In this document: piece after piece, positions 1-64,000 of the stretch
Position numbering within the stretch: the stretch's first letter is position 1
Layout of the letters: the number at the start of each line of letters is the position of its first letter
Assembly (NCBI RefSeq): GCF_030815855.1
Contig: NZ_JAUSXG010000001.1
Span: 3,658,001 to 3,722,000 of the forward strand
Length of the DNA: 64,000 nt
Direction of reading: 5' to 3'
DNA from: Variovorax paradoxus
GTDB lineage: Bacteria; Pseudomonadota; Gammaproteobacteria; Burkholderiales; Burkholderiaceae_C
Program-made: the position numbers and the translations under genes
The notes under the pieces: model-generated
What the model saw: the letters and a program-made list of their open reading frames with translations, nothing else
What the model was told of the DNA's origin: nothing
The model's database searches: none

Positions 1-276
1 TTCGCAAGTGGAGGCAGTACAGCCCGCGGGCGTCCAGGCCACGCTCACGGTGGCGATCTGCGGAAGCAGGGCCTGCATGCGGGCCAGCACCAGCGCCTGC
101 TGGGCGGTGTCGTCGCACACCACCGCGTAGCGCGCGCCGGCGCGCGTGGCCTCGCTGGCCATGCTCCACGTGAACAACATGCGCGCAAAGTCCACGATGC
201 CCAGCAGCAGCATGAGGAAGATGAGCAGGCCCAGCGCAAACTCCACGGTGGTCGCCCCGGATGTGCGGTGTCTCAT
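1..276 (-). CDS. TadE-like pilus assembly protein, C-terminus cut by window edge
   Basis: The reading frame opens at an ATG at 276 and runs off the left edge with no stop, so at least 92 residues are present. The N-terminus has the TadE pattern: a short basic head, then Gly-Ala-Thr-Thr-Val-Glu-Phe-Ala and a hydrophobic helix of about 20 residues. TadE/F proteins are minor pseudopilins of the Tad (Flp) pilus, inserted in the inner membrane and processed by the prepilin peptidase. The start overlaps the stop of the upstream gene by 4 bases (ATGA), which implies translational coupling. Confident as a TadE-family protein; whether it is TadE or TadF cannot be told. Confidence 0.85.
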   Translation of the reverse strand, partial: MRHRTSGATTVEFALGLLIFLMLLLGIVDFARMLFTWSMASEATRAGARYAVVCDDTAQQALVLARMQALLPQIATVSVAWTPAGCTASTCE

Positions 277-740
277 GATGGAGCCCTCATGGTGGCGGTG
301 ATGTCGCTGAAGACGATGTTGCCGTTCGCATCGGCGAACACGAGGCCCATCACCGACGGAAAGAGCGAATGGAAGCTGTAGCCGCTGATGCGCACCGTCA
401 CGGTCGTGATGAGCGGACTCGCCCCTGCCGCCTGCCACGTGCAGCAATTGCCCACGGGCACGTTCGCCAAGCTGAGGCCGCGCGCCACTGGCGTGCCCGC
501 ACCGGCGGTGTTGCCATAGACCATGAGGTTGCGCGCTTCGGTGATGTGCGTGCCCGGTGTTTGCACCGACAGGTAGCGAACCGCGTCGCGGGTCGACTTG
601 ACGACCAGGTTGTATTCGTACATCGCACGGCCGAACTCGGTCGTGATGAACGTGAGCAGCAGCAAGAGCGGCGTGATGAGTGCCAGTTCGATCAGCGCCG
701 CGCCGCGCTGCGGGTGGTTCGATGTTTGTTTCACGTGCAT
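273..740 (-). CDS. TadE/TadF-like minor pseudopilin
   Basis: This 155-residue protein has a TadE-type N-terminus: basic head, Arg-Gly-Ala-Ala-Leu-Ile-Glu-Leu, then a membrane helix at about residues 13-36. A periplasmic domain with two adjacent cysteines follows. The open frame extends upstream, but the ATG at 740 is chosen because it shares one base with the stop of the preceding TadG-like gene (TGATG) and sits directly before the pseudopilin motif. It is expected in the inner membrane as a minor component of the Flp pilus machine. It is coupled to the genes on both sides. Confidence 0.85.
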   Translation of the reverse strand: MHVKQTSNHPQRGAALIELALITPLLLLLTFITTEFGRAMYEYNLVVKSTRDAVRYLSVQTPGTHITEARNLMVYGNTAGAGTPVARGLSLANVPVGNCCTWQAAGASPLITTVTVRISGYSFHSLFPSVMGLVFADANGNIVFSDITATMRAPS

Positions 741-1963
741 CACCTCACCAGGACCGGGACCAGTGGGCCCAACACGCCACCTGCGAGCCCGCTTGTCGTG
801 CACGGGCTGCCCGCAGCGCCGGCATTGCCGCGGAACTCCAGCCATGTGTCGCTCATCGGAATGGTCAGCGGCTGCAGCATCAGCATGCAGGCATAGTCAA
901 CGACATGCGAACTGCCATCGATGACCGGCACCGTGACGATGCGCCGATCCAGACCGTATTGCTTGTGCCCTCCGGCAACGTTGCCGGAAGCGGCCAGCTT
1001 CTGGAAGCTGTTGAGCGAAAGCCCAGTGATGTCTTCGCAATCCTTCACCTTGCCGCTGGCGGCGCAGGATGCGAAGGACGCGCGCTTGGCCACGAAGTCG
1101 CCGTAGGCATTGGACTGCGCGGGCCAGGTGAGCGCGGTATAGGTATAGCCGGTGTAATCGGGCCGCTGCACGCTCGGATTTCCGCTGTTCTTGTAGATGC
1201 CGAAGCGCTGGTTCCAGACATCGACCACCGAGGTCTGCACGCCCGGGGTGCCGAGCGTGTCGCCCACCTTCGTTCCGCAGTGATTGTTCAGTTCGGATTC
1301 GGTTTCCGATGCGCTATTGCTGCCGTCGAGATTGGCCCAACCGATCTCGCCGCCGGCGGATGCGTTCTGCGCCTGGATCAGCTTCACCCAGTCGCCGACG
1401 TTGAGCCCGTAGTTCGGCGCAACGCCTCCCGCCTTCGGCTTCAGCGCGACGGGAATCGGACAGGTGGTCTGCGCGCTGGCCCGTGTGGCCACTGCGCTGG
1501 CGAAGACGCTGCCCGTCGCAGGATAGGCGGTGGTATTGCCGGAGAAGGCCCCCATGGCCTTCATGAGCCAGATGACAATGTTGGGCTGGGTGTGCACGCA
1601 CTGCGCATACGTGGCCACCGCCGGGTCGACGCTGGGCGCATAGGAGGCGTCGCGAAAAGTGATGTCGGCGAGGGCCAGTTGACCCTGCCCGCTCCATGTA
1701 GCGGACTGCATGTTGACCCGGTTCGCATTGCCGGCGGTCTGGCCCGCGCTCTGGGCCCGCGTAATCGCGGTGCCCTGCTTGTCGAGCTCGCGCGCGGCGG
1801 CCAGTGCGCAACTGTCGACGGCGGTCTGCAGCTCTGTCCGCACGACGAACAGGTGACCGAAGTCCAGCGCAACGCCCATGAATCCGAGCAGGAACAACAG
1901 GACCAGTGCAGTGGTGATGATCATCGCGCCGCGCTGACGGCGGCCGGGGTGGCGAACTTGCAT
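740..1963 (-). CDS. TadG-like Flp pilus protein
   Basis: A 407-residue protein starting with a basic head, Arg-Gly-Ala-Met and one membrane helix (about residues 13-35). A long, Cys-containing extracytoplasmic region rich in Asn, Ser, Thr and Gly follows. This is the architecture of TadG/Flp-assembly proteins, where the helix is the Tad_N/TadE-like domain; I see no clear von Willebrand MIDAS motif. The ATG at 1963 is preferred to the one at 1981 because it begins immediately at the typical MQ-basic head. It lies downstream of the pilin genes and is coupled to a TadE-like gene. It may stabilise or anchor the pilus. Confidence 0.8.
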   Translation of the reverse strand: MQVRHPGRRQRGAMIITTALVLLFLLGFMGVALDFGHLFVVRTELQTAVDSCALAAARELDKQGTAITRAQSAGQTAGNANRVNMQSATWSGQGQLALADITFRDASYAPSVDPAVATYAQCVHTQPNIVIWLMKAMGAFSGNTTAYPATGSVFASAVATRASAQTTCPIPVALKPKAGGVAPNYGLNVGDWVKLIQAQNASAGGEIGWANLDGSNSASETESELNNHCGTKVGDTLGTPGVQTSVVDVWNQRFGIYKNSGNPSVQRPDYTGYTYTALTWPAQSNAYGDFVAKRASFASCAASGKVKDCEDITGLSLNSFQKLAASGNVAGGHKQYGLDRRIVTVPVIDGSSHVVDYACMLMLQPLTIPMSDTWLEFRGNAGAAGSPCTTSGLAGGVLGPLVPVLVR

Positions 1964-2009
1964 GATCGGCTTCCTGTGCAATGGTGGCGGTTCAATAAAA
2001 CTCTGCGCT

Positions 2010-2186
2010 TCAGTCGCACTCCACGCCGCCGAGGCAGGTGAAGACGCGATCGACGAGATCGACGAGGCTGGTGCCCGTTGCCAGTGGCCGCAGCGCGATG
2101 ATCAGCAGGATCGAGATCACCGCGATAAGCAGTGCGTACTCCACTACCTCGGCGCCGCTTTCATCCCAGAGGAATGACTTGAACAT
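2010..2186 (-). CDS. Flp-family pilin, third tandem copy
   Basis: A 58-residue pilin reading MFKSFLWDESGAEVVEYAL at the N-terminus. It shows the Flp features: short basic leader, Gly before the cleavage site, Glu at +4/+5 and Tyr next to it, then a hydrophobic helix. It is the most diverged of the three adjacent pilins, especially after the helix. Like the others it ends with two cysteines (Thr-Cys-Leu ... Glu-Cys-Asp). Prepilin peptidase CpaA (encoded at 5589-6173) should cleave after the Gly at about residue 11. It lies 80 bases downstream of the second copy and just ahead of the TadG-like gene. Confidence 0.85.
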   Translation of the reverse strand: MFKSFLWDESGAEVVEYALLIAVISILLIIALRPLATGTSLVDLVDRVFTCLGGVECD

Positions 2187-2266
2187 GATGAGTACCTCAC
2201 TTTTGTACTGAGTGCCACTTGGACGGTGGGCGGCGGGTGGTCAAGCCACCCCCCGCCTCTAGCCGT

Positions 2267-2449
2267 CTATGCGCAGGGTCCGGTTCCCTTGAGGCAGTCG
2301 GCCACGTTGGTGATGAAGGTCGAAAAGCCGCCGCCATTGGCGGTAAGCGCCTTCAGCGCAACAACCAGCGCGATCGAGACGACAGCGATGATCAGCGCGT
2401 ACTCGATGACTTGAGCGCCGCTCTCGTCCTTCAGGAATGACTTGAACAT
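2267..2449 (-). CDS. flp: Flp-family pilin, second tandem copy
   Basis: A 60-residue Flp pilin. The leader MFKSFLKDESG is followed by the mature start AQVIEYALIIAVVSIALVV, the classical Flp motif. The helix and the ANGGGFSTFI stretch are almost identical to the first copy, while the last 15 residues differ. Two C-terminal cysteines are present (Asp-Cys-Leu ... Pro-Cys-Ala). A longer frame begins at 2560, but the ATG at 2449 gives the expected short leader. It polymerises into the adhesive Flp fibre after inner-membrane processing. The near-identity to the neighbour at DNA level points to recent duplication or gene conversion. Confidence 0.9.
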   Translation of the reverse strand: MFKSFLKDESGAQVIEYALIIAVVSIALVVALKALTANGGGFSTFITNVADCLKGTGPCA

Positions 2450-2532
2450 GGTGATTACCTCGTTTCTGTGTTGAATGGACAGTGGAGACAACGGAAGCGG
2501 ACAACGCTTTGCCCGCTCCGCCCTCGAGTTGC

Positions 2533-2742
2533 TCAGGGGCAGGTGGCTGTCGTGAGGCACCTGGTCACAGTTGCGATAAAGGTCGAGAAGCCGCCGCCAT
2601 TGGCGGTAAGCCCCTTCAGTGCAACGACCAGCGCGATCGAGACGACCGCAATGATCAGCGCGTACTCGATGACTTGGGCGCCATCGTCGTCGCGCAGGAA
2701 GCTGCGGGTGTATTGGCCAATGGCCTTAAGGACGTTGTTCAT
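2533..2742 (-). CDS. flp: Flp-family pilin, first tandem copy
   Basis: A 69-residue pilin with a longer leader (about 21 residues, MNNVLKAIGQYTRSFLRDDDG). The mature start AQVIEYALIIAVVSIALVV is identical to that of the second copy. It ends with the same two-Cys arrangement (Arg-Cys-Leu ... Thr-Cys-Pro). The ATG at 2742 is chosen over 2757 because an AGGA box lies at good spacing. Being first of the three, with the best ribosome site, it is the likely major pilin. The longer leader resembles standard Flp1 pilins. Confidence 0.88.
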   Translation of the reverse strand: MNNVLKAIGQYTRSFLRDDDGAQVIEYALIIAVVSIALVVALKGLTANGGGFSTFIATVTRCLTTATCP

Positions 2743-2868
2743 GAGTTTTCCTTTCAAGGTTCAAATAGACGAATGGATTTCGTCGGTTCGTTAAACAGGT
2801 TGGGAAATTGAGTTGTTGCAGTTCGTGGCGCGCTCCTTTCAGAACGGGGTTGGTAATGCAAGCCGCGG

Positions 2869-3150
2869 TTACTTGGCTCCGCCACCAATGGCACCGCCGA
2901 TGTTGATGACATTGACCGCAGGCGGCGGCGTCTTGTAGGACTCCTGGTACTGCAGCATCGATTCGCGCGCCGCGCGGCCGTCCATGCCCACTACCGGATT
3001 CCCGTCCTTGCCGGCCTCGGGGTTGAGCGTCATCTTCTTGCGGGCGTCGCGCACCGCATCGCCGAAGCGCGCGTCGTAGTTGGGCGTGACGTGGGAGCAT
3101 CCGGCGCCCAGGAGCAGCGTCAGCGCGAGGGTGGTCGACTTGATGAACAT
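2869..3150 (-). CDS. Small Tad-locus outer-membrane lipoprotein
   Basis: A 93-residue precursor with a type II signal: hydrophobic stretch then Leu-Leu-Gly-Ala-Gly-Cys, Cys at about residue 18. The mature part is short and ends in a Gly-rich tail (Ile-Gly-Gly-Ala-Ile-Gly-Gly-Gly). The ATG at 3150 rather than 3174 is used because it begins the signal peptide. It sits between the secretin and pilin genes, 20 bases after the secretin stop. Lipoproteins at this site may act as pilotins or periplasmic partners of the secretin, as RcpB/CpaD do. That role is inferred from position only; I do not recognise a named family. Confidence 0.75.
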   Translation of the reverse strand: MFIKSTTLALTLLLGAGCSHVTPNYDARFGDAVRDARKKMTLNPEAGKDGNPVVGMDGRAARESMLQYQESYKTPPPAVNVINIGGAIGGGAK

Positions 3151-3170
3151 GGTGGTGCTCCTCACGGGTG

Positions 3171-4682
3171 TCATTGGGTGTTGCCGGCCGGGGCGGCCGG
3201 TGCCGGGGTGGAGCTTTCGAGGGCTCCGTTCAGGTAGATCTCGGCGCGGCTCGGCACAACGTGGTTGTCGGTCGGCACGCGAGGCGATTCGACCAGCGGC
3301 TTCACAAGACGCGGCGTGATCACGAACATGAGTTCGGTCTGGTCGTTCTGGAACTCGGTGCTCCGGAACAGCGCCCCCATGACCGGTACTTCGCCCAAAC
3401 CCGGGTAGCGCTTGATGGTCTCGGTGGAGTTGCTCTTGATGAGCCCCGCGATGACGAAGCTCTGCCCGTCGTTGAGCTGCACTGTGGTGTCGGCGCGGCG
3501 CACGGTCAGCGAGGGCAGCACGGCGGTCACGCCGGTGACGGTCGTGAAGGGCGAGCCCGTCTGCGACAGGTCCGACACTTCCGACACCATCTTGAGATTG
3601 ATGCGGCCGCCATTGAGCACGGTCGGGGTGAACTTGACCCCGATACCGAATTCCTTTTCTTCCAGCGTGATGTTGGTTCCGCCGCCGCCGGCGGCGCTCT
3701 GCGCGACCGGGATGAAGATCTTTCCGCCCGAGAGGAAACTGGCCTGCTGGCCAGTGATGGCCATGATGTTGGGCTCCGCCAGGATGCGCACCAGGCCGTC
3801 GTCCTTCTGGCCGTCGATGCCGATCGACGTGCGGCCGATCCTCAGCGCCTCGATCAGTCCGCCGCCTCCGCTCAGGAAACTGGAGATCAGCGAGTAGCTG
3901 TCGCGACCGCCGCCGCCCGAGCGGCTCAGGCCGACGCGCGCGCCCAGCCGGTCCAGCAAGGTCTTGCTGATCTCGGCGATCTTCACTTCGAGCATGACTT
4001 GCTGCGGCGCCGTGATGCGCAGCAGGTTCACCACCTTCTTGCCGTCGGCGCCGTAGGCCGAGGCCAGGCTCATCACGTCGTCGAGCTTGAGCGCGTCGCT
4101 GATCTCGCCGGTGAGAACAATCGATCTTTCCGCGCTGCGCACGCGAATGCGGTTCTCTTCGGGCATCAGCTCGGCCAACTTGGACTGCAGCGCGCCCGGA
4201 TCGATCGTCACGACAACGTCCTTGATGTAGCAGGTGCCATCGGCGCTCTGCAACACGACGTTCATCGAGCCGGCCTGGCGGCCGCGAAAGAACAGGTCGG
4301 TCGGGCTCAGCAGCATGACGTCGACGTCGGCCATGCCGTCGCCGGCGTTTCGTGCCGCCGCCGCAGGCTGTGCCGGCTGCGCGGTGGCTGCAGCTGCGGC
4401 CGCAGGAGCGCTGCTCGGCGGCTGTCCGCTGACCACGATGCGCGCGACGCGTGTCTTGAGCGGAATGACCACCGACTTGCCGAGCACGGCCTGCGTGGGT
4501 TGATCGTCGGGAATGATGGCGGTGCAGCGCCGGTTGGCGGGCGCGGCGGGTGCGCTAGCCGCCTGGACGGCCACCGGCGCTGCAGCCGATGCCGCAACTG
4601 CGACGTCCGCGGCCATGACGGGCAGCCCCAATGTCGCGAGTACCGCCAGCAGCACGGCGGGTGAAGAAGAGAGATGTTGCAC
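3171..4682 (-). CDS. rcpA: Tad pilus secretin (RcpA/CpaC)
   Basis: A 503-residue outer-membrane secretin through which the Flp fibre exits. After a signal peptide (to about residue 25) and an Ala/Pro-rich linker come a pilus/BON-like periplasmic region with the Ile-Val-Leu-Thr-Gly-Glu-Ile pattern, and then the secretin domain. The C-terminal signature is clear: Val-Gln-Leu-Asn-Asp-Gly-Gln-Ser-Phe-Val-Ile-Ala-Gly-Leu, and later Pro-Gly-Leu-Gly-Glu-Val-Pro-Val-Met-Gly-Ala-Leu-Phe. The frame is open from 4787, but a GTG at 4682 preceded by AAGGAGG gives the proper signal peptide. It lies 25 bases after cpaB. Confidence 0.93.
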   Translation of the reverse strand: MQHLSSSPAVLLAVLATLGLPVMAADVAVAASAAAPVAVQAASAPAAPANRRCTAIIPDDQPTQAVLGKSVVIPLKTRVARIVVSGQPPSSAPAAAAAATAQPAQPAAAARNAGDGMADVDVMLLSPTDLFFRGRQAGSMNVVLQSADGTCYIKDVVVTIDPGALQSKLAELMPEENRIRVRSAERSIVLTGEISDALKLDDVMSLASAYGADGKKVVNLLRITAPQQVMLEVKIAEISKTLLDRLGARVGLSRSGGGGRDSYSLISSFLSGGGGLIEALRIGRTSIGIDGQKDDGLVRILAEPNIMAITGQQASFLSGGKIFIPVAQSAAGGGGTNITLEEKEFGIGVKFTPTVLNGGRINLKMVSEVSDLSQTGSPFTTVTGVTAVLPSLTVRRADTTVQLNDGQSFVIAGLIKSNSTETIKRYPGLGEVPVMGALFRSTEFQNDQTELMFVITPRLVKPLVESPRVPTDNHVVPSRAEIYLNGALESSTPAPAAPAGNTQ

Positions 4683-4707
4683 TTGTGGTTCCTCCTTGAA
4701 GGGATGA

Positions 4708-5550
4708 TCAGAAGCAGGTGAGCGAGCGGGCTGCGTGCTGGATGACTTCCACACACTCGGACGGCCGCGACGCGACGTGGGCGGCACGCGGCGCCCGCGC
4801 GGGGGTCGGCCGCTCAGCCACCGTGGCTGCGACCGGCAGGATTTCCTTCTCGCCGAACAATTGCCCCTTGGTGATGCCCGCGGTGGCGACCGTGGTCTTG
4901 TCCATCTGGTTGCGCAGCACCAGCGAGAGGGTTCCCACGCTGCGCGCCAGGTCGAGCTTTTCGGAGTCTTCGAGCGACAGCTCCAGCGTGACGGCGCTGA
5001 CCACCTTCGGTTTCGTCTCGTCGCGGTTGGCCTCTTGCGCCACGGCCAGCACCAGCACTTTCTCGAGCACGGTCTTGCTGATCTGGCGGCCCTCCTCGCC
5101 CCGGTTCTTGTCCTGCTGGGCGTTGACCATCACATCGACGTAGTTGCCCGGCAATGCGAAGCCCGCCACGCCGACCACGTCGTTGACCCGCACGGTCATC
5201 GCACGCTTGCCGCTCGCAATGACAGCGGAGAGTCCGCCCTGGGTACCCACCGGAGCGAGCTTGCCCTCGAGGATGGCTTCGCCGCGCAGCACCCCGACCT
5301 TGACCACGCGGTCTTCGAGCGCCTTCGTGTCCTTGAACGCGCCTGTCGGAACGGAGCCGCTCGGCCAATCGACCATCGACAGCATCTGCGGGTTGACGCG
5401 GCTGCCCAGTTCGATGTCGACGGCCGCGACGACCACCTTGTTGGAAGCGATGCCGCCCTGTCGGGAAACCCAGCCCGCCGCATAGACCGCGGCCGCCAGG
5501 CCGGTCAGAAGAGCCAGCAGAAGCAGCCCGAGCGCTTTGACGTTTTTCAT
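4708..5550 (-). CDS. cpaB: Flp pilus assembly protein CpaB/RcpC
   Basis: A 280-residue inner-membrane-anchored periplasmic protein. A membrane helix at about residues 7-25 is followed by a SAF domain (about 37-100, with Val-Ala-Ala-Val-Asp-Ile-Glu-Leu-Gly) and the RcpC/CpaB domain, which includes Pro-Gly-Asn-Tyr-Val-Asp-Val-Met. CpaB proteins work with the secretin in the periplasm, and some bind peptidoglycan or glycans through SAF. The length fits the family. The C-terminal ~35 residues are Ala/Pro/Arg-rich with two cysteines and look unstructured. It lies between the prepilin peptidase and the secretin, the standard order. Confidence 0.9.
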   Translation of the reverse strand: MKNVKALGLLLLALLTGLAAAVYAAGWVSRQGGIASNKVVVAAVDIELGSRVNPQMLSMVDWPSGSVPTGAFKDTKALEDRVVKVGVLRGEAILEGKLAPVGTQGGLSAVIASGKRAMTVRVNDVVGVAGFALPGNYVDVMVNAQQDKNRGEEGRQISKTVLEKVLVLAVAQEANRDETKPKVVSAVTLELSLEDSEKLDLARSVGTLSLVLRNQMDKTTVATAGITKGQLFGEKEILPVAATVAERPTPARAPRAAHVASRPSECVEVIQHAARSLTCF

Positions 5551-5588
5551 GCGAATCTCCGCCGTGTGTGTGAAGAGTGAAGAAAGGG

Positions 5589-6173
5589 CTAGACGTAGCC
5601 CAGCTGGTGCGCCAGAACCTGTGCCACCGTTCCTGCGCAGATGCAGATGCCGTAGGGCAGCTTCCCGACGGATTGCCTCTCATCGATCGTTCCGGACGGC
5701 CGCACGCCGGCCATGCCCGAGACGGCCATGCCCTGCGCGGCTGCCTTGACGTTGGCCAGCATGTGGCAGAGGCGGCGGCGATGGATGGCGAAAGCCACCG
5801 CGGCCACGCCGCCGGCAATGCACGTGAAGAGAATGGCCTGCAGCGTTTGATAAGGCCCGAGAAAGGCGCCGACCATCGCCATCAGCTTGACGTCGCCCGC
5901 GCCCATGATTCCGAGCGCGTAGAACGGCAGCATGATCGCGAGCCCCGTGCCCAGCCCTCCCAGTGCATGCGACGCGCCCGAGAGCGGCGTGCGCGCCGCA
6001 AACGTTCCGTAGATGACCGCGAACGTCATGCCGCCGAACGTCAGCCAGTTGGGTATGCGATAGAAGCGCCCGTCGCTGACCGCGGCCATCACCAGCAGGA
6101 CGAAGAGTCCGCCCATGCGGAAGTCCGAGGCCAGCATCGTCAGCAGGTCGAGGAAAGCGTCGAATTCGTTCAT
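5589..6173 (-). CDS. cpaA: Prepilin peptidase TadV/CpaA (A24 family)
   Basis: A 194-residue polytopic aspartyl peptidase that removes the leader from Flp pilins and TadE/F pseudopilins at the inner membrane. Both catalytic aspartates are visible: Ala-Val-Ser-Asp (about residue 34) and Gly-Ala-Gly-Asp-Val-Lys (about residue 94). It lacks the N-methylating domain, as is usual in Tad systems. The ATG at 6173 is used; the longer frame to 6281 runs back across the upstream pilin-like gene in another frame. The stop lies 38 bases before cpaB. Confidence 0.92.
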   Translation of the reverse strand: MNEFDAFLDLLTMLASDFRMGGLFVLLVMAAVSDGRFYRIPNWLTFGGMTFAVIYGTFAARTPLSGASHALGGLGTGLAIMLPFYALGIMGAGDVKLMAMVGAFLGPYQTLQAILFTCIAGGVAAVAFAIHRRRLCHMLANVKAAAQGMAVSGMAGVRPSGTIDERQSVGKLPYGICICAGTVAQVLAHQLGYV

Positions 6174-6210
6174 GGTGCGTGAGCTCCGTAGAGAAAGATC
6201 TGTTGCGCCT

Positions 6211-6357
6211 TCAGGCACTGCGCCGCAGTGCAAGCAGCAGGAGCAGACACACGACCAGCACGAGCGCACCGATGAGCGCAAACTCCATGAACGACATGCC
6301 CGCGTCTTCCCGCAGCAGGTTCATGAAGCCTCTTGGCAGCAGATTGATCGGTTCCAT
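6211..6357 (-). CDS. Short Flp-like prepilin upstream of TadV
   Basis: A 48-residue peptide with Arg-Glu-Asp-Ala-Gly followed by Met-Ser-Phe-Met-Glu-Phe-Ala-Leu-Ile and a hydrophobic helix ending in Arg-Arg. This is a prepilin shape: Gly cleavage site, Glu at +5, and aromatic Phe in place of the usual Tyr. It is shorter than the main pilins and lacks their Gly-rich and two-Cys C-terminal part. A GGGGA box precedes the ATG at 6357. As the first gene of the cluster, 37 bases before cpaA, it could be a minor pilin or a leader gene. It shares a frame with a longer, non-coding-looking upstream extension. Confidence 0.72.
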   Translation of the reverse strand: MEPINLLPRGFMNLLREDAGMSFMEFALIGALVLVVCLLLLLALRRSA

Positions 6358-6571
6358 GCGTATTCCCCAGTGAGGTGGCCAACCGGCGCCGCTTGCTGCC
6401 CGTAGCGGGCGAAAGCGTTTTGCCGTGGAGTCACTGTAGAAATTGCGCTGCCTGCACACATGAGCGGTGCGCCCCTTCCGAAGGGAGACAAGCGCCCCGC
6501 TTCCGCCGACCGCACCCATGACAAAGCGCCTGCCTGAAAACAGTGGGCGGGCCATTGCTGCGGCGCAAGGC

Positions 6572-6600
6572 AAAACGCCCTGGCGTTGCGCCAGGGCGTT
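6572..6600 (-). terminator. Rho-independent terminator after the SDR gene
   Basis: Perfect 12-base stem (AACGCCCTGGCG / CGCCAGGGCGTT) with a TTG loop, followed on the minus strand by TTTTG. It lies 27 bases beyond the stop of the minus-strand dehydrogenase gene and separates it from the Tad locus. Confidence 0.85.
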
Positions 6601-6626
6601 GTTCTATTTTGAGCGGGCGCCGAGCG

Positions 6627-7334
6627 TCAGGTGTCGAGCGTCAGGTGCTGGCCATGCAGCGCCGCAGCCGCCGGCGAGGCAAGGAAGCCGATGGTCTGCG
6701 CGGCGACCGACGTCGACACCCATTCCGCGGGATTCGCGTCAGGCATGGCCTGCCGATTGGCCGGCGTGTCGAGCACGCTGGGCGCCACGCTGTTGATGGC
6801 CACGCCATGCGGTGCCGCTTCGGCCGCCATGGCCTCCACCAAGCGCTGCAGCGCGCTCTTCGAGGCGATGTACGCCGCCATCGCGGGCAGACCGCGCGCC
6901 GCCACCTTGGCCGTGACCGCGACGATGCGCCCGGCACCACGCTCGATCATCGAAGGCAGCACCGCCTGCGTGACCGCCACGAAAGACCAGGCATTGAGAT
7001 TCATCATCCGGTCCCAGCTTGCCCGCGTGAGCGCGTGCGTTGCCTCGCCCATTTCGAAGCCGCCGGCAATGTGCACCAGCGCATCGATGCGGCCGAAGGC
7101 CTTGAGGGCCTGGCCGGCCAGATCGGCCATCTCTGATGGCGAGGTCACGTCACCCGCGAGCAGCAAATGCTGCGAGTTGTCCAGGCCCGGAAAGACTTCG
7201 GTCAAACGGTCCGCGCGATGATCGACCAGTGCCAGGCGCGCGCCCTGCTCGAGAAAATGCTGCGCCACCGCGCGGCCCAGTGCGCCCGCGGCCCCGGTGA
7301 TCACGACATGGGGTGTGTTGATCGTGTCGGTCAT
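6627..7334 (-). CDS. Short-chain dehydrogenase/reductase
   Basis: A 235-residue SDR. The Rossmann motif Thr-Gly-Ala-Ala-Gly-Ala-Leu-Gly is near residue 12, the Ala-Gly-Asp-Val cofactor motif near 62, and the catalytic Tyr-x-x-x-Lys appears as Ala-Tyr-Ile-Ala-Ser-Lys. The usual catalytic Ser position reads Val-Thr-Ala-Lys, so Thr probably serves. The ATG at 7334 has a GGAGAT box at ideal spacing; the longer frame would run into the tRNA promoter. Substrate unknown. It stands alone, with a terminator behind it and divergent from the tRNA. Confidence 0.85.
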   Translation of the reverse strand: MTDTINTPHVVITGAAGALGRAVAQHFLEQGARLALVDHRADRLTEVFPGLDNSQHLLLAGDVTSPSEMADLAGQALKAFGRIDALVHIAGGFEMGEATHALTRASWDRMMNLNAWSFVAVTQAVLPSMIERGAGRIVAVTAKVAARGLPAMAAYIASKSALQRLVEAMAAEAAPHGVAINSVAPSVLDTPANRQAMPDANPAEWVSTSVAAQTIGFLASPAAAALHGQHLTLDT

Positions 7335-7408
7335 GAAAGATCTCCTGGTTTGAAGGCCTCGGGGCCCGTCGATGATGACGAATCCTACCGCCGCTCCGTA
7401 CAAAAGCG

Positions 7409-7436
7409 TTGAGCCCCAAAATTTTTGCGCTATACT
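7409..7436 (+). promoter_or_regulatory. Promoter of tRNA-Lys
   Basis: A TTGAGC box and a TATACT box are separated by 16 bases and placed 40 bases before the tRNA. This is a good sigma-70 promoter by eye. Confidence 0.7.
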
Positions 7437-7475
7437 TGCGGTCTTGCCTAAAAACGCAAAACGTTTCGAGCGCAA

Positions 7476-7551
7476 GGGCTCTTAGCTCAGTTGGTAGAGC
7501 AGCGGACTCTTAATCCGTAGGTCGAGTGTTCGAGTCACTCAGGGCCCACCA
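7476..7551 (+). tRNA. tRNA-Lys(CTT)
   Basis: A complete cloverleaf: acceptor GGGCTCT/AGGGCCC, D-stem GCTC/GAGC, anticodon stem GCGGA/TCCGT with loop CTCTTAA (anticodon CTT, Lys), and T-stem GAGTG/CACTC with loop TTCGAGT. CCA (7549-7551) is encoded. The 3' part from 7504 is duplicated at 15591-15647, marking this tRNA as the integration site of the element that follows. The gene stays intact because the element restores its 3' end. Confidence 0.97.
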
Positions 7552-7560
7552 CCAACACCA
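7504..7560 (+). repeat. attL: 57-bp direct repeat at left end of the element
   Basis: These 57 bases, from the anticodon stem of tRNA-Lys through CCA and nine further bases, are identical to 15591-15647. The identity ends sharply on both sides (C versus T before; G versus A after). Such a repeat of a tRNA 3' end is the hallmark of site-specific insertion by a tyrosine integrase. Confidence 0.95.
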
Positions 7561-7598
7561 GAAGTAGCGCGGTTTCCGTGCTATTTTTTTGTGAGCAC

Positions 7599-7628
7599 TG
7601 TTCCGCAATCGCGGATTGTGTTCCGCAA
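7599..7628 (+). repeat. Candidate integrase/excisionase arm sites, left end
   Basis: GTTCCGCAA occurs twice at 20-base spacing (7600-7608 and 7620-7628). The first copy extends to TGTTCCGCAATCGC (7599-7612), which is repeated exactly in inverse orientation near attR at 15537-15550. Position next to att cores suggests Int or Xis binding. Inference only. Confidence 0.5.
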
Positions 7629-7633
7629 AACTG

Positions 7634-7666
7634 AAAACCTCCCGCCTATCGGCGCGGAGGTTTTTT
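7634..7666 (+). terminator. Terminator downstream of tRNA-Lys, element-encoded
   Basis: Stem AACCTCC-CGCC / GGCG-C-GGAGGTT with a TATC loop and one bulged base, followed by six T. It stands inside the element and replaces the chromosomal tRNA terminator that was displaced to 15651-15691. Confidence 0.8.
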
Positions 7667-8174
7667 CTTTTCTGGCCGGAGACCGTCGATACTGCGCTGC
7701 CATCCGCATCAGCTACTCATCGAACATGGCTCAAACCTTTACTCTTCGGTTGCTCCTCGCTGGTCAAGATGACCTGATTTGCGAGGTTAGAGAGCCAGAA
7801 ACGAAAAGGCTCAGGAACGTTCTCGCGGGCGACGACTTCGAGGACGGCTTCTTTTGGTTCGACACCATTGATGGCCGAAGCATCATCGTGAACACGGAGC
7901 ATCTCCAAGGCGCTCGCTTTTTGTGGGACTTCATCCCGGGACCACCAGACTCCCGGATCAATGACAGCCACGAGTTCCTCATAGCATTCGTGGGCAAAGA
8001 AAAGCTATCAGAGTCTCCCAGTGAAGATCCCAAGGAGATGTACACGCTGTTCTGGGAGCTTGAGCTCGGAGGAACGAAGACAGTGACCTTCATCGACGTG
8101 GACGGCGAACCGTTTACCTTGATCCCGCGGCAGGTTGAATCGCCCCGGCTTTCGTGGAGGCCGGTTGGTTTAAG

Positions 8175-9119
8175 TCATACCACCGCCGTGGCGGTCTGAC
8201 TGGCGAGTTGCCGATAGTAGTTTGCCTCAGCTTCTGCAGGCGGGATGTAGCCGATCGGTTCGAGCAGGCGTTGGTGGTTGAACCAGGACACCCATTCGAG
8301 CGTTGCGAACTCCACCGCCTCCTTGGTCTTCCACGGTGCTCGGCGATGGATCAACTCGGCCTTGTAGAGCCCATTGATCGTCTCGGCCAGGGCGTTGTCA
8401 TAGGAGTCGCCTTTGCTGCCTACTGACGGCTCGATGCCCGCCTCGCCCAGCCGTTCGGTGTACCGGATGCTGACGTATTGCGAGCCGCGATCCGAGTGGC
8501 AAATCAAGCTGCCGTCGCGCTCGGGCTGACGGTCGTACAGCGCTTGCTCCAAGGCATCGAGCACGAAGTCCGTGCGCATCGAGCTACTGACCCGCCAGCC
8601 CACAATGCGCCGGGCGAACACGTCGATCACGAAGGCCACGTAGAGCCAGCCCTGCCAGGTCGACACGTACGTGAAGTCCGAGACCCACAGCTGGTTCGGA
8701 CGCTGCGCGCGGAACTGCCGGTTGACCCGGTCCAGCGGGCATGGCGCCCTGGCATCGCTGATCGTGGTCTTCACCACCTTGCCGCGCATCACGCCTCTCA
8801 GCCCCAAGCGCCGCATCAGCCGCTCGACCGTGCAGCGCGCCACCGCAGTGCCCTCGCGTGCCAGTTGCCTCCAGACCTTGTCGGCCCCATAGACCTGCAT
8901 GTTGGCCTGCCAGACGCGTTGTATCGCCGTAATGAGGACATCGTCGCGGCGTGCTCGGGCGCAGCGCTTGTGCGGCTCGCGCAGCAGTGCTGCGTGTCGC
9001 CGGTAGCCCGACGGGGCAACCTGCAAGACCTTGCAGATCGGCTCGACCCCGAAGGTGGCGCGATGCTTGTCGATGAAATCCCTCAGGACTTCAGCCGGCG
9101 GTCGAGCTCCGCCTGGGCG
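8175..9119 (-). CDS. IS3-family transposase OrfB (DDE integrase domain)
   Basis: This about 315-residue part forms the catalytic half of the transposase, made as an OrfAB fusion by a -1 frameshift. It has the HTH_21 region (His-Lys-Arg-Cys...Val-Tyr-Gly-Ala-Asp-Lys-Val) and an rve core with all three catalytic residues: Asp in Leu-Trp-Val-Ser-Asp-Phe, Asp in Ile-Cys-His-Ser-Asp-Arg-Gly-Ser, and Glu in [10 protein letters not shown]. The frame is open upstream into orfA. The fusion point is probably the run of five T (minus strand) at 9120-9124, so the start given is approximate. Confidence 0.9.
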
Positions 9120-9406
9120 AAAAACGCGCTCGCCAGCTTCAGGATCTCGTTGGCCCTGCGCAGCTCCTTGACCTCGCGCTCGAGTTCCTTCAACCGCTGC
9201 GCCTCGCTGGTCGTCACGCCTTCTCGCACGCCGTGGTCGATCTCGTCGCGTTTGACCCATTCGTTCAGCGTCTGCGGCACGCAGCCGATCTTCGGTGCAA
9301 TCGATTCGATCGCAGCCCATAGCGACGGGTACTCCCCACGGTGCTCCTGCACCATCCTCACCGCGCGCTCACGCACCTCGGGTGAAAACTTGTTCGACTT
9401 CTTCAT
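9083..9406 (-). CDS. IS3-family transposase OrfA
   Basis: A 107-residue helix-turn-helix protein (HTH_Tnp_1): [19 protein letters not shown], then [12 protein letters not shown]. A leucine-zipper-like coiled coil follows ([12 protein letters not shown]). It binds the IS ends and regulates transposition. The last residues overlap the orfB frame by about 40 bases, the standard arrangement for programmed -1 frameshifting. Its start lies 50 bases inside the right inverted repeat. Confidence 0.92.
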
Positions 9407-9592
9407 GGCTCAATCCTCTCAGAGTGTTGAGCCTCCACGAAATCCGGGGCGATTCAGGTCGTCTATTTGTCAGCGCCAAAAGAAGTGATTGACGAAGGTA
9501 GACGCCAAGTGGAAAAAGAAGATGAGCTCTGAGGTGAGTGAGGACTCAGGCGAAGCAGTGAAACCTAGTGGTCGTTGAGCGGAGCGGCATCG

Positions 9593-10480
9593 ATGGATTT
9601 ACGAGAATGGTTCGACGCGCTAACAGACAACAAGATCCGCGCAATGAAAGGTGATCCCGAGTCACAAGTCCTTGACTGCAAGAACATCGTCGGAGAGGGC
9701 GACATGAAGCGCAACCTTGCTGTTGTACTTTCCGGTTTTGGCAACGGGCAAGGCGGCATATGCATTTGGGGCGTTGACGCACGAAAAATTCAAGGGATCG
9801 ATTGCATCGACTCATTTCCAGGCATCCCAAATGCGCGGCAGCAGGCAACTCGTCTTGACGAGCTAACGCCAACAGCAGTCTCGCCCGGAGTGGCAGGGGT
9901 TGTGCACCGAGCGATTGCGAAACGCGGCGAGACCCATGGGTTCATCGCCACGTTCGTTCCAGCCAGTGATGCTGGACCGCATATGGCTCGGTATGGCGAG
10001 GATCGCTTCTACCAGCGGATTGGCCTGAGCTTTTCTCGCATGGAGCAATTCCAGATCGCGGACATGTTTGGCCGAAGAGCGCGACCGGTGCTTGAAGTGG
10101 GGCCAGTGCAGATTGCCCCGTATGAGATCTTGGTCCAGATTGTTAATTCCGGGCGTGGCGCAGCACGAGGCCTGTTCATCGAACTCGGGGTGGATGGGCC
10201 GTTTTATAGAAATGGCGGGGGCGTCGATGGAAATCGGAATGAGGGGCTACCCTACGTTGGCCGCAATATTGACGGGACTTGGTTGCACGCAGGCGACGCC
10301 AACACATTGCTTCATCCGACGATGCACGCGACGGTAGGGGGGGTGTGGCTAGGCTTTGAGCCAGCCAAGTTGATCAGCCAAGGAATCGTTCCAAAGGTCT
10401 TGAAGATTCGCTACAAGGTCGGCGCCCTCGACATCGCCCCTAGGTCGGGGGTTCTTGAGGTCCATCTCAGAGAACCGTGA
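9593..10480 (+). CDS. AlbA_2/Schlafen-like putative nucleic-acid-binding protein
   Basis: A 295-residue protein. The first ~140 residues fit the AlbA_2 (Schlafen AlbA) pattern: Gln-Val-Leu-Asp-Cys-Lys, then Asp-Met-Lys-Arg-Asn-Leu-Ala-Val-Val-Leu-Ser-Gly-Phe-Gly-Asn, then Gly-Gly-Ile-Cys-Ile-Trp-Gly-Val. The family usually has Glu-Phe-Lys where this has Asp-Cys-Lys. The C-terminal half is a beta-rich domain that I cannot name. AlbA_2 proteins include regulators, RNA-cleaving Schlafens and defence effectors. The ATG at 9593 is used in preference to the TTG at 9575. It stands alone between the IS-hit gene and the TA pair. Function not proven. Confidence 0.65.
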   Translation: MDLREWFDALTDNKIRAMKGDPESQVLDCKNIVGEGDMKRNLAVVLSGFGNGQGGICIWGVDARKIQGIDCIDSFPGIPNARQQATRLDELTPTAVSPGVAGVVHRAIAKRGETHGFIATFVPASDAGPHMARYGEDRFYQRIGLSFSRMEQFQIADMFGRRARPVLEVGPVQIAPYEILVQIVNSGRGAARGLFIELGVDGPFYRNGGGVDGNRNEGLPYVGRNIDGTWLHAGDANTLLHPTMHATVGGVWLGFEPAKLISQGIVPKVLKIRYKVGALDIAPRSGVLEVHLREP

Positions 10481-10525
10481 CTGCCGTGAACATACGCCTG
10501 TCACAACAGCACGTGCTACGGACGT

Positions 10526-10546
10526 AAAAGCCCTCTGGAGAGGGCT
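10526..10546 (-). terminator. Terminator after the YafO-type toxin gene
   Basis: A 7-base perfect stem (AGCCCTC / GAGGGCT) with a TGGA loop, followed on the minus strand by TTTTAC. It ends seven bases after the toxin stop codon. Confidence 0.75.
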
Positions 10547-10552
10547 AGATCG

Positions 10553-10981
10553 TCATCCGATCACAGCACCGCGCTCTATGAACGCTTTCGCGATGAGAGA
10601 GAGCTTCCGCATCAGCGTCTGATGTTCTGGGGTTCGCATCAACGCCACCTCGTGCGCAGTTGGTTCACCCAGGATGTAGATCAGCAAGTGCCCATGGGTC
10701 TGATCGCTCGCATACACCAGCGCCCGATCACTCACCTTTCGTGATCGTCTCCGCCATTGAATATCCCACTTAACGAGCGCGGAGGCTTCCAGCGGGACTA
10801 GATGAACGTGCTCCAGCCCGCCAGGGGCAATGTACGAGCTGTCCTTTCCGAACAGGTAGCTGGAGTACTCCCCAGCCACGCCGAGTGACTTCCAGTGATC
10901 AAACTCGGCAGCGAAATTGTCCGGGTCTTCGCTCAGCGTGGTGAGTTGCCGACGCAAGGCCTGCGTGCAACGGGTTGCCAA
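10553..10981 (-). CDS. yafO: YafO-family mRNA interferase toxin
   Basis: A 142-residue protein similar to E. coli YafO by eye: Phe-Asp-His-Trp-Lys-Ser-Leu-Gly, then Tyr-Leu-Phe-Gly-Lys-Asp-Ser-Ser-Tyr, then Glu-His-Val-His-Leu, then Ala-Leu-Val-Tyr-Ala-Ser, then Leu-Leu-Ile-Tyr-Ile-Leu-Gly-Glu-Pro. These are in the same order as in YafO (ribosome-dependent mRNA cleavage). It is slightly longer than E. coli YafO (132). The gene starts 12 bases after the stop of the small antitoxin-like gene, so both are one operon. It is expected to be neutralised by that partner and to stabilise the element. Confidence 0.8.
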   Translation of the reverse strand: MATRCTQALRRQLTTLSEDPDNFAAEFDHWKSLGVAGEYSSYLFGKDSSYIAPGGLEHVHLVPLEASALVKWDIQWRRRSRKVSDRALVYASDQTHGHLLIYILGEPTAHEVALMRTPEHQTLMRKLSLIAKAFIERGAVIG

Positions 10982-10993
10982 CGGAGGCTCGGC

Positions 10994-11218
10994 TCAGTCG
11001 ATGTGAGCGAAGGCATCGAGCGCGGACTCGACTGTGAAGAGGCGAGCGTTGGCCGGGTCTGCAATCTTGCGAAACGTGTTGTAGGTCTGCTCGCTGACGC
11101 GCACCACAGTCTGTGGACGCTTCTTGAGGACGCGCACAGCGTAGCTCACCCGCGCCGCTCGACGCGTGGGCGTCAGGTGCTTTTGCAGGCCGGTAACGGT
11201 GACTACGGCGGTCGTCAT
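10994..11218 (-). CDS. Putative antitoxin partner of YafO
   Basis: A 74-residue protein: MTTAVVTVTGLQKHLTPTRRAARVSYAVRVLKK..., directly upstream of the YafO-type toxin. The body, including Thr-Val-Val-Arg-Val-Ser-Glu-Gln-Thr-Tyr-Asn-Thr-Phe-Arg-Lys, could form a ribbon-helix-helix-like DNA-binding part, with a toxin-wrapping C-terminus. It does not look like YafN (Phd fold). A perfect palindrome (11238-11256) just before its start is the likely autoregulatory operator. The antitoxin role comes from size, position and operator. Confidence 0.65.
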   Translation of the reverse strand: MTTAVVTVTGLQKHLTPTRRAARVSYAVRVLKKRPQTVVRVSEQTYNTFRKIADPANARLFTVESALDAFAHID

Positions 11219-11237
11219 AAATTTCTGTTCGCGGTCT

Positions 11238-11256
11238 TAACTTCCAACGGAAGTTA
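11238..11256. promoter_or_regulatory. Palindromic operator of the TA operon
   Basis: TAACTTCC-AAC-GGAAGTTA is a perfect 8-base inverted repeat with a 3-base spacer, 20 bases upstream of the antitoxin start. This is a typical place for antitoxin/toxin autorepression. Confidence 0.65.
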
Positions 11257-11518
11257 TTTTCACCCAATTGACGGTTCCGTTAATAGGTCAAACGCTATGT
11301 CCTTGGGAGTACCGTAGATGAATGCGGCCTCTGGGAGTTTCAACTTTTCGTGGATTCCCCGGTTGACATCCCGTCAATGCTACGTTGACCGCTACATAAT
11401 CAATAGCACGATTGCCTTCTTGACAGGGTTGCTGCGTCGCGACATCGGGCGCAGCAGCGGGTCAAACGAGCGGCTGCGCGGCCGACGCGCCCGACCGACC
11501 ACTAAATAATGCCGTTAA
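11257..11518. other. Non-coding stretch with a 14-bp palindrome
   Basis: No convincing gene. It contains CCGTTAATTAACGG (11512-11525), a perfect palindrome, and a half-copy CCGTTAAT at 11278-11285. Both may be binding sites for an element-encoded regulator. The + frame at 11318-11509 has no ribosome site or recognisable protein character. Confidence 0.4.
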
Positions 11519-11713
11519 TTAACGGTCGTCCGTCGTGTTGATTGGCCTCAACCAGTCCACCGCCGCTTGGTCAGGAGACATCGCTCGGAGGCGTTCGTCG
11601 CGCCACAAGCCATGCGCGACTTCCTCCAGATCGAGCGGATCAACGGTGTGCCGCTGCTGCTGCAGCCGGTGCGCACAGGCGGCAATCCAGACGGTTGCAG
11701 TTACGTTTTCCAT
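11519..11713 (-). CDS. Small acidic unknown protein
   Basis: A 64-residue protein: MENVTATVWIAACAHRLQQQ..., then Asp-Leu-Glu-Glu-Val-Ala-His-Gly-Leu-Trp-Arg-Asp-Glu-Arg-Leu-Arg. It is helical and acidic with a Trp-Arg-Asp motif, and its composition looks like a real protein. Its start lies 20 bases from a near-consensus LexA box (11733-11752), divergent from the next gene, so it may be SOS-induced. I do not know the function. Its stop overlaps the palindrome at 11512-11525. Confidence 0.6.
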   Translation of the reverse strand: MENVTATVWIAACAHRLQQQRHTVDPLDLEEVAHGLWRDERLRAMSPDQAAVDWLRPINTTDDR

Positions 11714-11732
11714 GGGCTCATCATAACCAATC

Positions 11733-11752
11733 TACTGTATATTTGTACAGTA
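11733..11752. promoter_or_regulatory. LexA (SOS) box
   Basis: TACTGTATATTTGTACAGTA keeps the CTGT-N8-ACAG core and matches the E. coli 20-base consensus at 18 positions. It lies in the 58-base gap between two divergent small genes of the element (starts at 11713 minus and 11772 plus), so it could control either or both. Confidence 0.8.
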
Positions 11753-11771
11753 CAAAGGTATTAAGACCGTG

Positions 11772-12005
11772 ATGCCAGAGCCCCCTATTGAAGAAGAACT
11801 CGCCGAGATGGCGCGGCAGGTCGGCGAACTTGTCGAGGGGGAGCCGATGCGCTCAACACTGCTGGAGTTCGCCGATCTGGTGTCATGCAGGTGCGCGAGG
11901 ATCGGCGACCAGTACGGCGATTGGGACCGCAATGCGGGCGACCACGTCCGAGCGGTGATGCATGGGTTTCCGGTGCTGCTGCCGAAACCGCGAGCCGGCG
12001 AGTGA
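11772..12005 (+). CDS. Small unknown protein beside the SOS box
   Basis: A 77-residue protein: MPEPPIEEELAEMARQVGEL..., then Leu-Val-Ser-Cys-Arg-Cys-Ala-Arg-Ile-Gly-Asp-Gln-Tyr-Gly-Asp-Trp. The N-terminal half is an acidic helix. It starts 20 bases after the LexA box, and the ATG at 11772 is preferred to the GTG three bases earlier. I do not recognise it. Size, position and operator suit an SOS-controlled regulator such as an anti-repressor, but that is speculation. Confidence 0.55.
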   Translation: MPEPPIEEELAEMARQVGELVEGEPMRSTLLEFADLVSCRCARIGDQYGDWDRNAGDHVRAVMHGFPVLLPKPRAGE

Positions 12006-12011
12006 TACCTC

Positions 12012-12113
12012 ATGCGCGTGAAGATGAAACCCAGATACCGCGGCGGCACCCGACTGAGCAAGCGGGAGTTCGTTGATCAGCCGTGGCTGTGCGGGATGCT
12101 GACATTGAGGACT
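12012..12113 (+). pseudogene. Possible 5' fragment of an unknown gene, truncated
   Basis: An ATG at 12012, seven bases after the previous stop, opens MRVKMKPRYRGG followed by Leu-Ser-Lys-Arg-Glu-Phe. The frame stays open to 12305 only by running antisense through a recognisable primase fragment (12114-12299), so just the first third can be genuine. Low confidence; the gene may have lost its 3' part in the same deletion that cut the primase. Confidence 0.25.
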
Positions 12114-12299
12114 TTAGAAGGAAGGAGCCAGCTCGGCCTGTGGGAGGCGCGTCCAACCGCGCTGCCCATCCCAGAGATAGGCGCCATTGGTGCTGCGCGG
12201 CTTTTCGGTGGTCCCGCAGCGGTGGATCTTGTCCGAGGCAATGAACTTCTCGGGCTTGATCTCAACGCCATGGGCGCGGGCGAAGTCAAGGAAGCTCAT
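12114..12299 (-). pseudogene. N-terminal fragment of a phage/plasmid-type DNA primase
   Basis: The 61 residues MSFLDFARAHGVEIKP...Arg-Cys-Gly-Thr-Thr-Glu-Lys-Pro-Arg-Ser...Gly-Ala-Tyr-Leu-Trp-Asp-Gly-Gln-Arg-Gly-Trp look like the start of the Toprim/primase-helicase proteins of prophages and ICEs, which are several hundred residues long. Here the frame stops almost at once and no Toprim or helicase part follows. The ATG overlaps the stop of the upstream gene by 4 bases, so it was once part of a minus-strand operon. Family call from memory. Confidence 0.55.
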
Positions 12300-12544
12300 G
12301 GGTAGACAAACCTCTTGCCGCAGTCGCAGGTTTCCAGCTTCACGCCGGCAGTCCGCATGCGGCACTCCGACACGAAAACGTGCTCGGGCTCATCGTCAAA
12401 CTTGAACATCTCGCCGGTCATGGGGTGCTCGCGCACCGTGGAAACCCATCGCCCCACCGGACAGCTGAAGCGCTCGGAACCGGTGCCAGGTATCGGAGAA
12501 CCATCGGCGGCAAACCAGCCCCATGTTTTTCCTTCGTTGCTCAT
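12296..12544 (-). CDS. Unknown small protein with a Cys-rich C-terminus
   Basis: An 82-residue protein: MSNEGKTWGWFAADGSPIPG..., then Arg-Phe-Ser-Cys-Pro-Val-Gly-Arg-Trp-Val. The C-terminal part has Ser-Glu-Cys and Glu-Thr-Cys-Asp-Cys-Gly-Lys-Arg-Phe, which could bind a zinc ion. It is linked by 4-base overlaps to the genes on both sides (12541-12544 and 12296-12299), making a tight operon. Function unknown; probably a phage-type accessory protein. Confidence 0.6.
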   Translation of the reverse strand: MSNEGKTWGWFAADGSPIPGTGSERFSCPVGRWVSTVREHPMTGEMFKFDDEPEHVFVSECRMRTAGVKLETCDCGKRFVYP

Positions 12545-13005
12545 GCGGTCGCAGCCTCCTTCCGACGCTGCGCCGCGGCTGCAATGTGGTGGCTCTGCCG
12601 CTTGCCCTTGAGTCGCTTGGCGAGCGCATCAGACACGTCCACCACGGGCGCCGCATCAGCGCGCCACGTTGAAGGCGGCGGGCTGCCGGTGATTTCCCTG
12701 AACTGCATGTACGGGTAGCCGTCTTTTGACTTCACCCAGTCCGTACGCTTCGCGAAGGTGCAAAGCTGGTTCCACAGGTCTTGCTTCGTGCCGGCGAACG
12801 GCACCTTGCCGAGGAAGATCTCTTGCATCTCGCCGGCCTCGTGGGCAACGCCGAATGCGAGAACGCCAGCGCTCCATTGGGCGTGGCCTCGGAAGTGCTC
12901 GACCTCGTGCTTTCTGGCTTCGATGACCCAGCCCTTCACGGTGCATCCCGACTGCTGGACCTGGCAAAAGAGCGCCTCGATTTCGAAGTGGAAGGCCGCC
13001 TCCAT
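12541..13005 (-). CDS. Unknown element protein
   Basis: Read from the ATG at 13005 it is 154 residues (MEAAFHFEIEALFCQVQQSGC...); a longer version could start at 13041. Readable segments include His-Glu-Val-Glu-His-Phe-Arg-Gly-His-Ala-Gln-Trp and a basic C-terminus rich in Lys, Arg and Ala. It begins the minus-strand operon 13005-12114 and is divergent from the plus-strand operon that leads to the integrase. I do not recognise the family. Confidence 0.55.
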   Translation of the reverse strand: MEAAFHFEIEALFCQVQQSGCTVKGWVIEARKHEVEHFRGHAQWSAGVLAFGVAHEAGEMQEIFLGKVPFAGTKQDLWNQLCTFAKRTDWVKSKDGYPYMQFREITGSPPPSTWRADAAPVVDVSDALAKRLKGKRQSHHIAAAAQRRKEAATA

Positions 13006-13025
13006 AGCCTGAATGGGGTCAAGTG

Positions 13026-13679
13026 ATGCAGGCCCCATCAATTCCGGGCGTCGAGTTCGACGCAGGCGTGGGCGGCGATCACTACGTCGGCAGCGCCCAG
13101 GCGCTGATCGCGGCCGGCCTCATTACCCAGGCACACATCCCGCAGGTCGCATCTGTGACCTTCTTCAACGGCGTGCAAGTCGATGGCCGGAAGGTCAAGG
13201 GCATGCAGGACGAACGCTGGATGCAGGTTCGGTACGTGGGCCGCAGCCTCCGGGTCACGAAGGGGATCACGCGCAAAGAGCGAGCCCGCCGCGAGGAAGC
13301 GCGCAGGCAGGAAGCGGAAGAACTGGCCCGCACCGCACCGAAGAAAGATCCAGGCTTCGACGGCGCGCGGGCAATGAACTACAAGGCAAGCGCGGCATTC
13401 GTGATCGGAGACGAAGTTTTCGCCTACGGCCACGCCGCCACTGTGACCAGCACGTACAAGTTGCATCGCGTGAGAGATGACGAGGGGGAATTCAGCAACG
13501 GGGAAACCCGCGGCGACTACGTCCCCGGCTACCTGTGCCGCCTCAACGAAAGCGGGGAGGAATTCTTCTATCCGGCGCACGCCGTGCGGGCGAAGTCCGG
13601 GGCGGTGGGCCATCTTCGACTGGTGTCCGGCGCCGGCCAGCGTCGGGAAATCGGTTTCTCGATTCGGAGTCTCGCATGA
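13026..13679 (+). CDS. Unknown protein, first gene of the integrase operon
   Basis: A 217-residue protein with a conserved-looking first part (Pro-Gly-Val-Glu-Phe-Asp-Ala-Gly-Val-Gly-Gly-Asp-His-Tyr-Val-Gly). A highly charged Arg/Glu/Lys helix (about residues 80-110) follows, then a second folded part. No catalytic motif is seen. The ATG at 13026 is used. Its stop overlaps the RNase HI start (ATGA), so it is the first gene of a four-gene coupled operon ending in the integrase. It may have been co-opted from a phage early region. Confidence 0.6.
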   Translation: MQAPSIPGVEFDAGVGGDHYVGSAQALIAAGLITQAHIPQVASVTFFNGVQVDGRKVKGMQDERWMQVRYVGRSLRVTKGITRKERARREEARRQEAEELARTAPKKDPGFDGARAMNYKASAAFVIGDEVFAYGHAATVTSTYKLHRVRDDEGEFSNGETRGDYVPGYLCRLNESGEEFFYPAHAVRAKSGAVGHLRLVSGAGQRREIGFSIRSLA

Positions 13680-14125
13680 TCGAGATCTACACCGATGGGT
13701 CTTGCTGGCCCAACCCGAGCGCCAACGGCGGCTGGAGCTTCGTCGTGTACGAGAACGGCCACGAGCTCTGCACCTTCAGCGGCAAGGCCGACAGTCTCAC
13801 CTCGAGCAATCGCATGGAGCAAACCGCCATGCTGCGCGCCCTGCTGTGGCTCGGCGACCGTCCCGCAGTGCTGCACAGCGACAGCCGCTATGTGGTCGAT
13901 GGCCTCAATCTGTGGTCTGCGAAGTGGCAGCGCAACGGCTGGACGCGCAAGGACAAGGCCACCAAGAAGATCTGCGATGTGATGAACGCCGATCTCTGGC
14001 AAGTGATGGTGATTGCCCGCCAGCGTCAGCATGAGGTGCGCTGGGTCAAGGGGCACGCCGGCCACATCGGCAACGAGCGTGCGGATGGGCTCGCCGAAGC
14101 CGCGCGCGTCGGAATAGCTGCATGA
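13676..14125 (+). CDS. rnhA: Ribonuclease HI
   Basis: A 149-residue RNase H that cleaves the RNA strand of RNA-DNA hybrids. The catalytic carboxylates are present: Asp7 in Tyr-Thr-Asp-Gly-Ser, Glu48 in Arg-Met-Glu-Gln-Thr, Asp69 in His-Ser-Asp-Ser-Arg-Tyr, and Asp137 in Asn-Glu-Arg-Ala-Asp. A His-Ala-Gly-His loop precedes the last. The ATG at 13676 overlaps the preceding stop; the longer frame from 13535 is not used. It is coupled by ATGA to the DUF4224 gene. A mobile-element copy is likely additional to a housekeeping rnhA elsewhere, perhaps used in element replication. Confidence 0.9.
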   Translation: MIEIYTDGSCWPNPSANGGWSFVVYENGHELCTFSGKADSLTSSNRMEQTAMLRALLWLGDRPAVLHSDSRYVVDGLNLWSAKWQRNGWTRKDKATKKICDVMNADLWQVMVIARQRQHEVRWVKGHAGHIGNERADGLAEAARVGIAA

Positions 14126-14334
14126 GCGAACATCTATTCCTCAGCGATGCCGATCTAGCGAAGCTGACCGGCTTCAAGATCAAGTCCAAGCAAATCGATT
14201 GGCTGCGGACAGAAGGCTTGCCCTTCCGCATCAGCGCGACCGGCCATCCGGTCGTGACCCGTTCGGCGGTCGAGGGGCGCGAAGATTCCGCGACGGCCGA
14301 AATCAGCTGGACGCCCGGCTTGGTCGGAGGCTGA
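14122..14334 (+). CDS. DUF4224-type protein next to the integrase
   Basis: A 70-residue protein: MSEHLFLSDADLAKLTGFK..., then Gln-Ile-Asp-Trp-Leu-Arg-Thr-Glu-Gly-Leu-Pro-Phe and His-Pro-Val-Val-Thr-Arg. This is the DUF4224 pattern (a winged-helix-like module found just before phage integrases, possibly an excisionase or regulator). It overlaps the RNase HI gene by four bases and ends two bases before the integrase start. A role in directing integration or excision is inferred from this strict position. Confidence 0.75.
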   Translation: MSEHLFLSDADLAKLTGFKIKSKQIDWLRTEGLPFRISATGHPVVTRSAVEGREDSATAEISWTPGLVGG

Positions 14335-14336
14335 TC

Positions 14337-15467
14337 GTGGGCCGCAAACCATCACGGTGGGGCAACCTGCCGCGGGGGATGCGCGCGCGGCCGCGCGGCA
14401 ACCTCATCCACTACTACCTCGACACGGGCGGCAAGCCCCGCAAGGAAATCCCGCTCGGGTCGGACTACGCGCTTGCCGTCAAGAAGTGGGGCGAACTCGC
14501 CGTGCAGCCGCGGCCCGAAGGCGTGCAGCCGGCCAGCGAAGGCACGTTCGCGGCGGTCGTTCAGGCCTACTGGAAGGACATCATCCCAACGAAGGAGCCG
14601 CGCACCCGCCGAGACAACGAGAAAGAGCGCGTCTGGATCCTGCGCTTCTTCAACACGCCACCGGCGCCCATCGACAAGATCGAGCCCCAGCACATTCAGC
14701 AGTACCTCAACTGGCGCGTGAAGGAGGCCGTGAAAGCTGCAGAGGCCCGCAACGCCGCGCGGGTGAAGGCCGGGCGTGCGTCGGTGCCGATCCCACCGAA
14801 GTACGGCCAGGTACGCGCCAATCGCGAGAAGGCGCTGATCTCGCACATCTGGAACTATGCGCGATCAACAGGGAAGACCAAGCTCCCCAACCCGTGCGCC
14901 GGCATCAAGGGGTTCCGCGAGACCGGGCGCGATGTCTATGTGGACGACGAGCTATTCGAGCGCGTCAAACAGCACGCCGATAAGCCGCTCGAGTTCGCGA
15001 TGCGGCTTGCGGACACTACCGGCCAGCGGCCGGCTGATGTGCTGGGCATGAGCGAAGAGCACATTCGCGGCCAATACCTGGGCGTGAAGCAGGGCAAGAC
15101 GAAGGCGAAGCTGCGCATCATGGTCGAGAACGACCTCGAAACGCTGATCGAGGAAATCCGGGCCTACAAGGCCGGTCTTCCGAAGCAGGCGCCTCCGCTA
15201 TTGGTGAACGAGCGTGGCAACCCGCTCACCGCGGCAATGCTGCGCAAACGCTTCGACAAGGCCAGGAAGGCTGCAGGCATTGACATCGCAACATTTCAAT
15301 TCCGTGACCTGCGCGCGAAGGCCGCCACGGATGCCGACGACTCCACCGGCATCAAGGATGCGCAATCGCTGCTGGGCCATGCCACCGAAGAGATGACCGC
15401 CAAATACATCCGGCACAAGCTCGGCAAGAAGGTGCGCATCGGCACCTCGAAAAAGGAGTCGGAATAG
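14337..15467 (+). CDS. int: Tyrosine-family site-specific integrase
   Basis: A 376-residue phage-type integrase. After an arm-binding region and a SAM-like core-binding domain (about residues 70-185), the catalytic domain shows Arg231 (Gly-Gln-Arg-Pro-Ala-Asp), a Lys-rich beta-hairpin (about 253-258), Arg326 (Phe-Arg-Asp-Leu-Arg), His348 (Leu-Leu-Gly-His) and the nucleophile Tyr357. The usual first His of the HxxR box is Arg here, as in many phage integrases. The start is GTG 14337 with GGAGG six bases ahead. It ends 124 bases from attR and should catalyse insertion at the tRNA-Lys 3' end. Confidence 0.93.
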   Translation: MGRKPSRWGNLPRGMRARPRGNLIHYYLDTGGKPRKEIPLGSDYALAVKKWGELAVQPRPEGVQPASEGTFAAVVQAYWKDIIPTKEPRTRRDNEKERVWILRFFNTPPAPIDKIEPQHIQQYLNWRVKEAVKAAEARNAARVKAGRASVPIPPKYGQVRANREKALISHIWNYARSTGKTKLPNPCAGIKGFRETGRDVYVDDELFERVKQHADKPLEFAMRLADTTGQRPADVLGMSEEHIRGQYLGVKQGKTKAKLRIMVENDLETLIEEIRAYKAGLPKQAPPLLVNERGNPLTAAMLRKRFDKARKAAGIDIATFQFRDLRAKAATDADDSTGIKDAQSLLGHATEEMTAKYIRHKLGKKVRIGTSKKESE

Positions 15468-15478
15468 GTGTGCATTTT

Positions 15479-15550
15479 GTTCCGCAAATTTTCCGACCCC
15501 CGCGCCGATGCTGGGTTTCAAGACCGCGACATTGCAGCGATTGCGGAACA
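15479..15550 (+). repeat. Candidate integrase/excisionase arm sites, right end
   Basis: GTTCCGCAA (15479-15487) and its inverse TTGCGGAAC (15541-15549) flank a 53-base spacer. The second extends to GCGATTGCGGAACA (15537-15550), the exact reverse complement of the left-end site at 7599-7612. TTTTGTTCCGCAA and TTGCGGAACAAAA also form a 13-base inverted pair. Likely Int or Xis sites of the element. Confidence 0.5.
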
Positions 15551-15590
15551 AAATCTTAGCTAAGTTGTTGATGTTGCTTGTGAAGTCTGT

Positions 15591-15647
15591 GGACTCTTAA
15601 TCCGTAGGTCGAGTGTTCGAGTCACTCAGGGCCCACCACCAACACCA
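15591..15647 (+). repeat. attR: right copy of the 57-bp repeat
   Basis: Identical to 7504-7560. It holds only the tRNA-Lys 3' portion, with no 5' half, so it is not a functional tRNA. It marks the right end of the element. Confidence 0.95.
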
Positions 15648-15650
15648 AGA

Positions 15651-15691
15651 ACGGTCGAAACCAAGCATCCATGCAGGTTTCGGCCGTTTTT
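15651..15691 (+). terminator. Original chromosomal terminator of tRNA-Lys
   Basis: Stem ACGGTCGAAACC / GGTTTCGGCCGT (one G-T pair) with a 13-base loop, then five T. It directly follows attR and, before integration, would have followed the tRNA gene. Confidence 0.75.
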
Positions 15692-15784
15692 CTTTGTGCT
15701 CCTTACGGATTGCGCTGACGCGCCGAACGCCATGATTTCTTGGGGTTTGGCGCAATTTTGGCGCAACGGAGACTCAGCGCCCAT

Positions 15785-16257
15785 TGTTGATTGCCGCCGA
15801 AAATTGACCCGGCTAACGCACTAATTTCCGTCTAAGACTGACCCACGTAAAACTCTACCCTGCTCATTTTTAAGGCAGGGGATCCTAGGAGTGATAGACG
15901 TGGCGACATTGAGTGTCATCAGACGCTGGGCCCTGCGCGAGCAGATGTCCATTCGCGAGATAGCCAGGCGTACAGGCCTGTCTCGCAACACCGTAAAGAA
16001 GTACCTGCGAGCGGGCGAAGAAGCGCCGCGCTACACCAAGCGGGCGAGCTCGAGCAAGCTCGATCCCTATGCCGACAAGCTCGCGAACTGGCTCGCGATC
16101 GAGGCCACCAAATCGCGGAAACAGCGGCGCAATCTGCGGCAGATCCACACAAGGAGAACATCAAGCACTTATCCACACCGTGAAGCCTTCGGGCTCACAA
16201 AGCGGGTGGGTCAGTATTCGATGGAAATCTCGGGTCAGAGATCGGTGGAATCCAACA
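15785..16257 (+). mobile_element. IS21-family remnant with internal deletion
   Basis: Left end TGTTGATTGCCGCCGAAAAT and right end (complement) TGTTGGATTCCACCGATCTC, each followed by the repeated TGACCC boxes typical of IS21-family termini. The family is about 2-2.5 kb; only 473 bases remain, holding the beginning of istA joined to the end region. No target duplication is obvious. It lies 137 bases outside attR, so it is not part of the tRNA element. Confidence 0.75.
15891..16148 (+). pseudogene. istA 5' fragment (IS21 transposase)
   Basis: From a GTG at 15891 the frame encodes the IstA N-terminus: Trp-Ala-Leu-Arg-Glu-Gln-Met-Ser-Ile-Arg-Glu-Ile-Ala-Arg-Arg-Thr-Gly-Leu-Ser-Arg-type helix-turn-helix, then Tyr-Leu-Arg-Ala-Gly. 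Similarity ends after Leu-Arg-Gln-Ile-His (about 16148). The DDE catalytic core is missing, so the protein cannot transpose. The frame happens to stay open to 16385. Confidence 0.75.
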
Positions 16258-16661
16258 AGCCAGGAGAACTGCCGATGAAGTTGGCGACTACAAGGCGACG
16301 TCAGTTAGTTATTGCCGATATGTACTACCAAATGTGTACAACTTTGCTTCGTGCCGCCCTCCCGCGCACCGCTCACAGAGGGTGAGTTCTCCACCATTGC
16401 GGTGGATAAGACAGTGGACAAGCATGTGCGCATCGCCCGGGAACGTTGCTACGCCCGCGTCGCGACGCTGCGCCTGCAAAAGCGGCACTGCCTCCAAGCG
16501 CCACCGGCCGAGACACCGTCGGCATCGAGGGCAACACGGCTACAGCCGCCCGTATGAAGAGCTTCTTTTAATGTGAAAAGGTCACATTTTTTACCCCGGT
16601 CGGCCACACTGATGAGCTCGGAAAGACGGAAGCTCCTGGGTTTCGAACAGGGGTGAACGCC
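16258..16661. other. 404 bases without a convincing gene
   Basis: Short frames here have no ribosome sites and arginine/alanine-rich shadow composition. One feature stands out: AATGTGA-AAAGG-TCACATT (16571-16587), a perfect 7-base inverted repeat with a 5-base spacer. It resembles a CRP/FNR-type site but is one base short of the usual six-base spacing. Confidence 0.4.
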
Positions 16662-16934
16662 ATGCTCAATCAAATCATCCACAACGCGACGATCACGCTG
16701 CTGTTGCCGCTCGACATGAGCGCCAGCGAGGAACTCGCGGCGCTTCGATCCGCGGGCATTCCAGTCGACGAGCTGGGCAATGCGACATCGGGCTATCTGT
16801 TTGTGCGCGCCACGGGCCGCAGCGATCACCGGACGAACACCTTCCGCTGGTTTGCCACCGGCATCGGCGGGCCCCCTGCCGATGCGAGCAGGCCGACGCC
16901 GGTGCCTGCGGAAAGCCATGCTGCGGCGTGGTGA
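16662..16934 (+). CDS. Unknown small protein
   Basis: A 90-residue protein: MLNQIIHNATITLLLPLDMSAS, then Glu-Glu-Leu-Ala-Ala-Leu-Arg-Ser-Ala-Gly-Ile-Pro-Val-Asp-Glu. An AGGGG box lies at proper distance before the ATG at 16662. It is mildly hydrophobic at the N-terminus but without a clear signal peptide. The CRP-like palindrome at 16571-16587 is about 75 bases upstream. I do not recognise it; it may be a lineage-specific gene. Confidence 0.5.
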   Translation: MLNQIIHNATITLLLPLDMSASEELAALRSAGIPVDELGNATSGYLFVRATGRSDHRTNTFRWFATGIGGPPADASRPTPVPAESHAAAW

Positions 16935-17019
16935 TCGTCCTCTCGGCCCACGGGTCGGCCGATGAACGCCTTTCTTTGGTCTGTCCGCCTGTCGCCGGCA
17001 GCGAGCCACTGGGCTCTGG

Positions 17020-17418
17020 TCAGCCCGCCAACCACTGCTCCGCGAAGCGCGACAGCAACTCGCGGTTCTCGCTCACCTCCGAAAGCAGATATCGCCGCGC
17101 ATGTTCCTGGGCCAGTTCGCTGGACAAGAACCACTGCTCGCGCGCTGGATCGCCCTGCGGGGGCGGGGTGCCCCACACGGTGCTCTCGCCGAGAAAGGCT
17201 TCTGTGACGGGCAGGCGCCCGTCGGTTCGGCCCAGATCCGACAATGGATTGCTCGGACCGCCAAGCTCGACGCGGGCATGAACGGCATCGCCCTCCACCG
17301 TGATGGAAGCACCCAGCCCACCCTCTTGGTGGACTTGCCACAGTTGCTCGGCGGAAGCGTGGCGAACCCAGCTTTCCAACGCCCGCCTCAGGCTTTCGCA
17401 GATGATTTCTTTGTTCAT
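17020..17418 (-). CDS. Unknown protein
   Basis: A 132-residue protein: MNKEIICESLRRALESWVRHAS, then Ala-Glu-Gln-Leu-Trp-Gln-Val-His-Gln-Glu-Gly-Gly. It ends with a helical part (Ser-Glu-Val-Ser-Glu-Asn-Arg-Glu-Leu-Leu-Ser-Arg-Phe-Ala-Glu-Gln-Trp-Leu). It is acidic, soluble and without known motifs. Composition and a low-Arg helix pattern favour a real gene over the overlapping antisense frames. Convergent with the small gene at 16662. Confidence 0.55.
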   Translation of the reverse strand: MNKEIICESLRRALESWVRHASAEQLWQVHQEGGLGASITVEGDAVHARVELGGPSNPLSDLGRTDGRLPVTEAFLGESTVWGTPPPQGDPAREQWFLSSELAQEHARRYLLSEVSENRELLSRFAEQWLAG

Positions 17419-17582
17419 ACGGCACTATTTCACATTTTTATCAACTGATTTCTCCGTCAGCCCTCCGGACTCGCACGGATGGGCAGCTGGGCATGGCATC
17501 GTCAGACTTGCTGTCACGCATCGCAAAAAGAACAAGAACCACGACGATGGGGGACCATAAGGTCGAAGCTCAAGCTCGTTGC

Positions 17583-17607
17583 ACCCGCCTTGGCGGGTAT
17601 TTTTTTG
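17583..17607 (+). terminator. Strong terminator with no obvious gene ahead
   Basis: ACCCGCC-TT-GGCGGGT followed by A and seven T. No plus-strand coding gene ends just upstream, so it may end a small RNA beginning in the 17420-17580 gap, or act in reverse for nothing visible. The RNA itself is not demonstrated. Confidence 0.65.
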
Positions 17608-17692
17608 TCTGCCTCTCGAGGCACCGCGAATCGAGGCCGGCCGAGTGCGCCGGAGGGCCGGCAACATTGCCGCCTGCGCTATATTTCCTCTC

Positions 17693-17872
17693 ATGGAAAA
17701 GGCTTCCGATTTTGGCAAACCCACTGTTCCCATCGACCTGATTGGTCCGGAACATTGGACCCGTTCGAAACGCCGCAGCGGTCGCGCCACCAAGGTGATC
17801 TGCCTGATCATCGGTGGCTTGGCAACCGCGGGGATCGTCGCCTACGGCGTTTTCGGGGGCTTCAGCCGCTGA
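17693..17872 (+). CDS. Small single-pass membrane protein
   Basis: A 59-residue protein: a hydrophilic N-terminus (MEKASDFGKPTVPIDLIGPEHWTR), a basic patch Arg-Ser-Lys-Arg-Arg-Ser-Gly-Arg, then one membrane helix Val-Ile-Cys-Leu-Ile-Ile-Gly-Gly-Leu-Ala-Thr-Ala. The positive patch before the helix predicts N-in topology. No clear Shine-Dalgarno is present. A membrane protein of unknown role, without recognised relatives. Confidence 0.6.
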   Translation: MEKASDFGKPTVPIDLIGPEHWTRSKRRSGRATKVICLIIGGLATAGIVAYGVFGGFSR

Positions 17873-17939
17873 CCTCCTGCCACTCTGGGCACTGCGGTTC
17901 TCCGCTCGCCATCAACAACCGGGTCAGTCGTTTCTCGCT

Positions 17940-18398
17940 TCAGACGGCAGTAGAAGAAGGCGATGTGCGCAGGATGGCCGCGCGCAAGTCCTGCGGTATC
18001 TCCACGGCGCGATGACTGTCGAGCGAGGTGGTCACGAGCACTTGCTTCACCTGCATGCGCAGTTCGCCGCTCGCCGGGTCGAAGCAGCGCAAGACGAGCG
18101 TCATCGAGCGCGAACCCAGCCTCTCCACCGCCAAGCCCAGCGCGACGTGGTCGCCCATGCGGCTCACGGCGCGAAAGTCGGCCTCGAGCCGCACCGTAGG
18201 CAGGCCGATGCGCCGCTCGGCAATGAGCGCGTGGTAGTCGATGCCGAGCCCTTCTCCCACCCAGTCTTCCACCAGGCCGTTGAGCATGACGAAGTACTGC
18301 GGATAGAAGACGATGCCCGCTGGATCGCAATCGGAAAATCGGATCATCCGAGGGCGCTGGAACTCGGCCAGGCCCGCTCCGCTTTCGCCGTTGCTCAT
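17940..18398 (-). CDS. Acyl-CoA thioesterase (4HBT/YbgC type)
   Basis: A 152-residue hot-dog-fold thioesterase. The 4HBT signature Asp-Cys-Asp-Pro-Ala-Gly-Ile-Val-Phe-Tyr-Pro-Gln-Tyr is near residue 20, with the catalytic Asp of the DPAGIVFYP motif. It hydrolyses a CoA thioester, by motif most like 4-hydroxybenzoyl-CoA or other aryl-CoA thioesterases. The ATG at 18398 lies 2 bases after the MarR-gene stop, so SDR-MarR-thioesterase form an operon. That context suggests aromatic acyl-CoA metabolism, but the substrate is not shown. Confidence 0.85.
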   Translation of the reverse strand: MSNGESGAGLAEFQRPRMIRFSDCDPAGIVFYPQYFVMLNGLVEDWVGEGLGIDYHALIAERRIGLPTVRLEADFRAVSRMGDHVALGLAVERLGSRSMTLVLRCFDPASGELRMQVKQVLVTTSLDSHRAVEIPQDLRAAILRTSPSSTAV

Positions 18399-18400
18399 CG

Positions 18401-18928
18401 TCAACCCTCCTCGCCGGCTGGCTCGCTGCGCATCACGTGCACGCGCAGTTGGCCAAGCTGCGTATGCATCTGCTTGACGGTCTTCATGTCGAGGCCCGAG
18501 AACATCTCCAGGATCCACTGCTCGTGTTCCTTGGCCATGGTTTCGAAGCTCGCGCGGCCCTTCGGCGTGAGGCTCACGATCCACGAGCGGCGGTCATCGG
18601 GACTGTGCGCGCGCGCCACCAGGCCATCGCGCTCGAGCTCGTCGGTCAGGCCCGTGACGTTGCCGCCGGTCACCATCAGGTAGCGCGACAGCACGCGCAT
18701 CTTGAGGCCCTCTTCATAGCGGTAGAGCTGGGCCATGTAGTCGAAACGCGCCAGCGAGATGCCGAAGCGCTCGCGCAGCCGGCGCCGTATCTCGGCCTCG
18801 ATTTGCGTGGTGCTTGCGAGCATGCGCAGCCACAGCCTGAGCATGGCGTGGTCTTCGCGGCCGGCGCGGGCCTCGTGACCGAGTTCTTCGGCATCGCTGA
18901 GCGCGGCGTGCGAGGCATCGTTGCGCAT
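18401..18928 (-). CDS. MarR-family transcriptional regulator
   Basis: A 175-residue winged-helix regulator. The recognition region Val-Leu-Ser-Arg-Tyr-Leu-Met-Val-Thr-Gly-Gly-Asn-Val-Thr-Gly-Leu and the wing Asp-Asp-Arg-Arg-Ser-Trp-Ile-Val-Ser-Leu-Thr-Pro-Lys-Gly are clear. Such proteins commonly sense aryl-CoA or phenolic ligands and repress their own operon. The ATG at 18928 shares a base with the stop of the upstream SDR gene (TGATG). The very long open frame upstream is a shadow of that SDR gene. Confidence 0.9.
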   Translation of the reverse strand: MRNDASHAALSDAEELGHEARAGREDHAMLRLWLRMLASTTQIEAEIRRRLRERFGISLARFDYMAQLYRYEEGLKMRVLSRYLMVTGGNVTGLTDELERDGLVARAHSPDDRRSWIVSLTPKGRASFETMAKEHEQWILEMFSGLDMKTVKQMHTQLGQLRVHVMRSEPAGEEG

Positions 18929-19704
18929 CACATCACCTCCCCGCCCGACACCGAAACCGACTGGCCGGTGACGGATGCCGCACCCTCGCCGCAGAGCCAG
19001 CGTACCGCGTCGGCCACCTCGGCGGGCTGCACGATGCGCCGTTGTGGGTTGACGCTGGAGAATTCGGCCAATGCATCGGCCTCGCTGCGGCCGGTCTTGC
19101 CGACCACGTTGGCGACACTCGCGCGCAGGATGTCGGTGTCGGTGTAGCCGGGGCATACCGCGTTCACCGTGACGCCCTTGCGCGCCACTTCGAGCGCGAG
19201 CGAGCGTGTGAGCCCGATCACGCCGTGCTTGGCCGCCGAATAGGCCGCCACGTAGGCATAGCCCTTCTGGCCCGCGGTGCTCGCGATGTTGACGATGCGG
19301 CCCCACCCGGCTTCGAGCATGTCGGGCAGCGCGGCTTGCGCGCACAGAAAACTGCCGGTGAGATTCACCGACAGCATCCGTTGCCAGAGTTCCACCGAAG
19401 TTTTGAGAAAGGGTGCGCTCTCGGCCGCACCCGCGTTGTTGACGAGGATGGCGAGCGGCCCGCGCTCGGCTCGCGCGAGCGCAACGGCCGACTGCACCGC
19501 CTGCGCGTTGGCCACATCGGCGGCGGCGACGCCGTGACCCTGGCCCGCGAGCGACGCAGCCACGCGCTCGAGCGCACCGAGGTCGCGCCCGAGCAGCGTC
19601 AGCGTTGCGCCCTCGGCCGCGAGGGTGCGGGCAATTTCGGCCCCGATGCCGCGCGCGGCCCCGGTCACGAGGGCATGGCGGCCGGTCAATGAATTTGCGT
19701 GCAT
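18928..19704 (-). CDS. SDR-family 3-hydroxyacyl-CoA-type dehydrogenase
   Basis: A 258-residue SDR: Thr-Gly-Ala-Ala-Arg-Gly-Ile-Gly at residue 14, Asn-Asn-Ala-Gly, and the catalytic Ser (Ile-Ala-Ser-Thr) with Tyr-Ser-Ala-Ala-Lys. The sequence resembles the FabG/3-hydroxybutyrate-dehydrogenase branch, with the Pro-Gly-Tyr-Thr-Asp-Thr-Asp motif. It is the first gene of an operon with a MarR regulator and a CoA thioesterase, which suggests a step on a CoA-linked intermediate of aromatic or fatty acid breakdown. The exact substrate is open. Confidence 0.85.
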
Positions 19705-19881
19705 ACCTGAATGATTTAGTTCTGAACCATTTTACTGCTTGCGGCACATCAGGTTGATATGAGCAGGCGAGCGCGGCACTGCTGACCAGTACGTTGACGG
19801 CACTCGATGGATTTCGGCGGATTTCATGAATTTACGCGTCGATCGATCCAGCTGAAAAGCGCTCCTTCAAAACCCGCAACG

Positions 19882-19917
19882 AAAAAGCCCGCGCTTCTTG
19901 CGAAGCGCGGGCTTTTT
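19882..19917 (-). terminator. Terminator after the DEAD-box helicase gene
   Basis: GCCCGCGCTTC / GAAGCGCGGGC (11 bases) with a TTGC loop, flanked by A5 and T8 runs. It can work in both directions. It lies 39 bases after the minus-strand helicase stop. Confidence 0.9.
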
Positions 19918-19955
19918 TTTGGGGCGAAGCGGCCGTAGGGCCGCTCCGAAATGCA

Positions 19956-21905
<1,950 letters not shown>

Positions 21906-22150
21906 GTGAATATCAATCTCAAACGCGAGCGCTGCCGAAGGCGGCGCCCCGTTGGTGGTTAAAAACATCAACCATCCAACGACATTCAACTTCTGGCTTA
22001 CGCCGGAGGCTGCGGCCCTTTTTGATCAGCGAATGCGATCGGGCGCGGTGTGCAAGATAGGGAGATGCAAGAGACGCTGACCAGAAAACCCAAAATACCG
22101 GAACCCGGATCAGCGAAGCCTTCGATTATGGCACGGCTCGGGGTTTTTAC

Positions 22151-22747
22151 CTAATCCGTTAGTCGCAGGAAGGTTTCCCGGTAGTGCGCGAGCTCTTCGA
22201 TCGATTCGTGCACATCGGCCAGCGCAGTGTGCGCTTGCTGTTTCTTGAAGGAACTGTAGGCAGCGGGCTTCCAGCGCTTGGCAAGCTCCTTCAGGGTGCT
22301 CACATCGAGGTTGCGGTAGTGAAAGTACGCCTCGAGCTTGGGCATGAACTTGACCAGGAAGCGCCTGTCCTGCCCGATGGTGTTGCCGCACATCGGCGAG
22401 CCGCTGCGGGGAATGTACTTGGCGATGAATTCCAGCAACTGCTGCTCGGCCGCGGCTTCGTCGAACGTGGAAGCCTTCACCTTGTCGATGAGGCCGCTGC
22501 GGCCGTGCGTGCCCTTGTTCCAGGCGTCCATGGCGTCGAGCACCGCGTCGCTCTGGTGAATGACCAGCACGGGCCCGTCGATGCGGGGCGTGAGGTCGGG
22601 GCCGGTGACGACCACGGCGATCTCGAGCAGGCGCTCTTTCTCGGGGTCGAGGCCGCTCATTTCGCAGTCGAGCCAGACCAGGTTCTGGTCGCTTTTCTTC
22701 AGAACCGGGGTGGTCGTGACGATCGTGGGGTCAAGGGATTCGGGCAT
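22151..22747 (-). CDS. orn: Oligoribonuclease
   Basis: A 198-residue DEDDh 3'-5' exoribonuclease that finishes RNA decay by degrading 2-5-mers (including pGpG). Catalytic residues: Asp and Glu in Trp-Leu-Asp-Cys-Glu-Met-Ser, Asp in Ile-Gly-Gln-Asp-Arg-Arg-Phe, and His/Asp in His-Thr-Ala-Leu-Ala-Asp-Val. Length is slightly above the usual ~180 because of about 20 extra N-terminal residues. It is divergent from the M48 protease gene, with 59 bases between starts. Confidence 0.95.
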
Positions 22748-22806
22748 TACAGGATTGTCGTCGAAGGTCTGCGCCGGCCGGACCCGAGGGCTAAACTCGA
22801 CGCTTC

Positions 22807-24072
22807 ATGTCCTATTCGCTCATCTTCACCACTGCCTTCGCGGCTGCACTGGTCGCCGGCCTGCTCGTGAAGTTCTGGCTCGCTTCGCGGCAAGTGCGCC
22901 ATGTCGCACGGCATCGCGGCGCCGTGCCGGCCGCTTTCGAACACACCATCACCCTCGCCGCCCACCAGAAGGCCGCCGACTACACCGTTGCCAAGGCCCG
23001 TTTCGGCATGGTCGAGATGGCGTGGAGCACGGCATTGCTGCTGGGCTGGACACTGCTGGGCGGCCTCGATGTGCTCAACAAGCTGCTGCTGGCCTGGCTC
23101 GGCGGCGGCATGGTGCAGCAGCTGGCCCTCTTGGCGGCTTTCGCGGCCATCGGCGGCTTGCTCGAACTGCCTTTCACGCTCTGGCAGACCTTCAGGCTCG
23201 AAGAGCGCTTCGGCTTCAACAAGATGACGTTTCGCCTCTGGCTGCGCGACACCATCGTCTCCACGCTGATCGGCGCGGCCATCGGGCTGCCGATCGCGGC
23301 GCTGATCCTGTGGATCATGGGCACCGCCGGCACCACTTGGTGGCTCTGGGCCTGGGCGGCATGGATGGGCTTCAGCTTGCTGATGATGGTCGTCTTTCCG
23401 ATGTTCATCGCGCCGCTGTTCAACAAGTTCAAGCCGCTCGACGACCCTACGCTGAAGGAGCGCGTCACGGCGCTGATGAAGCGTTGCGGCTTTCGCGCCA
23501 AGGGCCTGTTCGTGATGGATGGCAGCACCCGCAGCGCCCACGCCAATGCGTACTTCACGGGCTTCGGCGCGAGCAAGCGGGTGGTGTTCTACGACACGCT
23601 GCTGCGCCAGCTCAATGCCAGCGAAGTCGAGGCCGTGCTCGCGCACGAACTCGGCCATTTCAAGCACCGCCACGTCGTGAAGCGGCTGGTCGCGATGTTT
23701 GCGCTGAGCCTCGCGGGCTTCGCGCTGCTGGGCTGGGTGTCGACCCAGGCCTGGTTCTATACGGGGCTGGGCGTGCAGCCCAGCATGGCGGCCACAGCGC
23801 CGAACAACGCACTCGCGCTGTTGCTGTTCATGCTCGCGGTCCCGGTGTTCGGCTTCTTTGTCGCGCCGCTGTCGGCATTGCTGTCGCGCAAGCACGAGTT
23901 CGAGGCCGATGCGTATGCGGTGGCGCAAACCAGCGGCGCGGACCTGTCGGCCGCGTTGCTCAAACTCTACCAGGACAACGCGTCGACGCTCACGCCCGAC
24001 CCGGTGTTCGTCAAGTTCTACTATTCCCACCCTCCGGCCTCCGAGCGCCTGGCGCGCATGGCGTCGGCCTGA
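22807..24072 (+). CDS. M48-family membrane metalloprotease (Ste24-like)
   Basis: A 421-residue polytopic zinc protease like CAAX prenyl protease 1. The zinc motif His-Glu-Leu-Gly-His is near residue 280, the third ligand Glu is in Glu-Phe-Glu-Ala-Asp-Ala, and an N-terminal peptidase_M48_N region carries several membrane helices. In bacteria these enzymes act in membrane protein quality control. It is followed by phhB and rsgA on the same strand with short gaps, so the three are probably cotranscribed. Confidence 0.9.
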   Translation: MSYSLIFTTAFAAALVAGLLVKFWLASRQVRHVARHRGAVPAAFEHTITLAAHQKAADYTVAKARFGMVEMAWSTALLLGWTLLGGLDVLNKLLLAWLGGGMVQQLALLAAFAAIGGLLELPFTLWQTFRLEERFGFNKMTFRLWLRDTIVSTLIGAAIGLPIAALILWIMGTAGTTWWLWAWAAWMGFSLLMMVVFPMFIAPLFNKFKPLDDPTLKERVTALMKRCGFRAKGLFVMDGSTRSAHANAYFTGFGASKRVVFYDTLLRQLNASEVEAVLAHELGHFKHRHVVKRLVAMFALSLAGFALLGWVSTQAWFYTGLGVQPSMAATAPNNALALLLFMLAVPVFGFFVAPLSALLSRKHEFEADAYAVAQTSGADLSAALLKLYQDNASTLTPDPVFVKFYYSHPPASERLARMASA

Positions 24073-24103
24073 ACAACGATATATCTCCCCGGAAGCCGAG
24101 ACC

Positions 24104-24451
24104 ATGAGCAGCATGTTCAAGCCCAAAGACTGGAAAGCCATTCCACGCCACGCGCTGAGCGCCACCGAGATCGTTTCCGGTCTCGCCAAGCTCGACGGTT
24201 GGAAGCTCAGCGGCGACGGCGCCAACGTCGCCATCGAGAAGACCTTTACCTTCGCCAACTACTTCGAGACCATCGCGTTCGTGAATGCGCTGGCCTTCAT
24301 CGCCCATACGCAAGACCATCATCCGGACCTGTCGGTGCACTACAACCGCTGCGCCGTGCGCTTCAACACGCACGATGTCGGCGGACTTTCGGTCACGGAC
24401 TTCGATTGCGCGCGCCAGGCCGATGCGCTCGTAGCCAGCCCGGCGCCGTGA
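24104..24451 (+). CDS. phhB: Pterin-4a-carbinolamine dehydratase
   Basis: A 115-residue enzyme that dehydrates 4a-hydroxytetrahydrobiopterin and so recycles the pterin cofactor of aromatic amino acid hydroxylases. The motif His-His-Pro-Asp-Leu-Ser-Val-His-Tyr-Asn is present, together with Trp-Lys-Leu near the start. Length is typical. The ATG at 24104 is preferred; the longer frame overlaps the protease. No phenylalanine hydroxylase gene is adjacent here. Confidence 0.92.
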   Translation: MSSMFKPKDWKAIPRHALSATEIVSGLAKLDGWKLSGDGANVAIEKTFTFANYFETIAFVNALAFIAHTQDHHPDLSVHYNRCAVRFNTHDVGGLSVTDFDCARQADALVASPAP

Positions 24452-24466
24452 TGAGGGAACTCGCCG

Positions 24467-25423
24467 TTGGCTAAGCCGGGCCGCACCCCCGCCAAGGGGG
24501 CCGGCACCTCCGCGCGCATTCTTCTCGACGGCCTGGTCATCGCGAGCCACGGGCGCCATTGCCTGGTCGAAACACCCGCGGGCGAACGCCTGATCTGCCA
24601 TCCGCGCGGCAAAAAGAGCCAGGCCGTGGTCGGCGACCGCGTGCGCTGGCAGGCGAGCGAAGACGAAGGCACCATCGAAGAGGTCGTGCCGCGCCGCAAC
24701 CTCTTCTACCGGCAGGACGAGATCCGCACCAAGTCGTTCGCGGCCAATCTCGACCATGTGTTGATCCTGATCGCGGCCGAGCCGGAATTTTCGGAGCATC
24801 AGCTGGCGCGTGCGCTGATTGCCGCCCAGGCCCAACGCATCACGCCGATCATCGCGCTCAACAAGAGCGACCTCGCGGAACCCTTCGAACGCGCGTGGAA
24901 CAAGCTCGCGCCCTACCGCCGCATGCACCATGGCGTGCTGCCGCTCTCGCTCAAGGCGTCTGGCGAAGCCGACTACGCATCGCTGATGAAACTGCTTTCG
25001 GGCAAGAGCACGCTGGTGCTGGGCCCTTCGGGCGCCGGCAAGAGCACGCTCATCAACCTGCTGGTGCCTGGCGCCACCGCGTTGACCGGCGAAATTTCGC
25101 AGGCGCTGAATTCGGGCAAGCACACCACCACGAGCACCACGTGGTACTGGGTCGACGAAGCACGCACCACCGGCCTGATCGACTCGCCGGGTTTTCAGGA
25201 ATTCGGGCTCAATCACATCGCGCCGATGCAGCTCGCGAGCCTGATGCCCGACATTGCCGAGCATGCGAACGACTGCAAGTTCTACAACTGCACCCATCTG
25301 CACGAGCCGGGCTGCGGCGTGATCGCGAACGTAGATTCGCCCGCCAAGCCGGGGCCGATCAGCGCCACGCGCTACAGGATCTATGGCGAGCTCTTTGCTG
25401 AGCTCAGCCAGTCGCGCTACTGA
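24467..25423 (+). CDS. rsgA: Ribosome small-subunit GTPase RsgA
   Basis: A 318-residue circularly permuted GTPase that helps late 30S maturation. An N-terminal OB domain is followed by G4 (Asn-Lys-Ser-Asp), then G1 (Gly-Pro-Ser-Gly-Ala-Gly-Lys-Ser) and G3 (Asp-Ser-Pro-Gly), and finally a zinc-binding knuckle (Cys-Lys-Phe-Tyr-Asn-Cys-Thr-His ... Cys). The start is TTG at 24467 (Leu-Ala-Lys-Pro-Gly), 15 bases after phhB. Its 3' end overlaps the convergent gene by 7 bases. Confidence 0.95.
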   Translation: MAKPGRTPAKGAGTSARILLDGLVIASHGRHCLVETPAGERLICHPRGKKSQAVVGDRVRWQASEDEGTIEEVVPRRNLFYRQDEIRTKSFAANLDHVLILIAAEPEFSEHQLARALIAAQAQRITPIIALNKSDLAEPFERAWNKLAPYRRMHHGVLPLSLKASGEADYASLMKLLSGKSTLVLGPSGAGKSTLINLLVPGATALTGEISQALNSGKHTTTSTTWYWVDEARTTGLIDSPGFQEFGLNHIAPMQLASLMPDIAEHANDCKFYNCTHLHEPGCGVIANVDSPAKPGPISATRYRIYGELFAELSQSRY

Positions 25424-26451
25424 GGCTCGTCGAGCCACTCCCTGTAGGCGTCCCATGCCGGGTCGAACATGACATCCAGCGTGACCGACAGGCCCGTACC
25501 CGCTTCGAGCGATCGCGCGTGCGCCAAAGCTGCGAAGGGGTCGGCAACCTGGTAGCTGACGGTGCGAATGCCCTGCTCCAGCACCACGTGCGTGCAGCAG
25601 CCCTCCTCGTGCTTTTGCAGCAGCATCGTCAAGCGCTCTTCGTGGCTTTGCGCCTGCTCGAGTTGCTCGCTCGAGTCGACCGGAACGGCTGCGCAGAAGC
25701 GGTGCGACAGGTCCGCCCGGGCCACGAGTGCGTTGGCGGCATCGTTGCGAGTCACGACCGCCTTGATCTCGCTGCCGTCTTCGGCCTCGCGCGTGGCTGA
25801 AATGCTGGACCAGGCGTGCTCGCCGCCCGGGAACACGCCGGTGTGGCCGAGCTCGCCGCGCCAGCAGGCATCGAACACGGGCGCGAATTCGTCGAGCGGC
25901 ACGCCGTCGAATGAAGCCTGATCGCCCGCGTCGACAAAGTCGACGGGCCCGATCTTCACTGCGAAGTCGTACTCGCCCAAAATGTGGTCGAGCATGATGA
26001 AGCTCATGTGGCGCGCATGGTCCTGCATGTCCATGGGAATCGGTTTGGCGAAACCGATCTCCAGCGCCACCAGGCCCCGGTAGGGCTCATGCTTCACCAG
26101 CACGTCGGAGCTGGCCAGCTCGAAGTCGTTCATCCGCATGCTGAAGCCCTCGTCGACCCGACGGCGGAATGCTTCCACTTCGACCTGCGGCAAGGCAGGG
26201 GCGCTCCCTACCAGCGCCATCAGGTCCTCGAAGTGGTCCTTGGAGCCATGCGCCGTCAGCACGAGCGTGAACCGAGGCGGATCGCCCATCACTTCGGCAG
26301 CCAGATCCGGAAAGAACGGTGCCAGCAGTTCGTTCAGCGCGTCGACCAGGTCGCGCCCGGTCAAGTCATTCAATCTCCGGAGATTGGCGCTCACGGCCTG
26401 CCAGAAGGCGGTGCATGCGGCCGCGCGCAGCTCCTCGGTGGTGGTCAACAT
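25417..26451 (-). CDS. Unknown conserved-looking protein
   Basis: A 344-residue acidic, soluble protein. It shows Val-Met-Gly-Asp-Pro-Pro-Arg-Phe-Thr-Leu-Val-Leu-Thr-Ala-His-Gly near the start, a Met-rich central part, and a C-terminal part including Glu-Gly-Cys-Cys-Thr-His-Val-Val. The layout, with repeated beta-rich blocks, vaguely recalls DUF695-type proteins; I am not certain. The ATG at 26451 is used because the frame further upstream overlaps hisC. It lies 16 bases after hisC on the same strand. Confidence 0.7.
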   Translation of the reverse strand: MLTTTEELRAAACTAFWQAVSANLRRLNDLTGRDLVDALNELLAPFFPDLAAEVMGDPPRFTLVLTAHGSKDHFEDLMALVGSAPALPQVEVEAFRRRVDEGFSMRMNDFELASSDVLVKHEPYRGLVALEIGFAKPIPMDMQDHARHMSFIMLDHILGEYDFAVKIGPVDFVDAGDQASFDGVPLDEFAPVFDACWRGELGHTGVFPGGEHAWSSISATREAEDGSEIKAVVTRNDAANALVARADLSHRFCAAVPVDSSEQLEQAQSHEERLTMLLQKHEEGCCTHVVLEQGIRTVSYQVADPFAALAHARSLEAGTGLSVTLDVMFDPAWDAYREWLDEPQ

Positions 26452-26467
26452 CGACAAGGCGTTTCCT

Positions 26468-27559
26468 TCAAGTGTTTTCGAGCAGGATTTCCTGCAGGCG
26501 CTGCACCAGCACGCTGCACTGCTCCCGCGTCCCGATGCTGATGCGCAGGTACTGCGCGATGCGTGGCTGCTTGAAATGCCGCACCAGCACTGCGCGCTCG
26601 CGCAGTAGCGCCGCCAACTCGGCCGCATCGCGCTGCGGATGGCGCGCGAACACAAAGTTGGTTTGCGAGGGCAAGACTTCGAAGCCCAGGTCTTCGAGCT
26701 GCAGGCTGAGGCCTTCGCGGGTATCGACGACCTTGTCGCGCGTGCTGTTGAACCAGGGCTCGTCTTCCAACGCAGCTACGGCGCCCGCCACGGCCAACCG
26801 GTCGAGCGGATAGGAATTGAAGCTGTCCTTGACGCGCACGAGCGCGTCGATCAGGTGCGCCTGCCCGCAGGCAAAGCCGGTGCGCAGCCCGGCGAGCGAA
26901 CGCGACTTGGACAAGGTCTGCACCACCAACAGGTTCGGATACTTTCCGACGAGCGGCAGCGCGCTCTCGCCGCCGAAGTCGACATACGCCTCGTCCACCA
27001 GCACCACGCGCTCGGGGCACGCGGCGAGCAGTTGCTCGATGCGCGCGAGCGGCAGCCCGATGCCGGTGGGCGCATTGGGGTTGGCGATAACGAGCCCCGC
27101 ACAGCCGCGGCGGGCTCTGGTTGCCATGGCATCGACCTCGATGCGCAAGCCTTCGTCGACCGGCAGCAGTTCGCAGCCGATGCCGTAGAGCTGCGCATAG
27201 ACCCGATAGAAGCTGTAGCTCACGTCGGGCATCAGCAATGGTTCGGCTTGCTGGAAGAAGGCGAAGAATGCATGCGCGAGCACCTCGTCCGAACCGTTGC
27301 CGGCAAAGACCTGATCGGCCTGGAGGCCGTGCCGCCGCGCAATCGCCTCGCGCAGCGCGAGCGAGGTGGGATCGGGGTAGCGCTCCAGGCCGTTCGCCGC
27401 CGCTTGCTGGATCGCTTCGACAGCGAGCGGCGACGGCGGGTACGGGTTCTCGTTGGTGTTGAGCTTGACGAGATTCGCGATGCGCGGCTGCTCGCCGGGC
27501 ACATAAGGTTCGAGCGCGCCGACGCGCGGGCTCCAGTAGGCCGGCACTGCGGTGGTCAT
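26468..27559 (-). CDS. hisC: Histidinol-phosphate aminotransferase
   Basis: A 363-residue fold-type I PLP enzyme converting imidazole-acetol phosphate to histidinol phosphate. Motifs: [10 protein letters not shown] at residue 33, [21 protein letters not shown], and the PLP Lys in Thr-Leu-Ser-Lys-Ser-Arg. It does not sit in a his operon but next to a CobD/CbiB-like gene, so the related threonine-phosphate decarboxylase CobC was considered. The residues fit HisC better. Confidence 0.88.
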
Positions 27560-27578
27560 GGCGCTTTTTCCGGGTCGC

Positions 27579-28580
27579 TCAGCCGAGCAGGCGAGCCAGC
27601 GTGAGCAAGGCCAGCAGCACCATCCACATCACGACCGAGCGCCAGACCAGGCCGACCACGCTGCGCAGATGGCCGGGCTCGGGCTCGCGGCCCGGCGTGC
27701 TGCCGCTGTCGGGCGGGCGGTCATCGGCCATCGAATCCCCGGCTTGCGCACGCGGCAGCGGGTCGGTGACCGGAATGGGGCTGAGCGCTCCACCGCCCAG
27801 GCGCACGTTCACGGCACCCGAGGTCGCCGCGAGAATCACTCCGTCGTTCTCGCTGCGAAAGCGCCGTGCATCGTTGCGCCAGCAATCGATCGCTTCTTCA
27901 AAACTGCCGACGACGGCGAAGCCCAGCGCGGTGATGCGCGCGGGCAGCCAGTCGATCGCATGCCAGGCGCGATCAGCGGCCTTTTGCACCGAGACGCTCG
28001 AAGGCTGCACCGCCGCGCCGTTCTTGTGCATCCAGTAGCGCGACACGAATTCGCTCATGCGATAGAACACCGCGCCGGCCGGCCCCAGCCCCATGGCGGC
28101 GAGTATCGAGAACCACGCCAGCACGCCGAACACATGGCGATGCGCCGCAATCACCGAATGCTCGATCACGTGGCGCACGATTTCGCTGCGCGGCAGCTCG
28201 GCCGCGTCCACGCCCTGCCAGTGCGCCAGCAGCGAGCGCGCGAGCGGCTCGTCGCCTTCGTCGAGCGCATCGCGAATGTCGGTGAAATGATGGCTGAACT
28301 GCCGGAACCCGAGCGTGACGTAGAGCACCGCAATGCTCCAGAGCACCGCGAAAGGCAGCCCCAGCGTGTACACCAGCAGCAGGTGAATGCCGAGCGTCAA
28401 CAGCGTAGGCACGAGCACCGCGAGGCCCCAGGCGACCCATCCGTGATGCGGCTTGCCGGCGTCGAAGTTGCGGCTGGTCCAGCGCGTCCATGCCAGCACG
28501 CCGCCATACACCGGATTGTGGGAGGCGAGCGGCCTCACCTGCTCGATCAGCAACGCACACAGGATGGCAAAGAAGCTCAT
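27579..28580 (-). CDS. CobD/CbiB-family membrane protein
   Basis: A 333-residue protein with several membrane helices, at about 55-75, 80-100, 150-170 and the C-terminus. It shows the family pattern in Arg-Asp-Ala-Leu-Asp-Glu-Gly-Asp and Val-Ile-Glu-His-Ser-Val-Ile-Ala. True CbiB makes adenosylcobinamide from cobyric acid; other members resemble AmpE. No other cobalamin gene is in view, so the function is open. It lies 19 bases upstream of hisC on the same strand. Confidence 0.7.
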
Positions 28581-28626
28581 CCTTCGATGATAGCGAGGGA
28601 GCCCGGCGGTTCAGGCCGGGACCCGA

Positions 28627-29346
28627 TCAGGCGCTGAGAAAACGGTAGAGATTGCGCAGCATGCCGGCAGTCGCGCCCCACACGAAGCGTTCTTCCGTGC
28701 CGTCTTGATAGGGCATCGAGTACCACTCGCGCCGCGTGCCGTCCGGCGCGGGCACGGTATGGCGGCGGTGGTTGGCCGGGTCCATGAGCCAGGCCAGCGG
28801 CACTTCGAAGGCCAGTGCCACTTCGTAGGGATTGATGGCCAGCTCGAAGTCGGGCTTCACGAGTGCGACCACGGGCGTCACGACGAACGAAGTGACGGTG
28901 GTGTAGGTTGGAAGGCTTCCAAGCACCTCGACGAACTGGGCGGACAAGCCCACTTCTTCCCAGGCCTCGCGCAGCGCAGCCGCCGCAATGTTCGCGTCTT
29001 CCGGATCGACGCGGCCCCCTGGAAATGCGACCTGGCCCGAGTGATTCGACAGGTGCGCCGTGCGCTCGGTCAGCAGCACGGTCGCGCCTTGCGGACGCTG
29101 CACGATGGGCACCAGCACCGCCGCCTGCGCGGGCGCGCGATCGGTCATGCGGGGCTCGCGCCGAAGCTCGGGCGTCCACTCCGGCGGCGCCGCGAAGCGC
29201 CTGCGCAGGCCCTCGGGCGTCAACTGCGCGGGTGCCACGGCGGGCAGGCCGTCCGGACCGCCGACCACGGGCGCCTTGCGCGGGTCGATCGGCAGCAGCG
29301 TGGGGGGCACCACGGCATTGACGGGTTCGACGGGTGCAAATTGCAT
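28627..29346 (-). CDS. Nudix hydrolase, CoA pyrophosphatase type
   Basis: A 239-residue Nudix protein. The CoA-binding pattern Leu-Leu-Thr-Glu-Arg-Thr-Ala-His-Leu-Ser-Asn-His-Ser-Gly-Gln-Val-Ala-Phe-Pro-Gly-Gly runs into the Nudix box, which ends Arg-Glu-Ala-Trp-Glu-Glu-Val-Gly. It probably splits CoA to 3',5'-ADP and phosphopantetheine. An N-terminal ~65-residue Pro-rich extension is unusual. The ATG at 29346 was chosen because the longer frame runs through the rplS terminator. Confidence 0.88.
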   Translation of the reverse strand: MQFAPVEPVNAVVPPTLLPIDPRKAPVVGGPDGLPAVAPAQLTPEGLRRRFAAPPEWTPELRREPRMTDRAPAQAAVLVPIVQRPQGATVLLTERTAHLSNHSGQVAFPGGRVDPEDANIAAAALREAWEEVGLSAQFVEVLGSLPTYTTVTSFVVTPVVALVKPDFELAINPYEVALAFEVPLAWLMDPANHRRHTVPAPDGTRREWYSMPYQDGTEERFVWGATAGMLRNLYRFLSA

Positions 29347-29457
29347 GGGGGCGGTGGAATCGGTCAAGCGAGAGAGTTTCAGTGAAGGAGTAGAGCGTAA
29401 AAAAGCGGCGCTGTCTTTTGGGAGCGAGTCTGCAAGAACCATGCACGGCGCACCAAC

Positions 29458-29488
29458 GCAAAAAGCCGCCAGAGCGGCGGCTTTTTGC
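29458..29488 (-). terminator. Terminator of the rpsP-rimM-trmD-rplS operon
   Basis: Stem GCAAAAAGCCGCC / GGCGGCTTTTTGC with a 5-base loop, 17 bases after the rplS stop. It can act in both directions. Confidence 0.88.
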
Positions 29489-29504
29489 ACGGCAGGAAGA
29501 CAGC

Positions 29505-29882
29505 TTACTTGGCAGCAGCCGTCGACTTGCTTGGCAGCTTTTCCTTGATACGTGCCGAGCGGCCGCTGCGTTCGCGCAGGTAGTACAGCTTGGCGCGGCG
29601 CACATCGCCGCGGCGCTTGACTTCGATGCCGGCGATCAGCGGGCTGTAGGTCTGGAACGTACGCTCCACGCCTTCGCCGCTGGAGATCTTGCGCACCGTG
29701 AAGCCGCTGTTGAGGCCGCGATTGCGCTTGGCGATCACGACGCCTTCGTAGGCCTGCACGCGCTTGCGGGTGCCTTCGACGACGCTCACGCTGACGATGA
29801 CCGTGTCACCGGGCATGAAATCGGGGATCTTCTTGCCGAGGCGGGCGATTTCTTCCTGCTCGAGGGTTTCGATGAGGTTCAT
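29505..29882 (-). CDS. rplS: 50S ribosomal protein L19
   Basis: A 125-residue L19: [20 protein letters not shown], [20 protein letters not shown], ending with Leu-Tyr-Tyr-Leu-Arg-Glu-Arg-Ser-Gly. It lies at the 30S-50S interface. The C-terminal tail (Ser-Lys-Ser-Thr-Ala-Ala-Ala-Lys) is a little longer than in E. coli. The ATG at 29882 is the family start. A possible extra promoter (TATAAT, minus strand, at 30005-30010) lies in the gap after trmD. Confidence 0.97.
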
Positions 29883-30005
29883 GATTTCCTGATATTCGAT
29901 CGTGCTCGCGCTACACAAAAGGCGCCTTTGGTTTCATTGCCTTGCTCACCGTAAGTGAACAATGAAAGCCAGGCGCGGCCGGGCAGAGGATCGGGGAACC
30001 GCGGA

Positions 30006-30752
30006 TTATAGCTTTTTTTTCAGCGCCGTCTCATCGGCCTGGTTCAGCCGCCCGGCAGCGCGCGCAGCGGCAATCAGGTCGGGCCGGCGGGCCGCGGTAA
30101 TGGCCAGCCGCTGGTCGCGCCGCCAACGCTCGATCTGCACATGGTGTCCCGAGAGCAGCGGCGCCGGCACGCCCTGCCCGTTCCATTGCTCAGGCCGCGT
30201 GTAATGCGGGCAGTCGAGCAAGCCGTCGAGCGCGGGGTTGAAGCTGTCCTGCACGTGGCTGGCTTCGTCGCCCAGCACGCCGGGCTGCAGCCGGGCCACG
30301 GCATCGAGCAACGCCATGGCCGCAATCTCGCCGCCGGAGAGAATGAAGTCGCCGAGGCTGATCTGATGGGTCACGCGCGTGTCGATGAAGCGCTGGTCGA
30401 TGCCTTCGTAGCGGCCGCAGACCAGCACCGCGCCTTCGCTGGCAGACCAGCGCTCGACCGCTTCATGCCGCAGCGCCTCGCCAATGGGTGAAAACAACAC
30501 GACGGGCGCCGGCGAGCCGCGCGCGGCCAGCGCTGCATCGAGACAGGCCGAGAGCGGCTCGGCCATCATCACCATGCCCGGGCCGCCGCCGAACGGCCGG
30601 TCGTCCACGCGCTTGTAGTTTCCCTGTGCGAAATCGCGTGGATTCCAGAGCACGACCTCGACCTGCTTCGACTCGTAGGCGCGGCGCGTCACGCCGCTGG
30701 CCATGAAGGGCGCGAACAGTTCGGGAAAGAGCGTGAGGACGTCGAAGCGCAT
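30006..30752 (-). CDS. trmD: tRNA (guanine-N1-)-methyltransferase TrmD
   Basis: A 248-residue SPOUT methyltransferase making m1G37 in tRNAs to prevent frameshifting. It begins [16 protein letters not shown]. The trefoil-knot motifs [10 protein letters not shown] and [12 protein letters not shown] are intact. The C-terminus ends in Lys-Lys-Lys-Leu. It is in the standard order, 16 bases after rimM. Confidence 0.97.
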
Positions 30753-30768
30753 GCGCGCGGGCCCAGGA

Positions 30769-31323
30769 TCAGAAGTCTGGTTGCCAGTCGACCGTGATGA
30801 GACGGCCGGCCAGATCGACCTTGTCGACGAAGACCGAGACGAAGGGAACCATGCGTTCGACGGTCTTGCCGTCTTCCTCGGCCGTGAGCACCAGCGTGGT
30901 CTGCGGACCCGTGGCGAGCAGCTCGCGCACCGTGCCGAGCGTCACGCCTTCACGATTGACCACCGAAAGGCCGATCAGGTCGACCCAGTAGTACTCGTCG
31001 TCGCCGGCGGTCGGGAAGCTCGAGCGCGGCACGAACACGCGCGCGCCGCGAAGCGCCTCGGCCGCATTGCGGTCAGGCACCTCTTCGGAGGAGGCGACGA
31101 TGCAGTCGGAATGTTCTTTGGCTTCGCGGATTGCGAGCCGGAAAGCTGCGGTTGCCGAGGCTCCGGGAGCCTGCAGAAACCAACGCTTGGAAGAAAAAAG
31201 CGCCTCGGGCTGGGCGCTGTGGGGCAGGACCTTGAACCAGCCCTTGATGCCCCATGCATCGGCGATGCGTCCTACCTCGATCGCATCCGCCGGCAATTCG
31301 GCGGTTTCGAGTGCGGGCAACAT
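30769..31323 (-). CDS. rimM: Ribosome maturation factor RimM
   Basis: A 184-residue 16S processing factor that binds S19. It has the N-terminal [10 protein letters not shown] motif and the PRC-barrel region with [11 protein letters not shown]. It ends with Ile-Thr-Val-Asp-Trp-Gln-Pro-Asp-Phe. Length is usual. It is separated from rpsP by about 100 bases of GC-rich repeat-like sequence. Confidence 0.95.
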
Positions 31324-31425
31324 TGCCGTGCGGGGCGGCTCAGCCGCCGACGGGCCGCCCCAAGGCGGCTGCGGCCCCCTCGAGGGGCAGCGAGAACACG
31401 TCAGTGCCGAGCGTGGGGGCCATGG
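31324..31425 (-). repeat. GC-rich palindromic spacer between rpsP and rimM
   Basis: About 100 bases made of short inverted repeats: GGGCCGCCCC, AAGGCGGCTGCGG, GGCCCCCTCGAGGGGC, GTGGGGGCC. It resembles dispersed intergenic repeats I recall from Comamonadaceae genomes. It would fold strongly in the mRNA and might tune expression between the two genes. Its repeat nature cannot be tested within this window. Confidence 0.4.
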
Positions 31426-31689
31426 TCAGGCTGCCGCCTGGGGGGCTGCGGCTGCAGCTTGCTTGATCAGGCGCAGAACGGTGGGCGAAGCTTGTGCGCC
31501 GACGCTCTTCCAGTACGCCAGGCGGTCCTGGGCGATACGGATGCTTTCTTCGTTTTCCTTGGCGGTCGGGTTGTAGAAACCCAGGCGCTCGATGAAACGG
31601 CCATCGCGGCGAACGCGCTTGTCCGACACGACGATGTTGAAGAACGGACGGCCTTTGGAGCCGCCGCGGGAAAGTCGAATGACGACCAT
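31426..31689 (-). CDS. rpsP: 30S ribosomal protein S16
   Basis: An 87-residue S16: [20 protein letters not shown], then [20 protein letters not shown]. It ends in an Ala/Gln-rich tail. AAGGAT lies before the ATG. It is the first gene of the operon with rimM, trmD and rplS. A sigma-70 promoter is seen 120 bases upstream. Confidence 0.97.
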
Positions 31690-31810
31690 GATTTATCCTT
31701 GGGTGGTGCAGCAAGCCCGTTTTCTAAACAAGAAGCCCGCTCACAGTGTTCTTTCAGCGTCGAGACACGCGACATGGCCACCCGGCCAGCGACACGCTGA
31801 AAAGCCTGCG

Positions 31811-31839
31811 ATTATAGCCCGACCCGCGTTTTCTCCGAA
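31811..31839 (-). promoter_or_regulatory. Promoter of the rpsP operon
   Basis: On the minus strand, TTCGGA and TATAAT are separated by 17 bases, about 120 bases before rpsP. A perfect -10 box. It overlaps the upstream region of the divergent acetyltransferase gene. Confidence 0.7.
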
Positions 31840-31872
31840 TTCCGGCCTCAGCGCCGCCCGCTTTCCATCTGC

Positions 31873-32397
31873 ATGACCCTCACCATTCGCCCCAGCCGCG
31901 ACGAAGACGTCGCGTCGATCACGGCCATATATGCCCACCACGTGCGCTACGGCACCGGCACTTTCGAAACCGAGCCGCCCTCTGTGGCCGACATGGTCGC
32001 GCGCCGCGCCGACGTGCTCGGCAAGAACCTGCCCTACCTCGTCGCCGAGGAAGATGGCGAAGTGTTGGGTTTTGCCTACTGCAACTGGTTCAAGCCGCGT
32101 CCGGCCTACCGCTTTTCGGCGGAAGACTCGATCTACATGTCGGAAGCCGCGCGCGGCAAGGGCCTGGGCGCGCGGTTGCTGGCCGCTCTCTCGCAGGCCG
32201 CCGAAGCGGCTGGCATCCGCAAGCTGATCGCCGTCATCGGCGATTCGGCCAATGCCGGTTCGATCGGCGTCCATCGCAGCCAGGGCTTCACGCAGGTGGG
32301 TGTGCTGAAGGACTGCGGCTGGAAGTTCGGCGAATGGCGCGACGTGGTCCTGATGGAAAAAGTGCTGGGCGAAGGCAGCACCACAAAACCCGAATGA
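31873..32397 (+). CDS. GNAT acetyltransferase (phosphinothricin-acetyltransferase-like)
   Basis: A 174-residue GNAT enzyme: Ile-Arg-Pro-Ser-Arg-Asp-Glu-Asp at the start, Ile-Tyr-Ala-His-His-Val-Arg-Tyr-Gly-Thr-Gly-Thr-Phe-Glu as in Pat/YncA proteins, and the acetyl-CoA loop Arg-Gly-Lys-Gly-Leu-Gly. It ends Val-Leu-Met-Glu-Lys-Val-Leu-Gly. Such enzymes acetylate amino groups of methionine analogues or phosphinothricin; the native substrate is unknown. The stop overlaps the following TM2-protein gene (ATGA). Confidence 0.88.
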   Translation: MTLTIRPSRDEDVASITAIYAHHVRYGTGTFETEPPSVADMVARRADVLGKNLPYLVAEEDGEVLGFAYCNWFKPRPAYRFSAEDSIYMSEAARGKGLGARLLAALSQAAEAAGIRKLIAVIGDSANAGSIGVHRSQGFTQVGVLKDCGWKFGEWRDVVLMEKVLGEGSTTKPE

Positions 32398-32840
32398 AAA
32401 ACAAGACCATTGCCGCCTGGCTCTCCTTCCTGGGCGGCCCGCTGGGCCTGCACCGCTTCTATCTGCGCGGCATGGGCGACTGGCTCGGCTGGCTGCTGCC
32501 CATTCCGACGGCGCTCGGCCTCTACGGCATCGAGCGCGCGCGCATGTACGGGCTGGACGACGGCTGGAGCTGGGTGCTGATTCCGCTGCTGGGCTTCACC
32601 ATCGCGGGATGCGCGCTGATGGCCATCATCTACGGCCTCATGACGCCGGAAAAGTGGAACGCCCGCTTCAACGCCGGCGCGCTGCCGGACGCCGCGCCGG
32701 GCCGCACGAACTGGGCCACGATCGGGGCCGTGGTGCTGGCGCTTCTCTTCGGCACCACGGTGCTGATGGCCAGCATCGTGTTCAGCTTCCAGCGCTATTT
32801 CGAACACCAGGTCGAAGAAGGCCGGAAGATTTCGCAGTAG
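32394..32840 (+). CDS. TM2-domain membrane protein
   Basis: A 148-residue protein starting MKNKTIAAWLSFLGGPLGLHRFYLRG, the TM2-domain motif (Gly-x-x-Gly-x-His-Arg-Phe-Tyr). More membrane helices lie at about 45-55, 63-85 and 112-135. TM2 proteins are small inner-membrane proteins of unknown activity. The start overlaps the stop of the acetyltransferase gene, so the two are made together. Confidence 0.85.
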   Translation: MKNKTIAAWLSFLGGPLGLHRFYLRGMGDWLGWLLPIPTALGLYGIERARMYGLDDGWSWVLIPLLGFTIAGCALMAIIYGLMTPEKWNARFNAGALPDAAPGRTNWATIGAVVLALLFGTTVLMASIVFSFQRYFEHQVEEGRKISQ

Positions 32841-33017
32841 CGGTCGCGCCGGGCTGCGCGCACTTCGTACCGGCCATCGGGCAGCTGCGACGTCCCTTCT
32901 TCCTGAAAGGGTCCGCCCCCTCTCTTGCAAAAGAGGTTCAAAGCAGCTTGTGAAGATCCCTCGCCTTAGGGATGATCCGCCCGGGTGCTTGCACGCCTGA
33001 GCAACAAAATCTTCACA

Positions 33018-33551
33018 ATGATCCAGATCAGCCGCCTGCCACTTCGCCCTCACGGAGACGAACGAGGCTCCGTCACGGAATTGTTTCGTCAATCGTGGAG
33101 CACCCCGGAGCAGCCGGCCCCTGTCCAGTGGAACCTTCTGCGCTCGGCCCGCAACGTCTTGCGCGGCGTGCATGTGCACCTGACCCACTTCGACAATCTC
33201 GTCGTCTTGGAGGGCACGATGCACCTGGGCCTGTGCGACCTGCGCGAAGCTTCGCCGGAGTTCGGGCGGAGCTCGTTGATTGCGCTGCGCGGCGAAGAGC
33301 CGACGATGGTGGTGATTCCGCCCGGGGTGGCGCACGGCTTCTACTTCGACGCACCCTGTCTCGCGGTCTATGGCATGTCCCACGACTGGGCTCCGGAGAC
33401 CGATGAGTTGGGCTGCCTTTGGAACGACCCCGAGCTGAAAATTCCGTGGCCCGCGAGCTGCGCCTCGCCCCTGCTGTCGAGCCGCGACCGCGACGCCGGC
33501 AACCTGGCGACGTTGTTGCAGCACATGGCCACTGCGGGAGCGACCCAATGA
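33018..33551 (+). CDS. dTDP-4-dehydrorhamnose 3,5-epimerase-like cupin
   Basis: A 177-residue protein with the RmlC cupin pattern: Leu-Arg-Gly-Val-His (the catalytic-His region), Leu-Glu-Gly-Thr-Met, Leu-Cys-Asp-Leu-Arg, Ile-Pro-Pro-Gly-Val-Ala-His-Gly-Phe, and Trp-Asn-Asp-Pro-Glu-Leu-Lys-Ile-Pro-Trp-Pro. The usual Tyr of the YKT motif aligns with Tyr-Gly-Met here. It probably epimerises or isomerises a nucleotide sugar. The stop overlaps the oxidoreductase start. No rmlABD genes are adjacent. Confidence 0.8.
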   Translation: MIQISRLPLRPHGDERGSVTELFRQSWSTPEQPAPVQWNLLRSARNVLRGVHVHLTHFDNLVVLEGTMHLGLCDLREASPEFGRSSLIALRGEEPTMVVIPPGVAHGFYFDAPCLAVYGMSHDWAPETDELGCLWNDPELKIPWPASCASPLLSSRDRDAGNLATLLQHMATAGATQ

Positions 33552-34474
33552 TTCGCATCGGACTCGCGGGCTGCGGCCGATGGGGCCGCCTGATCCTGCG
33601 CGACCTGCGCGCACTGAACTGCAAGGTGGCCGTCACGGTGCCCAGCCAAGAAGGCCAACGCGCGGCACTGGCTGCTGGCGCGGAACGCGCACTGGGCCAT
33701 ATCCGCGAATTGCCCGAGTGCGACGCCTATGTGGTGGCCGTGCCGACCGTCTCGCATGGCGAGGTGGTGCTCGAGCTGGCGGCGCGAGGCCGCCCGGTTT
33801 TTTGTGAAAAACCCCTGACGGCGGATGTTGCCAGTGCGCGGCGCATCGTGGAGGCCGCCGGCGGCCGAGTGTTCGTGATGGACAAGTGGCGCTACCACCC
33901 GGGCGTACACCTTCTGCGCGACATCGCGAGAAGCCAGGAACTGGGCCCCGTGCAGGGCATACACGCCACGCGGGTGCAATGGGGCTGTCCGCACGATGAC
34001 GTGGATCCGGTCTGGATCCTGATGCCGCACGACCTGAGCATCGCCCTGGAAATTTTGGGCGAGCTGCCGACACCGAAGCTGGCCAAGGCGGAATCCGATG
34101 CACAAGGCCTCACCACGCTGAGTGCCTGGCTGGACGGCCCGGTCTGGATGCACTGCGAGATCGGGGTGCGCTCGCCCCGGCACCGCCGGGTGATCGAACT
34201 GCGCTGCCGCGACGGGGTGGCAGTGCTCGGCGACGCCTATGACGAGCACGTGGCCGTGTTGCGAACGGGCGAACGCATGGCCGGACAACCGGCGCCCGAA
34301 TGGGAGCGGCGCCCCTTCGCGGCGACCATGCCGCTGCTGGACGAGTTGGCCAGCTTCGTGGCGCATGTCGCGGGCACCGGACCGGCGCCGAAAAGCAGCG
34401 CGCAGGAAGGCCTGCGCATCGTGGAAACCATCGCGCGGATCCGGGCGCTGGCCGGCCTCGGGGGAAATGACTGA
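33548..34474 (+). CDS. Gfo/Idh/MocA-family oxidoreductase
   Basis: A 308-residue NAD(P)-dependent sugar oxidoreductase. The Rossmann start Ile-Arg-Ile-Gly-Leu-Ala-Gly-Cys-Gly-Arg-Trp-Gly is followed by Glu-Lys-Pro-Leu-Thr (the family EKP motif, about residue 90) and His-Asp-Leu-Ser near residue 165. By its neighbours (RmlC-like cupin, glycosyltransferase) it should act on a nucleotide sugar. Start ATG 33548 overlaps the stop before it, and the stop directly abuts the glycosyltransferase start. Confidence 0.85.
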   Translation: MIRIGLAGCGRWGRLILRDLRALNCKVAVTVPSQEGQRAALAAGAERALGHIRELPECDAYVVAVPTVSHGEVVLELAARGRPVFCEKPLTADVASARRIVEAAGGRVFVMDKWRYHPGVHLLRDIARSQELGPVQGIHATRVQWGCPHDDVDPVWILMPHDLSIALEILGELPTPKLAKAESDAQGLTTLSAWLDGPVWMHCEIGVRSPRHRRVIELRCRDGVAVLGDAYDEHVAVLRTGERMAGQPAPEWERRPFAATMPLLDELASFVAHVAGTGPAPKSSAQEGLRIVETIARIRALAGLGGND

Positions 34475-35779
34475 ATGCCCGATTTCACGGTGCTGATTCC
34501 CACCCACAACCACGAGGACACGCTGCGCTACTCGGTCGCGAGCGTGCAATGGCAAACCCGTCAGGATTTCGAACTGTTCATCGTCGGCGACGGCGTTGGC
34601 GACCGCACCCGCGAGGTGGTGGCCGAGCTGATCGCCCACGACGACCGGATCCGCTTCTTCGACAATCCCAAGGGACAGCGCAATGGCGAGCGGGCCCGCC
34701 ATGAGGCACTGCAGCAGGCCAGCGGGCGGTTCGTGTGCTACCAGAGCGACGAAGATCTGTGGATGCCCGAACACCTGGAAACCATGGCCGGACTGCTCGA
34801 GCACCACGACCTGGCGCACACCATGCAGATCGAAGTGGCGCCGGACGGCTCGGTGCTCACAGCGGTGTTCGACGCCGCGGCCGACCCGCTTGCAATCCGC
34901 AAGATGGAACGCAGGGAGGCCGGGTTCGGGCTGTGCACCGGCGGCCACAGGCTGGACGCCTATCGCAAGCTGTCCGACGGCTGGATGCCGGCGCCATCGC
35001 ACATGGCAAGCGATCTGCACTTCTGGCTTCAGTTTCTCTACCAGCCGTGGTGCCGGTACGTCTCGCACAAGTGGCCCGAGGTGCTGCATCTGTCGTCGGA
35101 CACCCGGCGTGCACTCGATACCCGCGAGCGAGTCGACGAGATCGCGCGCTGCTGGAGCAACGTGCAGACGCCACAGCAACGGGCCGCCATCGTACGGCGA
35201 AGCATGACGCCCCTGCTGGAACAATTCGCCCGCTCGCGTCCAGCGAACGACCCGGCGCTGACCAACGCAATCAATGGCTTGAAGCAGCAGCTGAGCGATC
35301 CGCAGAAAGACCTTCCGCCAGCCCTGCATCCCTACGCCATGGGCGAAGTGATCCGTTTCGGCACGACCGCGGCAACGCTTCGGTACATCCATGTCGGTCT
35401 ATTGGACCCCGAACCCTGGGGCTGCTGGACCGGCTCGACGCCGGCCCAGATCGTGCTGCCGCTGGCCGCGCCGATGGAGAGGCGGGTGGTGCTGCACCTG
35501 GAGGCGATTGCGCTGCTGCACCCGCCCGCGCGGGCCGTGAGCGCCTTCGAGATCAAGGTCAACGGGCAGACCGTGCTCCATGTTCACGAGGGCAGGTCGC
35601 ACGCCGACTACGCGGTGGACATACCGGCCGCGCTGTGCGCCAATCTCCGGGTCATGGTGCTCGAATTCGTTCCACTGATGCCCGCCAGTCCGCAAGAGCT
35701 GGGACTGAACACCGATGCGAGAGCGCTGGGAATCGGGCTGATGAGCCTGTCGATCGATGACGGCTCAGGGCCAGCCTGA
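34475..35779 (+). CDS. Family 2 glycosyltransferase with extra C-terminal beta domain
   Basis: A 434-residue protein. Residues 1-230 form a GT-A glycosyltransferase: Phe-Thr-Val-Leu-Ile-Pro-Thr-His-Asn-His at the start and Tyr-Gln-Ser-Asp-Glu-Asp as the metal-binding (DXD-like) site. After a linker, about residues 300-430 look like a beta-sandwich: Glu-Pro-Trp-Gly-Cys-Trp-Thr-Gly ... Phe-Glu-Ile-Lys-Val-Asn-Gly-Gln. This resembles domains appended to some polysaccharide glycosyltransferases. It is the last gene of the three-gene operon and probably decorates a surface glycan. Confidence 0.82.
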   Translation: MPDFTVLIPTHNHEDTLRYSVASVQWQTRQDFELFIVGDGVGDRTREVVAELIAHDDRIRFFDNPKGQRNGERARHEALQQASGRFVCYQSDEDLWMPEHLETMAGLLEHHDLAHTMQIEVAPDGSVLTAVFDAAADPLAIRKMERREAGFGLCTGGHRLDAYRKLSDGWMPAPSHMASDLHFWLQFLYQPWCRYVSHKWPEVLHLSSDTRRALDTRERVDEIARCWSNVQTPQQRAAIVRRSMTPLLEQFARSRPANDPALTNAINGLKQQLSDPQKDLPPALHPYAMGEVIRFGTTAATLRYIHVGLLDPEPWGCWTGSTPAQIVLPLAAPMERRVVLHLEAIALLHPPARAVSAFEIKVNGQTVLHVHEGRSHADYAVDIPAALCANLRVMVLEFVPLMPASPQELGLNTDARALGIGLMSLSIDDGSGPA

Positions 35780-35836
35780 CCGCCGAGCCGCAACTGAACG
35801 AAGCAGCAGACCCGATGGCGGGGCTTCTGATCGGTC

Positions 35837-36847
35837 TCAGAAAATCTGCAGGCTGACCCAGTAGGCGATGGCGGCCACGAAGGCCGACGCGGGAATCGTG
35901 AAGATCCAGGCCCAGACAATGGTGCCCGCCACGCCCCAGCGCACGGCGCTGGCGCGCTGTGCGGAGCCCACGCCGACGATCGCGCCGGTGATGGTGTGGG
36001 TGGTCGACACCGGAATGCCCAGCGCGGTCGCAAGGAACAGCGTCAGCGCGCCGCCGGTTTCGGCGCAGAAGCCGCCCACCGGCTTCAGCTTGGTGATCTT
36101 CTGCCCCATGGTCTTGACGATGCGCCAGCCACCGAACATGGTGCCGAGGGCAATCGCGGTATAGCAGCTCACGATGGTCCAGGTGGGCGGGCTTGCATCG
36201 GTGGCGGAGGCGTAGCCGGTGGCAATCAGCAGCATCCAGATGATGCCGATGGTCTTCTGCGCGTCGTTGCCGCCGTGGCCCAGGCTGTAGGCCCCGGCCG
36301 AAACCAGCTGCAGTCGCCTGAACCAGCGGTCGACCCGCGACGGGGTGGCGCGTCGGAAACCCCAGGCCACCAGCACCATCATCATCGAGCCCAGCACGAA
36401 TCCGAGGAACGGCGAAACGAAGATGAAGGCCACGGTCTTCCAGATGCCCCCCGCCACCAGGCCCGTGGTACCGCTCTTCGCGATCACGGCCCCGACGATG
36501 CCGCCGATCAGCGCATGCGACGAGCTGCTCGGAATACCGTAGTACCAGGTCACCAGGTTCCAGCTGATAGCGCCGATGAGCGCGCCGAAAACCACGTGCA
36601 CATCGACCACCCCGGGCTGGGCGATGCCCTTGCCGACCGTGGCCGCCACGCTCAGGTGAAAGATGAAGATCGCGATCAGGTTGAAGAAGGCGGCAAACAG
36701 CACGGCGTGCCCCGGCTTGAGCACGCCGGTCGACACCACGGTGGCGATCGAGTTCGCCGCATCGTGGAAGCCGTTCATGAAGTCGAACAGGATCGCCAGC
36801 GCGACCAGCACCATTACCACCCAGAGGGCGACCTGAACCGTTGCCAT
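35837..36847 (-). CDS. pit: Low-affinity inorganic phosphate transporter (PiT)
   Basis: A 336-residue PiT permease with about ten membrane helices. The repeated family motifs are present: Asn-Gly-Phe-His-Asp-Ala-Ala-Asn-Ser-Ile near residue 25 and Gly-Gly-Asn-Asp-Ala-Gln-Lys-Thr-Ile-Gly in the second half. It takes up metal-phosphate with protons. It is the second gene after the DUF47 protein (14-base gap), a common pair in which the PhoU-like protein controls the transporter. Confidence 0.93.
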   Translation of the reverse strand: MATVQVALWVVMVLVALAILFDFMNGFHDAANSIATVVSTGVLKPGHAVLFAAFFNLIAIFIFHLSVAATVGKGIAQPGVVDVHVVFGALIGAISWNLVTWYYGIPSSSSHALIGGIVGAVIAKSGTTGLVAGGIWKTVAFIFVSPFLGFVLGSMMMVLVAWGFRRATPSRVDRWFRRLQLVSAGAYSLGHGGNDAQKTIGIIWMLLIATGYASATDASPPTWTIVSCYTAIALGTMFGGWRIVKTMGQKITKLKPVGGFCAETGGALTLFLATALGIPVSTTHTITGAIVGVGSAQRASAVRWGVAGTIVWAWIFTIPASAFVAAIAYWVSLQIF

Positions 36848-36861
36848 CGATCGCTACCCGT

Positions 36862-37506
36862 TCAGGAGTTCTCGAGGACGATGCCCTCGATCACATTGGC
36901 CACGTCCTCGCATTTGTCGGTGATCGTCTCGAGCAATTCGTAGATTGCCTTGAGCTTGATCACCTCGCGCACATCGGGCTCCTCGCGGAACAGCTTGCTC
37001 ATGGCACTGCGCATCACACGGTCGGCGTCGGACTCGAGGCGGTCGATTTCCTCGCAGGTCTTGAGCGTGGCTTCGGCCACGGCCGGATCGGCGATCTTGC
37101 CGAGGAACTTGACGGCGTCCTTGAGGCGGTCGCAGCACTTCACGCTGAGCGCGGTAAGGCGCACGATCTCGTCGGTCATGTGGCGCACGTCGTACAGCGC
37201 CATGGTCTCGGCCGAATCCTGGATCAGGTCGGCCACGTCGTCCATCGTGTTGATGAGCTTGTGGATCTGCTCGCGGTCGATGGGCGTGATGAAGGTCTTG
37301 TGAATCAGCCGGTTGACGTCGTGCGTGACACGGTCGGCCGCGCGCTCGGCGTTGTCGACATCGCGGTTGTACTGCTCGCGCAGATGCACGTCGTTGTAGT
37401 TGGCCACGAGTTGCTCGAACGCCCGCGCCGCTTCGACGATGCGCTCGGCGTGCTGGTTGAACATCTCGAAAAAATTACCCTCGCGGGGCAGCAGCTTGCC
37501 GAACAT
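36862..37506 (-). CDS. DUF47/PhoU-like Pit accessory protein
   Basis: A 214-residue all-helical protein of the DUF47 (PhoU-like) family: MFGKLLPREGNFFEMFNQHA, Thr-His-Asp-Val-Asn-Arg-Leu-Ile-His-Lys-Thr-Phe-Ile-Thr-Pro-Ile-Asp, and Asp-Asp-Val-Ala-Asp-Leu-Ile. It is thought to gate or regulate the adjacent Pit transporter. The ATG at 37506 is the family start; the ORF extends to 37536. It is the first gene of the pair. Confidence 0.92.
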   Translation of the reverse strand: MFGKLLPREGNFFEMFNQHAERIVEAARAFEQLVANYNDVHLREQYNRDVDNAERAADRVTHDVNRLIHKTFITPIDREQIHKLINTMDDVADLIQDSAETMALYDVRHMTDEIVRLTALSVKCCDRLKDAVKFLGKIADPAVAEATLKTCEEIDRLESDADRVMRSAMSKLFREEPDVREVIKLKAIYELLETITDKCEDVANVIEGIVLENS

Positions 37507-37621
37507 GGCGCTCTCCTGGGTTCGCGGCTGCCACAAATGCGTGACAACGTCATGAAAAACCGCGCAAGTGTAATGGGCGAAGCAAAGCCGGCCGGGCCGG
37601 CAGGGTTCCGTCCCTGCCCGC

Positions 37622-38275
37622 TCAGTCCCGAATTCGCTCGATGACCTGCGACGAAACGCGAGACAGCGCCACGCGCGGCACCTTGTCCGGCGCTATCTCG
37701 GCCAGCGGCTTCAGCACGAAGGCGCGTTCGCGCATCCGCGGATGCGGCAGGGTCAGCGCCGGCGTGTCCTTGACCGAGTTGCCATGCATCAGCAGGTCGA
37801 GGTCGAGCGTGCGCGGCGCATTGGGAAACGACCTCTCGCGCCCTGCCTGGTCTTCGAGCAAGTGCAGCTCGGAAAGAAACGCCTCGGCGGTCAAGCCGGT
37901 GCGCACCGCCACCACGGCGTTGATGAAGTCGGGCCCGGTCGCATCGACCGGCGCACTGCGGTAGAGCGACGACCGCGCCGTGACCTGGGTCCGCTCGATG
38001 CCGTCGATCGCCTCCATCGCCGCTTTCACGGCCGCCTGGGCGTCACCCAGGTTGGCGCCGATGGCGACAAAAGCCTGCACGGTCGGATAGTCCTCACGGG
38101 GGCGGCGAGCAGCGGGGCTGGCGGGCACTGCCTTGCCCGAGGGCCGGCTGGGCGCGCGCCGCGCCGAGGTCGAGCCGCTCTTCGGCTTGGAGGCACTGCC
38201 GCGCGGCGCCGGCTGGCTCTTGCCACCACTCTTGCCGCTCTTGCCGTCCTTCGGCCGATGGTTGGGTGCGCTCAT
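37622..38275 (-). CDS. folK: HPPK (FolK) with a long basic N-terminal tail
   Basis: A 217-residue 6-hydroxymethyl-7,8-dihydropterin pyrophosphokinase of folate synthesis. The enzyme domain begins near residue 65: Ala-Phe-Val-Ala-Ile-Gly-Ala-Asn-Leu-Gly, then Tyr-Arg-Ser-Ala-Pro-Val and the signature Arg-Thr-Leu-Asp-Leu-Asp-Leu-Leu. The first ~60 residues are Lys/Ser/Pro/Arg-rich and disordered, which is not usual for FolK. A shorter start within the tail is possible. The ATG overlaps the pcnB stop by 4 bases, so the tail has a linked start context. Confidence 0.9.
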   Translation of the reverse strand: MSAPNHRPKDGKSGKSGGKSQPAPRGSASKPKSGSTSARRAPSRPSGKAVPASPAARRPREDYPTVQAFVAIGANLGDAQAAVKAAMEAIDGIERTQVTARSSLYRSAPVDATGPDFINAVVAVRTGLTAEAFLSELHLLEDQAGRERSFPNAPRTLDLDLLMHGNSVKDTPALTLPHPRMRERAFVLKPLAEIAPDKVPRVALSRVSSQVIERIRD

Positions 38276-39909
38276 TCGCCTGCGGCGCTCCCGCCGCCCT
38301 CACCCGTGCCACCACCTCCACCACCGGTGCGAGGCTTCCGGCGACGCCGGCGCTTGCGCGGCGCCGCGGCATCGCCGTCGGCCGGAACGGCCTCGGATTC
38401 CGCGTCGACCTCGTCGTCCTGCTGCTGCGGCTCCTGCTGGCCGTCCTGGCGCTGCTGGCGTCCGGCGGGCTCGCCGCGGGGCTTCGGCGCCACCGGATCG
38501 CGCGTGCGCACGCGCTGCCGGGTCTTTTGTTCGTCGCGCACCTGCTCCAGCAGGTCCTGCCGGCGCAGGTCGTCGGCGGTGCTGAACTCTTGCCACCATT
38601 CGGCAATGGCCTCGCTGACCTCGCCCACGTCGGCGCGCAGCCGCATGAAGTCGAAGGCGGCACGGAACCGCGCCTGCTCGACCAGGCTGTAGGGCGTGGA
38701 GCCGGTGCGCTTGTCGAAGCGCGGCTGCATCATCCAGATCTCGCGCATGTCACCGGCGAGCTTGCCGCGGCCCGACACGTCGCCGATGCGGGCGTTGAAC
38801 ACATCGTCGATCGCGTCTTGCAGCGCCGGGAACGGCGGCTGCGGACGCTGGCCGTGCCGGCCTTCGATGCGCTGGGCCCAGCCGTCGCGCACATCGGCCC
38901 ACAGCACGCAGGCCAGGAGGAAGCTGGGCGCCACGGGCTTGCCTTCGCCGACGCGGCGGTCGGTGTCCTGCAGGGCCGCCTTCACGAACGGCGAATCGGC
39001 GCGCTCGACCACCACGTCGAGCAGCGGATAGATGCCGGTGACCAGACCCAGCTTGCGCAGCTGCTCGACCGTGGCAATGGCATGGCCGGTTTGCAGCAGC
39101 TTGAGCATTTCGTCGAACAGGCGGCTCTGCGGCACATCGGCCAGCAGCTTGCTCGACTCGACCAGCGGTGCGGCGGTCTTGGCTTCCATCTTGAAGCCCA
39201 ACGCCGCGAGCTTGGCCGAGAAGCGGATCGCGCGAATGATGCGCACCGGGTCTTCGCGGTAGCGCGTGGCCGGATCGCCGATCATGCGCAGCGTGAGCTT
39301 CTGCGCGTCCTTGATGCCGTTGTGATAGTCGACCACGATCTGGTTGGCCGGGTCGTAGTACATGGCATTCACGGTGAAGTCGCGGCGCGCCGCGTCTTCT
39401 TCCTGCGGACCCCAGACGTTGTCGCGCAGCACGCGGCCGCTGGCGTCCACGGCGTGCTTCATGCTCGCGAGCTCGCCCTTGCTGGTGCGCTCGTTGCCGG
39501 CGACCTGCTCGGCGGCGGCGCTGTCCATGGAGGCGCGGAAGGTCGAGACCTCGATCACCTCGTGCTCGCGGCCGCGGCCGTACACCACGTGCACGATGCG
39601 AAAGCGCCGGCCGATGATGAAGGCGCGCCGGAACAGCGACTTGACCTGTTCCGGCGTGGCGTTGGTGGCCACGTCGAAGTCCTTGGGACGCAGGCCCAGC
39701 AGCAGGTCGCGCACCGCGCCGCCCACCACATAAGCCTCGTAGCCCGCCTGCTGGAGCGTGGTGACGACGTTCTTCGCACGTTCGTCGACCAGGGCCGGAT
39801 CGATCTTGTGAACCTCTGCAGGCACCTCCTGGCGCTTGCCGAAACGGCTCTTGCCCTGTGCGCCGCCGGCCGATTTGCCGAGCAGCTTGTCGATGAATTT
39901 CTTGATCAT
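38272..39909 (-). CDS. pcnB: Poly(A) polymerase I
   Basis: A 545-residue nucleotidyltransferase that adds 3' poly(A) to RNAs for decay. The signature Val-Val-Gly-Gly-Ala-Val-Arg-Asp-Leu-Leu-Leu-Gly, then Pro-Lys-Asp-Phe-Asp-Val-Ala-Thr-Asn-Ala-Thr-Pro, and Ile-Gly-Arg-Arg-Phe-Arg-Ile-Val-His-Val support PcnB rather than the CCA enzyme. The N- and C-termini are basic; the last 90 residues are Arg/Gln/Pro/Gly-rich and likely disordered. Its stop overlaps the folK start. It is followed upstream by hda on the same strand. Confidence 0.93.
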   Translation of the reverse strand: MIKKFIDKLLGKSAGGAQGKSRFGKRQEVPAEVHKIDPALVDERAKNVVTTLQQAGYEAYVVGGAVRDLLLGLRPKDFDVATNATPEQVKSLFRRAFIIGRRFRIVHVVYGRGREHEVIEVSTFRASMDSAAAEQVAGNERTSKGELASMKHAVDASGRVLRDNVWGPQEEDAARRDFTVNAMYYDPANQIVVDYHNGIKDAQKLTLRMIGDPATRYREDPVRIIRAIRFSAKLAALGFKMEAKTAAPLVESSKLLADVPQSRLFDEMLKLLQTGHAIATVEQLRKLGLVTGIYPLLDVVVERADSPFVKAALQDTDRRVGEGKPVAPSFLLACVLWADVRDGWAQRIEGRHGQRPQPPFPALQDAIDDVFNARIGDVSGRGKLAGDMREIWMMQPRFDKRTGSTPYSLVEQARFRAAFDFMRLRADVGEVSEAIAEWWQEFSTADDLRRQDLLEQVRDEQKTRQRVRTRDPVAPKPRGEPAGRQQRQDGQQEPQQQDDEVDAESEAVPADGDAAAPRKRRRRRKPRTGGGGGGTGEGGGSAAGE

Positions 39910-39928
39910 TGTTTAGTTGAAGCTCTTC

Positions 39929-40615
39929 TTATTCATTTTCGAGCATGGATCGGATCAGCGGGATCGTGATCGCGCGCTGTGTCTGCAGGGCGTAGCCATC
40001 GAGCTGCGTGAGCAACTCCATGAGGCTGCCCAGGTCGCGGCTGAAGCGGTGCAGCATGTAGTCGAGGACGTCGTCCGACAGCATCACCCCGCGCGTATCG
40101 GCCGCCTGCCGCAACACCGCGCGGCGTTCGGTTTCGCTGAGCACCTGCAGATGGAACACGTGCCCCCAGCCCAGCCGGGTGCGAAGGTCCTCGCGCAGCG
40201 GCAGGTCGGCCGGCGGCAAGGCGCCGGCGGCCACCACGCCGCGCTGCAGGGTCTGCGCGTTGACGAACCAGTTGAAGGCCGCGTGCTGCTGCACCGCGGT
40301 GTAAAGATGCACGTCGTCGAGCAGCACGGCGCCCCAGCGCTCATCGAACTCCGGCGGCTCCAAAAGGCCCGCGTGCAGCCAGCCCACGCTTGCGCCCTGC
40401 TCGCGCAGCGCGACACGCACCGATTCGAGCAGATGGGTCTTGCCGCTGCCGCTTTCGCCCCACAGATAGGTGGGCACGGGAGAGTGAGGCACCGCATTGC
40501 CGGCGCCGCCCACCCACAGTTGCAGGTGCCGCAGCGCCGCCTCGTTGGGGCCGGCAAAAAAAGCGTCGAAGCTGGGGCCCGTCGCAATGCCGATATCGAG
40601 CGCGAGCTGTTTCAT
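39929..40615 (-). CDS. hda: DnaA regulatory inactivator Hda-like protein
   Basis: A 228-residue DnaA-type AAA+ protein: MKQLALDIGIATGPSFDAF, Walker A Trp-Gly-Glu-Ser-Gly-Ser-Gly-Lys-Thr-His-Leu, Walker B Val-Leu-Leu-Asp-Asp-Val-His, and Thr-Arg-Leu-Gly-Trp-Gly. It lacks the DnaA DNA-binding domain, as Hda does. It promotes ATP hydrolysis by DnaA together with the clamp; a clamp-binding motif is plausible in the first residues (Gln-Leu-Ala-Leu). ATG 40615 or 40630 could start it; the much longer open frame is antisense to purM. Confidence 0.88.
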   Translation of the reverse strand: MKQLALDIGIATGPSFDAFFAGPNEAALRHLQLWVGGAGNAVPHSPVPTYLWGESGSGKTHLLESVRVALREQGASVGWLHAGLLEPPEFDERWGAVLLDDVHLYTAVQQHAAFNWFVNAQTLQRGVVAAGALPPADLPLREDLRTRLGWGHVFHLQVLSETERRAVLRQAADTRGVMLSDDVLDYMLHRFSRDLGSLMELLTQLDGYALQTQRAITIPLIRSMLENE

Positions 40616-40747
40616 CCCGGGAAGGTTCATGGAAGGGGCCGCTGGGGCCCTTAAAATCGTGAGGAATTCTATCGGCCCGGCCGCTTCGGTCGCCGGCGCC
40701 TCCACCTCTTCGCCTCCTTCCCGTCCCTTTCCCGACACCGTCCGACC

Positions 40748-41788
40748 ATGACTTCCCCTACGCCCACCCCGCTCAGCTACAAGGATGCCGGTGTCGATAT
40801 CGATGCCGGCGACGCATTGGTCGACCGCATCAAGCCCTTGGCCAAGAAGACCCTGCGCGAAGGCGTGCTGGCCGGCATCGGCGGCTTCGGCGCCCTGTTC
40901 GAGGTGCCCAAGCGCTACAAGGAGCCGGTGCTGGTGAGCGGCACCGACGGGGTGGGCACCAAGCTCAAGCTGGCTTTCGAATGGAACATGCACGACACGG
41001 TCGGCATCGACCTCGTGGCCATGAGCGTCAACGACGTGCTGGTGCAGGGCGCCGAGCCCCTGTTCTTTCTCGACTACTTCGCCTGCGGCAAGCTCGACGT
41101 GGACACGGCCGCGGCCGTGATCGGCGGCATCGCCCGCGGCTGCGAAATCTCCGGCTGCGCGCTTATAGGCGGCGAAACCGCCGAAATGCCCGGCATGTAC
41201 CCGGCCGGCGAGTACGATCTGGCGGGTTTTGCGGTCGGCGCGGTCGAAAAATCGAAAATCCTCACGGGTCAGAACGTGAAGCCCGGCGACGTGGTGCTGG
41301 GCCTGGCCTCGGCCGGCGTGCATTCCAATGGTTTCAGCCTGGTGCGCAAGGTGATCGAACGCGCCGGCGCCGATCTGCCCGCCACGCTCGACGGCAAGCC
41401 GTTCCGCGAAGCCGTGATGGAGCCCACCCACCTCTACGTGAAGCCGGTGCTCGAGGCGCTGGCCAAGCACCCGATCAAGGCGCTGGCCCACATCACGGGC
41501 GGCGGCCTGCTCGAGAACATTCCCCGCGTGCTGCCCGAAGGCACCGCCGCCCACCTCAAGAAGGGCAGCTGGCCGCAGACCGAGCTCTTCGCCTGGCTGC
41601 AGAAGGTGGCCGGCATCGACGACATCGAGATGAACCGCACCTTCAACAACGGCATCGGCATGGTGGTGGTGATCGACGCGGCCGAAGCGGCCGCCTGCGC
41701 CGCCACGCTGCGCACGGCCGGCGAATCGGTGTATGAAATCGGCACCATCGCCGAGCGCGGCGCCGGCGCCGCCGTGGTGGTCGGCTGA
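40748..41788 (+). CDS. purM: Phosphoribosylformylglycinamidine cyclo-ligase
   Basis: A 346-residue AIR synthetase (purine synthesis, FGAM to AIR with ATP). Motifs: Ser-Tyr-Lys-Asp-Ala-Gly-Val-Asp-Ile near the start, [19 protein letters not shown], and His-Ile-Thr-Gly-Gly-Gly-Leu. It is divergent from hda with 132 bases between starts, where a TTAAAAT box could serve as -10. Confidence 0.96.
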
Positions 41789-41829
41789 CCGTCCCCTCCG
41801 AGGCTCGCAAGCGCAGCACCCGGACACTG

Positions 41830-42894
41830 ATGGCCAAACCGCTCGTCGCCACCATCGACACCAAGCCCCAACCCGCCTCGCGCAACGTGGTGCTGGCCAG
41901 CTATCTGCTGATGCCGGCCGCCCTGCTGCTGGTGATGTGGCAGCACCTGCTGCCAGGGCTGCTGTGCGTGTGCATCGGCTTTCTGGCCACGCGCTGGTTC
42001 GCACGCTTGATCGGGAACGGCCTCGCGCGGCTGAGGCTACCGCCCGGCCGTGCCGGCGTGCTGGCCCGGATCGTGTCGATCACGCTGGTCCTGCTGGCGC
42101 CCATCGCCCTCATTTCGTTGGGGTTGTCGCAAGCGCGCGAGTACATCCTCGACGCGCCCGACCAGTACCGAGAACTGCTCGACTACACGGCCCGCACCGT
42201 CCTCGAACTGCGGCTCAAGCTCCCGCCGGAAATCGCGGTCTACCTGCCCGAAGGCGCGGCCGAAGTGCAGCGCGTGGTAGCCAATTACCTCCGGGCGCAG
42301 GCCGGCTCGCTGGCGCTGGCCGGGCGGGCATGGCTGGGCGGCCTGCTGTTTGCCTATGTCGGGCTCATCGTGGGCGGGCTCGCCGCCATTGCGCCGCCGC
42401 CGTTGCGGCACCGGCCGCTGGCCGCGCAGCTGTACCGGCGCATCACGATCTTCGGCGAGGCCTTCGGTCAGATCGTTGCCGCGCAGTTCTGGATCGCGGC
42501 GTTCAACACGCTGCTGACCGCCATCTTCCTGCTGTTCCTGATGCCGCTCTGGGGCCCTCACCTGCCCTACACGCCGGCACTGATCACGCTGACCTTCGTG
42601 GCGGGCCTGGTGCCGATCGTGGGCAACCTGGTCTGCAACTCGGTCATCACGCTGGTGGCGCTCTCCGTGTCGCCGGTCACGGCGCTGGCATGCCTGATAT
42701 TTCTCATCGTCATTCACAAGGCCGAGTACGTGATCAACGCCAAGGTGGTCGGCAGCCGCACGCAGATGCGGGTGTGGGAACTGCTGGCCGTCATGTTCGT
42801 GGCCGAGGCGGTGTTCGGGCCGGCCGGCCTGGTGGCGGCACCGCTCTTTTACGCGTACCTCAAGAAAGAGCTGCAGGCCGCCGAACTTGTGTGA
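41830..42894 (+). CDS. AI-2E-family (PerM-like) membrane transporter
   Basis: A 354-residue polytopic membrane protein with the AI-2E family arrangement: N-terminal helices, a periplasmic loop (about 100-150), then the conserved Ala-Gly-Leu-Val-Pro-Ile-Val-Gly-Asn-Leu motif followed by further helices and Pro-Leu-Phe-Tyr-Ala-Tyr-Leu at the C-terminus. Members export small signals or sodium; the substrate here is unknown. It lies 41 bases after purM, likely in the same transcript. Confidence 0.82.
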   Translation: MAKPLVATIDTKPQPASRNVVLASYLLMPAALLLVMWQHLLPGLLCVCIGFLATRWFARLIGNGLARLRLPPGRAGVLARIVSITLVLLAPIALISLGLSQAREYILDAPDQYRELLDYTARTVLELRLKLPPEIAVYLPEGAAEVQRVVANYLRAQAGSLALAGRAWLGGLLFAYVGLIVGGLAAIAPPPLRHRPLAAQLYRRITIFGEAFGQIVAAQFWIAAFNTLLTAIFLLFLMPLWGPHLPYTPALITLTFVAGLVPIVGNLVCNSVITLVALSVSPVTALACLIFLIVIHKAEYVINAKVVGSRTQMRVWELLAVMFVAEAVFGPAGLVAAPLFYAYLKKELQAAELV

Positions 42895-42914
42895 TGTCCT
42901 GATTTGATCGGTTC

Positions 42915-42936
42915 TGGTCCGCTTCGGCGCGGACCA
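42915..42936 (+). terminator. Hairpin after the AI-2E gene
   Basis: TGGTCCGC / GCGGACCA with a 6-base loop, 21 bases after the stop. No T run follows, so it may be a weak terminator or a transcript-stabilising hairpin. Confidence 0.4.
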
Positions 42937-42996
42937 TCGGCTGGCGGCGCAGAAGAATAGGCGGCATCATTCACTCCGCCCTTCGCGCTCATACCC

Positions 42997-43581
42997 ATGA
43001 AGTCCTGTCTGATAGTGATCGACGCTCAGGAATCGTTCCGCCAGCGCGGCTACTGGTCCGAAGATGTTGCGCAACCCTATTTCGCCGCCCAGAACGCACT
43101 GATCAACGGCTGCGTCGCGGCCGGCATTCCGATCGTGCGTGTCTTCCATGTCGACGAGCCCGCCGTCGCAAGCCACCCCTTCGCCGTCGAGTCCGGCCTG
43201 GTGCGACCGATCGAAGGCCTGGCGGCCTTCGAAGCCGCGGCCACCTTCACCAAGCACCGCCACAGCGCGCTGGTCAACAGCGGGCTGGACGTCTGGCTCA
43301 CGCAGCAAGGCGTCGGCCGGCTGATCGTGAGCGGCATCCGCACCGAGCAATGCTGCGAAACCACCACGCGCCATGCCTCCGACCTGGGCTGGGAAGTCGA
43401 CTACGTGACCGAGGGCACGCTGACCTTCGACATGGTGCAGCCCGACGGCCGCCCGCTTGCCGCGGCCGACATCAAGTCGCGCACGGCGGCGGTGCTGGAC
43501 GGTCGCTTCGCCACGGTCTGCGGCGTTGCGCAGGCGGTCGAACGTGCCGACGCCCTTTCCACCGAAAAGGTGGCCGCATGA
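42997..43581 (+). CDS. Isochorismatase-family cysteine hydrolase
   Basis: A 194-residue hydrolase with the family triad: Asp in Val-Ile-Asp-Ala-Gln-Glu (about residue 9), Lys in Phe-Thr-Lys-His-Arg (about 87), and the Cys nucleophile in Thr-Glu-Gln-Cys-Cys-Glu-Thr-Thr (about 118). Family members hydrolyse isochorismate, nicotinamide or other amides. It is coupled by a 4-base overlap to a DJ-1/PfpI gene, so it probably acts with it. Substrate unknown. Confidence 0.87.
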   Translation: MKSCLIVIDAQESFRQRGYWSEDVAQPYFAAQNALINGCVAAGIPIVRVFHVDEPAVASHPFAVESGLVRPIEGLAAFEAAATFTKHRHSALVNSGLDVWLTQQGVGRLIVSGIRTEQCCETTTRHASDLGWEVDYVTEGTLTFDMVQPDGRPLAAADIKSRTAAVLDGRFATVCGVAQAVERADALSTEKVAA

Positions 43582-44213
43582 CGTTGCGCGTGCGGATCCT
43601 CGCCTACGACGGCGTCGAGGCACTCGACTTCGCGGGCCCGTTCGAGGTGTTCACCACGGCGAGCCGCATCAGCCAACGCTTGAATCCTGGCGCGAAAGCC
43701 CCGTTCGAGGTGGCTTCGGTGGCGCTCGCAAGCGACGGCCAACCCGTGCGGGCCCGCGCCGGCCTGCGCCTGTTGGCGGATCACCACGTGACCGCGAATC
43801 CGGAAGCCGACGTGCTGATCGTGCCCGGCGGCGTGGTCGATTCGCCGATGGCGAGCCCCGCCACCCTGCGCTGGATCGCCGAATGCGCGGCCGGCGCACA
43901 GCTGGTCGCCTCGGTCTGCACCGGCGTCTTCCTGCTCGCGAAAAGCGGCGTGGTCACGCGCGAGGCCGTCACCACCCATTGGGAAGACATCGCGGACTTG
44001 CGCGAGCAATTCCCCTCGCTCGATGTGCGCCAGGACGTGCGCTGGGTCGACAGCGGCCGCATCGTCAGCTCGGCGGGCATCAGTGCCGGCATCGACATGA
44101 GCTTGCATCTCGTCGAACGCCTCGCAGGCCGCGCACTGGCCGAACGCACCGCGCGCCAGATGGACTACGCATGGACCCACGGCAGCAGCAGCAACCGCAC
44201 CGCATCCGCGTAG
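43578..44213 (+). CDS. DJ-1/PfpI-family protein
   Basis: A 211-residue protein of the DJ-1/PfpI (ThiJ) superfamily: Leu-Ala-Tyr-Asp-Gly-Val-Glu-Ala-Leu-Asp-Phe-Ala-Gly-Pro-Phe-Glu at the start, Val-Pro-Gly-Gly, and the nucleophile elbow Ser-Val-Cys-Thr-Gly near residue 115. The DJ-1 Glu appears as Pro-Phe-Glu (about residue 22). Members may be glyoxalases, isonitrile hydratases or chaperones; the Asp-Phe-Ala-Gly-Pro motif fits the InhA (isonitrile hydratase) branch. Linked to an isochorismatase and a GlxA-type regulator. Confidence 0.85.
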   Translation: MTLRVRILAYDGVEALDFAGPFEVFTTASRISQRLNPGAKAPFEVASVALASDGQPVRARAGLRLLADHHVTANPEADVLIVPGGVVDSPMASPATLRWIAECAAGAQLVASVCTGVFLLAKSGVVTREAVTTHWEDIADLREQFPSLDVRQDVRWVDSGRIVSSAGISAGIDMSLHLVERLAGRALAERTARQMDYAWTHGSSSNRTASA

Positions 44214-45178
44214 TTTTCGTGCTGCTGCCCGGCAGCCTGGTGCTCGACTGGGCGGGGCCGGCCGAGGCGCTGCGTATTGCGAACCAGCGGTTGCGGGCCT
44301 CGGGCCAGCCCGAGCGCTTCGCGATCGAGTTCGCGAGCCCGCGGCCGACGTCCATCGCATCGGTCGGCGTCGCGCTCGCCGGGCTGGCGCCGCTACCCGC
44401 ACAGTGGGACGGCCCGGGCTGGGTGGTGCTGGTCGGCCTGCCCGGCGACACCATCGCCATCGACAACCCCGAAACGCAGGACCTGCTGCACTGGCTGCGC
44501 GGCCAGCGTTTCGAGCGTGGCCGCGTGGAACTGGTCACCATCTGCGCAGGCGCGGTGCTCGCCGCGCATGCCGGGGCGCTCGCGGGCCGGCGCGCCACCA
44601 CGCACCATCATCACCTCGACGAACTGCGCTCGGTGGAGCCGCGCTGCGACGTGGTGAGCAACCGCGTGTTCGTGATCGATCCGCCGCTCTACAGCAGCGC
44701 GGGCGTCACGACCGGCATCGACCTCGTGCTGCATCGCATCGCCGAGACCTGCGGCGAAGCGCTCGCGGCGCAGGTGGCGCAGACGATGGTGGTCGCGCTT
44801 CGCCGCGGCCCGCACGATCCGGAGCTCTCGCCCTTTCTGGCGCACCGCAACCATCTGCATGCGGCCCTGCATCGCGTGCAGGACGCCGTGAGCGAGCAAC
44901 CGCAGGCCGACTGGAGCGTGCCGCGGATGGCGGACGTGGCCCACACCTCGGCACGGCATCTCACGCGGCTCTTCGTGGAGCATGCGGGCGTGGCGCCGCT
45001 GGCCTACCTTCGGCGGCTGCGGCTCGCGGCCGCGCAACTGGCGCTGGCCTCGGGCGCCAGCGTCACGCGGGCGGCGGAGCTGTCGGGCTTCGGCTCCGAC
45101 ACGCAGTTGCGCCGCGCCTGGCACCAGTTCGGATTGCCCGGCTCGCCGTCCGCCGCAAGCGCGCCGCTGAAAACCTGA
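44171..45178 (+). CDS. GlxA-family transcriptional regulator (DJ-1 + AraC domains)
   Basis: A 335-residue regulator. The N-terminal part is DJ-1/PfpI-like (Gly-Ser-Leu-Val-Leu-Asp-Trp-Ala-Gly-Pro-Ala-Glu, with Ile-Cys-Ala-Gly at the elbow), and the last ~90 residues are an AraC/XylS DNA-binding domain (Leu-Thr-Arg-Leu-Phe ... Leu-Arg-Arg-Leu-Arg-Leu-Ala-Ala). The start at ATG 44171 lies inside the 3' end of the DJ-1 gene (43-base overlap), which is unusual but gives the proper N-terminus. It probably regulates the two preceding enzymes. Confidence 0.88.
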   Translation: MDPRQQQQPHRIRVVFVLLPGSLVLDWAGPAEALRIANQRLRASGQPERFAIEFASPRPTSIASVGVALAGLAPLPAQWDGPGWVVLVGLPGDTIAIDNPETQDLLHWLRGQRFERGRVELVTICAGAVLAAHAGALAGRRATTHHHHLDELRSVEPRCDVVSNRVFVIDPPLYSSAGVTTGIDLVLHRIAETCGEALAAQVAQTMVVALRRGPHDPELSPFLAHRNHLHAALHRVQDAVSEQPQADWSVPRMADVAHTSARHLTRLFVEHAGVAPLAYLRRLRLAAAQLALASGASVTRAAELSGFGSDTQLRRAWHQFGLPGSPSAASAPLKT

Positions 45179-45211
45179 TGCACAGCGCCTCGGGCGCGGC
45201 GGAGCGCGGCC

Positions 45212-46510
45212 TCAGCCGTCTTCCGGCCCCGCCACGCATGCTTTTGCGCGCGCGATCAGCAGCGCCCGCTCGCGCGTATTGCGCGTGAGCGACGCGGCGC
45301 GGTCGAATTCCCTGCGCGCCTCGTCGCGGCGGCCGAGCTTGAAGAGCAGGTCGCCGCGCACTGTCGGCAACAGGTGATAGCCCTGCAACGCCGGCTCGCC
45401 GACCAGCGCATCCACCACCTCCAGCCCCGAGGCCGGCCCAAAGGCCATCGAGAGCGCGACCGCGCGGTTGAGTTCGACGATGGGCGACGGCGACAGCTCG
45501 GCCAGGGCGTCGTAGAGCGCGGCGATTCGCGGCCAATCGGTGTCTTCCGCCGTGCGCGCACGGCCGTGGCAGGCCGCGATGGCCGCCTGCAGCGCATAGG
45601 GACCGAAGGCGCCGCCCAGGGCCTCGGCGCGCGCAAGCGCCGCGAGCCCGCGGCGAATCAGCAGGTGGTCCCAGCGCGCGCGGTTCTGCGCCAGCAACAG
45701 CACCGGCTCGCCCGACGCGCCCACGCGGGCTGCGGCGCGCGAGGCCTGGATTTCCATCAGTGCCACGAGGCCGTGCACTTCCGAGGCATCGGGCACGAGC
45801 TCGGCCACGATGCGGCCGAGGCGCAAGGCTTCGTCGCAGAGCGCGGGGCGCATCCAGTCGTCACCAGCGGTGGCCGAGTAGCCCTCGTTGAAGATCAGGT
45901 AGAGCACCTCGAGCACCGAAGCGAGCCGCGCCTCGAGTTCGTGCCGGCGCGGCACTTCGAAGGGCACGCGCGCTTCGAGCAGCGTGCGCTTGGCGCGCAC
46001 GATGCGCTGCGCCACGGTGGCTTCGGGCACCAGGAAGGCGCGCGCGATTTCGTCGGTCGTGAGGCCGCCCATGAGGCGCAGCGTGAGCGCCACGCGCGCC
46101 TCGGTCGAAAGCACCGGATGGCAGGCGGTGAACACCAGCCGCAGCAGGTCGTCGCCGATGTCGTCGTCGAGCGCGGCATCGACCGCCTCGGCGAGATCGG
46201 CCTCTGCCATTTCGTGCCGGGCGTCGAATTCGCGGCCGACTTCGCCGGCCTTGTGCCCGGCCAGCTGCAGGTGGCGCAGCCGGTCGAGCGCGCGGCGCTT
46301 GGCCACGGCGGTGAGCCAGGCCGCGGGGTTGTCGGGCACGCCGGCTTCGGGCCACTGCTCGAGCGCTGAAACCAGCGCGTCCTGGGCCAGTTCCTCGGCC
46401 AGGCCCACGTCGCGCACCATGCGTGCGACGGTGGCGATGATCTTTGCCGACTCCATGCGCCAGACCGCGTCGATGGCGCGGTGGATGGCGGCCTCGCCCT
46501 TGCCGTTCAT
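45212..46510 (-). CDS. ECF42-type RNA polymerase sigma factor
   Basis: A 432-residue sigma factor. Region 2 (Ala-Glu-Glu-Leu-Ala-Gln-Asp-Ala-Leu-Val) and region 4 (Leu-Thr-Thr-Asp-Glu-Ile-Ala-Arg-Ala-Phe) are in the first 190 residues, followed by a long helical, TPR-like C-terminal domain. This is the ECF42 (DUF6596) layout. Characteristically, two DGPF/YCII proteins are encoded nearby (47542-48410). ECF42 sigmas have no anti-sigma factor; the C-terminal domain is thought to control them. The longer frame from 46609 overlaps the divergent gene and is not used. Confidence 0.88.
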   Translation of the reverse strand: MNGKGEAAIHRAIDAVWRMESAKIIATVARMVRDVGLAEELAQDALVSALEQWPEAGVPDNPAAWLTAVAKRRALDRLRHLQLAGHKAGEVGREFDARHEMAEADLAEAVDAALDDDIGDDLLRLVFTACHPVLSTEARVALTLRLMGGLTTDEIARAFLVPEATVAQRIVRAKRTLLEARVPFEVPRRHELEARLASVLEVLYLIFNEGYSATAGDDWMRPALCDEALRLGRIVAELVPDASEVHGLVALMEIQASRAAARVGASGEPVLLLAQNRARWDHLLIRRGLAALARAEALGGAFGPYALQAAIAACHGRARTAEDTDWPRIAALYDALAELSPSPIVELNRAVALSMAFGPASGLEVVDALVGEPALQGYHLLPTVRGDLLFKLGRRDEARREFDRAASLTRNTRERALLIARAKACVAGPEDG

Positions 46511-46554
46511 GCGTTTGCGCCCGCTACGCCGCTTCGACCGGCTAGCATCCGCCC

Positions 46555-47535
46555 ATGAAACCGTTCCTCCCGGCCCTGCTGATCCTGACCCTGGTCCTCG
46601 GCTGCGCACAGGCCGCCGAGGTTGAGCGCAACAGCCTCGGCATGGCCTTCGTCAGGCTGCCGGCCGGCGAGTTCCTGATGGGCAGCGACGAGGCACCCGA
46701 GTCGCTGGCCCGCGCCTACCCGCAGTTGCCGGCGACACGCTTCGCAAAACTCGACGACGAGAAGCCGGTTCATCGGGTGCGAATCACGCGGTCTTTCTGG
46801 ATGGGCCGGCACGAGGTGACGGTCGGTCAATTCAAGCGCTTTGTCGAAGCCTCGGGTTACGTGCCCGAGTCGCTGGCCGATGGGACCGGAGGCTATGGCT
46901 GGCGCTCCGATTACGACCCGGCCACCACGAAGCGCGGTGACGCCTTCGAGGGCCGCGACCCGCGCTATTCGTGGCGCAACCCCGGTTTCGCTCAGGGCGA
47001 CGAGCATCCGGTCGTCAACGTGACCTGGCACGACGCCCAGGCCTTGGCCGCCTGGCTCAGCAAGACCGAGGGCCGCCGCTACCGGCTGCCGACCGAGGCC
47101 GAATGGGAATACGCCTGCCGCGCGGGCAGCCGCAGCCGCTACAGCTCGGGCGACGAACCGCAGTCGCTGCTGCGTGCGGCCAATGTGTTCGACGCGAGCA
47201 GCGCCGGGTACTGGCCGCGCTGGCAGCCGATGGCGCTGGATGGCGACGATGGCTACGCGTTCACCGCGCCGGTCGGCAGCTTTGCGCCCAACGCCTGGGG
47301 CCTTTACGACATGCACGGCAATGCGTGGGAGTGGGTGGCCGACTGGCATGGCGAGGAATACTACGCGCGCTCGCCGCTGGACGACCCGCAGGGCCCCGCT
47401 GAAGGCGAGGTGCGGGTGCGCCGCGGCGGCTCCTGGCACACCTGGGCCTTCTATGCCCGGTCCGCCTACCGCAACTGGAACGCGCCGGACACACGCTACA
47501 CGCTGGTGGGCATCCGGCTGGTCCGGGAAGACTAG
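46555..47535 (+). CDS. Secreted SUMF1/FGE-like protein without the catalytic cysteines
   Basis: A 326-residue exported protein of the sulfatase-modifying-factor fold. A signal peptide is followed by Asn-Ser-Leu-Gly-Met-Ala-Phe-Val, Pro-Val-Val-Asn-Val-Thr-Trp-His-Asp-Ala, Arg-Leu-Pro-Thr-Glu-Ala-Glu-Trp-Glu-Tyr-Ala and Arg-Arg-Gly-Gly-Ser-Trp-His. FGEs have Cys in the last motif; here it is His, so formylglycine formation is unlikely. Gly-Cys at the end of the signal could be a lipobox. It stands between the ECF42 sigma and the YCII genes. Confidence 0.87.
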   Translation: MKPFLPALLILTLVLGCAQAAEVERNSLGMAFVRLPAGEFLMGSDEAPESLARAYPQLPATRFAKLDDEKPVHRVRITRSFWMGRHEVTVGQFKRFVEASGYVPESLADGTGGYGWRSDYDPATTKRGDAFEGRDPRYSWRNPGFAQGDEHPVVNVTWHDAQALAAWLSKTEGRRYRLPTEAEWEYACRAGSRSRYSSGDEPQSLLRAANVFDASSAGYWPRWQPMALDGDDGYAFTAPVGSFAPNAWGLYDMHGNAWEWVADWHGEEYYARSPLDDPQGPAEGEVRVRRGGSWHTWAFYARSAYRNWNAPDTRYTLVGIRLVRED

Positions 47536-47541
47536 GGCAAC

Positions 47542-47958
47542 CTACCTCTTGACGGTCTGCATCGAAGGAAAGCTCTCGGCCAACGCCTGCAGGTCGGGCG
47601 GGAAATCTCCGAGCTCCTGCACCTGCCGGACCTCGATGACCTCGTTCTCGCCGCCGGGGCAGCGCGTGGCCCACTCGATGGCTTCGGCGCGCGAAGCAAC
47701 CTCGATCACCCAGTAGCCGCCGAGCACTTCCTTGGCCTCGGCGAAGGGGCCGTCGACCACCTTCGGCTTGCGGCCCGGAAAGCTCACGCGCGCGCCCATC
47801 GAGGGCGGATGCAGGCCGTCGCAGCTGATCAGCACGCCGGCTTTCTGCAGGGCTTCGTTGTAAGCCATCATCGCCCGCATCGCCTCGGCGTCTTCGGGCA
47901 TGGTGCCCGGCGCGGCCGTTTCGTAGCCGTGGGGGATCATCAGCATCATGAATCGCAT
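47542..47958 (-). CDS. DGPF/YCII-family protein
   Basis: A 138-residue YCII-related protein: MRFMMLMIPHGYETA, Val-Ser-Phe-Pro-Gly-Arg-Lys-Pro-Lys-Val, the naming motif Val-Val-Asp-Gly-Pro-Phe-Ala-Glu-Ala-Lys-Glu, and Gly-Gly-Tyr-Trp-Val-Ile-Glu-Val. Genes of this family are typical targets and partners of ECF42 sigma factors. The biochemical role is unknown. The ATG at 47958 is the family start, and the gene converges with the SUMF-like gene (6-base gap). Confidence 0.9.
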   Translation of the reverse strand: MRFMMLMIPHGYETAAPGTMPEDAEAMRAMMAYNEALQKAGVLISCDGLHPPSMGARVSFPGRKPKVVDGPFAEAKEVLGGYWVIEVASRAEAIEWATRCPGGENEVIEVRQVQELGDFPPDLQALAESFPSMQTVKR

Positions 47959-47981
47959 GGTGGGTCTCCTTTGCGGGCGGT

Positions 47982-48410
47982 TCAGCTGCCGGCCTTGGCG
48001 CGGGCCTGGGACTCGGCGCGCAGGCGGTCTTCCTGCGCCAGCAGCTCGGGCGTCATCGAATCGCCGAAGTCGGCGGCTTCGAACACCTGGCGGATCTCGA
48101 TCTCGCCCTCCTGGAACGGGCTGCGCTTGATCCACTCGATGGCTTCTTCCTTCGACTTGACCTGAAGCAGCCAGAAGCCCGCGAGCAGTTCCTTCGTTTC
48201 GGCGAACGGACCGTCGATGACGGTGCGCTTCAGCCCTTCGCAGCGGACGCGCGCGCCCCTGGAAGACGGATGCAGCCCTTCGCCCGCCAGCAGCACGCCG
48301 GCCTTGACCAGCTCCTCGTTGAACTTGCCCATGGCGGTGAGCACCTCGGTGCTGGGCATCACGCCGGCTTCGGAATCCTTGTTGGCCTTGACCAGAACCA
48401 TGAATCGCAT
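47982..48410 (-). CDS. DGPF/YCII-family protein
   Basis: A 142-residue paralogue of its neighbour: MRFMVLVKANKDSEAG, Thr-Val-Ile-Asp-Gly-Pro-Phe-Ala-Glu-Thr-Lys-Glu, Gly-Phe-Trp-Leu-Leu-Gln-Val, with an additional charged C-terminal helix. It lies 23 bases upstream of the second YCII gene, so they form a pair. The pairing with an ECF42-type sigma in the same neighbourhood supports a common regulon. Confidence 0.9.
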   Translation of the reverse strand: MRFMVLVKANKDSEAGVMPSTEVLTAMGKFNEELVKAGVLLAGEGLHPSSRGARVRCEGLKRTVIDGPFAETKELLAGFWLLQVKSKEEAIEWIKRSPFQEGEIEIRQVFEAADFGDSMTPELLAQEDRLRAESQARAKAGS

Positions 48411-48544
48411 GTCGTTTCTCCTGAAGGTTGATGAATGAACTCTGGAGCCGCTGGAAACCGCGCGCTCCTGTTCACACGTCGGACGAGAGGAAGCCGGATC
48501 GACACGCTTGCGTCAACCCATATGTAATTTTGTGTTTCAAGAAC

Positions 48545-48973
48545 TCAGGACAGATAGCCGCAGAAGCGCAGGGTATGTCCGTCGGGTTCGCGGATCGCGA
48601 ATTCGCGCAAGCCCCACGGCTGCGACGTGGGCGGTTCGATGACCGTGACGCCGCGGCTCAGGTAGGTGGCGTGGAGGCCGTCGATGTCCTTGCCTACGTG
48701 GATCACGATTTCGCCGCGCCAGGGCGGCGCACCGCGCGTGCTGCACTGCCACAGGCGCAGGTAGACCGGGTCGCCATAGGTGCGGTCGCCCTTCTTCACC
48801 CGCGCATAGCTGGGCGGCTCGCCGGCGATGAAATCGAGCTCGAAACCCAGGATGTCCCGAAACCAGCGCGCGGCGCGCGTGACGTCGGACACGGGCAGCA
48901 CCGGCTGCACACCGTGAAATTCGTGCAGCGTGCCGAGATCGGATGCGCCGGCGATGCCGTTCCTGGCGCTCAT
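48545..48973 (-). CDS. VOC-family (glyoxalase-like) protein
   Basis: A 142-residue vicinal-oxygen-chelate protein: Val-Gln-Pro-Val-Leu-Pro-Val-Ser-Asp-Val-Thr-Arg-Ala-Ala-Arg-Trp-Phe, then Leu-Gly-Phe-Glu-Leu-Asp, and Phe-Ala-Ile-Arg-Glu-Pro-Asp-Gly-His. It may be a bleomycin-resistance-like binding protein or a dioxygenase; the activity is unknown. The start shares a base with the stop of the SirB1-like gene (TGATG), so the two are coupled. Confidence 0.85.
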   Translation of the reverse strand: MSARNGIAGASDLGTLHEFHGVQPVLPVSDVTRAARWFRDILGFELDFIAGEPPSYARVKKGDRTYGDPVYLRLWQCSTRGAPPWRGEIVIHVGKDIDGLHATYLSRGVTVIEPPTSQPWGLREFAIREPDGHTLRFCGYLS

Positions 48974-49824
48974 CAGTTGGCCGCTCGGCGCAATGCGGCC
49001 ACGCGCTCGGCAATCACGTCGACGTCGAGCGCGTCTTCGGCATGTTCCAGGTAGGTTTCCAGGTCGCGCACCGCGGCCGCCGTGTTGCCCTGCTCGGCGT
49101 GTGCAATGCCGCGGTCACGGTACTCGCCCCAGGCGGTGGGCAGCAGCGCAACGAGGCGGTCTTGCACCGCGATGGCCCGCTGCCAGTCTTCCTGCGCGCG
49201 GTGCACTTCCTTCAGGTTGCGCAGCATGCGGCCGATGATTTCGCGCGAGCTGGCGGGCTGCAGGTAAAGACCCAGCGGCACGTCGAAATCGCCGACCAGC
49301 CCGTTGCTGCGCTTGTAGGGCTCGAGCCGCTCGCCGAGTTCTTCGCGCGACAGCGACTTGCCGGTGAAGGGGTCGATCACCACCTGGCCCTTGGGCAAGG
49401 TGACCTTGAGCATGAAATGACCCGGAAAGCCGATGCCGCGCGCCTGCAGCCCGAGGCCCTGCGCCAACTCCATCCACAGCACCGCCAGCGAGATCGGAAT
49501 GCCGCGGCGCGTGCGCAGGACGGCATTCAGGTAGCTGTTGTCGGGGTCGTAGTAGTCGTTGACGTTGCCGCCGAAGTTCAGGTCGTTGAAGAAGAACTGG
49601 TTGAGCGCGCGCAGCCGGGCGAGCGGCGCGGCGTCGGCGGGCAGGCGGCGCTTGAGCCGAGCCAGCAACTGATCGACGTCGCCGAGCACCTGCTGCACGT
49701 CGAGGTCGGGGTATTCGTCCTGTGCCAGGCTGGCGGCAGCCTCGAGCAGCGGAAAGTGGTCGTCGCTCTGCACCAGCGATTCGAAATACGCCAGGGCCGT
49801 GGGAACCTGAAAGCTGAACGTCAT
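48973..49824 (-). CDS. SirB1/transglutaminase-like protein with TPR
   Basis: A 283-residue protein: a transglutaminase-like SirB1_N domain (Tyr-Tyr-Asp-Pro-Asp-Asn-Ser-Tyr-Leu-Asn-Ala-Val-Leu, Arg-Arg-Gly-Ile-Pro-Ile-Ser-Leu-Ala, Phe-Pro-Gly-His-Phe) and a C-terminal TPR-like part. The cysteine of true transglutaminases is absent at the expected Arg-Arg-Gly-Ile-Pro site, so catalysis is doubtful. Length and order are normal for the family. It is coupled to the VOC-protein gene. Confidence 0.88.
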   Translation of the reverse strand: MTFSFQVPTALAYFESLVQSDDHFPLLEAAASLAQDEYPDLDVQQVLGDVDQLLARLKRRLPADAAPLARLRALNQFFFNDLNFGGNVNDYYDPDNSYLNAVLRTRRGIPISLAVLWMELAQGLGLQARGIGFPGHFMLKVTLPKGQVVIDPFTGKSLSREELGERLEPYKRSNGLVGDFDVPLGLYLQPASSREIIGRMLRNLKEVHRAQEDWQRAIAVQDRLVALLPTAWGEYRDRGIAHAEQGNTAAAVRDLETYLEHAEDALDVDVIAERVAALRRAAN

Positions 49825-49955
49825 GTGTCTTTGTAGAGGAGCATTCGGAGACCGTCAAGGCGGTGTTTTCAGCTTGCGCAATTCGAAAACAAACCTGTTG
49901 CGGATGCCGCGACCCGGGCCTTTGTCCGCTCCATGATCGAGCGTCTGTCGACGCT

Positions 49956-51509
49956 TTATCGGCGCACGAAACTGCGCAGCCGCACGCCCACGGCGGCCAG
50001 CACGGCGAAATACAGCAGCCCCGCGCCGGCGATCAGCGCAGCCAGCAAGCCGATGCGGTGCAAGCGCTGGGCGCGCAGGCCGATCCAGTCGAAATAGTAC
50101 GAGCCCCAGGCCAGCAAGGCGGCCAGCACCAGCGTGCCCGCCGCCACCTGCAGAATGAACTTGCCCCAGCCCGGCTCGGGCTTGTAGCTGCCGCGGCGAA
50201 TCAGGCCCACCAGGAGCCAGATGGCATTCACCACCGCGCCGATGCCAATGGTCAGCGTGAGCGCCGCATGCTGCAGCACCGGCACCAGAAAGACGTTGAG
50301 CACCTGGATCAGCACGAGCACCGACACCGCGATGATCACCGGCGTGCGCATGTCGTGCTTGGCGTAATAACCCGGCGCAAGCACCTTGATGGCCACGATG
50401 CCGACCAGCCCAACGCCGTAGCCCATGAGCGCCAGCGTGGTGCGCTTCACGTCCTCGTCGCCATAGGCGCCGTTGTGGAACAGCACCGCGACCAGCGGCT
50501 GGGAAAACAGCAGCAGCGCAATGGCACAAGGCGCCGAGAGCAGCACCACGAGCCGCAGGCCCCAGTCGAGCAGGGCCGAATAGCGCTCGTCGTCCTTGGC
50601 GGCGCGCGCGCCGGCCAGCTGCGGCATCAGCACCACGCCGAGCGCAACGCCGAGCATGGCGGTCGGAAATTCCATCAGGCGGTCGGCATTGACCACCCAG
50701 GTCACGCTGCCCGTGGCGAGGTGGGACGCGATCTGCGTATTGATGAGCAACGAGATCTGCGCCACGCTCACGCCGAGCAGCGCCGGCAGCATGAGCTTCA
50801 GCACCTTGCGGGTGGTCGGATCGGCCCATGCGGCACGCAGCGCTCCGAAGCTCGCGCCGATGCGCGGCATGAGGCCCAGCGCACGCAGGGCAGGCACTTG
50901 CAGGGCCAGCTGCAGCACGCCGCCGACCAGTACGCCCGCGCACTGCGCATAGATCGGCTCGATGCCGTAGCGCCGGAACAGCGGGGCGCCGGCCACGATG
51001 GCAAGAATCAGCGAAAGATTGAGCAGCACCGGCGAGGCGGCCGGTACCGCGAACTTGCGCCAGGTATTGAGCACGCCGCCCGCCAGCGCCACGAGCGACA
51101 TGAAGCCGATGTAGGGAAACATCCACCGCGTCATGACCACGGCCGCGTCGAAGCCCGCCAATCCGCTGGCCATGGCCCACACCATCCAGGGTGCTCCCAC
51201 CACGCCGGCCACGCAGACGAGCACCAGCGCCCAGGTGAGCAGCGTGGCCACGTGGTCGATCAGCGCCTTGGCGCCCTCTGCTCCCGCTTCGGTCTTGTGC
51301 GCGGCCAGCACCGGCACAAAGGCCTGGCTGAAGGCACCTTCGCCGAAAACCCGCCGGAACAGGTTGGGAATGCGGAACGCGACGTTGAAGGCATCGGTCA
51401 GCGCGCTGACGCCGAACACCGAGGCGAAAAGCACGTCGCGCACGAGGCCCGTGATCCGCGATGCGAGGGTCAAGAGGGAGACGGTGGAGGCGGATTTGAG
51501 CAGGGACAC
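49956..51509 (-). CDS. murJ: Lipid II flippase MurJ
   Basis: A 517-residue MOP-superfamily flippase moving lipid II across the inner membrane for peptidoglycan synthesis. It has about 14 membrane helices. Family motifs are Ser-Arg-Ile-Thr-Gly-Leu-Val-Arg-Asp, Phe-Asn-Val-Ala-Phe-Arg-Ile-Pro-Asn-Leu-Phe-Arg-Arg and Gly-Ala-Phe-Ser-Gln-Ala-Phe-Val-Pro. It is divergent from rpsT, as in many beta- and gamma-proteobacteria. Confidence 0.96.
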   Translation of the reverse strand: MSLLKSASTVSLLTLASRITGLVRDVLFASVFGVSALTDAFNVAFRIPNLFRRVFGEGAFSQAFVPVLAAHKTEAGAEGAKALIDHVATLLTWALVLVCVAGVVGAPWMVWAMASGLAGFDAAVVMTRWMFPYIGFMSLVALAGGVLNTWRKFAVPAASPVLLNLSLILAIVAGAPLFRRYGIEPIYAQCAGVLVGGVLQLALQVPALRALGLMPRIGASFGALRAAWADPTTRKVLKLMLPALLGVSVAQISLLINTQIASHLATGSVTWVVNADRLMEFPTAMLGVALGVVLMPQLAGARAAKDDERYSALLDWGLRLVVLLSAPCAIALLLFSQPLVAVLFHNGAYGDEDVKRTTLALMGYGVGLVGIVAIKVLAPGYYAKHDMRTPVIIAVSVLVLIQVLNVFLVPVLQHAALTLTIGIGAVVNAIWLLVGLIRRGSYKPEPGWGKFILQVAAGTLVLAALLAWGSYYFDWIGLRAQRLHRIGLLAALIAGAGLLYFAVLAAVGVRLRSFVRR

Positions 51510-51540
51510 GGGGCGAGTGTAGGGCCCGGCAAGCCCCCGA

Positions 51541-51570
51541 TTCGGCGAAAACCGCAGCCCGGCCTATAAT
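51541..51570 (+). promoter_or_regulatory. Promoter of rpsT
   Basis: TATAAT at 51565-51570 with a weaker TTCGGC box 18 bases upstream, 46 bases before the rpsT start. Confidence 0.7.
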
Positions 51571-51615
51571 GGAGGGCTTTGCTGCATCATCCTCAGACAC
51601 CTAAGGAACTAAATC

Positions 51616-51930
51616 ATGGCATCCGCCAAGCCCAAGAAAAAGAACCCGCGCCTCGCCTCCGGCCGTAAGCGCGTCCGCCAGGACACCAAGCTCAACGCTG
51701 CGAACACCTCGCTGCGCTCCAAATACCGCACCGCCGTGAAGAATGTCGAAAAGGCCGTTCTGGCCGGCGACAAGACCAAGGCAAGCGAACTGTTCGCGAA
51801 GGCCCAGAGCATCGTCGACACCGTCGCCGACAAGGGCATCTTCCACAAGAACAAGGCAGCTCGCGACAAGAGCCGCCTGTCGGCGAAGGTCAAGGCCCTC
51901 GCCCTCGCGCCTGAAAAGGCAGCCGCCTGA
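51616..51930 (+). CDS. rpsT: 30S ribosomal protein S20
   Basis: A 104-residue S20: [20 protein letters not shown], then basic helices ([18 protein letters not shown]) and Phe-His-Lys-Asn-Lys-Ala-Ala-Arg. It is slightly longer than the E. coli protein (87) by a C-terminal Ala/Lys tail. It has its own promoter and terminator, so it is a monocistron. Confidence 0.97.
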
Positions 51931-52001
51931 CACCTGTCAGGCAAGCCCGGATCGGAATTCTCCGGTCCGCCGTTTGATCGGGGTGCGCTGCAGCAAAGTG
52001 T

Positions 52002-52027
52002 AAAAAACCGCCTTCGGGCGGTTTTTT
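52002..52027 (+). terminator. rpsT terminator
   Basis: ACCGCC-TTCG-GGCGGT with A and T runs on both sides. It also faces the convergent DUF3579 gene, so it may serve both. Confidence 0.9.
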
Positions 52028-52061
52028 CATGGGCGCTCGCTTTGTGGAGCGGCTCAGGCGT

Positions 52062-52382
52062 TCAGGTCTTCGGCGGAACGTCGGGAACCAGGCAGGCTTC
52101 GGCCACCTGCAGATCGTTGTCGCGCGCGAAGTTGACGCAGAAGTCCCAGGCCATGGGTTCGGCGTCGCGCAAGGCGCGGTTCACGACCACGCACTTGACG
52201 CCGTTGATGGTGGTGGGAACGCACCACGGCGAATAGCTCAGGTGGCTGCCGGGATACGCGCCTCCCGGACGAAAAGAACACATCACGCCGGCCAGCCGCT
52301 CGGCCCAGTCGCTCGGGCGAAAAGTCCGGCCATCCTGGGTGATGCCCTGGATGAAGATTTCTTTGGCAGTGGGGGAAATCAT
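52062..52382 (-). CDS. DUF3579-family protein
   Basis: A 106-residue protein: MISPTAKEIFIQGITQDGRT, Phe-Arg-Pro-Ser-Asp-Trp-Ala-Glu-Arg-Leu-Ala-Gly, Pro-Gly-Ser-His-Leu-Ser-Tyr-Ser-Pro, Val-Asn-Arg-Ala-Leu-Arg. This is the pattern of DUF3579, a short conserved family of beta-proteobacteria without known function. The ATG at 52382 is the family start. It is convergent with rpsT and divergent from argD. Confidence 0.85.
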   Translation of the reverse strand: MISPTAKEIFIQGITQDGRTFRPSDWAERLAGVMCSFRPGGAYPGSHLSYSPWCVPTTINGVKCVVVNRALRDAEPMAWDFCVNFARDNDLQVAEACLVPDVPPKT

Positions 52383-52543
52383 CGTGGAAAAAGGCGCCCG
52401 GAAGCAGGTGCTGCGGTGCAGCAAGAGATTCTATCCGCGGCACTTTGTCCCTCGGCCGAAGGGCATTGCTGTAATGCGGAATCCTCAATGAAGCCGTCCG
52501 ACCGGACGCCTAGAATCCGCGGTTCCCTATCTGGAGAACCCGA

Positions 52544-53752
52544 ATGAGCGCTACCGCCCAGCCCACCTCGCCCCACGTCATGAACACCTACGGTCGCCTG
52601 CCGATCGCGCTGTCGCACGGCCAGGGCTGCCGAGTCTGGGACACCGCGGGCAAGGCTTATCTGGACGGCCTCGGCGGCATTGCCGTGAACACGCTGGGCC
52701 ACAACCACCCCGAGCTGGTGCCCGCGCTGCAGGACCAGATCAGCAAGCTGATCCACAGCTCCAACTACTACCACGTGCCCGGCCAGGAGCAGCTGGCCAC
52801 CAAGTTGACCGAGATTTCGGGCCTGACCAACGCATTCTTCTGCTGCACCGGCCTCGAAGCCAACGAAGCCGCCTTGAAGCTCGCGCGCAAGTTCGGCCAC
52901 GACAAGGGCATCGAACGGCCGGAAATCGTGGTGTACGAAGCCGCGTTCCACGGCCGCAGCATCGCCACGCTGTCGGCCACCGGCAACCCGAAGGTGCAGG
53001 CCGGCTTCGGTCCGCTGGTCGAGGGCTTCATCCGCGTGCCGCTGAACGACATCGAGGCGCTCAAGAAGGCCACCGAAGGCAACCCCAACGTGGTGGCCGT
53101 GTTCTTCGAGACCATCCAGGGCGAAGGCGGCATCAACCCGATGCGCGTGGATTACCTGAAGCAGGTGCGCGCCCTCTGCGACGAGCGCGACTGGCTCATG
53201 ATGATCGACGAGGTGCAATGCGGCATGGGCCGCACCGGCAAGTGGTTTGCGCACCAGTGGGCCGGTATCAAGCCCGACGTGATGCCGCTGGCCAAGGGCC
53301 TGGGCTCGGGCGTGCCGATCGGCGCGGTGGTGGCGGGCCCCAAGGCCGCCAACATCTTCGGCCCGGGCAACCACGGCACCACTTTCGGCGGCAATCCGCT
53401 CGCGATGCGCGCCGGCATCGAGACCATCCGCATCATGGAAGAGCACAAGCTGCTCGAAAACGCCGCAACGGTCGGCGAACACCTGAAGGCTGCGCTCGAA
53501 CGCGAAATCGGCGGCCTCGCCGGCGTGAAGGAAATCCGCGGACAGGGCCTGATGCTCGGCATCGAGCTCGACCGGCCCTGCGGTGTCATCTTGAACCGCG
53601 CCTGCGATGCCGGCCTGCTGCTGAGCGTGACGGCCGACAAGGTGATTCGCCTGGTGCCGCCGCTCATCCTGAGCATTGCCGAGGCCGACGAAATCGTCGC
53701 GATCCTCGCGCCCCTGGTGAAAACCTTTTTGTCGGAGCCCGCAGCGCAATGA
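52544..53752 (+). CDS. argD: Acetylornithine aminotransferase
   Basis: A 402-residue PLP aminotransferase in arginine synthesis (N-acetylornithine formation). Motifs include Met-Asn-Thr-Tyr-Gly-Arg-Leu-Pro-Ile-Ala-Leu, Asn-Tyr-Tyr-His, Cys-Thr-Gly-Leu-Glu-Ala-Asn-Glu-Ala-Ala and the PLP Lys in Leu-Ala-Lys-Gly-Leu-Gly-Ser-Gly-Val-Pro. A GGAGA box and a TAGAAT -10-like site lie upstream. The stop overlaps argF by 4 bases. Confidence 0.94.
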   Translation: MSATAQPTSPHVMNTYGRLPIALSHGQGCRVWDTAGKAYLDGLGGIAVNTLGHNHPELVPALQDQISKLIHSSNYYHVPGQEQLATKLTEISGLTNAFFCCTGLEANEAALKLARKFGHDKGIERPEIVVYEAAFHGRSIATLSATGNPKVQAGFGPLVEGFIRVPLNDIEALKKATEGNPNVVAVFFETIQGEGGINPMRVDYLKQVRALCDERDWLMMIDEVQCGMGRTGKWFAHQWAGIKPDVMPLAKGLGSGVPIGAVVAGPKAANIFGPGNHGTTFGGNPLAMRAGIETIRIMEEHKLLENAATVGEHLKAALEREIGGLAGVKEIRGQGLMLGIELDRPCGVILNRACDAGLLLSVTADKVIRLVPPLILSIAEADEIVAILAPLVKTFLSEPAAQ

Positions 53753-54684
53753 CGACCGCCGCCACGCCCAACGCCATCCGCCACTACCTGCAGTTCTCGG
53801 ACCTCACGGCCGACGAATACGCCTACCTCTTCGATCGCATGGCGATCATCAAGAAGAAGTTCAAGACCTACGAAAAGCACCAGCCGCTGACCGACCGCAC
53901 GCTGGCCATGATTTTCGAGAAGGCCAGCACGCGCACGCGCGTGAGCTTCGAGGCGGGCATGTACCAGCTCGGCGGCAGCGTGGTGCACCTGACCACCGGC
54001 GACAGCCAGCTCGGCCGCGCCGAGCCCATCGAGGACAGCGCCAAGGTCATCAGCCGCATGGTCGACCTCGTGATGATCCGCACCTACGAGCAGACCAAGA
54101 TCGACACCTTTGCCGCGCATTCGCGCGTGCCGGTGATCAACGGGCTGACCAACGAGTTTCATCCCTGCCAGATCCTTGCGGACATCTTCACCTACATCGA
54201 GCACCGCGGTTCGATCCAGGGGAAGACCATTGCCTGGGTGGGCGACGGCAACAACATGGCCAACACCTGGCTGCAGGCGGCCGAGATCCTGGGCTTTACC
54301 GTGCACGTGAGCACGCCCAGCGGCTACGAGGTCGACCAGTCGATCGCGGGCATCCGCTCGGGCGACAGCTACAAGGTCTTCAAGGACCCGATGGAGGCCT
54401 GCCGCGGCGCCGACCTCGTCACCACCGACGTCTGGACCAGCATGGGCTACGAGTCCGAGAACGAGGCCCGCCGCAAGGCCTTTGCCGACTGGTGCGTCGA
54501 CGAGGACATGATGCGCGTCGCCCAGCCCGATGCCCTCTTCATGCACTGCCTGCCCGCGCACCGCGGCGAGGAAGTGCAGGCCGAGGTCATCGACGGCTCG
54601 CAGTCGGTGGTGTGGGACGAGGCCGAGAACCGGCTGCATGCGCAAAAGGCGCTGATGGAGTTCTTGCTGCTCGGCAAACTCTGA
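53749..54684 (+). CDS. argF: Ornithine carbamoyltransferase
   Basis: A 311-residue OTCase that makes citrulline. The carbamoyl-phosphate site Ser-Thr-Arg-Thr-Arg, Phe-His-Pro-Cys-Gln-Ile-Leu-Ala-Asp and His-Cys-Leu-Pro-Ala-His-Arg-Gly-Glu-Glu are all present. Start ATG 53749 overlaps the argD stop; the longer frame from 53218 is an alternative reading inside argD. Coupled with argD for arginine synthesis. Confidence 0.96.
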   Translation: MTTAATPNAIRHYLQFSDLTADEYAYLFDRMAIIKKKFKTYEKHQPLTDRTLAMIFEKASTRTRVSFEAGMYQLGGSVVHLTTGDSQLGRAEPIEDSAKVISRMVDLVMIRTYEQTKIDTFAAHSRVPVINGLTNEFHPCQILADIFTYIEHRGSIQGKTIAWVGDGNNMANTWLQAAEILGFTVHVSTPSGYEVDQSIAGIRSGDSYKVFKDPMEACRGADLVTTDVWTSMGYESENEARRKAFADWCVDEDMMRVAQPDALFMHCLPAHRGEEVQAEVIDGSQSVVWDEAENRLHAQKALMEFLLLGKL

Positions 54685-54709
54685 GCACTGAAGAAGAAGG
54701 CGCAGCCGC

Positions 54710-55018
54710 GTGTCCCCTTGCCAGCAATGCGGCGCCTGCTGCGCCAGCTACCGCGTCGACTTCAGCGTGCATGAACTCGACGAGAACGGCGGCAAGGTGC
54801 CGTCCGGCCTCGCGGTCGAAGTGAACGATGCGCTCTGCCGCATGCGCGGCACGGACCACACCCCAATGCGCTGCGCGGCGCTGACCGGCAAGATCGGCCA
54901 CTCGGTCGAGTGCGGCATCTACGAGTGGCGGCCCAACCCGTGCCATGAGCTCCAGGCCGGCAGCGATGCCTGCGAGCGGGCACGCGCAAGGCACGGGCTG
55001 CCAGCCCTGTCTTCCTGA
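54710..55018 (+). CDS. YkgJ-type cysteine-cluster protein
   Basis: A 102-residue protein starting at GTG 54710: Ser-Pro-Cys-Gln-Gln-Cys-Gly-Ala-Cys-Cys, later Met-Arg-Cys-Ala-Ala-Leu, Cys-Gly-Ile-Tyr and Asn-Pro-Cys. The eight-cysteine YkgJ-family pattern suggests a bound zinc or Fe-S cluster; function unknown. It follows argF by 25 bases and may be cotranscribed with it. Clearly an entire family-length gene. Confidence 0.85.
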   Translation: MSPCQQCGACCASYRVDFSVHELDENGGKVPSGLAVEVNDALCRMRGTDHTPMRCAALTGKIGHSVECGIYEWRPNPCHELQAGSDACERARARHGLPALSS

Positions 55019-55092
55019 ATCGATCATCTCGTCACGCCGTGTGTTGGAAATAACCGACACCACGACCCCTCACCCGGCGCTAACTTTGCGTC

Positions 55093-55746
55093 ATGCGTTC
55101 ATTGCAAGCTCCACCCCGCCTCTGGGACATCTCGCCGCCGGTGCATGAAGGCGCGCCGGTGTTCCCCGGCGACACGCCCTACCAGCAGCGCTGGGCCGCG
55201 ACCATCTCGCCGGACTGCCCGGTGAACGTCAGCGAGATCAAGCTGTCGCCCCATGTCGGCGCACATGCCGATGCCCCGCTGCACTACGACCCGGAAGGCC
55301 AGACCATCGGCCTTGTCGACCTTGCGCCCTTCATCGGCCCCTGCCGTGTGGTTCACGCCATCGCCAAGGGCCCGCTGATCGAGTGGGAGCACATCGCACA
55401 TGCGGTCACGAGCGACCTGCCGCCCCGCGTGCTGGTGCGGACCTACGCCACCATGCCCGTCGGCCACTGGGACCCGCAACTCGCGGCCTATGCACCCGCC
55501 ACCGTCGAGCGCCTGGCAGCCATGGGCGTGAAGCTCATCGGCATCGACACCGCCAGCATCGACCCGGCCGACAGCAAGACGCTGGAAAGCCATCAGCGCA
55601 TCCGCCGCCTCGACCTGCGCGTGCTCGAGAACCTCGTGCTCGACGACGTGCCCGAAGGCGACTACGAACTCATTGCGCTGCCGCTCAAGCTGGTCAGCGC
55701 CGATGCCTCCCCGGTTCGCGCCGTGCTGCGCGAACTTTCACGCTGA
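55093..55746 (+). CDS. kynB: Kynurenine formamidase
   Basis: A 217-residue metal-dependent cyclase-family hydrolase converting N-formylkynurenine to kynurenine. Trp-Asp-Ile-Ser-Pro-Pro, then the metal ligands in His-Val-Gly-Ala-His-Ala-Asp, and Ile-Gly-Ile-Asp-Thr-Ala-Ser-Ile-Asp are present. It begins the tryptophan-to-anthranilate operon kynB-kynU-unknown-kynA. Confidence 0.93.
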   Translation: MRSLQAPPRLWDISPPVHEGAPVFPGDTPYQQRWAATISPDCPVNVSEIKLSPHVGAHADAPLHYDPEGQTIGLVDLAPFIGPCRVVHAIAKGPLIEWEHIAHAVTSDLPPRVLVRTYATMPVGHWDPQLAAYAPATVERLAAMGVKLIGIDTASIDPADSKTLESHQRIRRLDLRVLENLVLDDVPEGDYELIALPLKLVSADASPVRAVLRELSR

Positions 55747-55755
55747 ACCCGCCCC

Positions 55756-57057
55756 ATGACGACCCTTGAAGACTGCCGCGCGCTCGACGCGCAAGACTCG
55801 CTGCGCGCACTGCGCGATCAATTCACCTTGCCGCAAGGCGTGATCTACCTCGACGGCAACTCGCTCGGCGTACTGCCCAAGGCCGCACCTGCGCGCATTG
55901 CCGAAGTGGTCGCAGAGGAATGGGGCCAGGGCCTGATCCGCTCGTGGAACACGGCCAGCTGGTTCGACCTGCCGCAGCGCCTCGGCGACAAGGTGGCCCA
56001 GCTGATCGGCGCGGCACCCGGCGAAGTGGTGTGCACCGACAGCACCTCGGTGAACCTCTACAAGGCGCTCTTCGCGGCGCTCTCGCAACAGAAGGACAGC
56101 GGCCGCAAGCTGGTGGTGAGCGAGCGCAGCAACTTCCCGACCGACCTCTACATCGCCGAATCCCTGTGCCGCGAGCGCGGCTTCACGCTCAAGCTGATCG
56201 ACGCAGACGAGCTGCCCGCGGTGCTGACCGACGAAGTGGCCGTGCTGATGCTCACGCACGTCAACTACCGCACCGGTGCCATGCACGACATGAAGGCCAT
56301 CACCGCCGCCGCGCATGCCGCCGGCGCGCTCACGGTGTGGGACCTCGCGCACAGCGCGGGCGCCGTGCCGGTTGCACTGAACGACAGCAATGCCGACTAC
56401 GCCGTCGGGTGCGGCTACAAGTACCTGAACGGCGGGCCCGGTGCGCCGGCCTTCGTGTGGGTCCATACGCGGCATGCGGGCAAGTTCGAGCAGCCGCTGT
56501 CGGGCTGGTGGGGGCACGCGGCGCCCTTCGAGTTCACGCCGCACTACCGGCCCGCGCCGGGCGTGGGACGCTACCTCTGCGGCACGCAGCCAATCATTGC
56601 GCTGGCAGGGCTCGAATGCGGGTTGGACACGGTGCTCGCGGCCGAAGCCTTCGACCGCGACCAAGGCGCAATGGCCGCGCTGCGCGCCAAGTCGCTCGCG
56701 CTCACCGACCTCTTCATCCAGCTGGTCGAAGCGCGCTGCGCAGGCCAGGGCCTCTCGCTCGTCACGCCACGCGAACATGCGCGCCGGGGCTCTCAGGTGT
56801 GCCTAAGCCGTCAGAATCTGGAAGAGCCGCAAAGCGGCTCAGGCGCCTACGCCATCGTACAGGCGCTGATTGCGCGCGGCGTGATCGGCGACTACCGCGC
56901 CGGCGATTCGCAGATGCCCGATATCCTGCGCTTCGGCTTCACGCCGCTGTACCTTGGCTTCGAGGACGTGTGGAACTCGGTCGAACACCTGGTGCAGGTG
57001 CTCGAGTCGGCCGAGTGGAAGCGCGAAGAATTCAACCGCAAGAACGCAGTCACCTGA
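55756..57057 (+). CDS. kynU: Kynureninase
   Basis: A 433-residue PLP hydrolase that splits kynurenine into anthranilate and alanine. [17 protein letters not shown], and the PLP Lys in [12 protein letters not shown] are seen. It lies 9 bases after kynB. Length normal. Confidence 0.95.
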
Positions 57058-57066
57058 GCAACAGCA

Positions 57067-57552
57067 ATGAAAAAATTATTGATCGCCATCTTTTCCTCAC
57101 TCCTGATGCTGGCCGCACCGGCCTCCGCACAGCAGCCGAGCTTCACGCTGGACCAGCTCAAGGCTTTCATCGCCCTGACGCCCGATGCATTTCGCCAGCA
57201 AATCAAGGCCCAAGGTTTCTCCTATGCCGACAAGACCGTGACCAGCGAGGTCAGCATGATCGAATACGAAAAGGTGGTCGACGACCATACGATCCGCTTC
57301 ATGAAGTCCACCTACGCGGAAAGCCGCGCTGGCGAGAACAACGTCCAGCTGTCGCTGACCGACAAGGCCGCCTTCGAGCGCCTGGTCAAGGAGGTGCGCG
57401 CTGCGGGCTACGCGCCGGCTGAAAAGGGCCGCATCCCGGGCGGCGAGACGTACCAGGACTTCAAGCGCAAGAACGAGGTCGTGCGTTTCGTCTATCCCAG
57501 GAAGGAGGAAGGCATGGGCCTCGCCTCCTATACCGCCGTGGTCTGGCGGTGA
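57067..57552 (+). CDS. Secreted protein of unknown function within the kyn operon
   Basis: A 161-residue precursor: [20 protein letters not shown] then Ala-Gln-Gln, a Sec signal with Ala-x-Ala cleavage. The mature part (about 138 residues) is soluble, with no known motif. It is 9 bases after kynU, and 17 bases separate its stop from the kynA ATG, so it is part of the operon although the other three genes are cytoplasmic enzymes. Its role in tryptophan catabolism is unknown; it may simply be a passenger. Confidence 0.75.
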
Positions 57553-57569
57553 TCAGGCCGGCAAGCATC

Positions 57570-58406
57570 ATGAGCACCGAAAAAATCGTCCAGGAAGAAA
57601 AGGCGCAGCTGGATTTCAGCGCGTCGATGAGCTACGGCGACTACCTGCATCTCGACGAAATCCTCAACGCACAGCATCCGCTCTCGCCCGCGCACGACGA
57701 AATGCTGTTCATCGTGCAGCACCAGACCAGCGAGCTCTGGATGAAGCTCATGCTGCACGAACTGCGCGCCGCCACCAGCTGCATTGCGCAGGAAAAACTG
57801 GCCGATGCCTTCAAGATGCTCGCGCGCGTGAGCCGCATCATGGAACAGCTGGTGAGCGCATGGACCGTGCTCTCGACCATGACGCCGCCCGAATACACGG
57901 CCATGCGCCCCTACCTGGCCAACTCGAGCGGCTTTCAAAGCGCGCAATACCGCTGCATCGAGTTCGCGCTCGGCAACAAGAACGCCGCCATGCTCAAACC
58001 GCATGCGCACCGCGCCGATCTGCTGGCGCAAGTCGATGCGGCCTACCGGTCGCCTTCGCTCTATGACGAGTCGCTGAAGCTGCTCGCGCGCCATGGACTG
58101 CCGGTGCCCGCCGACCATCTGGAGCGCGACTGGACGCAGCCTTATGAAGCCAGCGACGGCGTCGAGGCGGCGTGGCTCACGGTCTATCGAAACCCGCACG
58201 ACCACTGGGACCTGTATCAACTCGGCGAGAAGCTCACCGACCTCGAAGACGCTTTCCGGCTCTGGCGCTTTCGCCATGTGACCACGGTCGAGCGCGTGAT
58301 CGGCTTCAAGCGCGGCACCGGCGGCACAGGCGGCGTGAGCTACCTGCGCAAGATGCTCGACGTGGTGCTGTTCCCCGAAATCTGGAGGCTGCGCACCGAC
58401 CTGTGA
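57570..58406 (+). CDS. kynA: Tryptophan 2,3-dioxygenase
   Basis: A 278-residue heme dioxygenase opening the indole ring of tryptophan. [19 protein letters not shown], the substrate-binding Arg region, and the heme His in Phe-Arg-His-Val-Thr-Thr-Val-Glu-Arg are present, followed by Lys-Arg-Gly-Thr-Gly-Gly-Thr-Gly-Gly. ATG 57570 is preferred to the GTG at 57549 that overlaps the previous gene. Confidence 0.95.
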
Positions 58407-58489
58407 TGCAGCCTGCGTCCGCCGCACGCCATGCAAGCGCTTGCCCCATTGGCCCAAAGCGCTACATTGGCAGCAACGGAGGCACTGCC

Positions 58490-59740
58490 ATGAACGATGA
58501 CCAGTTTTCGCTCGAAGAGCTTGCCACCCTGCGCGAGCATGGTGTGGTCCTGTTTGCGGACCGCGTGATCTTCGATGCGCAACCGCCGATGCCCGCGCAG
58601 CAGATCGCCGCGGTTCAGGTGCTGTGCACGGGGCCGATCCCCGCGCCGCTGGTCGAACTGTGGCGGCAAACGGCGGGCGGCCGACTCGACTACGACCTGT
58701 CGCTGCCGATGAACGGCAACGTGGAATCGGTCAGCTGGACGGAGCTGTTCTGGCACGGCAGCGACGGCTATCGCGACCTGCAGGGTTGGATCGCGCATGA
58801 GCAGGAGCTGGCCCAGGAAGCCGCCGAAGCCGCAGGCCGCCCCTGGAGCGGCAAGCTCACGCACCTGCCTTTCGGTGGTTTCGAGTACCTCGATCGCGTC
58901 TATGCGGTGGTCGAGCCCGGTCCCGAGCACGGCCACATCACTGCCTGGAAACATGGACTGCCGCCGGCCTGGACGCATGCGCTGCACGAAGACGGTGTGA
59001 GCACCATCGCGCCCGACCTGTATGGCGCCTTCGGCGCCCTGCACCTCGACGAAGACCCCCTGGCCCCCACGGGCGACTATTTCTCGGGCCAGACGCTGCT
59101 CGAGTACCTAGACGACAGGCACCAGGACCATGGCCTGGATCTCGACCTGATGGACAAGCTCGTGACCTTCTATCGCCGCGCCGTGATCGACTGGCGCACG
59201 CCGCTCGCGGACGGAACGCTACGCCGGCTGCCGACCGCCGCGCGCGCCGCGCTGCACCACGCCGTGGCCACCGACGATGCGGATCTGGTGGCTGAACTCG
59301 CGGCCGCGGGCGTGAGCTTCGAAGGTCCGCAGCAAGGCAGCGCACTGGCGACCGATGTCGCCATCGGCAACGGCGCCTTCGCCGCGGCCATGGCGCTGGT
59401 GCGCGCGGGCGCCCCCGTGGCACGCGACGCCTTGCGCAACATCGACGGCCAGATCTCGCCCGAGCTGACGAACGCGCTGCTCGCCAACGCCGCGGAGCCC
59501 AGCGTGGCGGCCATCGTCAAATGCGCGGCTTGCGGTGCGCCCGCCAGCGCACACCTGATCGCCGATGCATGCACGCAGGCGGGCATCGACGTGCCGCCCG
59601 CATTCGTGGCCGAACGCGATGCCATGCTGGCCGAACTCGAGACCACGCTGCGCGAGGTGCGCGACGGCTCTCACGGCCACTATCTCGGCGCCGAGGGCCT
59701 GGCCGAGCGCATCGAGCACCTGCAGACATTCAGGCTCTGA
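58490..59740 (+). CDS. SMI1/KNR4 (SUKH)-like protein with ankyrin-like repeats
   Basis: A 416-residue acidic protein. Residues 1-190 recall a SUKH domain (Val-Glu-Leu-Trp-Arg-Gln-Thr-Ala-Gly-Gly, then Phe-Gly-Gly-Phe-Glu-Tyr-Leu). Residues 235-360 form helical repeats of the type Ala-Leu-His-His-Ala-Val-Ala-Thr-Asp-Asp-Ala-Asp-Leu-Val, similar to ankyrin units. Proteins with SUKH domains often serve as immunity proteins for polymorphic toxins, but no toxin gene is adjacent. ATG 58490 has GGAGG upstream (58478-58482). Confidence 0.65.
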   Translation: MNDDQFSLEELATLREHGVVLFADRVIFDAQPPMPAQQIAAVQVLCTGPIPAPLVELWRQTAGGRLDYDLSLPMNGNVESVSWTELFWHGSDGYRDLQGWIAHEQELAQEAAEAAGRPWSGKLTHLPFGGFEYLDRVYAVVEPGPEHGHITAWKHGLPPAWTHALHEDGVSTIAPDLYGAFGALHLDEDPLAPTGDYFSGQTLLEYLDDRHQDHGLDLDLMDKLVTFYRRAVIDWRTPLADGTLRRLPTAARAALHHAVATDDADLVAELAAAGVSFEGPQQGSALATDVAIGNGAFAAAMALVRAGAPVARDALRNIDGQISPELTNALLANAAEPSVAAIVKCAACGAPASAHLIADACTQAGIDVPPAFVAERDAMLAELETTLREVRDGSHGHYLGAEGLAERIEHLQTFRL

Positions 59741-59776
59741 GAGGCCTCTGCTGCAGAGCGGCTCTCCGCCGACAGC

Positions 59777-60961
59777 TCAGCCGCCGTACAGCCAGCGCTG
59801 GTCCAGCAGCCGTGCGCCCAGCGTGCGCATGGCCAGGTCGCGACCCAGGCGCGCCGCGCCCGTCGCATGAAAGACCCGACCATTGCGGCGGGCCCTCGCC
59901 TGCACGAGGGCGTTGCGTTGCCAACGCGCCTCGGCATAGTGGGCAAATGCGGCGGGCACCTCGGCCGCACCGCCTTTGCCGAGCGCTTCGGCCAAAGCCG
60001 TCGCGTCCTCGATCGCCATGCCTGCGCCCTGCGCAAGATAAGGCACCATCGGATGCGCGGCGTCGCCCACCAGCGCCACGCGCCCGTGAGCCATCTCTGC
60101 GGCGGACGCGAGCGGCGGACGGTCGCTCAGCGTCCAGGCGCGCCAGCCAGGTACGGCTTCGAGCAAGGCCTGTACACCGCTTCCGCTGCGGCCCGTGGCC
60201 TTCTGCAGCGCGTCGAGGCTGCTGGCCTGGTCCCAGTCGCGCGCATCTCCCGCCGGGGCCGACTCCGCGATCACCACCACGTTGAGCCAATCGCCACCGC
60301 GCACTGGGTAGGCCACCACGTGCAGGCGCGGCCCGAGCCAGACATCGACCCGCTGGCGGCGCAGAGCCTGCGGCAACGCCGCCTGCGCCGCCAGGCCGCG
60401 CCACGCGGTATGGCCTGTGATGCGGGGCGGCTCGGCGGCCGAGGGCACTTCGAGCTGCTGGCGCGCCACGCTCCAGAGGCCATCGGCGCAGACCAGCGCC
60501 TCGCCCTCCCAGGCGCGCGCCCCGCTGCTCGATACGCACACGAGATCGTCGCTGGTCTCGACCTGCGCAATGCGCGCATCGGTCACCAGCGTGCCCGTGC
60601 CTTGCGCCCGCACGGCTTCGAGCAGCAATGAATGCAGGTCGGCACGGTGCACGCACAGATAAGGAGCGCCGTAGCGCTGGCGCATGGCATCGCCCAGCGG
60701 CAGGCGGGCCAGTTCGCTGCCGCTGCCGGCACTTCGCACCACCAGTGCTTCAGGGCACGCGGCAATGGCCTCCAGGCCTTCGGCGAGGCCCAGTTGATGG
60801 AGGCGCCGGGTGACGTTGGGGCCGATCTGAATGCCGGCGCCGATTTCGCCGAACGCGGCCGCCTGTTCGAAGACGTCGACCCGGTGATGGCCGCGGGACA
60901 GCGCCAATGCGGTCGCGAGCCCCCCGATGCCGCCCCCGACGACGAGGATGTGTGCGGGCAT
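59777..60961 (-). CDS. FAD-dependent aromatic-ring monooxygenase
   Basis: A 394-residue class A flavoprotein monooxygenase. The FAD motif Val-Val-Gly-Gly-Gly-Ile-Gly-Gly-Leu is at the start, the Asp-Gly motif reads Val-Cys-Ala-Asp-Gly-Leu-Trp-Ser, and the GD motif is Ala-Leu-Val-Gly-Asp-Ala-Ala-His-Pro-Met. It resembles salicylate and 3-hydroxybenzoate hydroxylases. No aromatic cluster is adjacent, so the substrate is unknown. It lies 5 bases after the Cys-rich small gene of the feo region. Confidence 0.88.
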   Translation of the reverse strand: MPAHILVVGGGIGGLATALALSRGHHRVDVFEQAAAFGEIGAGIQIGPNVTRRLHQLGLAEGLEAIAACPEALVVRSAGSGSELARLPLGDAMRQRYGAPYLCVHRADLHSLLLEAVRAQGTGTLVTDARIAQVETSDDLVCVSSSGARAWEGEALVCADGLWSVARQQLEVPSAAEPPRITGHTAWRGLAAQAALPQALRRQRVDVWLGPRLHVVAYPVRGGDWLNVVVIAESAPAGDARDWDQASSLDALQKATGRSGSGVQALLEAVPGWRAWTLSDRPPLASAAEMAHGRVALVGDAAHPMVPYLAQGAGMAIEDATALAEALGKGGAAEVPAAFAHYAEARWQRNALVQARARRNGRVFHATGAARLGRDLAMRTLGARLLDQRWLYGG

Positions 60962-60966
60962 CGGCC

Positions 60967-61263
60967 TCAGCGGCCGCGCGTGGACAGCTCGCCGCGGCCC
61001 GCTTGTTCAGTGTCTTTCTTGTCGGTGGCCTTGGGGCCGCAACTGCCGCAGCTGTCGCAAGAGCCGCAGCCCGAGGTCTTGGCGAGCGAAGCCGCCAATT
61101 GGTCGGCGCGTTCCTGGTCGACAAGGCCCGCACGGTGCGTGCCGGCCGCGAGCTTGTGCGCGGCGCTGCGGCGCCAGCCCGCGGGCATCCAGCGCCAGAC
61201 CGCGTAGAACGCGGCGGCGGCGACGATCAATCCGACGATCAGTTGCTGTGCCATATCTTCCAT
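60967..61263 (-). CDS. Small membrane protein with a CxxC cluster downstream of feoB
   Basis: A 98-residue protein: one N-terminal membrane helix (Leu-Ile-Val-Gly-Leu-Ile-Val-Ala-Ala-Ala-Ala-Phe-Tyr), a basic middle part, and Ser-Gly-Cys-Gly-Ser-Cys-Asp-Ser-Cys-Gly-Ser-Cys-Gly near residue 70. The family looks like DUF6587. Four closely spaced Cys could bind iron or an Fe-S cluster. It lies 19 bases after feoB, so an FeoC-like role is possible but unproven. A start at 61254 is also possible. Confidence 0.75.
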   Translation of the reverse strand: MEDMAQQLIVGLIVAAAAFYAVWRWMPAGWRRSAAHKLAAGTHRAGLVDQERADQLAASLAKTSGCGSCDSCGSCGPKATDKKDTEQAGRGELSTRGR

Positions 61264-61282
61264 AAACCTTTCATTGCAGGTT

Positions 61283-63178
61283 TTAACCTGCTCCGAGCGC
61301 CACGGCAACGCGGTAGGTGATGAAGCATGCGGCATAGGCGAGTGCGAACAGGTAGCCCGCCATGATCCACACGTACTTCCACGAGCCGGTTTCGCGCTTC
61401 ACGGCCGCCAGGGTCGAGATGCACTGCGGCGCAAACACGTACCAGACCAAGAGCGACAGCGCCGTCGCCAGCGACCAGCTGCCCGCGATCAGCGGCTCGA
61501 GCTGGCCCGCCACGTCGTCGCCGCTGGCCGAGAGTGCGTACACCGTGCCGAGCGCGCCCACCGCCACCTCGCGCGCCGCCATGCCCGGCACCAGCGCGAT
61601 GGAGATCTGCCAGTTGAAGCCGATGGGCGCAAAAATGTGCTCGAGGCCACGTCCGATCATGCCGGCCAGGCTGTATTGGATGGCCGACCCCGTGGCGCCC
61701 TCCGGCGGCGACGGAAACGTCGACAGGAACCACAGCAGGATGGTGAGCGTGAGGATGATCGTGCCCACGCGCTGAATGAAAATCCATGCGCGCTCGTAGA
61801 GGCCCAGCGCCAGGTTTCGCAGGTTGGGCCAGCGGTACGCCGGCAGCTCCATCATCAGCGGCGAGTGCTGCTTGCTGTCGCGAAAGCGCTTCATCACCCA
61901 GGCCACCGCCATCGCCGAGACGATGCCGAACACATACAGGGCGAACAGCACCACGCCCTGCAGGTTGAACACGCCGCCCACGGTGCGCGCCGGAATGAAG
62001 GCCGCGATCAGCAGCGCATACACCGGCAGGCGCGCCGAACAGGTCATGAGCGGCGCAATCATGATGGTGGTGATGCGGTCGCGCCAGTTGCTGATGGTGC
62101 GCGTGGCCATCACGCCGGGAATGGCGCAAGCAAAGCTCGACAGCAGCGGAATGAAGGAACGGCCCGAAAGCCCCACGGTGCCCATCACGCGGTCGAGCAG
62201 GAACGCGGCACGCGGCAGGTAACCCGAGTCTTCCAGCGCCAGGATGAACAGGAACAGGATCAGGATCTGCGGCAGGAACACGACCACGCCGCCCACGCCG
62301 GCAATGACGCCGTCGACCAGCAGGCTCTGCAGCATGCCTTCGGGCATGCGGGTCTTGAGCAACCCGCCAAGGCCTTCGGTGCCGGCCTTGATGGCGTCCA
62401 TCGGCACGTTGGCCCAGCTGAACACGGCCTGGAACATCAGGAACATCGTGACCGCGAGCACCAGCATGCCCCACACAGGGTGCATCACGACGCGGTCGAT
62501 GCGGTCGCTGGTGGCCAGGCTTCCGACCGGCTCGCGCACGGCCATGCCGAGGATGCGGCGCACTTCGCGCTGCGTGGCCAGCACGTCGTCGAGCCCCGGC
62601 GCCTGCCAGGGCCGCGGCGCGGCGGCGGCCACGGGCGCATCGAGGGCCTCGAGCAGGCCCTGTGCGCCGCCTGAGTGCACGCCGACGGTCTCTATGACCG
62701 GCACGCCGAGTTCGCGCGAGAGCACGGCCGTGTCGACCGCAATGCCCTGCTTCTTCGCCATGTCGGTCATGTTGAGCGCCACCACCATCGGCAGGCCGAG
62801 GCGCTTGGCCTCGAGCACGAGCCGCAGGTTGAGCCGCAGGTTGGTGGCGTCGGTCACGCACACCAGCAGGTCGGGCAATGGCTCGCTGCTCTTGCCGGTG
62901 ACCACGTCGCGCGTCACGGCCTCGTCGGCACTGAGCGCGTTGAGGCTGTAGGCGCCCGGCAGGTCGAGCACGAACACGCGGCGGCCCGAGGCCGTGCGGA
63001 GCGTGCCTTCTTTGCGCTCGACCGTGACGCCGGCGTAGTTGGCTACTTTCTGGCGGCTGCCGGTGAGCAGATTGAAGAGCGCGGTCTTGCCGCAATTCGG
63101 ATTGCCGAGCAGCGCGACGCGCGCCGGCTGCGCTGTGGGTGCGAGGCGGCCGGGACCCTGGATGACGGCTTCAACCAT
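61283..63178 (-). CDS. feoB: Ferrous iron transporter FeoB
   Basis: A 631-residue ferrous iron permease with an N-terminal G-domain: Gly-Asn-Pro-Asn-Cys-Gly-Lys-Thr (G1), Asp-Leu-Pro-Gly (G3) and Asn-Met-Thr-Asp (G4). A membrane domain with Gate motifs follows. It is somewhat short for the family (about 700-770). The ATG at 63178 overlaps feoA by 8 bases; a longer frame upstream is not used. It is in operon with feoA and the Cys-rich gene. Confidence 0.94.
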   Translation of the reverse strand: MVEAVIQGPGRLAPTAQPARVALLGNPNCGKTALFNLLTGSRQKVANYAGVTVERKEGTLRTASGRRVFVLDLPGAYSLNALSADEAVTRDVVTGKSSEPLPDLLVCVTDATNLRLNLRLVLEAKRLGLPMVVALNMTDMAKKQGIAVDTAVLSRELGVPVIETVGVHSGGAQGLLEALDAPVAAAAPRPWQAPGLDDVLATQREVRRILGMAVREPVGSLATSDRIDRVVMHPVWGMLVLAVTMFLMFQAVFSWANVPMDAIKAGTEGLGGLLKTRMPEGMLQSLLVDGVIAGVGGVVVFLPQILILFLFILALEDSGYLPRAAFLLDRVMGTVGLSGRSFIPLLSSFACAIPGVMATRTISNWRDRITTIMIAPLMTCSARLPVYALLIAAFIPARTVGGVFNLQGVVLFALYVFGIVSAMAVAWVMKRFRDSKQHSPLMMELPAYRWPNLRNLALGLYERAWIFIQRVGTIILTLTILLWFLSTFPSPPEGATGSAIQYSLAGMIGRGLEHIFAPIGFNWQISIALVPGMAAREVAVGALGTVYALSASGDDVAGQLEPLIAGSWSLATALSLLVWYVFAPQCISTLAAVKRETGSWKYVWIMAGYLFALAYAACFITYRVAVALGAG

Positions 63179-63467
63179 GGTTGGCGGCTCCCGGCGTGAC
63201 TTGGATGAGCGCGGCTTCATGGCGGCGCAGTGCAAACGTGGTGTGGCCCAGCCGCACCGCCAACGGTTCGCGCCCTGGAAGGCCGCTGGCGACGATGCGC
63301 ACGGCCTCGCCCGGCACGAAGCCGATTTCGGTCAGGCGCAGTGCCAACTCTTGCCCCTCGGAGTCAGCCGACCGTACGACATCCACGACCGTGGCCCATC
63401 GATGGCTGGGCAGTTCGTCCAGACGAATAGAGACAGCGGCAGCGGCTGCGGGAAAAGGAGTGGTCAT
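63171..63467 (-). CDS. feoA: FeoA-family protein
   Basis: A 98-residue SH3-like FeoA protein: Leu-Thr-Glu-Ile-Gly-Phe-Val-Pro-Gly-Glu-Ala-Val and Gly-Arg-Glu-Pro-Leu-Ala-Val-Arg-Leu-Gly. It is slightly longer than usual because of about 20 N-terminal residues. It assists FeoB in ferrous iron uptake. A Fur-box-like sequence lies 29 bases before the start, and its ATG overlaps the stop of the unknown upstream gene (ATGA). Confidence 0.92.
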   Translation of the reverse strand: MTTPFPAAAAAVSIRLDELPSHRWATVVDVVRSADSEGQELALRLTEIGFVPGEAVRIVASGLPGREPLAVRLGHTTFALRRHEAALIQVTPGAANHG

Positions 63468-63919
63468 GCGGGTTGTAGCTCGGTCTTCTCAGCAATGAGA
63501 ACTATTATCATTGAAACAGCCTGACCCTGGTCTAGACCGGCCATCTCCGCCCGCTTGATATCGAGGAGCGGCGCCCCTGAGAGTTTCCGAACCGACCGCA
63601 TCTGCGAGGACGAGGAACCCACGCGCTCCGCAAAGAAGCCAGCGCTCTCCGAAGTGTTAACGATGTGCAGCCTGATTGCGGGCGATTCGTGCACTCCTGC
63701 ACAGCACTGAACTGGCGCGGCCGCTTGAGTTTCGTGAGTGGCTTTCTCGTCACCGATTGCCGTGATGAACGCACGAGTCTCCGCGCGGCGTACCTGCCAC
63801 GCGTCCTGGAGAGTTTGCACCCTGACAATCTTGTCCTGCGCGTGGGCGGCAAGGGCTGTCACGAAAACACTGAAAAGGACTCCGAGAGCGATGCTCGTGA
63901 TGTGCGTTTTTGATTTCAC
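63464..63919 (-). CDS. Possible secreted unknown protein upstream of feoA
   Basis: From GTG 63919 (AAGGA box upstream) the frame gives 151 residues beginning VKSKTHITSIALGVLFSVFV followed by Thr-Ala-Leu-Ala-Ala-His-Ala-Gln, a plausible Sec signal peptide. The rest is a weakly patterned protein with Ala-Pro-Val-Gln-Cys-Cys near the middle. The end covers the Fur box and overlaps the feoA start, so the C-terminal part is doubtful. It could be a decayed gene. I do not recognise it. Confidence 0.45.
   Translation of the reverse strand: MKSKTHITSIALGVLFSVFVTALAAHAQDKIVRVQTLQDAWQVRRAETRAFITAIGDEKATHETQAAAPVQCCAGVHESPAIRLHIVNTSESAGFFAERVGSSSSQMRSVRKLSGAPLLDIKRAEMAGLDQGQAVSMIIVLIAEKTELQPA
63496..63510 (-). 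promoter_or_regulatory. Fur box upstream of feoAB
   Basis: On the minus strand TGATAATAGTTCTCA matches the Fur 7-1-7 consensus TGATAATnATTATCA at 12 of the 14 defined positions, 29 bases before feoA. This predicts iron-repressed ferrous uptake. Confidence 0.75.
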
Positions 63920-64000
63920 TTCAAATTTCCTTGGGTTCAAATAATCTGAGCGATATCGTCGCTTGAGCGCCGTCCATGGCCGCCATGACCACCGCGATAC

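Follow-up and report, generated by a model that had tools for sequence, protein, structure and literature searches.

The window analysed here, a stretch of 64,000 nucleotides of Variovorax paradoxus DNA, contains a single tRNA gene as predicted by ARAGORN, tRNA-Lys(CTT), within which begins a 57-bp direct repeat that recurs at 100% identity 8,087 bp away. The features of the element enclosed by the two copies, and those of its right flank, are listed in Table 1. A 23-nt piece of the repeat occurs no more than twice in the window even when three mismatches are allowed (expected 0.00). The perfect repeat and its spacing had been described in the first-pass annotation of this DNA and are borne out; the claim that the element is defined to the base holds for the length of the unit, which is exact, but is otherwise too strong, as the crossover may be anywhere within the 57-bp repeat.

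Table 1. Features at the tRNA-Lys(CTT) site (positions in the window).
Feature	Position	Strand	Basis
tRNA-Lys(CTT), attachment-site gene, complete copy on the attL side	7476-7551	+	ARAGORN; together with left neighbour gene in relatives too
attL copy of 57-bp core	7504-7560	+	100% identical to 15591-15647
Left arm; TTCCGCAA at 7601 and at 7621, probably arm-type sites for the integrase	7598-7630		motif
ORF cut off by IS3-family insertion, product unassigned	7726-8135	+	ORF runs into IS
IS3-family insertion sequence (OrfA 9083-9406, OrfB 8175-9320)	8136-9456	-	26-bp inverted repeats, HTH_Tnp_1, rve
SLFN/AlbA_2-like cargo gene, 295 aa	9593-10480	+	Pfam SLFN_AlbA_2 2.9e-05
YafO-like type II toxin	10553-10981	-	Pfam YafO_toxin 1.2e-06
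Putative antitoxin, 74 aa	10994-11218	-	position; similarity to L116 stretch
Small ORF, 64 aa, divergent from SOS-box gene	11519-11713	-	DNA conserved in three sister-species prophages
LexA/SOS-type box CTGT-N8-ACAG, CTGTATATTTGTACAG	11735-11750		motif match
Small protein, 77 aa, directly after SOS box	11772-12005	+	homologues
Truncated DNA primase; of 296 residues, about 50 from the N-terminus remain (phage-derived)	12114-12299	-	homology
Deletion junction 1, far-end prophage DNA fused to primase N-terminus	12153-12154		comparison with larger prophages
Small ORF between helicase and primase	12296-12544	-	98% aa identity to L106
Chimeric scar ORF; SF2 helicase C-terminus (full length 515 aa) at residues 60-160, 1-59 from elsewhere	12541-13026	-
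Deletion junction 2, about 184 bp of residual DNA	12859-13043		comparison with larger prophages
ORF218, 218-aa phage gene, function unassigned	13023-13679	+	homologues in viral contigs and prophages
RNase HI (rnhA), 149 aa	13676-14125	+	Pfam 1.6e-31; PHROG 5.9e-44
DUF4224 excisionase (xis), 70 aa	14122-14334	+	Pfam 5e-16; PHROG excisionase 2.9e-17
Tyrosine integrase (int), 378 aa, full length, frame undamaged	14331-15467	+	Pfam Phage_integrase; PHROG integrase
Right arm, TTCCGCAA at 15480 and inverse at 15541, putative role	15480-15548		motif
attR copy of 57-bp core	15591-15647	+	100% identical to 7504-7560
Remnant of another, distinct tRNA-Lys element (its left end)	15648-15784	+	comparison with G039
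Remnant bounded by 23-nt inverted repeat (87% complementary), carrying HTH part	15824-16228		inverted repeat; HTH matches
Nearest native backbone gene on the right side of the tRNA-Lys site	17020-17418	-	homologue at most 200 nt from tRNA in 13 of 29 loci

The right end of the element is formed by ORF218, rnhA, xis and int, and the Pfam and PHROG matches bear out the integrase, DUF4224 and RNase HI content proposed earlier. The integrase matched 122 of 50,697 phage records, all below 60% identity, and therefore has no close phage record in that set. ORF218 matched none of these records, and in 299 genomes of the family it returned its own genome and one weak match only; five IMG/VR viral contigs (34-44 kb) carry homologues of 73-76% amino acid identity, as do the Variovorax genomes G004 (79%), G043 (76%) and G042 (67%). 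G-numbers designate the genomes of the genus used for comparison and L-numbers the IMG/VR viral contigs. RNase HI is 91% identical in G043, 95% in G042 and 60% in L116, with no match in the pieces of G004 or G049 compared. A literature search for DUF4224 in connection with excisionase returned no paper. The TTCCGCAA motif is present at most 250 nt after the tRNA gene in G049 (2 copies), G018 (2), G020 (1) and G042 (1) and is absent there from the remaining 25 loci examined.

At the left end, an IS3-family copy overlooked in the first-pass annotation interrupts an ORF whose longer frame (7591-8196) gave no Pfam, PHROG or PADLOC match. The inverted repeats of this copy are 96% complementary and a 3-bp duplication, GGT, is present. 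The AlbA_2-like protein is confirmed, with 92 homologues besides itself, though its Pfam score of 25.0 bits is slightly below the cut-off of 25.3. The predicted toxin-antitoxin pair also stands, as a YafO-like toxin with a 74-aa partner; the partner has no family match, and 54 of its residues are 56% identical to a stretch between rnhA and xis in L116. PADLOC recognised none of seven element proteins at E 0.01. Arm and IS aside, the AlbA_2-like gene, with its homologue in G033, is the one part of the left 4 kb (7561-11538) for which the sister prophages compared offered a counterpart, and this region may contain later insertions.

The centre of the element is made up of blocks shared with larger prophages. 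The first of these, which carries the two divergent small ORFs, is conserved at the DNA level in G004 (11539-11776, 85%), G042 (11539-12154, 87%) and G043 (11539-12143, 76%). The SOS-like box noted previously is present, and the identical 16-bp box, or its complement, is found at the homologous position in the same three genomes; no strict box was found in the G033 piece which carries the 77-aa homologue. Not counting itself, the 77-aa protein has 25 homologues; four of these carry an organism name, in each case Variovorax. It has matches in 34 of 100 genus genomes, its own included, many of them weak. Four blocks (11539-12154, 12153-12299, 12539-12859 and 13044-14125) are colinear in G043, while G042 holds the first and the last of them and G004 holds all but rnhA. 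Together with the int end of L116, these blocks and subsets show phage genes in the order of larger relatives.

At the block edges the helicase and the primase genes are cut, leaving about 100 of 515 and about 50 of 296 residues, a truncation of essential phage genes of the kind by which prophage decay is recognised. The primase fragment, listed earlier, is real; it is 92% identical to L106 and G004 and 84% to L107/G043, and the full-length protein of L107 is a DNA primase (PHROG 8.9e-30). Residues 60-160 of the scar ORF, and only these, are 97% identical to G004 and 92% to G043, the helicase being identified on L107 (PHROG 3.2e-82), while residues 5-58 weakly match L114 upstream of its ORF218. 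The helicase end, the small ORF and the primase start fit an IMG/VR contig over 697 contiguous bp at 93.4% identity. The blocks flanking junction 1 are about 28-29 kb apart in the G043 and G004 prophages (27.6 kb in G043), and those flanking junction 2 are 6.7 kb (G043) or 14.1 kb (G004) apart. Against these larger relatives one junction is placed to about 10 bases and the other to about 200 bases; among the matches listed for 101 genus genomes, only the own genome gave a match spanning junction 2. Blocks that nearly touch, with helicase and primase stubs, are what is expected of internal deletions.

The right flank is not native chromosome, a point missed in the earlier annotation. The sequence 15591-15784 is 95% identical to the tRNA-Lys end and following DNA in G039, so that the element is followed on its right by the end of another, distinct tRNA-Lys element and remnants are stacked at this site. 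The HTH part in the next remnant is presumably that of an IS21/IstA-type transposase. Further right, 16322-16487 matches the far end of the G043 prophage (78%), and 16571-16868 is common to the corresponding tRNA-Lys site in G004 and G042. Empty sites, which had been suggested as a check, do exist: in 13 of 29 loci of relatives the backbone gene is at most 200 nt from the tRNA-Lys core. With both occupied and empty sites among relatives, the proposal of an integrative element at tRNA-Lys is supported, and a repeat-bounded insertion at a site empty in relatives is what a defective prophage should present.

Of the related int-DUF4224-rnhA elements also suggested for comparison, int and xis are found in a prophage of V. 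guangxiensis DSM 27352 and rnhA-xis-int in L116. The V. guangxiensis prophage (G049, C39:255066-297250, 42 kb; IMG/VR UViG 2831265667_000003, 41.8 kb) lies at tRNA-Lys, shares the tRNA gene and the core, has Int and Xis of 80% and 74% amino acid identity, and likewise carries int far from the tRNA; it differs in that it is five times the size and carries a major head protein, and in that none of the rnhA, ORF218, helicase and primase pieces matched it at E 0.01. L116 (UViG 2926214390_000002, 34.2 kb) has ORF218, rnhA, xis and int in this order (73%, 60%, 69% and 68% identity) along with the antitoxin-like stretch, but is larger and gave no helicase or primase match in the 10.5 kb compared. The prophages of G043, G042 and G004 (40-47 kb, sister species) keep ORF218 and the SOS-box block in order and orientation. 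Helicase and primase are likewise in order and orientation in G043 and G004 and absent as blocks from G042, while rnhA is present in G043 and G042 and absent from G004. UViG 2931827682_000001 gives alignments identical to those of the G043 prophage. Unlike the element, the G043 prophage has terminase, portal, capsid and tail genes between the shared blocks; the prophages of G043 and G042 are bounded by tmRNA repeats and that of G004 by tRNA-Gly repeats, and none of the three matched the int of the element at E 0.01 in the pieces compared.

We consider the element very probably a cryptic (defective) prophage, shrunk by internal deletions from a tailed temperate phage of the 40-47-kb type. Such a phage, of the type found in sister Variovorax species and carrying a tRNA-Lys-specific integrase module, would have integrated by recombination of attP with the 3' part of tRNA-Lys(CTT), a reaction which the integrase family suggests was catalysed by Int, the tRNA being rebuilt and a 57-bp copy left at the far end; the repeat, the intact tRNA and the empty sites are directly observed. 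One deletion would have removed about 28 kb, taking the terminase, portal, capsid and tail genes along with the bulk of the primase, and another about 7-14 kb, in which the bulk of the helicase was lost together with the genes lying between it and ORF218, while the IS3-family element interrupted a left-end ORF. These deletions and the insertion are read from sequence comparison, and their order is one that we infer. What would remain is int-xis-rnhA, ORF218, the SOS-box gene pair and the cargo (AlbA_2-like protein and YafO-type toxin-antitoxin pair). The parental phage is partly a deduction, because no single prophage uniting int, xis, rnhA, ORF218, helicase/primase and the SOS-box gene was seen (L116 having been compared over 10.5 of 34.2 kb). 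Since Int, Xis, both cores and the arm motifs look intact, it is plausible that Int and Xis could still excise the element, perhaps following DNA damage, although it should be unable to replicate or package itself. The intact int and the perfect core pair indicate little decay at the ends, which fits a recent origin and an element kept mobile equally well.

The first-pass annotation had left the choice between a satellite-like and a decayed phage element, and it is the second part which the colinear blocks and truncated replication genes uphold. A phage satellite, that is a small element keeping int, xis and att and packaged by a helper phage of the G043 kind, would agree with the compact size, the intact int and xis, the SOS-box gene, the cargo genes and the lack of any structural gene found, and related prophages are present in sister species. 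We regard it as very unlikely all the same: the replication genes survive only as truncated ends rather than as an intact replication or regulatory module, no satellite-type regulator or capsid-remodelling match was found among the element proteins scanned (Pfam, PHROGs), and much of the remaining content consists of pieces of larger prophages. None of 25 candidates, all proteins of 0.55-1.75 times its length, proved to be a relative of the fused helicase ORF at E 1e-3. The packaging site of phages is usually in the terminase region, which is missing here; a search of the own genome for phrog_9, the family of the G043 prophage terminase, was negative, controls being positive in 4 of 14 genomes. 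That the deletions instead made a minimal excisable carrier (int, xis, SOS-box gene, AlbA_2, toxin-antitoxin), spread occasionally by helpers as a nascent satellite, deserves very little credence. As had been stated, capsid and conjugation genes are lacking: no packaging, head or tail match rose above curated cut-offs, and the Pfam matches included neither a relaxase nor a conjugation protein. An IME may be without conjugation genes, and AlbA_2-like and toxin-antitoxin cargo would suit an IME, an ICE or a non-phage genomic island that had acquired a phage integrase, but besides missing a relaxase, the element keeps, in their original order, blocks drawn from three or more distinct parts of larger prophages, a colinearity which in the main refutes such an origin and makes it extremely improbable.

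A less remote but still unlikely account, a variant of the cryptic prophage rather than exclusive of it, is that the left and the right 4 kb come from different elements which integrated in turn and were fused by deletion. The tRNA-Lys site is evidently a hotspot, judging by the three right-flank stretches matched in G039, in G043, and in G004 and G042, and left-arm-like sequence persists in G004, G018, G020 and G042, where there is no match to the integrase of the element at that position. Against this, 11539-12154 belongs at the far end of a prophage of the type from which the replication and ORF218 blocks also come, and its order and orientation are those expected.

Read as a cryptic prophage, the element documents prophage decay in Variovorax at good resolution; this is an ordinary process and not a new kind of element, and the general picture is unchanged. 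Its tRNA-Lys(CTT) site exists empty, fully occupied, shrunken and stacked within one genus, which is useful for annotation of the site and for judging small tRNA-bounded "satellites". Internal deletions and IS insertion, with ends and cargo retained, are general traits of cryptic or "grounded" prophages, from which this element differs in nothing essential. Prophages of this kind are covered in the available text of a review (PMC6379469). The suggestion that the element had not been described before can apply at most to this copy, as the available text of a 2013 report on V. paradoxus EPS mentions a prophage region with a tRNA-Lys gene at its start (PMC3813184). In G033, taken as V. paradoxus EPS, ARAGORN gives tRNA-Lys(TTT), and the site is therefore a different tRNA-Lys gene; gene order differs and int, xis and rnhA had no match in the 60 kb compared. 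Within about 11.5 kb, G033 nevertheless carries homologues of the AlbA_2-like (66% identity) and 77-aa (64%) proteins and a 1,321-bp counterpart of the IS3-family copy at 93% identity.

The unit at tRNA-Lys spans 8,087 bp between two copies of a 57-bp repeat that agree without a mismatch over their full length. The exact crossover point inside the repeat is not readable from the sequence. A 23-nt piece of the core has no other match in the window with three mismatches allowed, and no third core copy was found there. The repeat-bounded tRNA-Lys unit proposed in the first-pass annotation is borne out.

Table. Coordinates of the element, its surroundings and related loci (window positions unless a genome or locus is named)
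Feature	Position or size	Remark
tRNA-Lys(ctt)	7476-7551	ARAGORN; single tRNA in window
Repeat, attL	7504-7560	
IS3-family element	8136-9456	interrupts left-end ORF
Divergent small-gene pair	11519-12005	flanks SOS box
Helicase-primase remnant	12153-12849	
Helicase-scar ORF	12541-13026	
ORF218 and rnhA (whole or part)	13044-14125	
Repeat, attR	15591-15647	
G039-like stretch	15591-15784	
Second tRNA-Lys element remnant and transposase remnant	15648-16970	transposase remnant bounded by 23-nt inverted repeat
Backbone gene	17020-17418	
Next backbone block	from 17967	
G043 prophage	46.9 kb	tmRNA repeats, 29-bp core
G042 prophage	39.8 kb	tmRNA repeats, 29-bp core
G004 prophage	46.8 kb	tRNA-Gly repeats, 89 bp at 93%
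G039 tRNA-Lys element	L088 1369-11447	
BstA match, G060	L093 5320-6492	
Terminase-type match, own genome	G000:C1:3533133-3534344	

The genome is a single contig of 5.95 Mb, and those of its close relatives that carry a name belong to Variovorax. A query made of the tRNA and the gene to its left finds some match in all of 101 genomes (own and 100 relatives), since matches to tRNA genes are widespread. The protein of the backbone gene was searched for in the 29 best relative loci, each with 1.5 kb of DNA downstream. The empty tRNA-Lys sites sought in Variovorax relatives are present: in 13 of the 29 loci (L052, L053, L058, L063, L066, L067, L073-L079) the match starts 68-195 nt past the tRNA, and these are empty sites. 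Two others (L055, L072) have it at about 1.0-1.2 kb, and 14 have no match within 1.5 kb of the tRNA. Among the latter, L059 and L060 are without the backbone gene and also free of a large element, since the next backbone block lies about 0.1 kb past the tRNA; the remaining 12 are occupied, rearranged or unresolved.

The integrase matches at E 1e-3 in 26/101 genomes (own counted), close relatives over nearly the whole protein being found only in G049 (79% identity) and G060 (78%), which correspond to V. guangxiensis DSM 27352 and Variovorax sp. CAN15. In V. guangxiensis the att core is repeated 42.1 kb from its tRNA-Lys copy and int adjoins the far core, a layout of tRNA-Lys, cores and int like that of the window element; the region contains a major head protein (PHROG), and a 41.8-kb IMG/VR contig gives identical alignments. 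In CAN15 tRNA-Lys and int are on separate contigs. Aligned with seven relatives, the integrase has no frame damage and carries conserved blocks in most or all rows, including TGQRPADVL, QFRDLRAKAAT and LGH...Y, which we take to be catalytic positions. The DUF4224 protein scores as a phage excisionase (PHROG). The int module and the rnhA-ORF218 pair co-occur in a larger element: on viral contig L116 the order is ORF218, rnhA, xis, int (73%, 60%, 69% and 68% amino acid identity, respectively).

The helicase-primase remnant aligns over 697 bp, at 93.4% identity, with IMG/VR contig L106. In that contig the matched DNA runs from the last part of a 515-codon ORF through an 82-codon stretch into the beginning of the following ORF. 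The orthologues of these two ORFs in viral contig L107 are a DNA helicase (PHROG 3.2e-82; Pfam ResIII, Helicase_C) and a DNA primase (PHROG 8.9e-30; Toprim_3). In the helicase-scar ORF only residues 60-160 come from the helicase, and of the primase about 50 residues are left. The ORF218-rnhA stretch, whole or in part, has matches in IMG/VR viral contigs 34-44 kb long. A search with 12153-14125 finds a match in 79/101 genus genomes (own counted), mostly short weak pieces; strong matches are in G043, G042 and G004, and partial ones at 72-76% in G015, G003, G005 and G417.

Block order and orientation in the G043 and G004 prophages agree with the window. From SOS-box block to primase block there are 27.6 kb in G043 against 10 bp in the window, and from helicase to ORF218 block 6.7 kb against about 190 bp; the G004 values are 29.0 kb (window about 376 bp) and 14.1 kb (about 184 bp). 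The intervening region of G043 matches terminase, portal, head maturation protease, major head, major tail and tape-measure proteins. In G042 the SOS-box and ORF218-rnhA blocks are about 33 kb apart and helicase and primase have no match in the prophage; rnhA has none in that of G004. Between the helicase and ORF218 blocks of the window, a 64-bp stretch is 78% identical to DNA upstream of ORF218 in viral contig L114 and is likely a trace of removed DNA.

The element had been read as either satellite-like or a decayed phage. No virion or packaging genes were found in it, its replication genes are truncated, and its blocks stand in the order of the larger prophages; the decayed phage is the right reading and a satellite is not supported. 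This is ordinary prophage decay, well resolved through comparison with larger relatives. Int and Xis could excise the element across both cores, possibly triggered by SOS induction; the chances that it is still able to do so seem evenly balanced.

LexA may regulate the SOS-box gene. An identical 16-bp box occupies the homologous site in G042, G043 and G004; no strict SOS box occurs in the G033 piece. In the window and at the three homologous sites, toward one prophage end, the box is flanked by a conserved divergent small-gene pair. The encoded 64-aa and 77-aa proteins have no Pfam match, and the latter no PADLOC match. Apart from itself, the 77-aa protein has 25 homologues, of which the four with an organism name are Variovorax; it is matched in 34/100 genus genomes (own counted), many weakly; in G004 its nearest relative is distant (39%) and 2.5 kb away from the box. 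For the AlbA_2-like protein, a large protein set contains 92 homologues other than itself; among 100 genus genomes (own counted) there is a close one in G033 (66%), and there are weak ones in G409 and G383. G033 also holds an IS3-family copy, 93% identical.

To the right, the G039-like stretch is 95% identical to the tRNA-Lys end of G039 and the following DNA. G039 has a second core 10 kb from its tRNA-Lys copy. The window retains only the end of such an element, then the transposase remnant and pieces common to G004, G042 and G043, before native sequence restarts near 17020; for this reason at least two elements seem to be stacked at the site, the present one next to the tRNA and the other remnant beyond it. 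The 10-kb G039 element, with YcaO, DUF6176, HlyD and C39-peptidase/ABC transporter matches and a weak Int_N match at its left end (24.2 bits, cut-off 27), looks like a bacteriocin/RiPP export island. At the tRNA-Lys sites of G004, G018, G020 and G042 (L094-L097), left-arm-like sequence follows the tRNA, with TTCCGCAA-type motifs intact or altered, and no integrase of the window family matches; these sequences are probably older attL scars.

Elsewhere in the own genome, some 124 kb ahead of the window, there is a match of terminase type (phrog_2, 7.9e-32), which may or may not mark another prophage; phrog_2 also matches in 11/14 control genomes. In CAN15 (L093), a gene some 3 kb away from the tRNA-Lys copy, with an SOS-type box upstream of it at 5008, strongly matches BstA (PADLOC 6.5e-119), which PMC8585504 describes as a prophage-encoded defence family.
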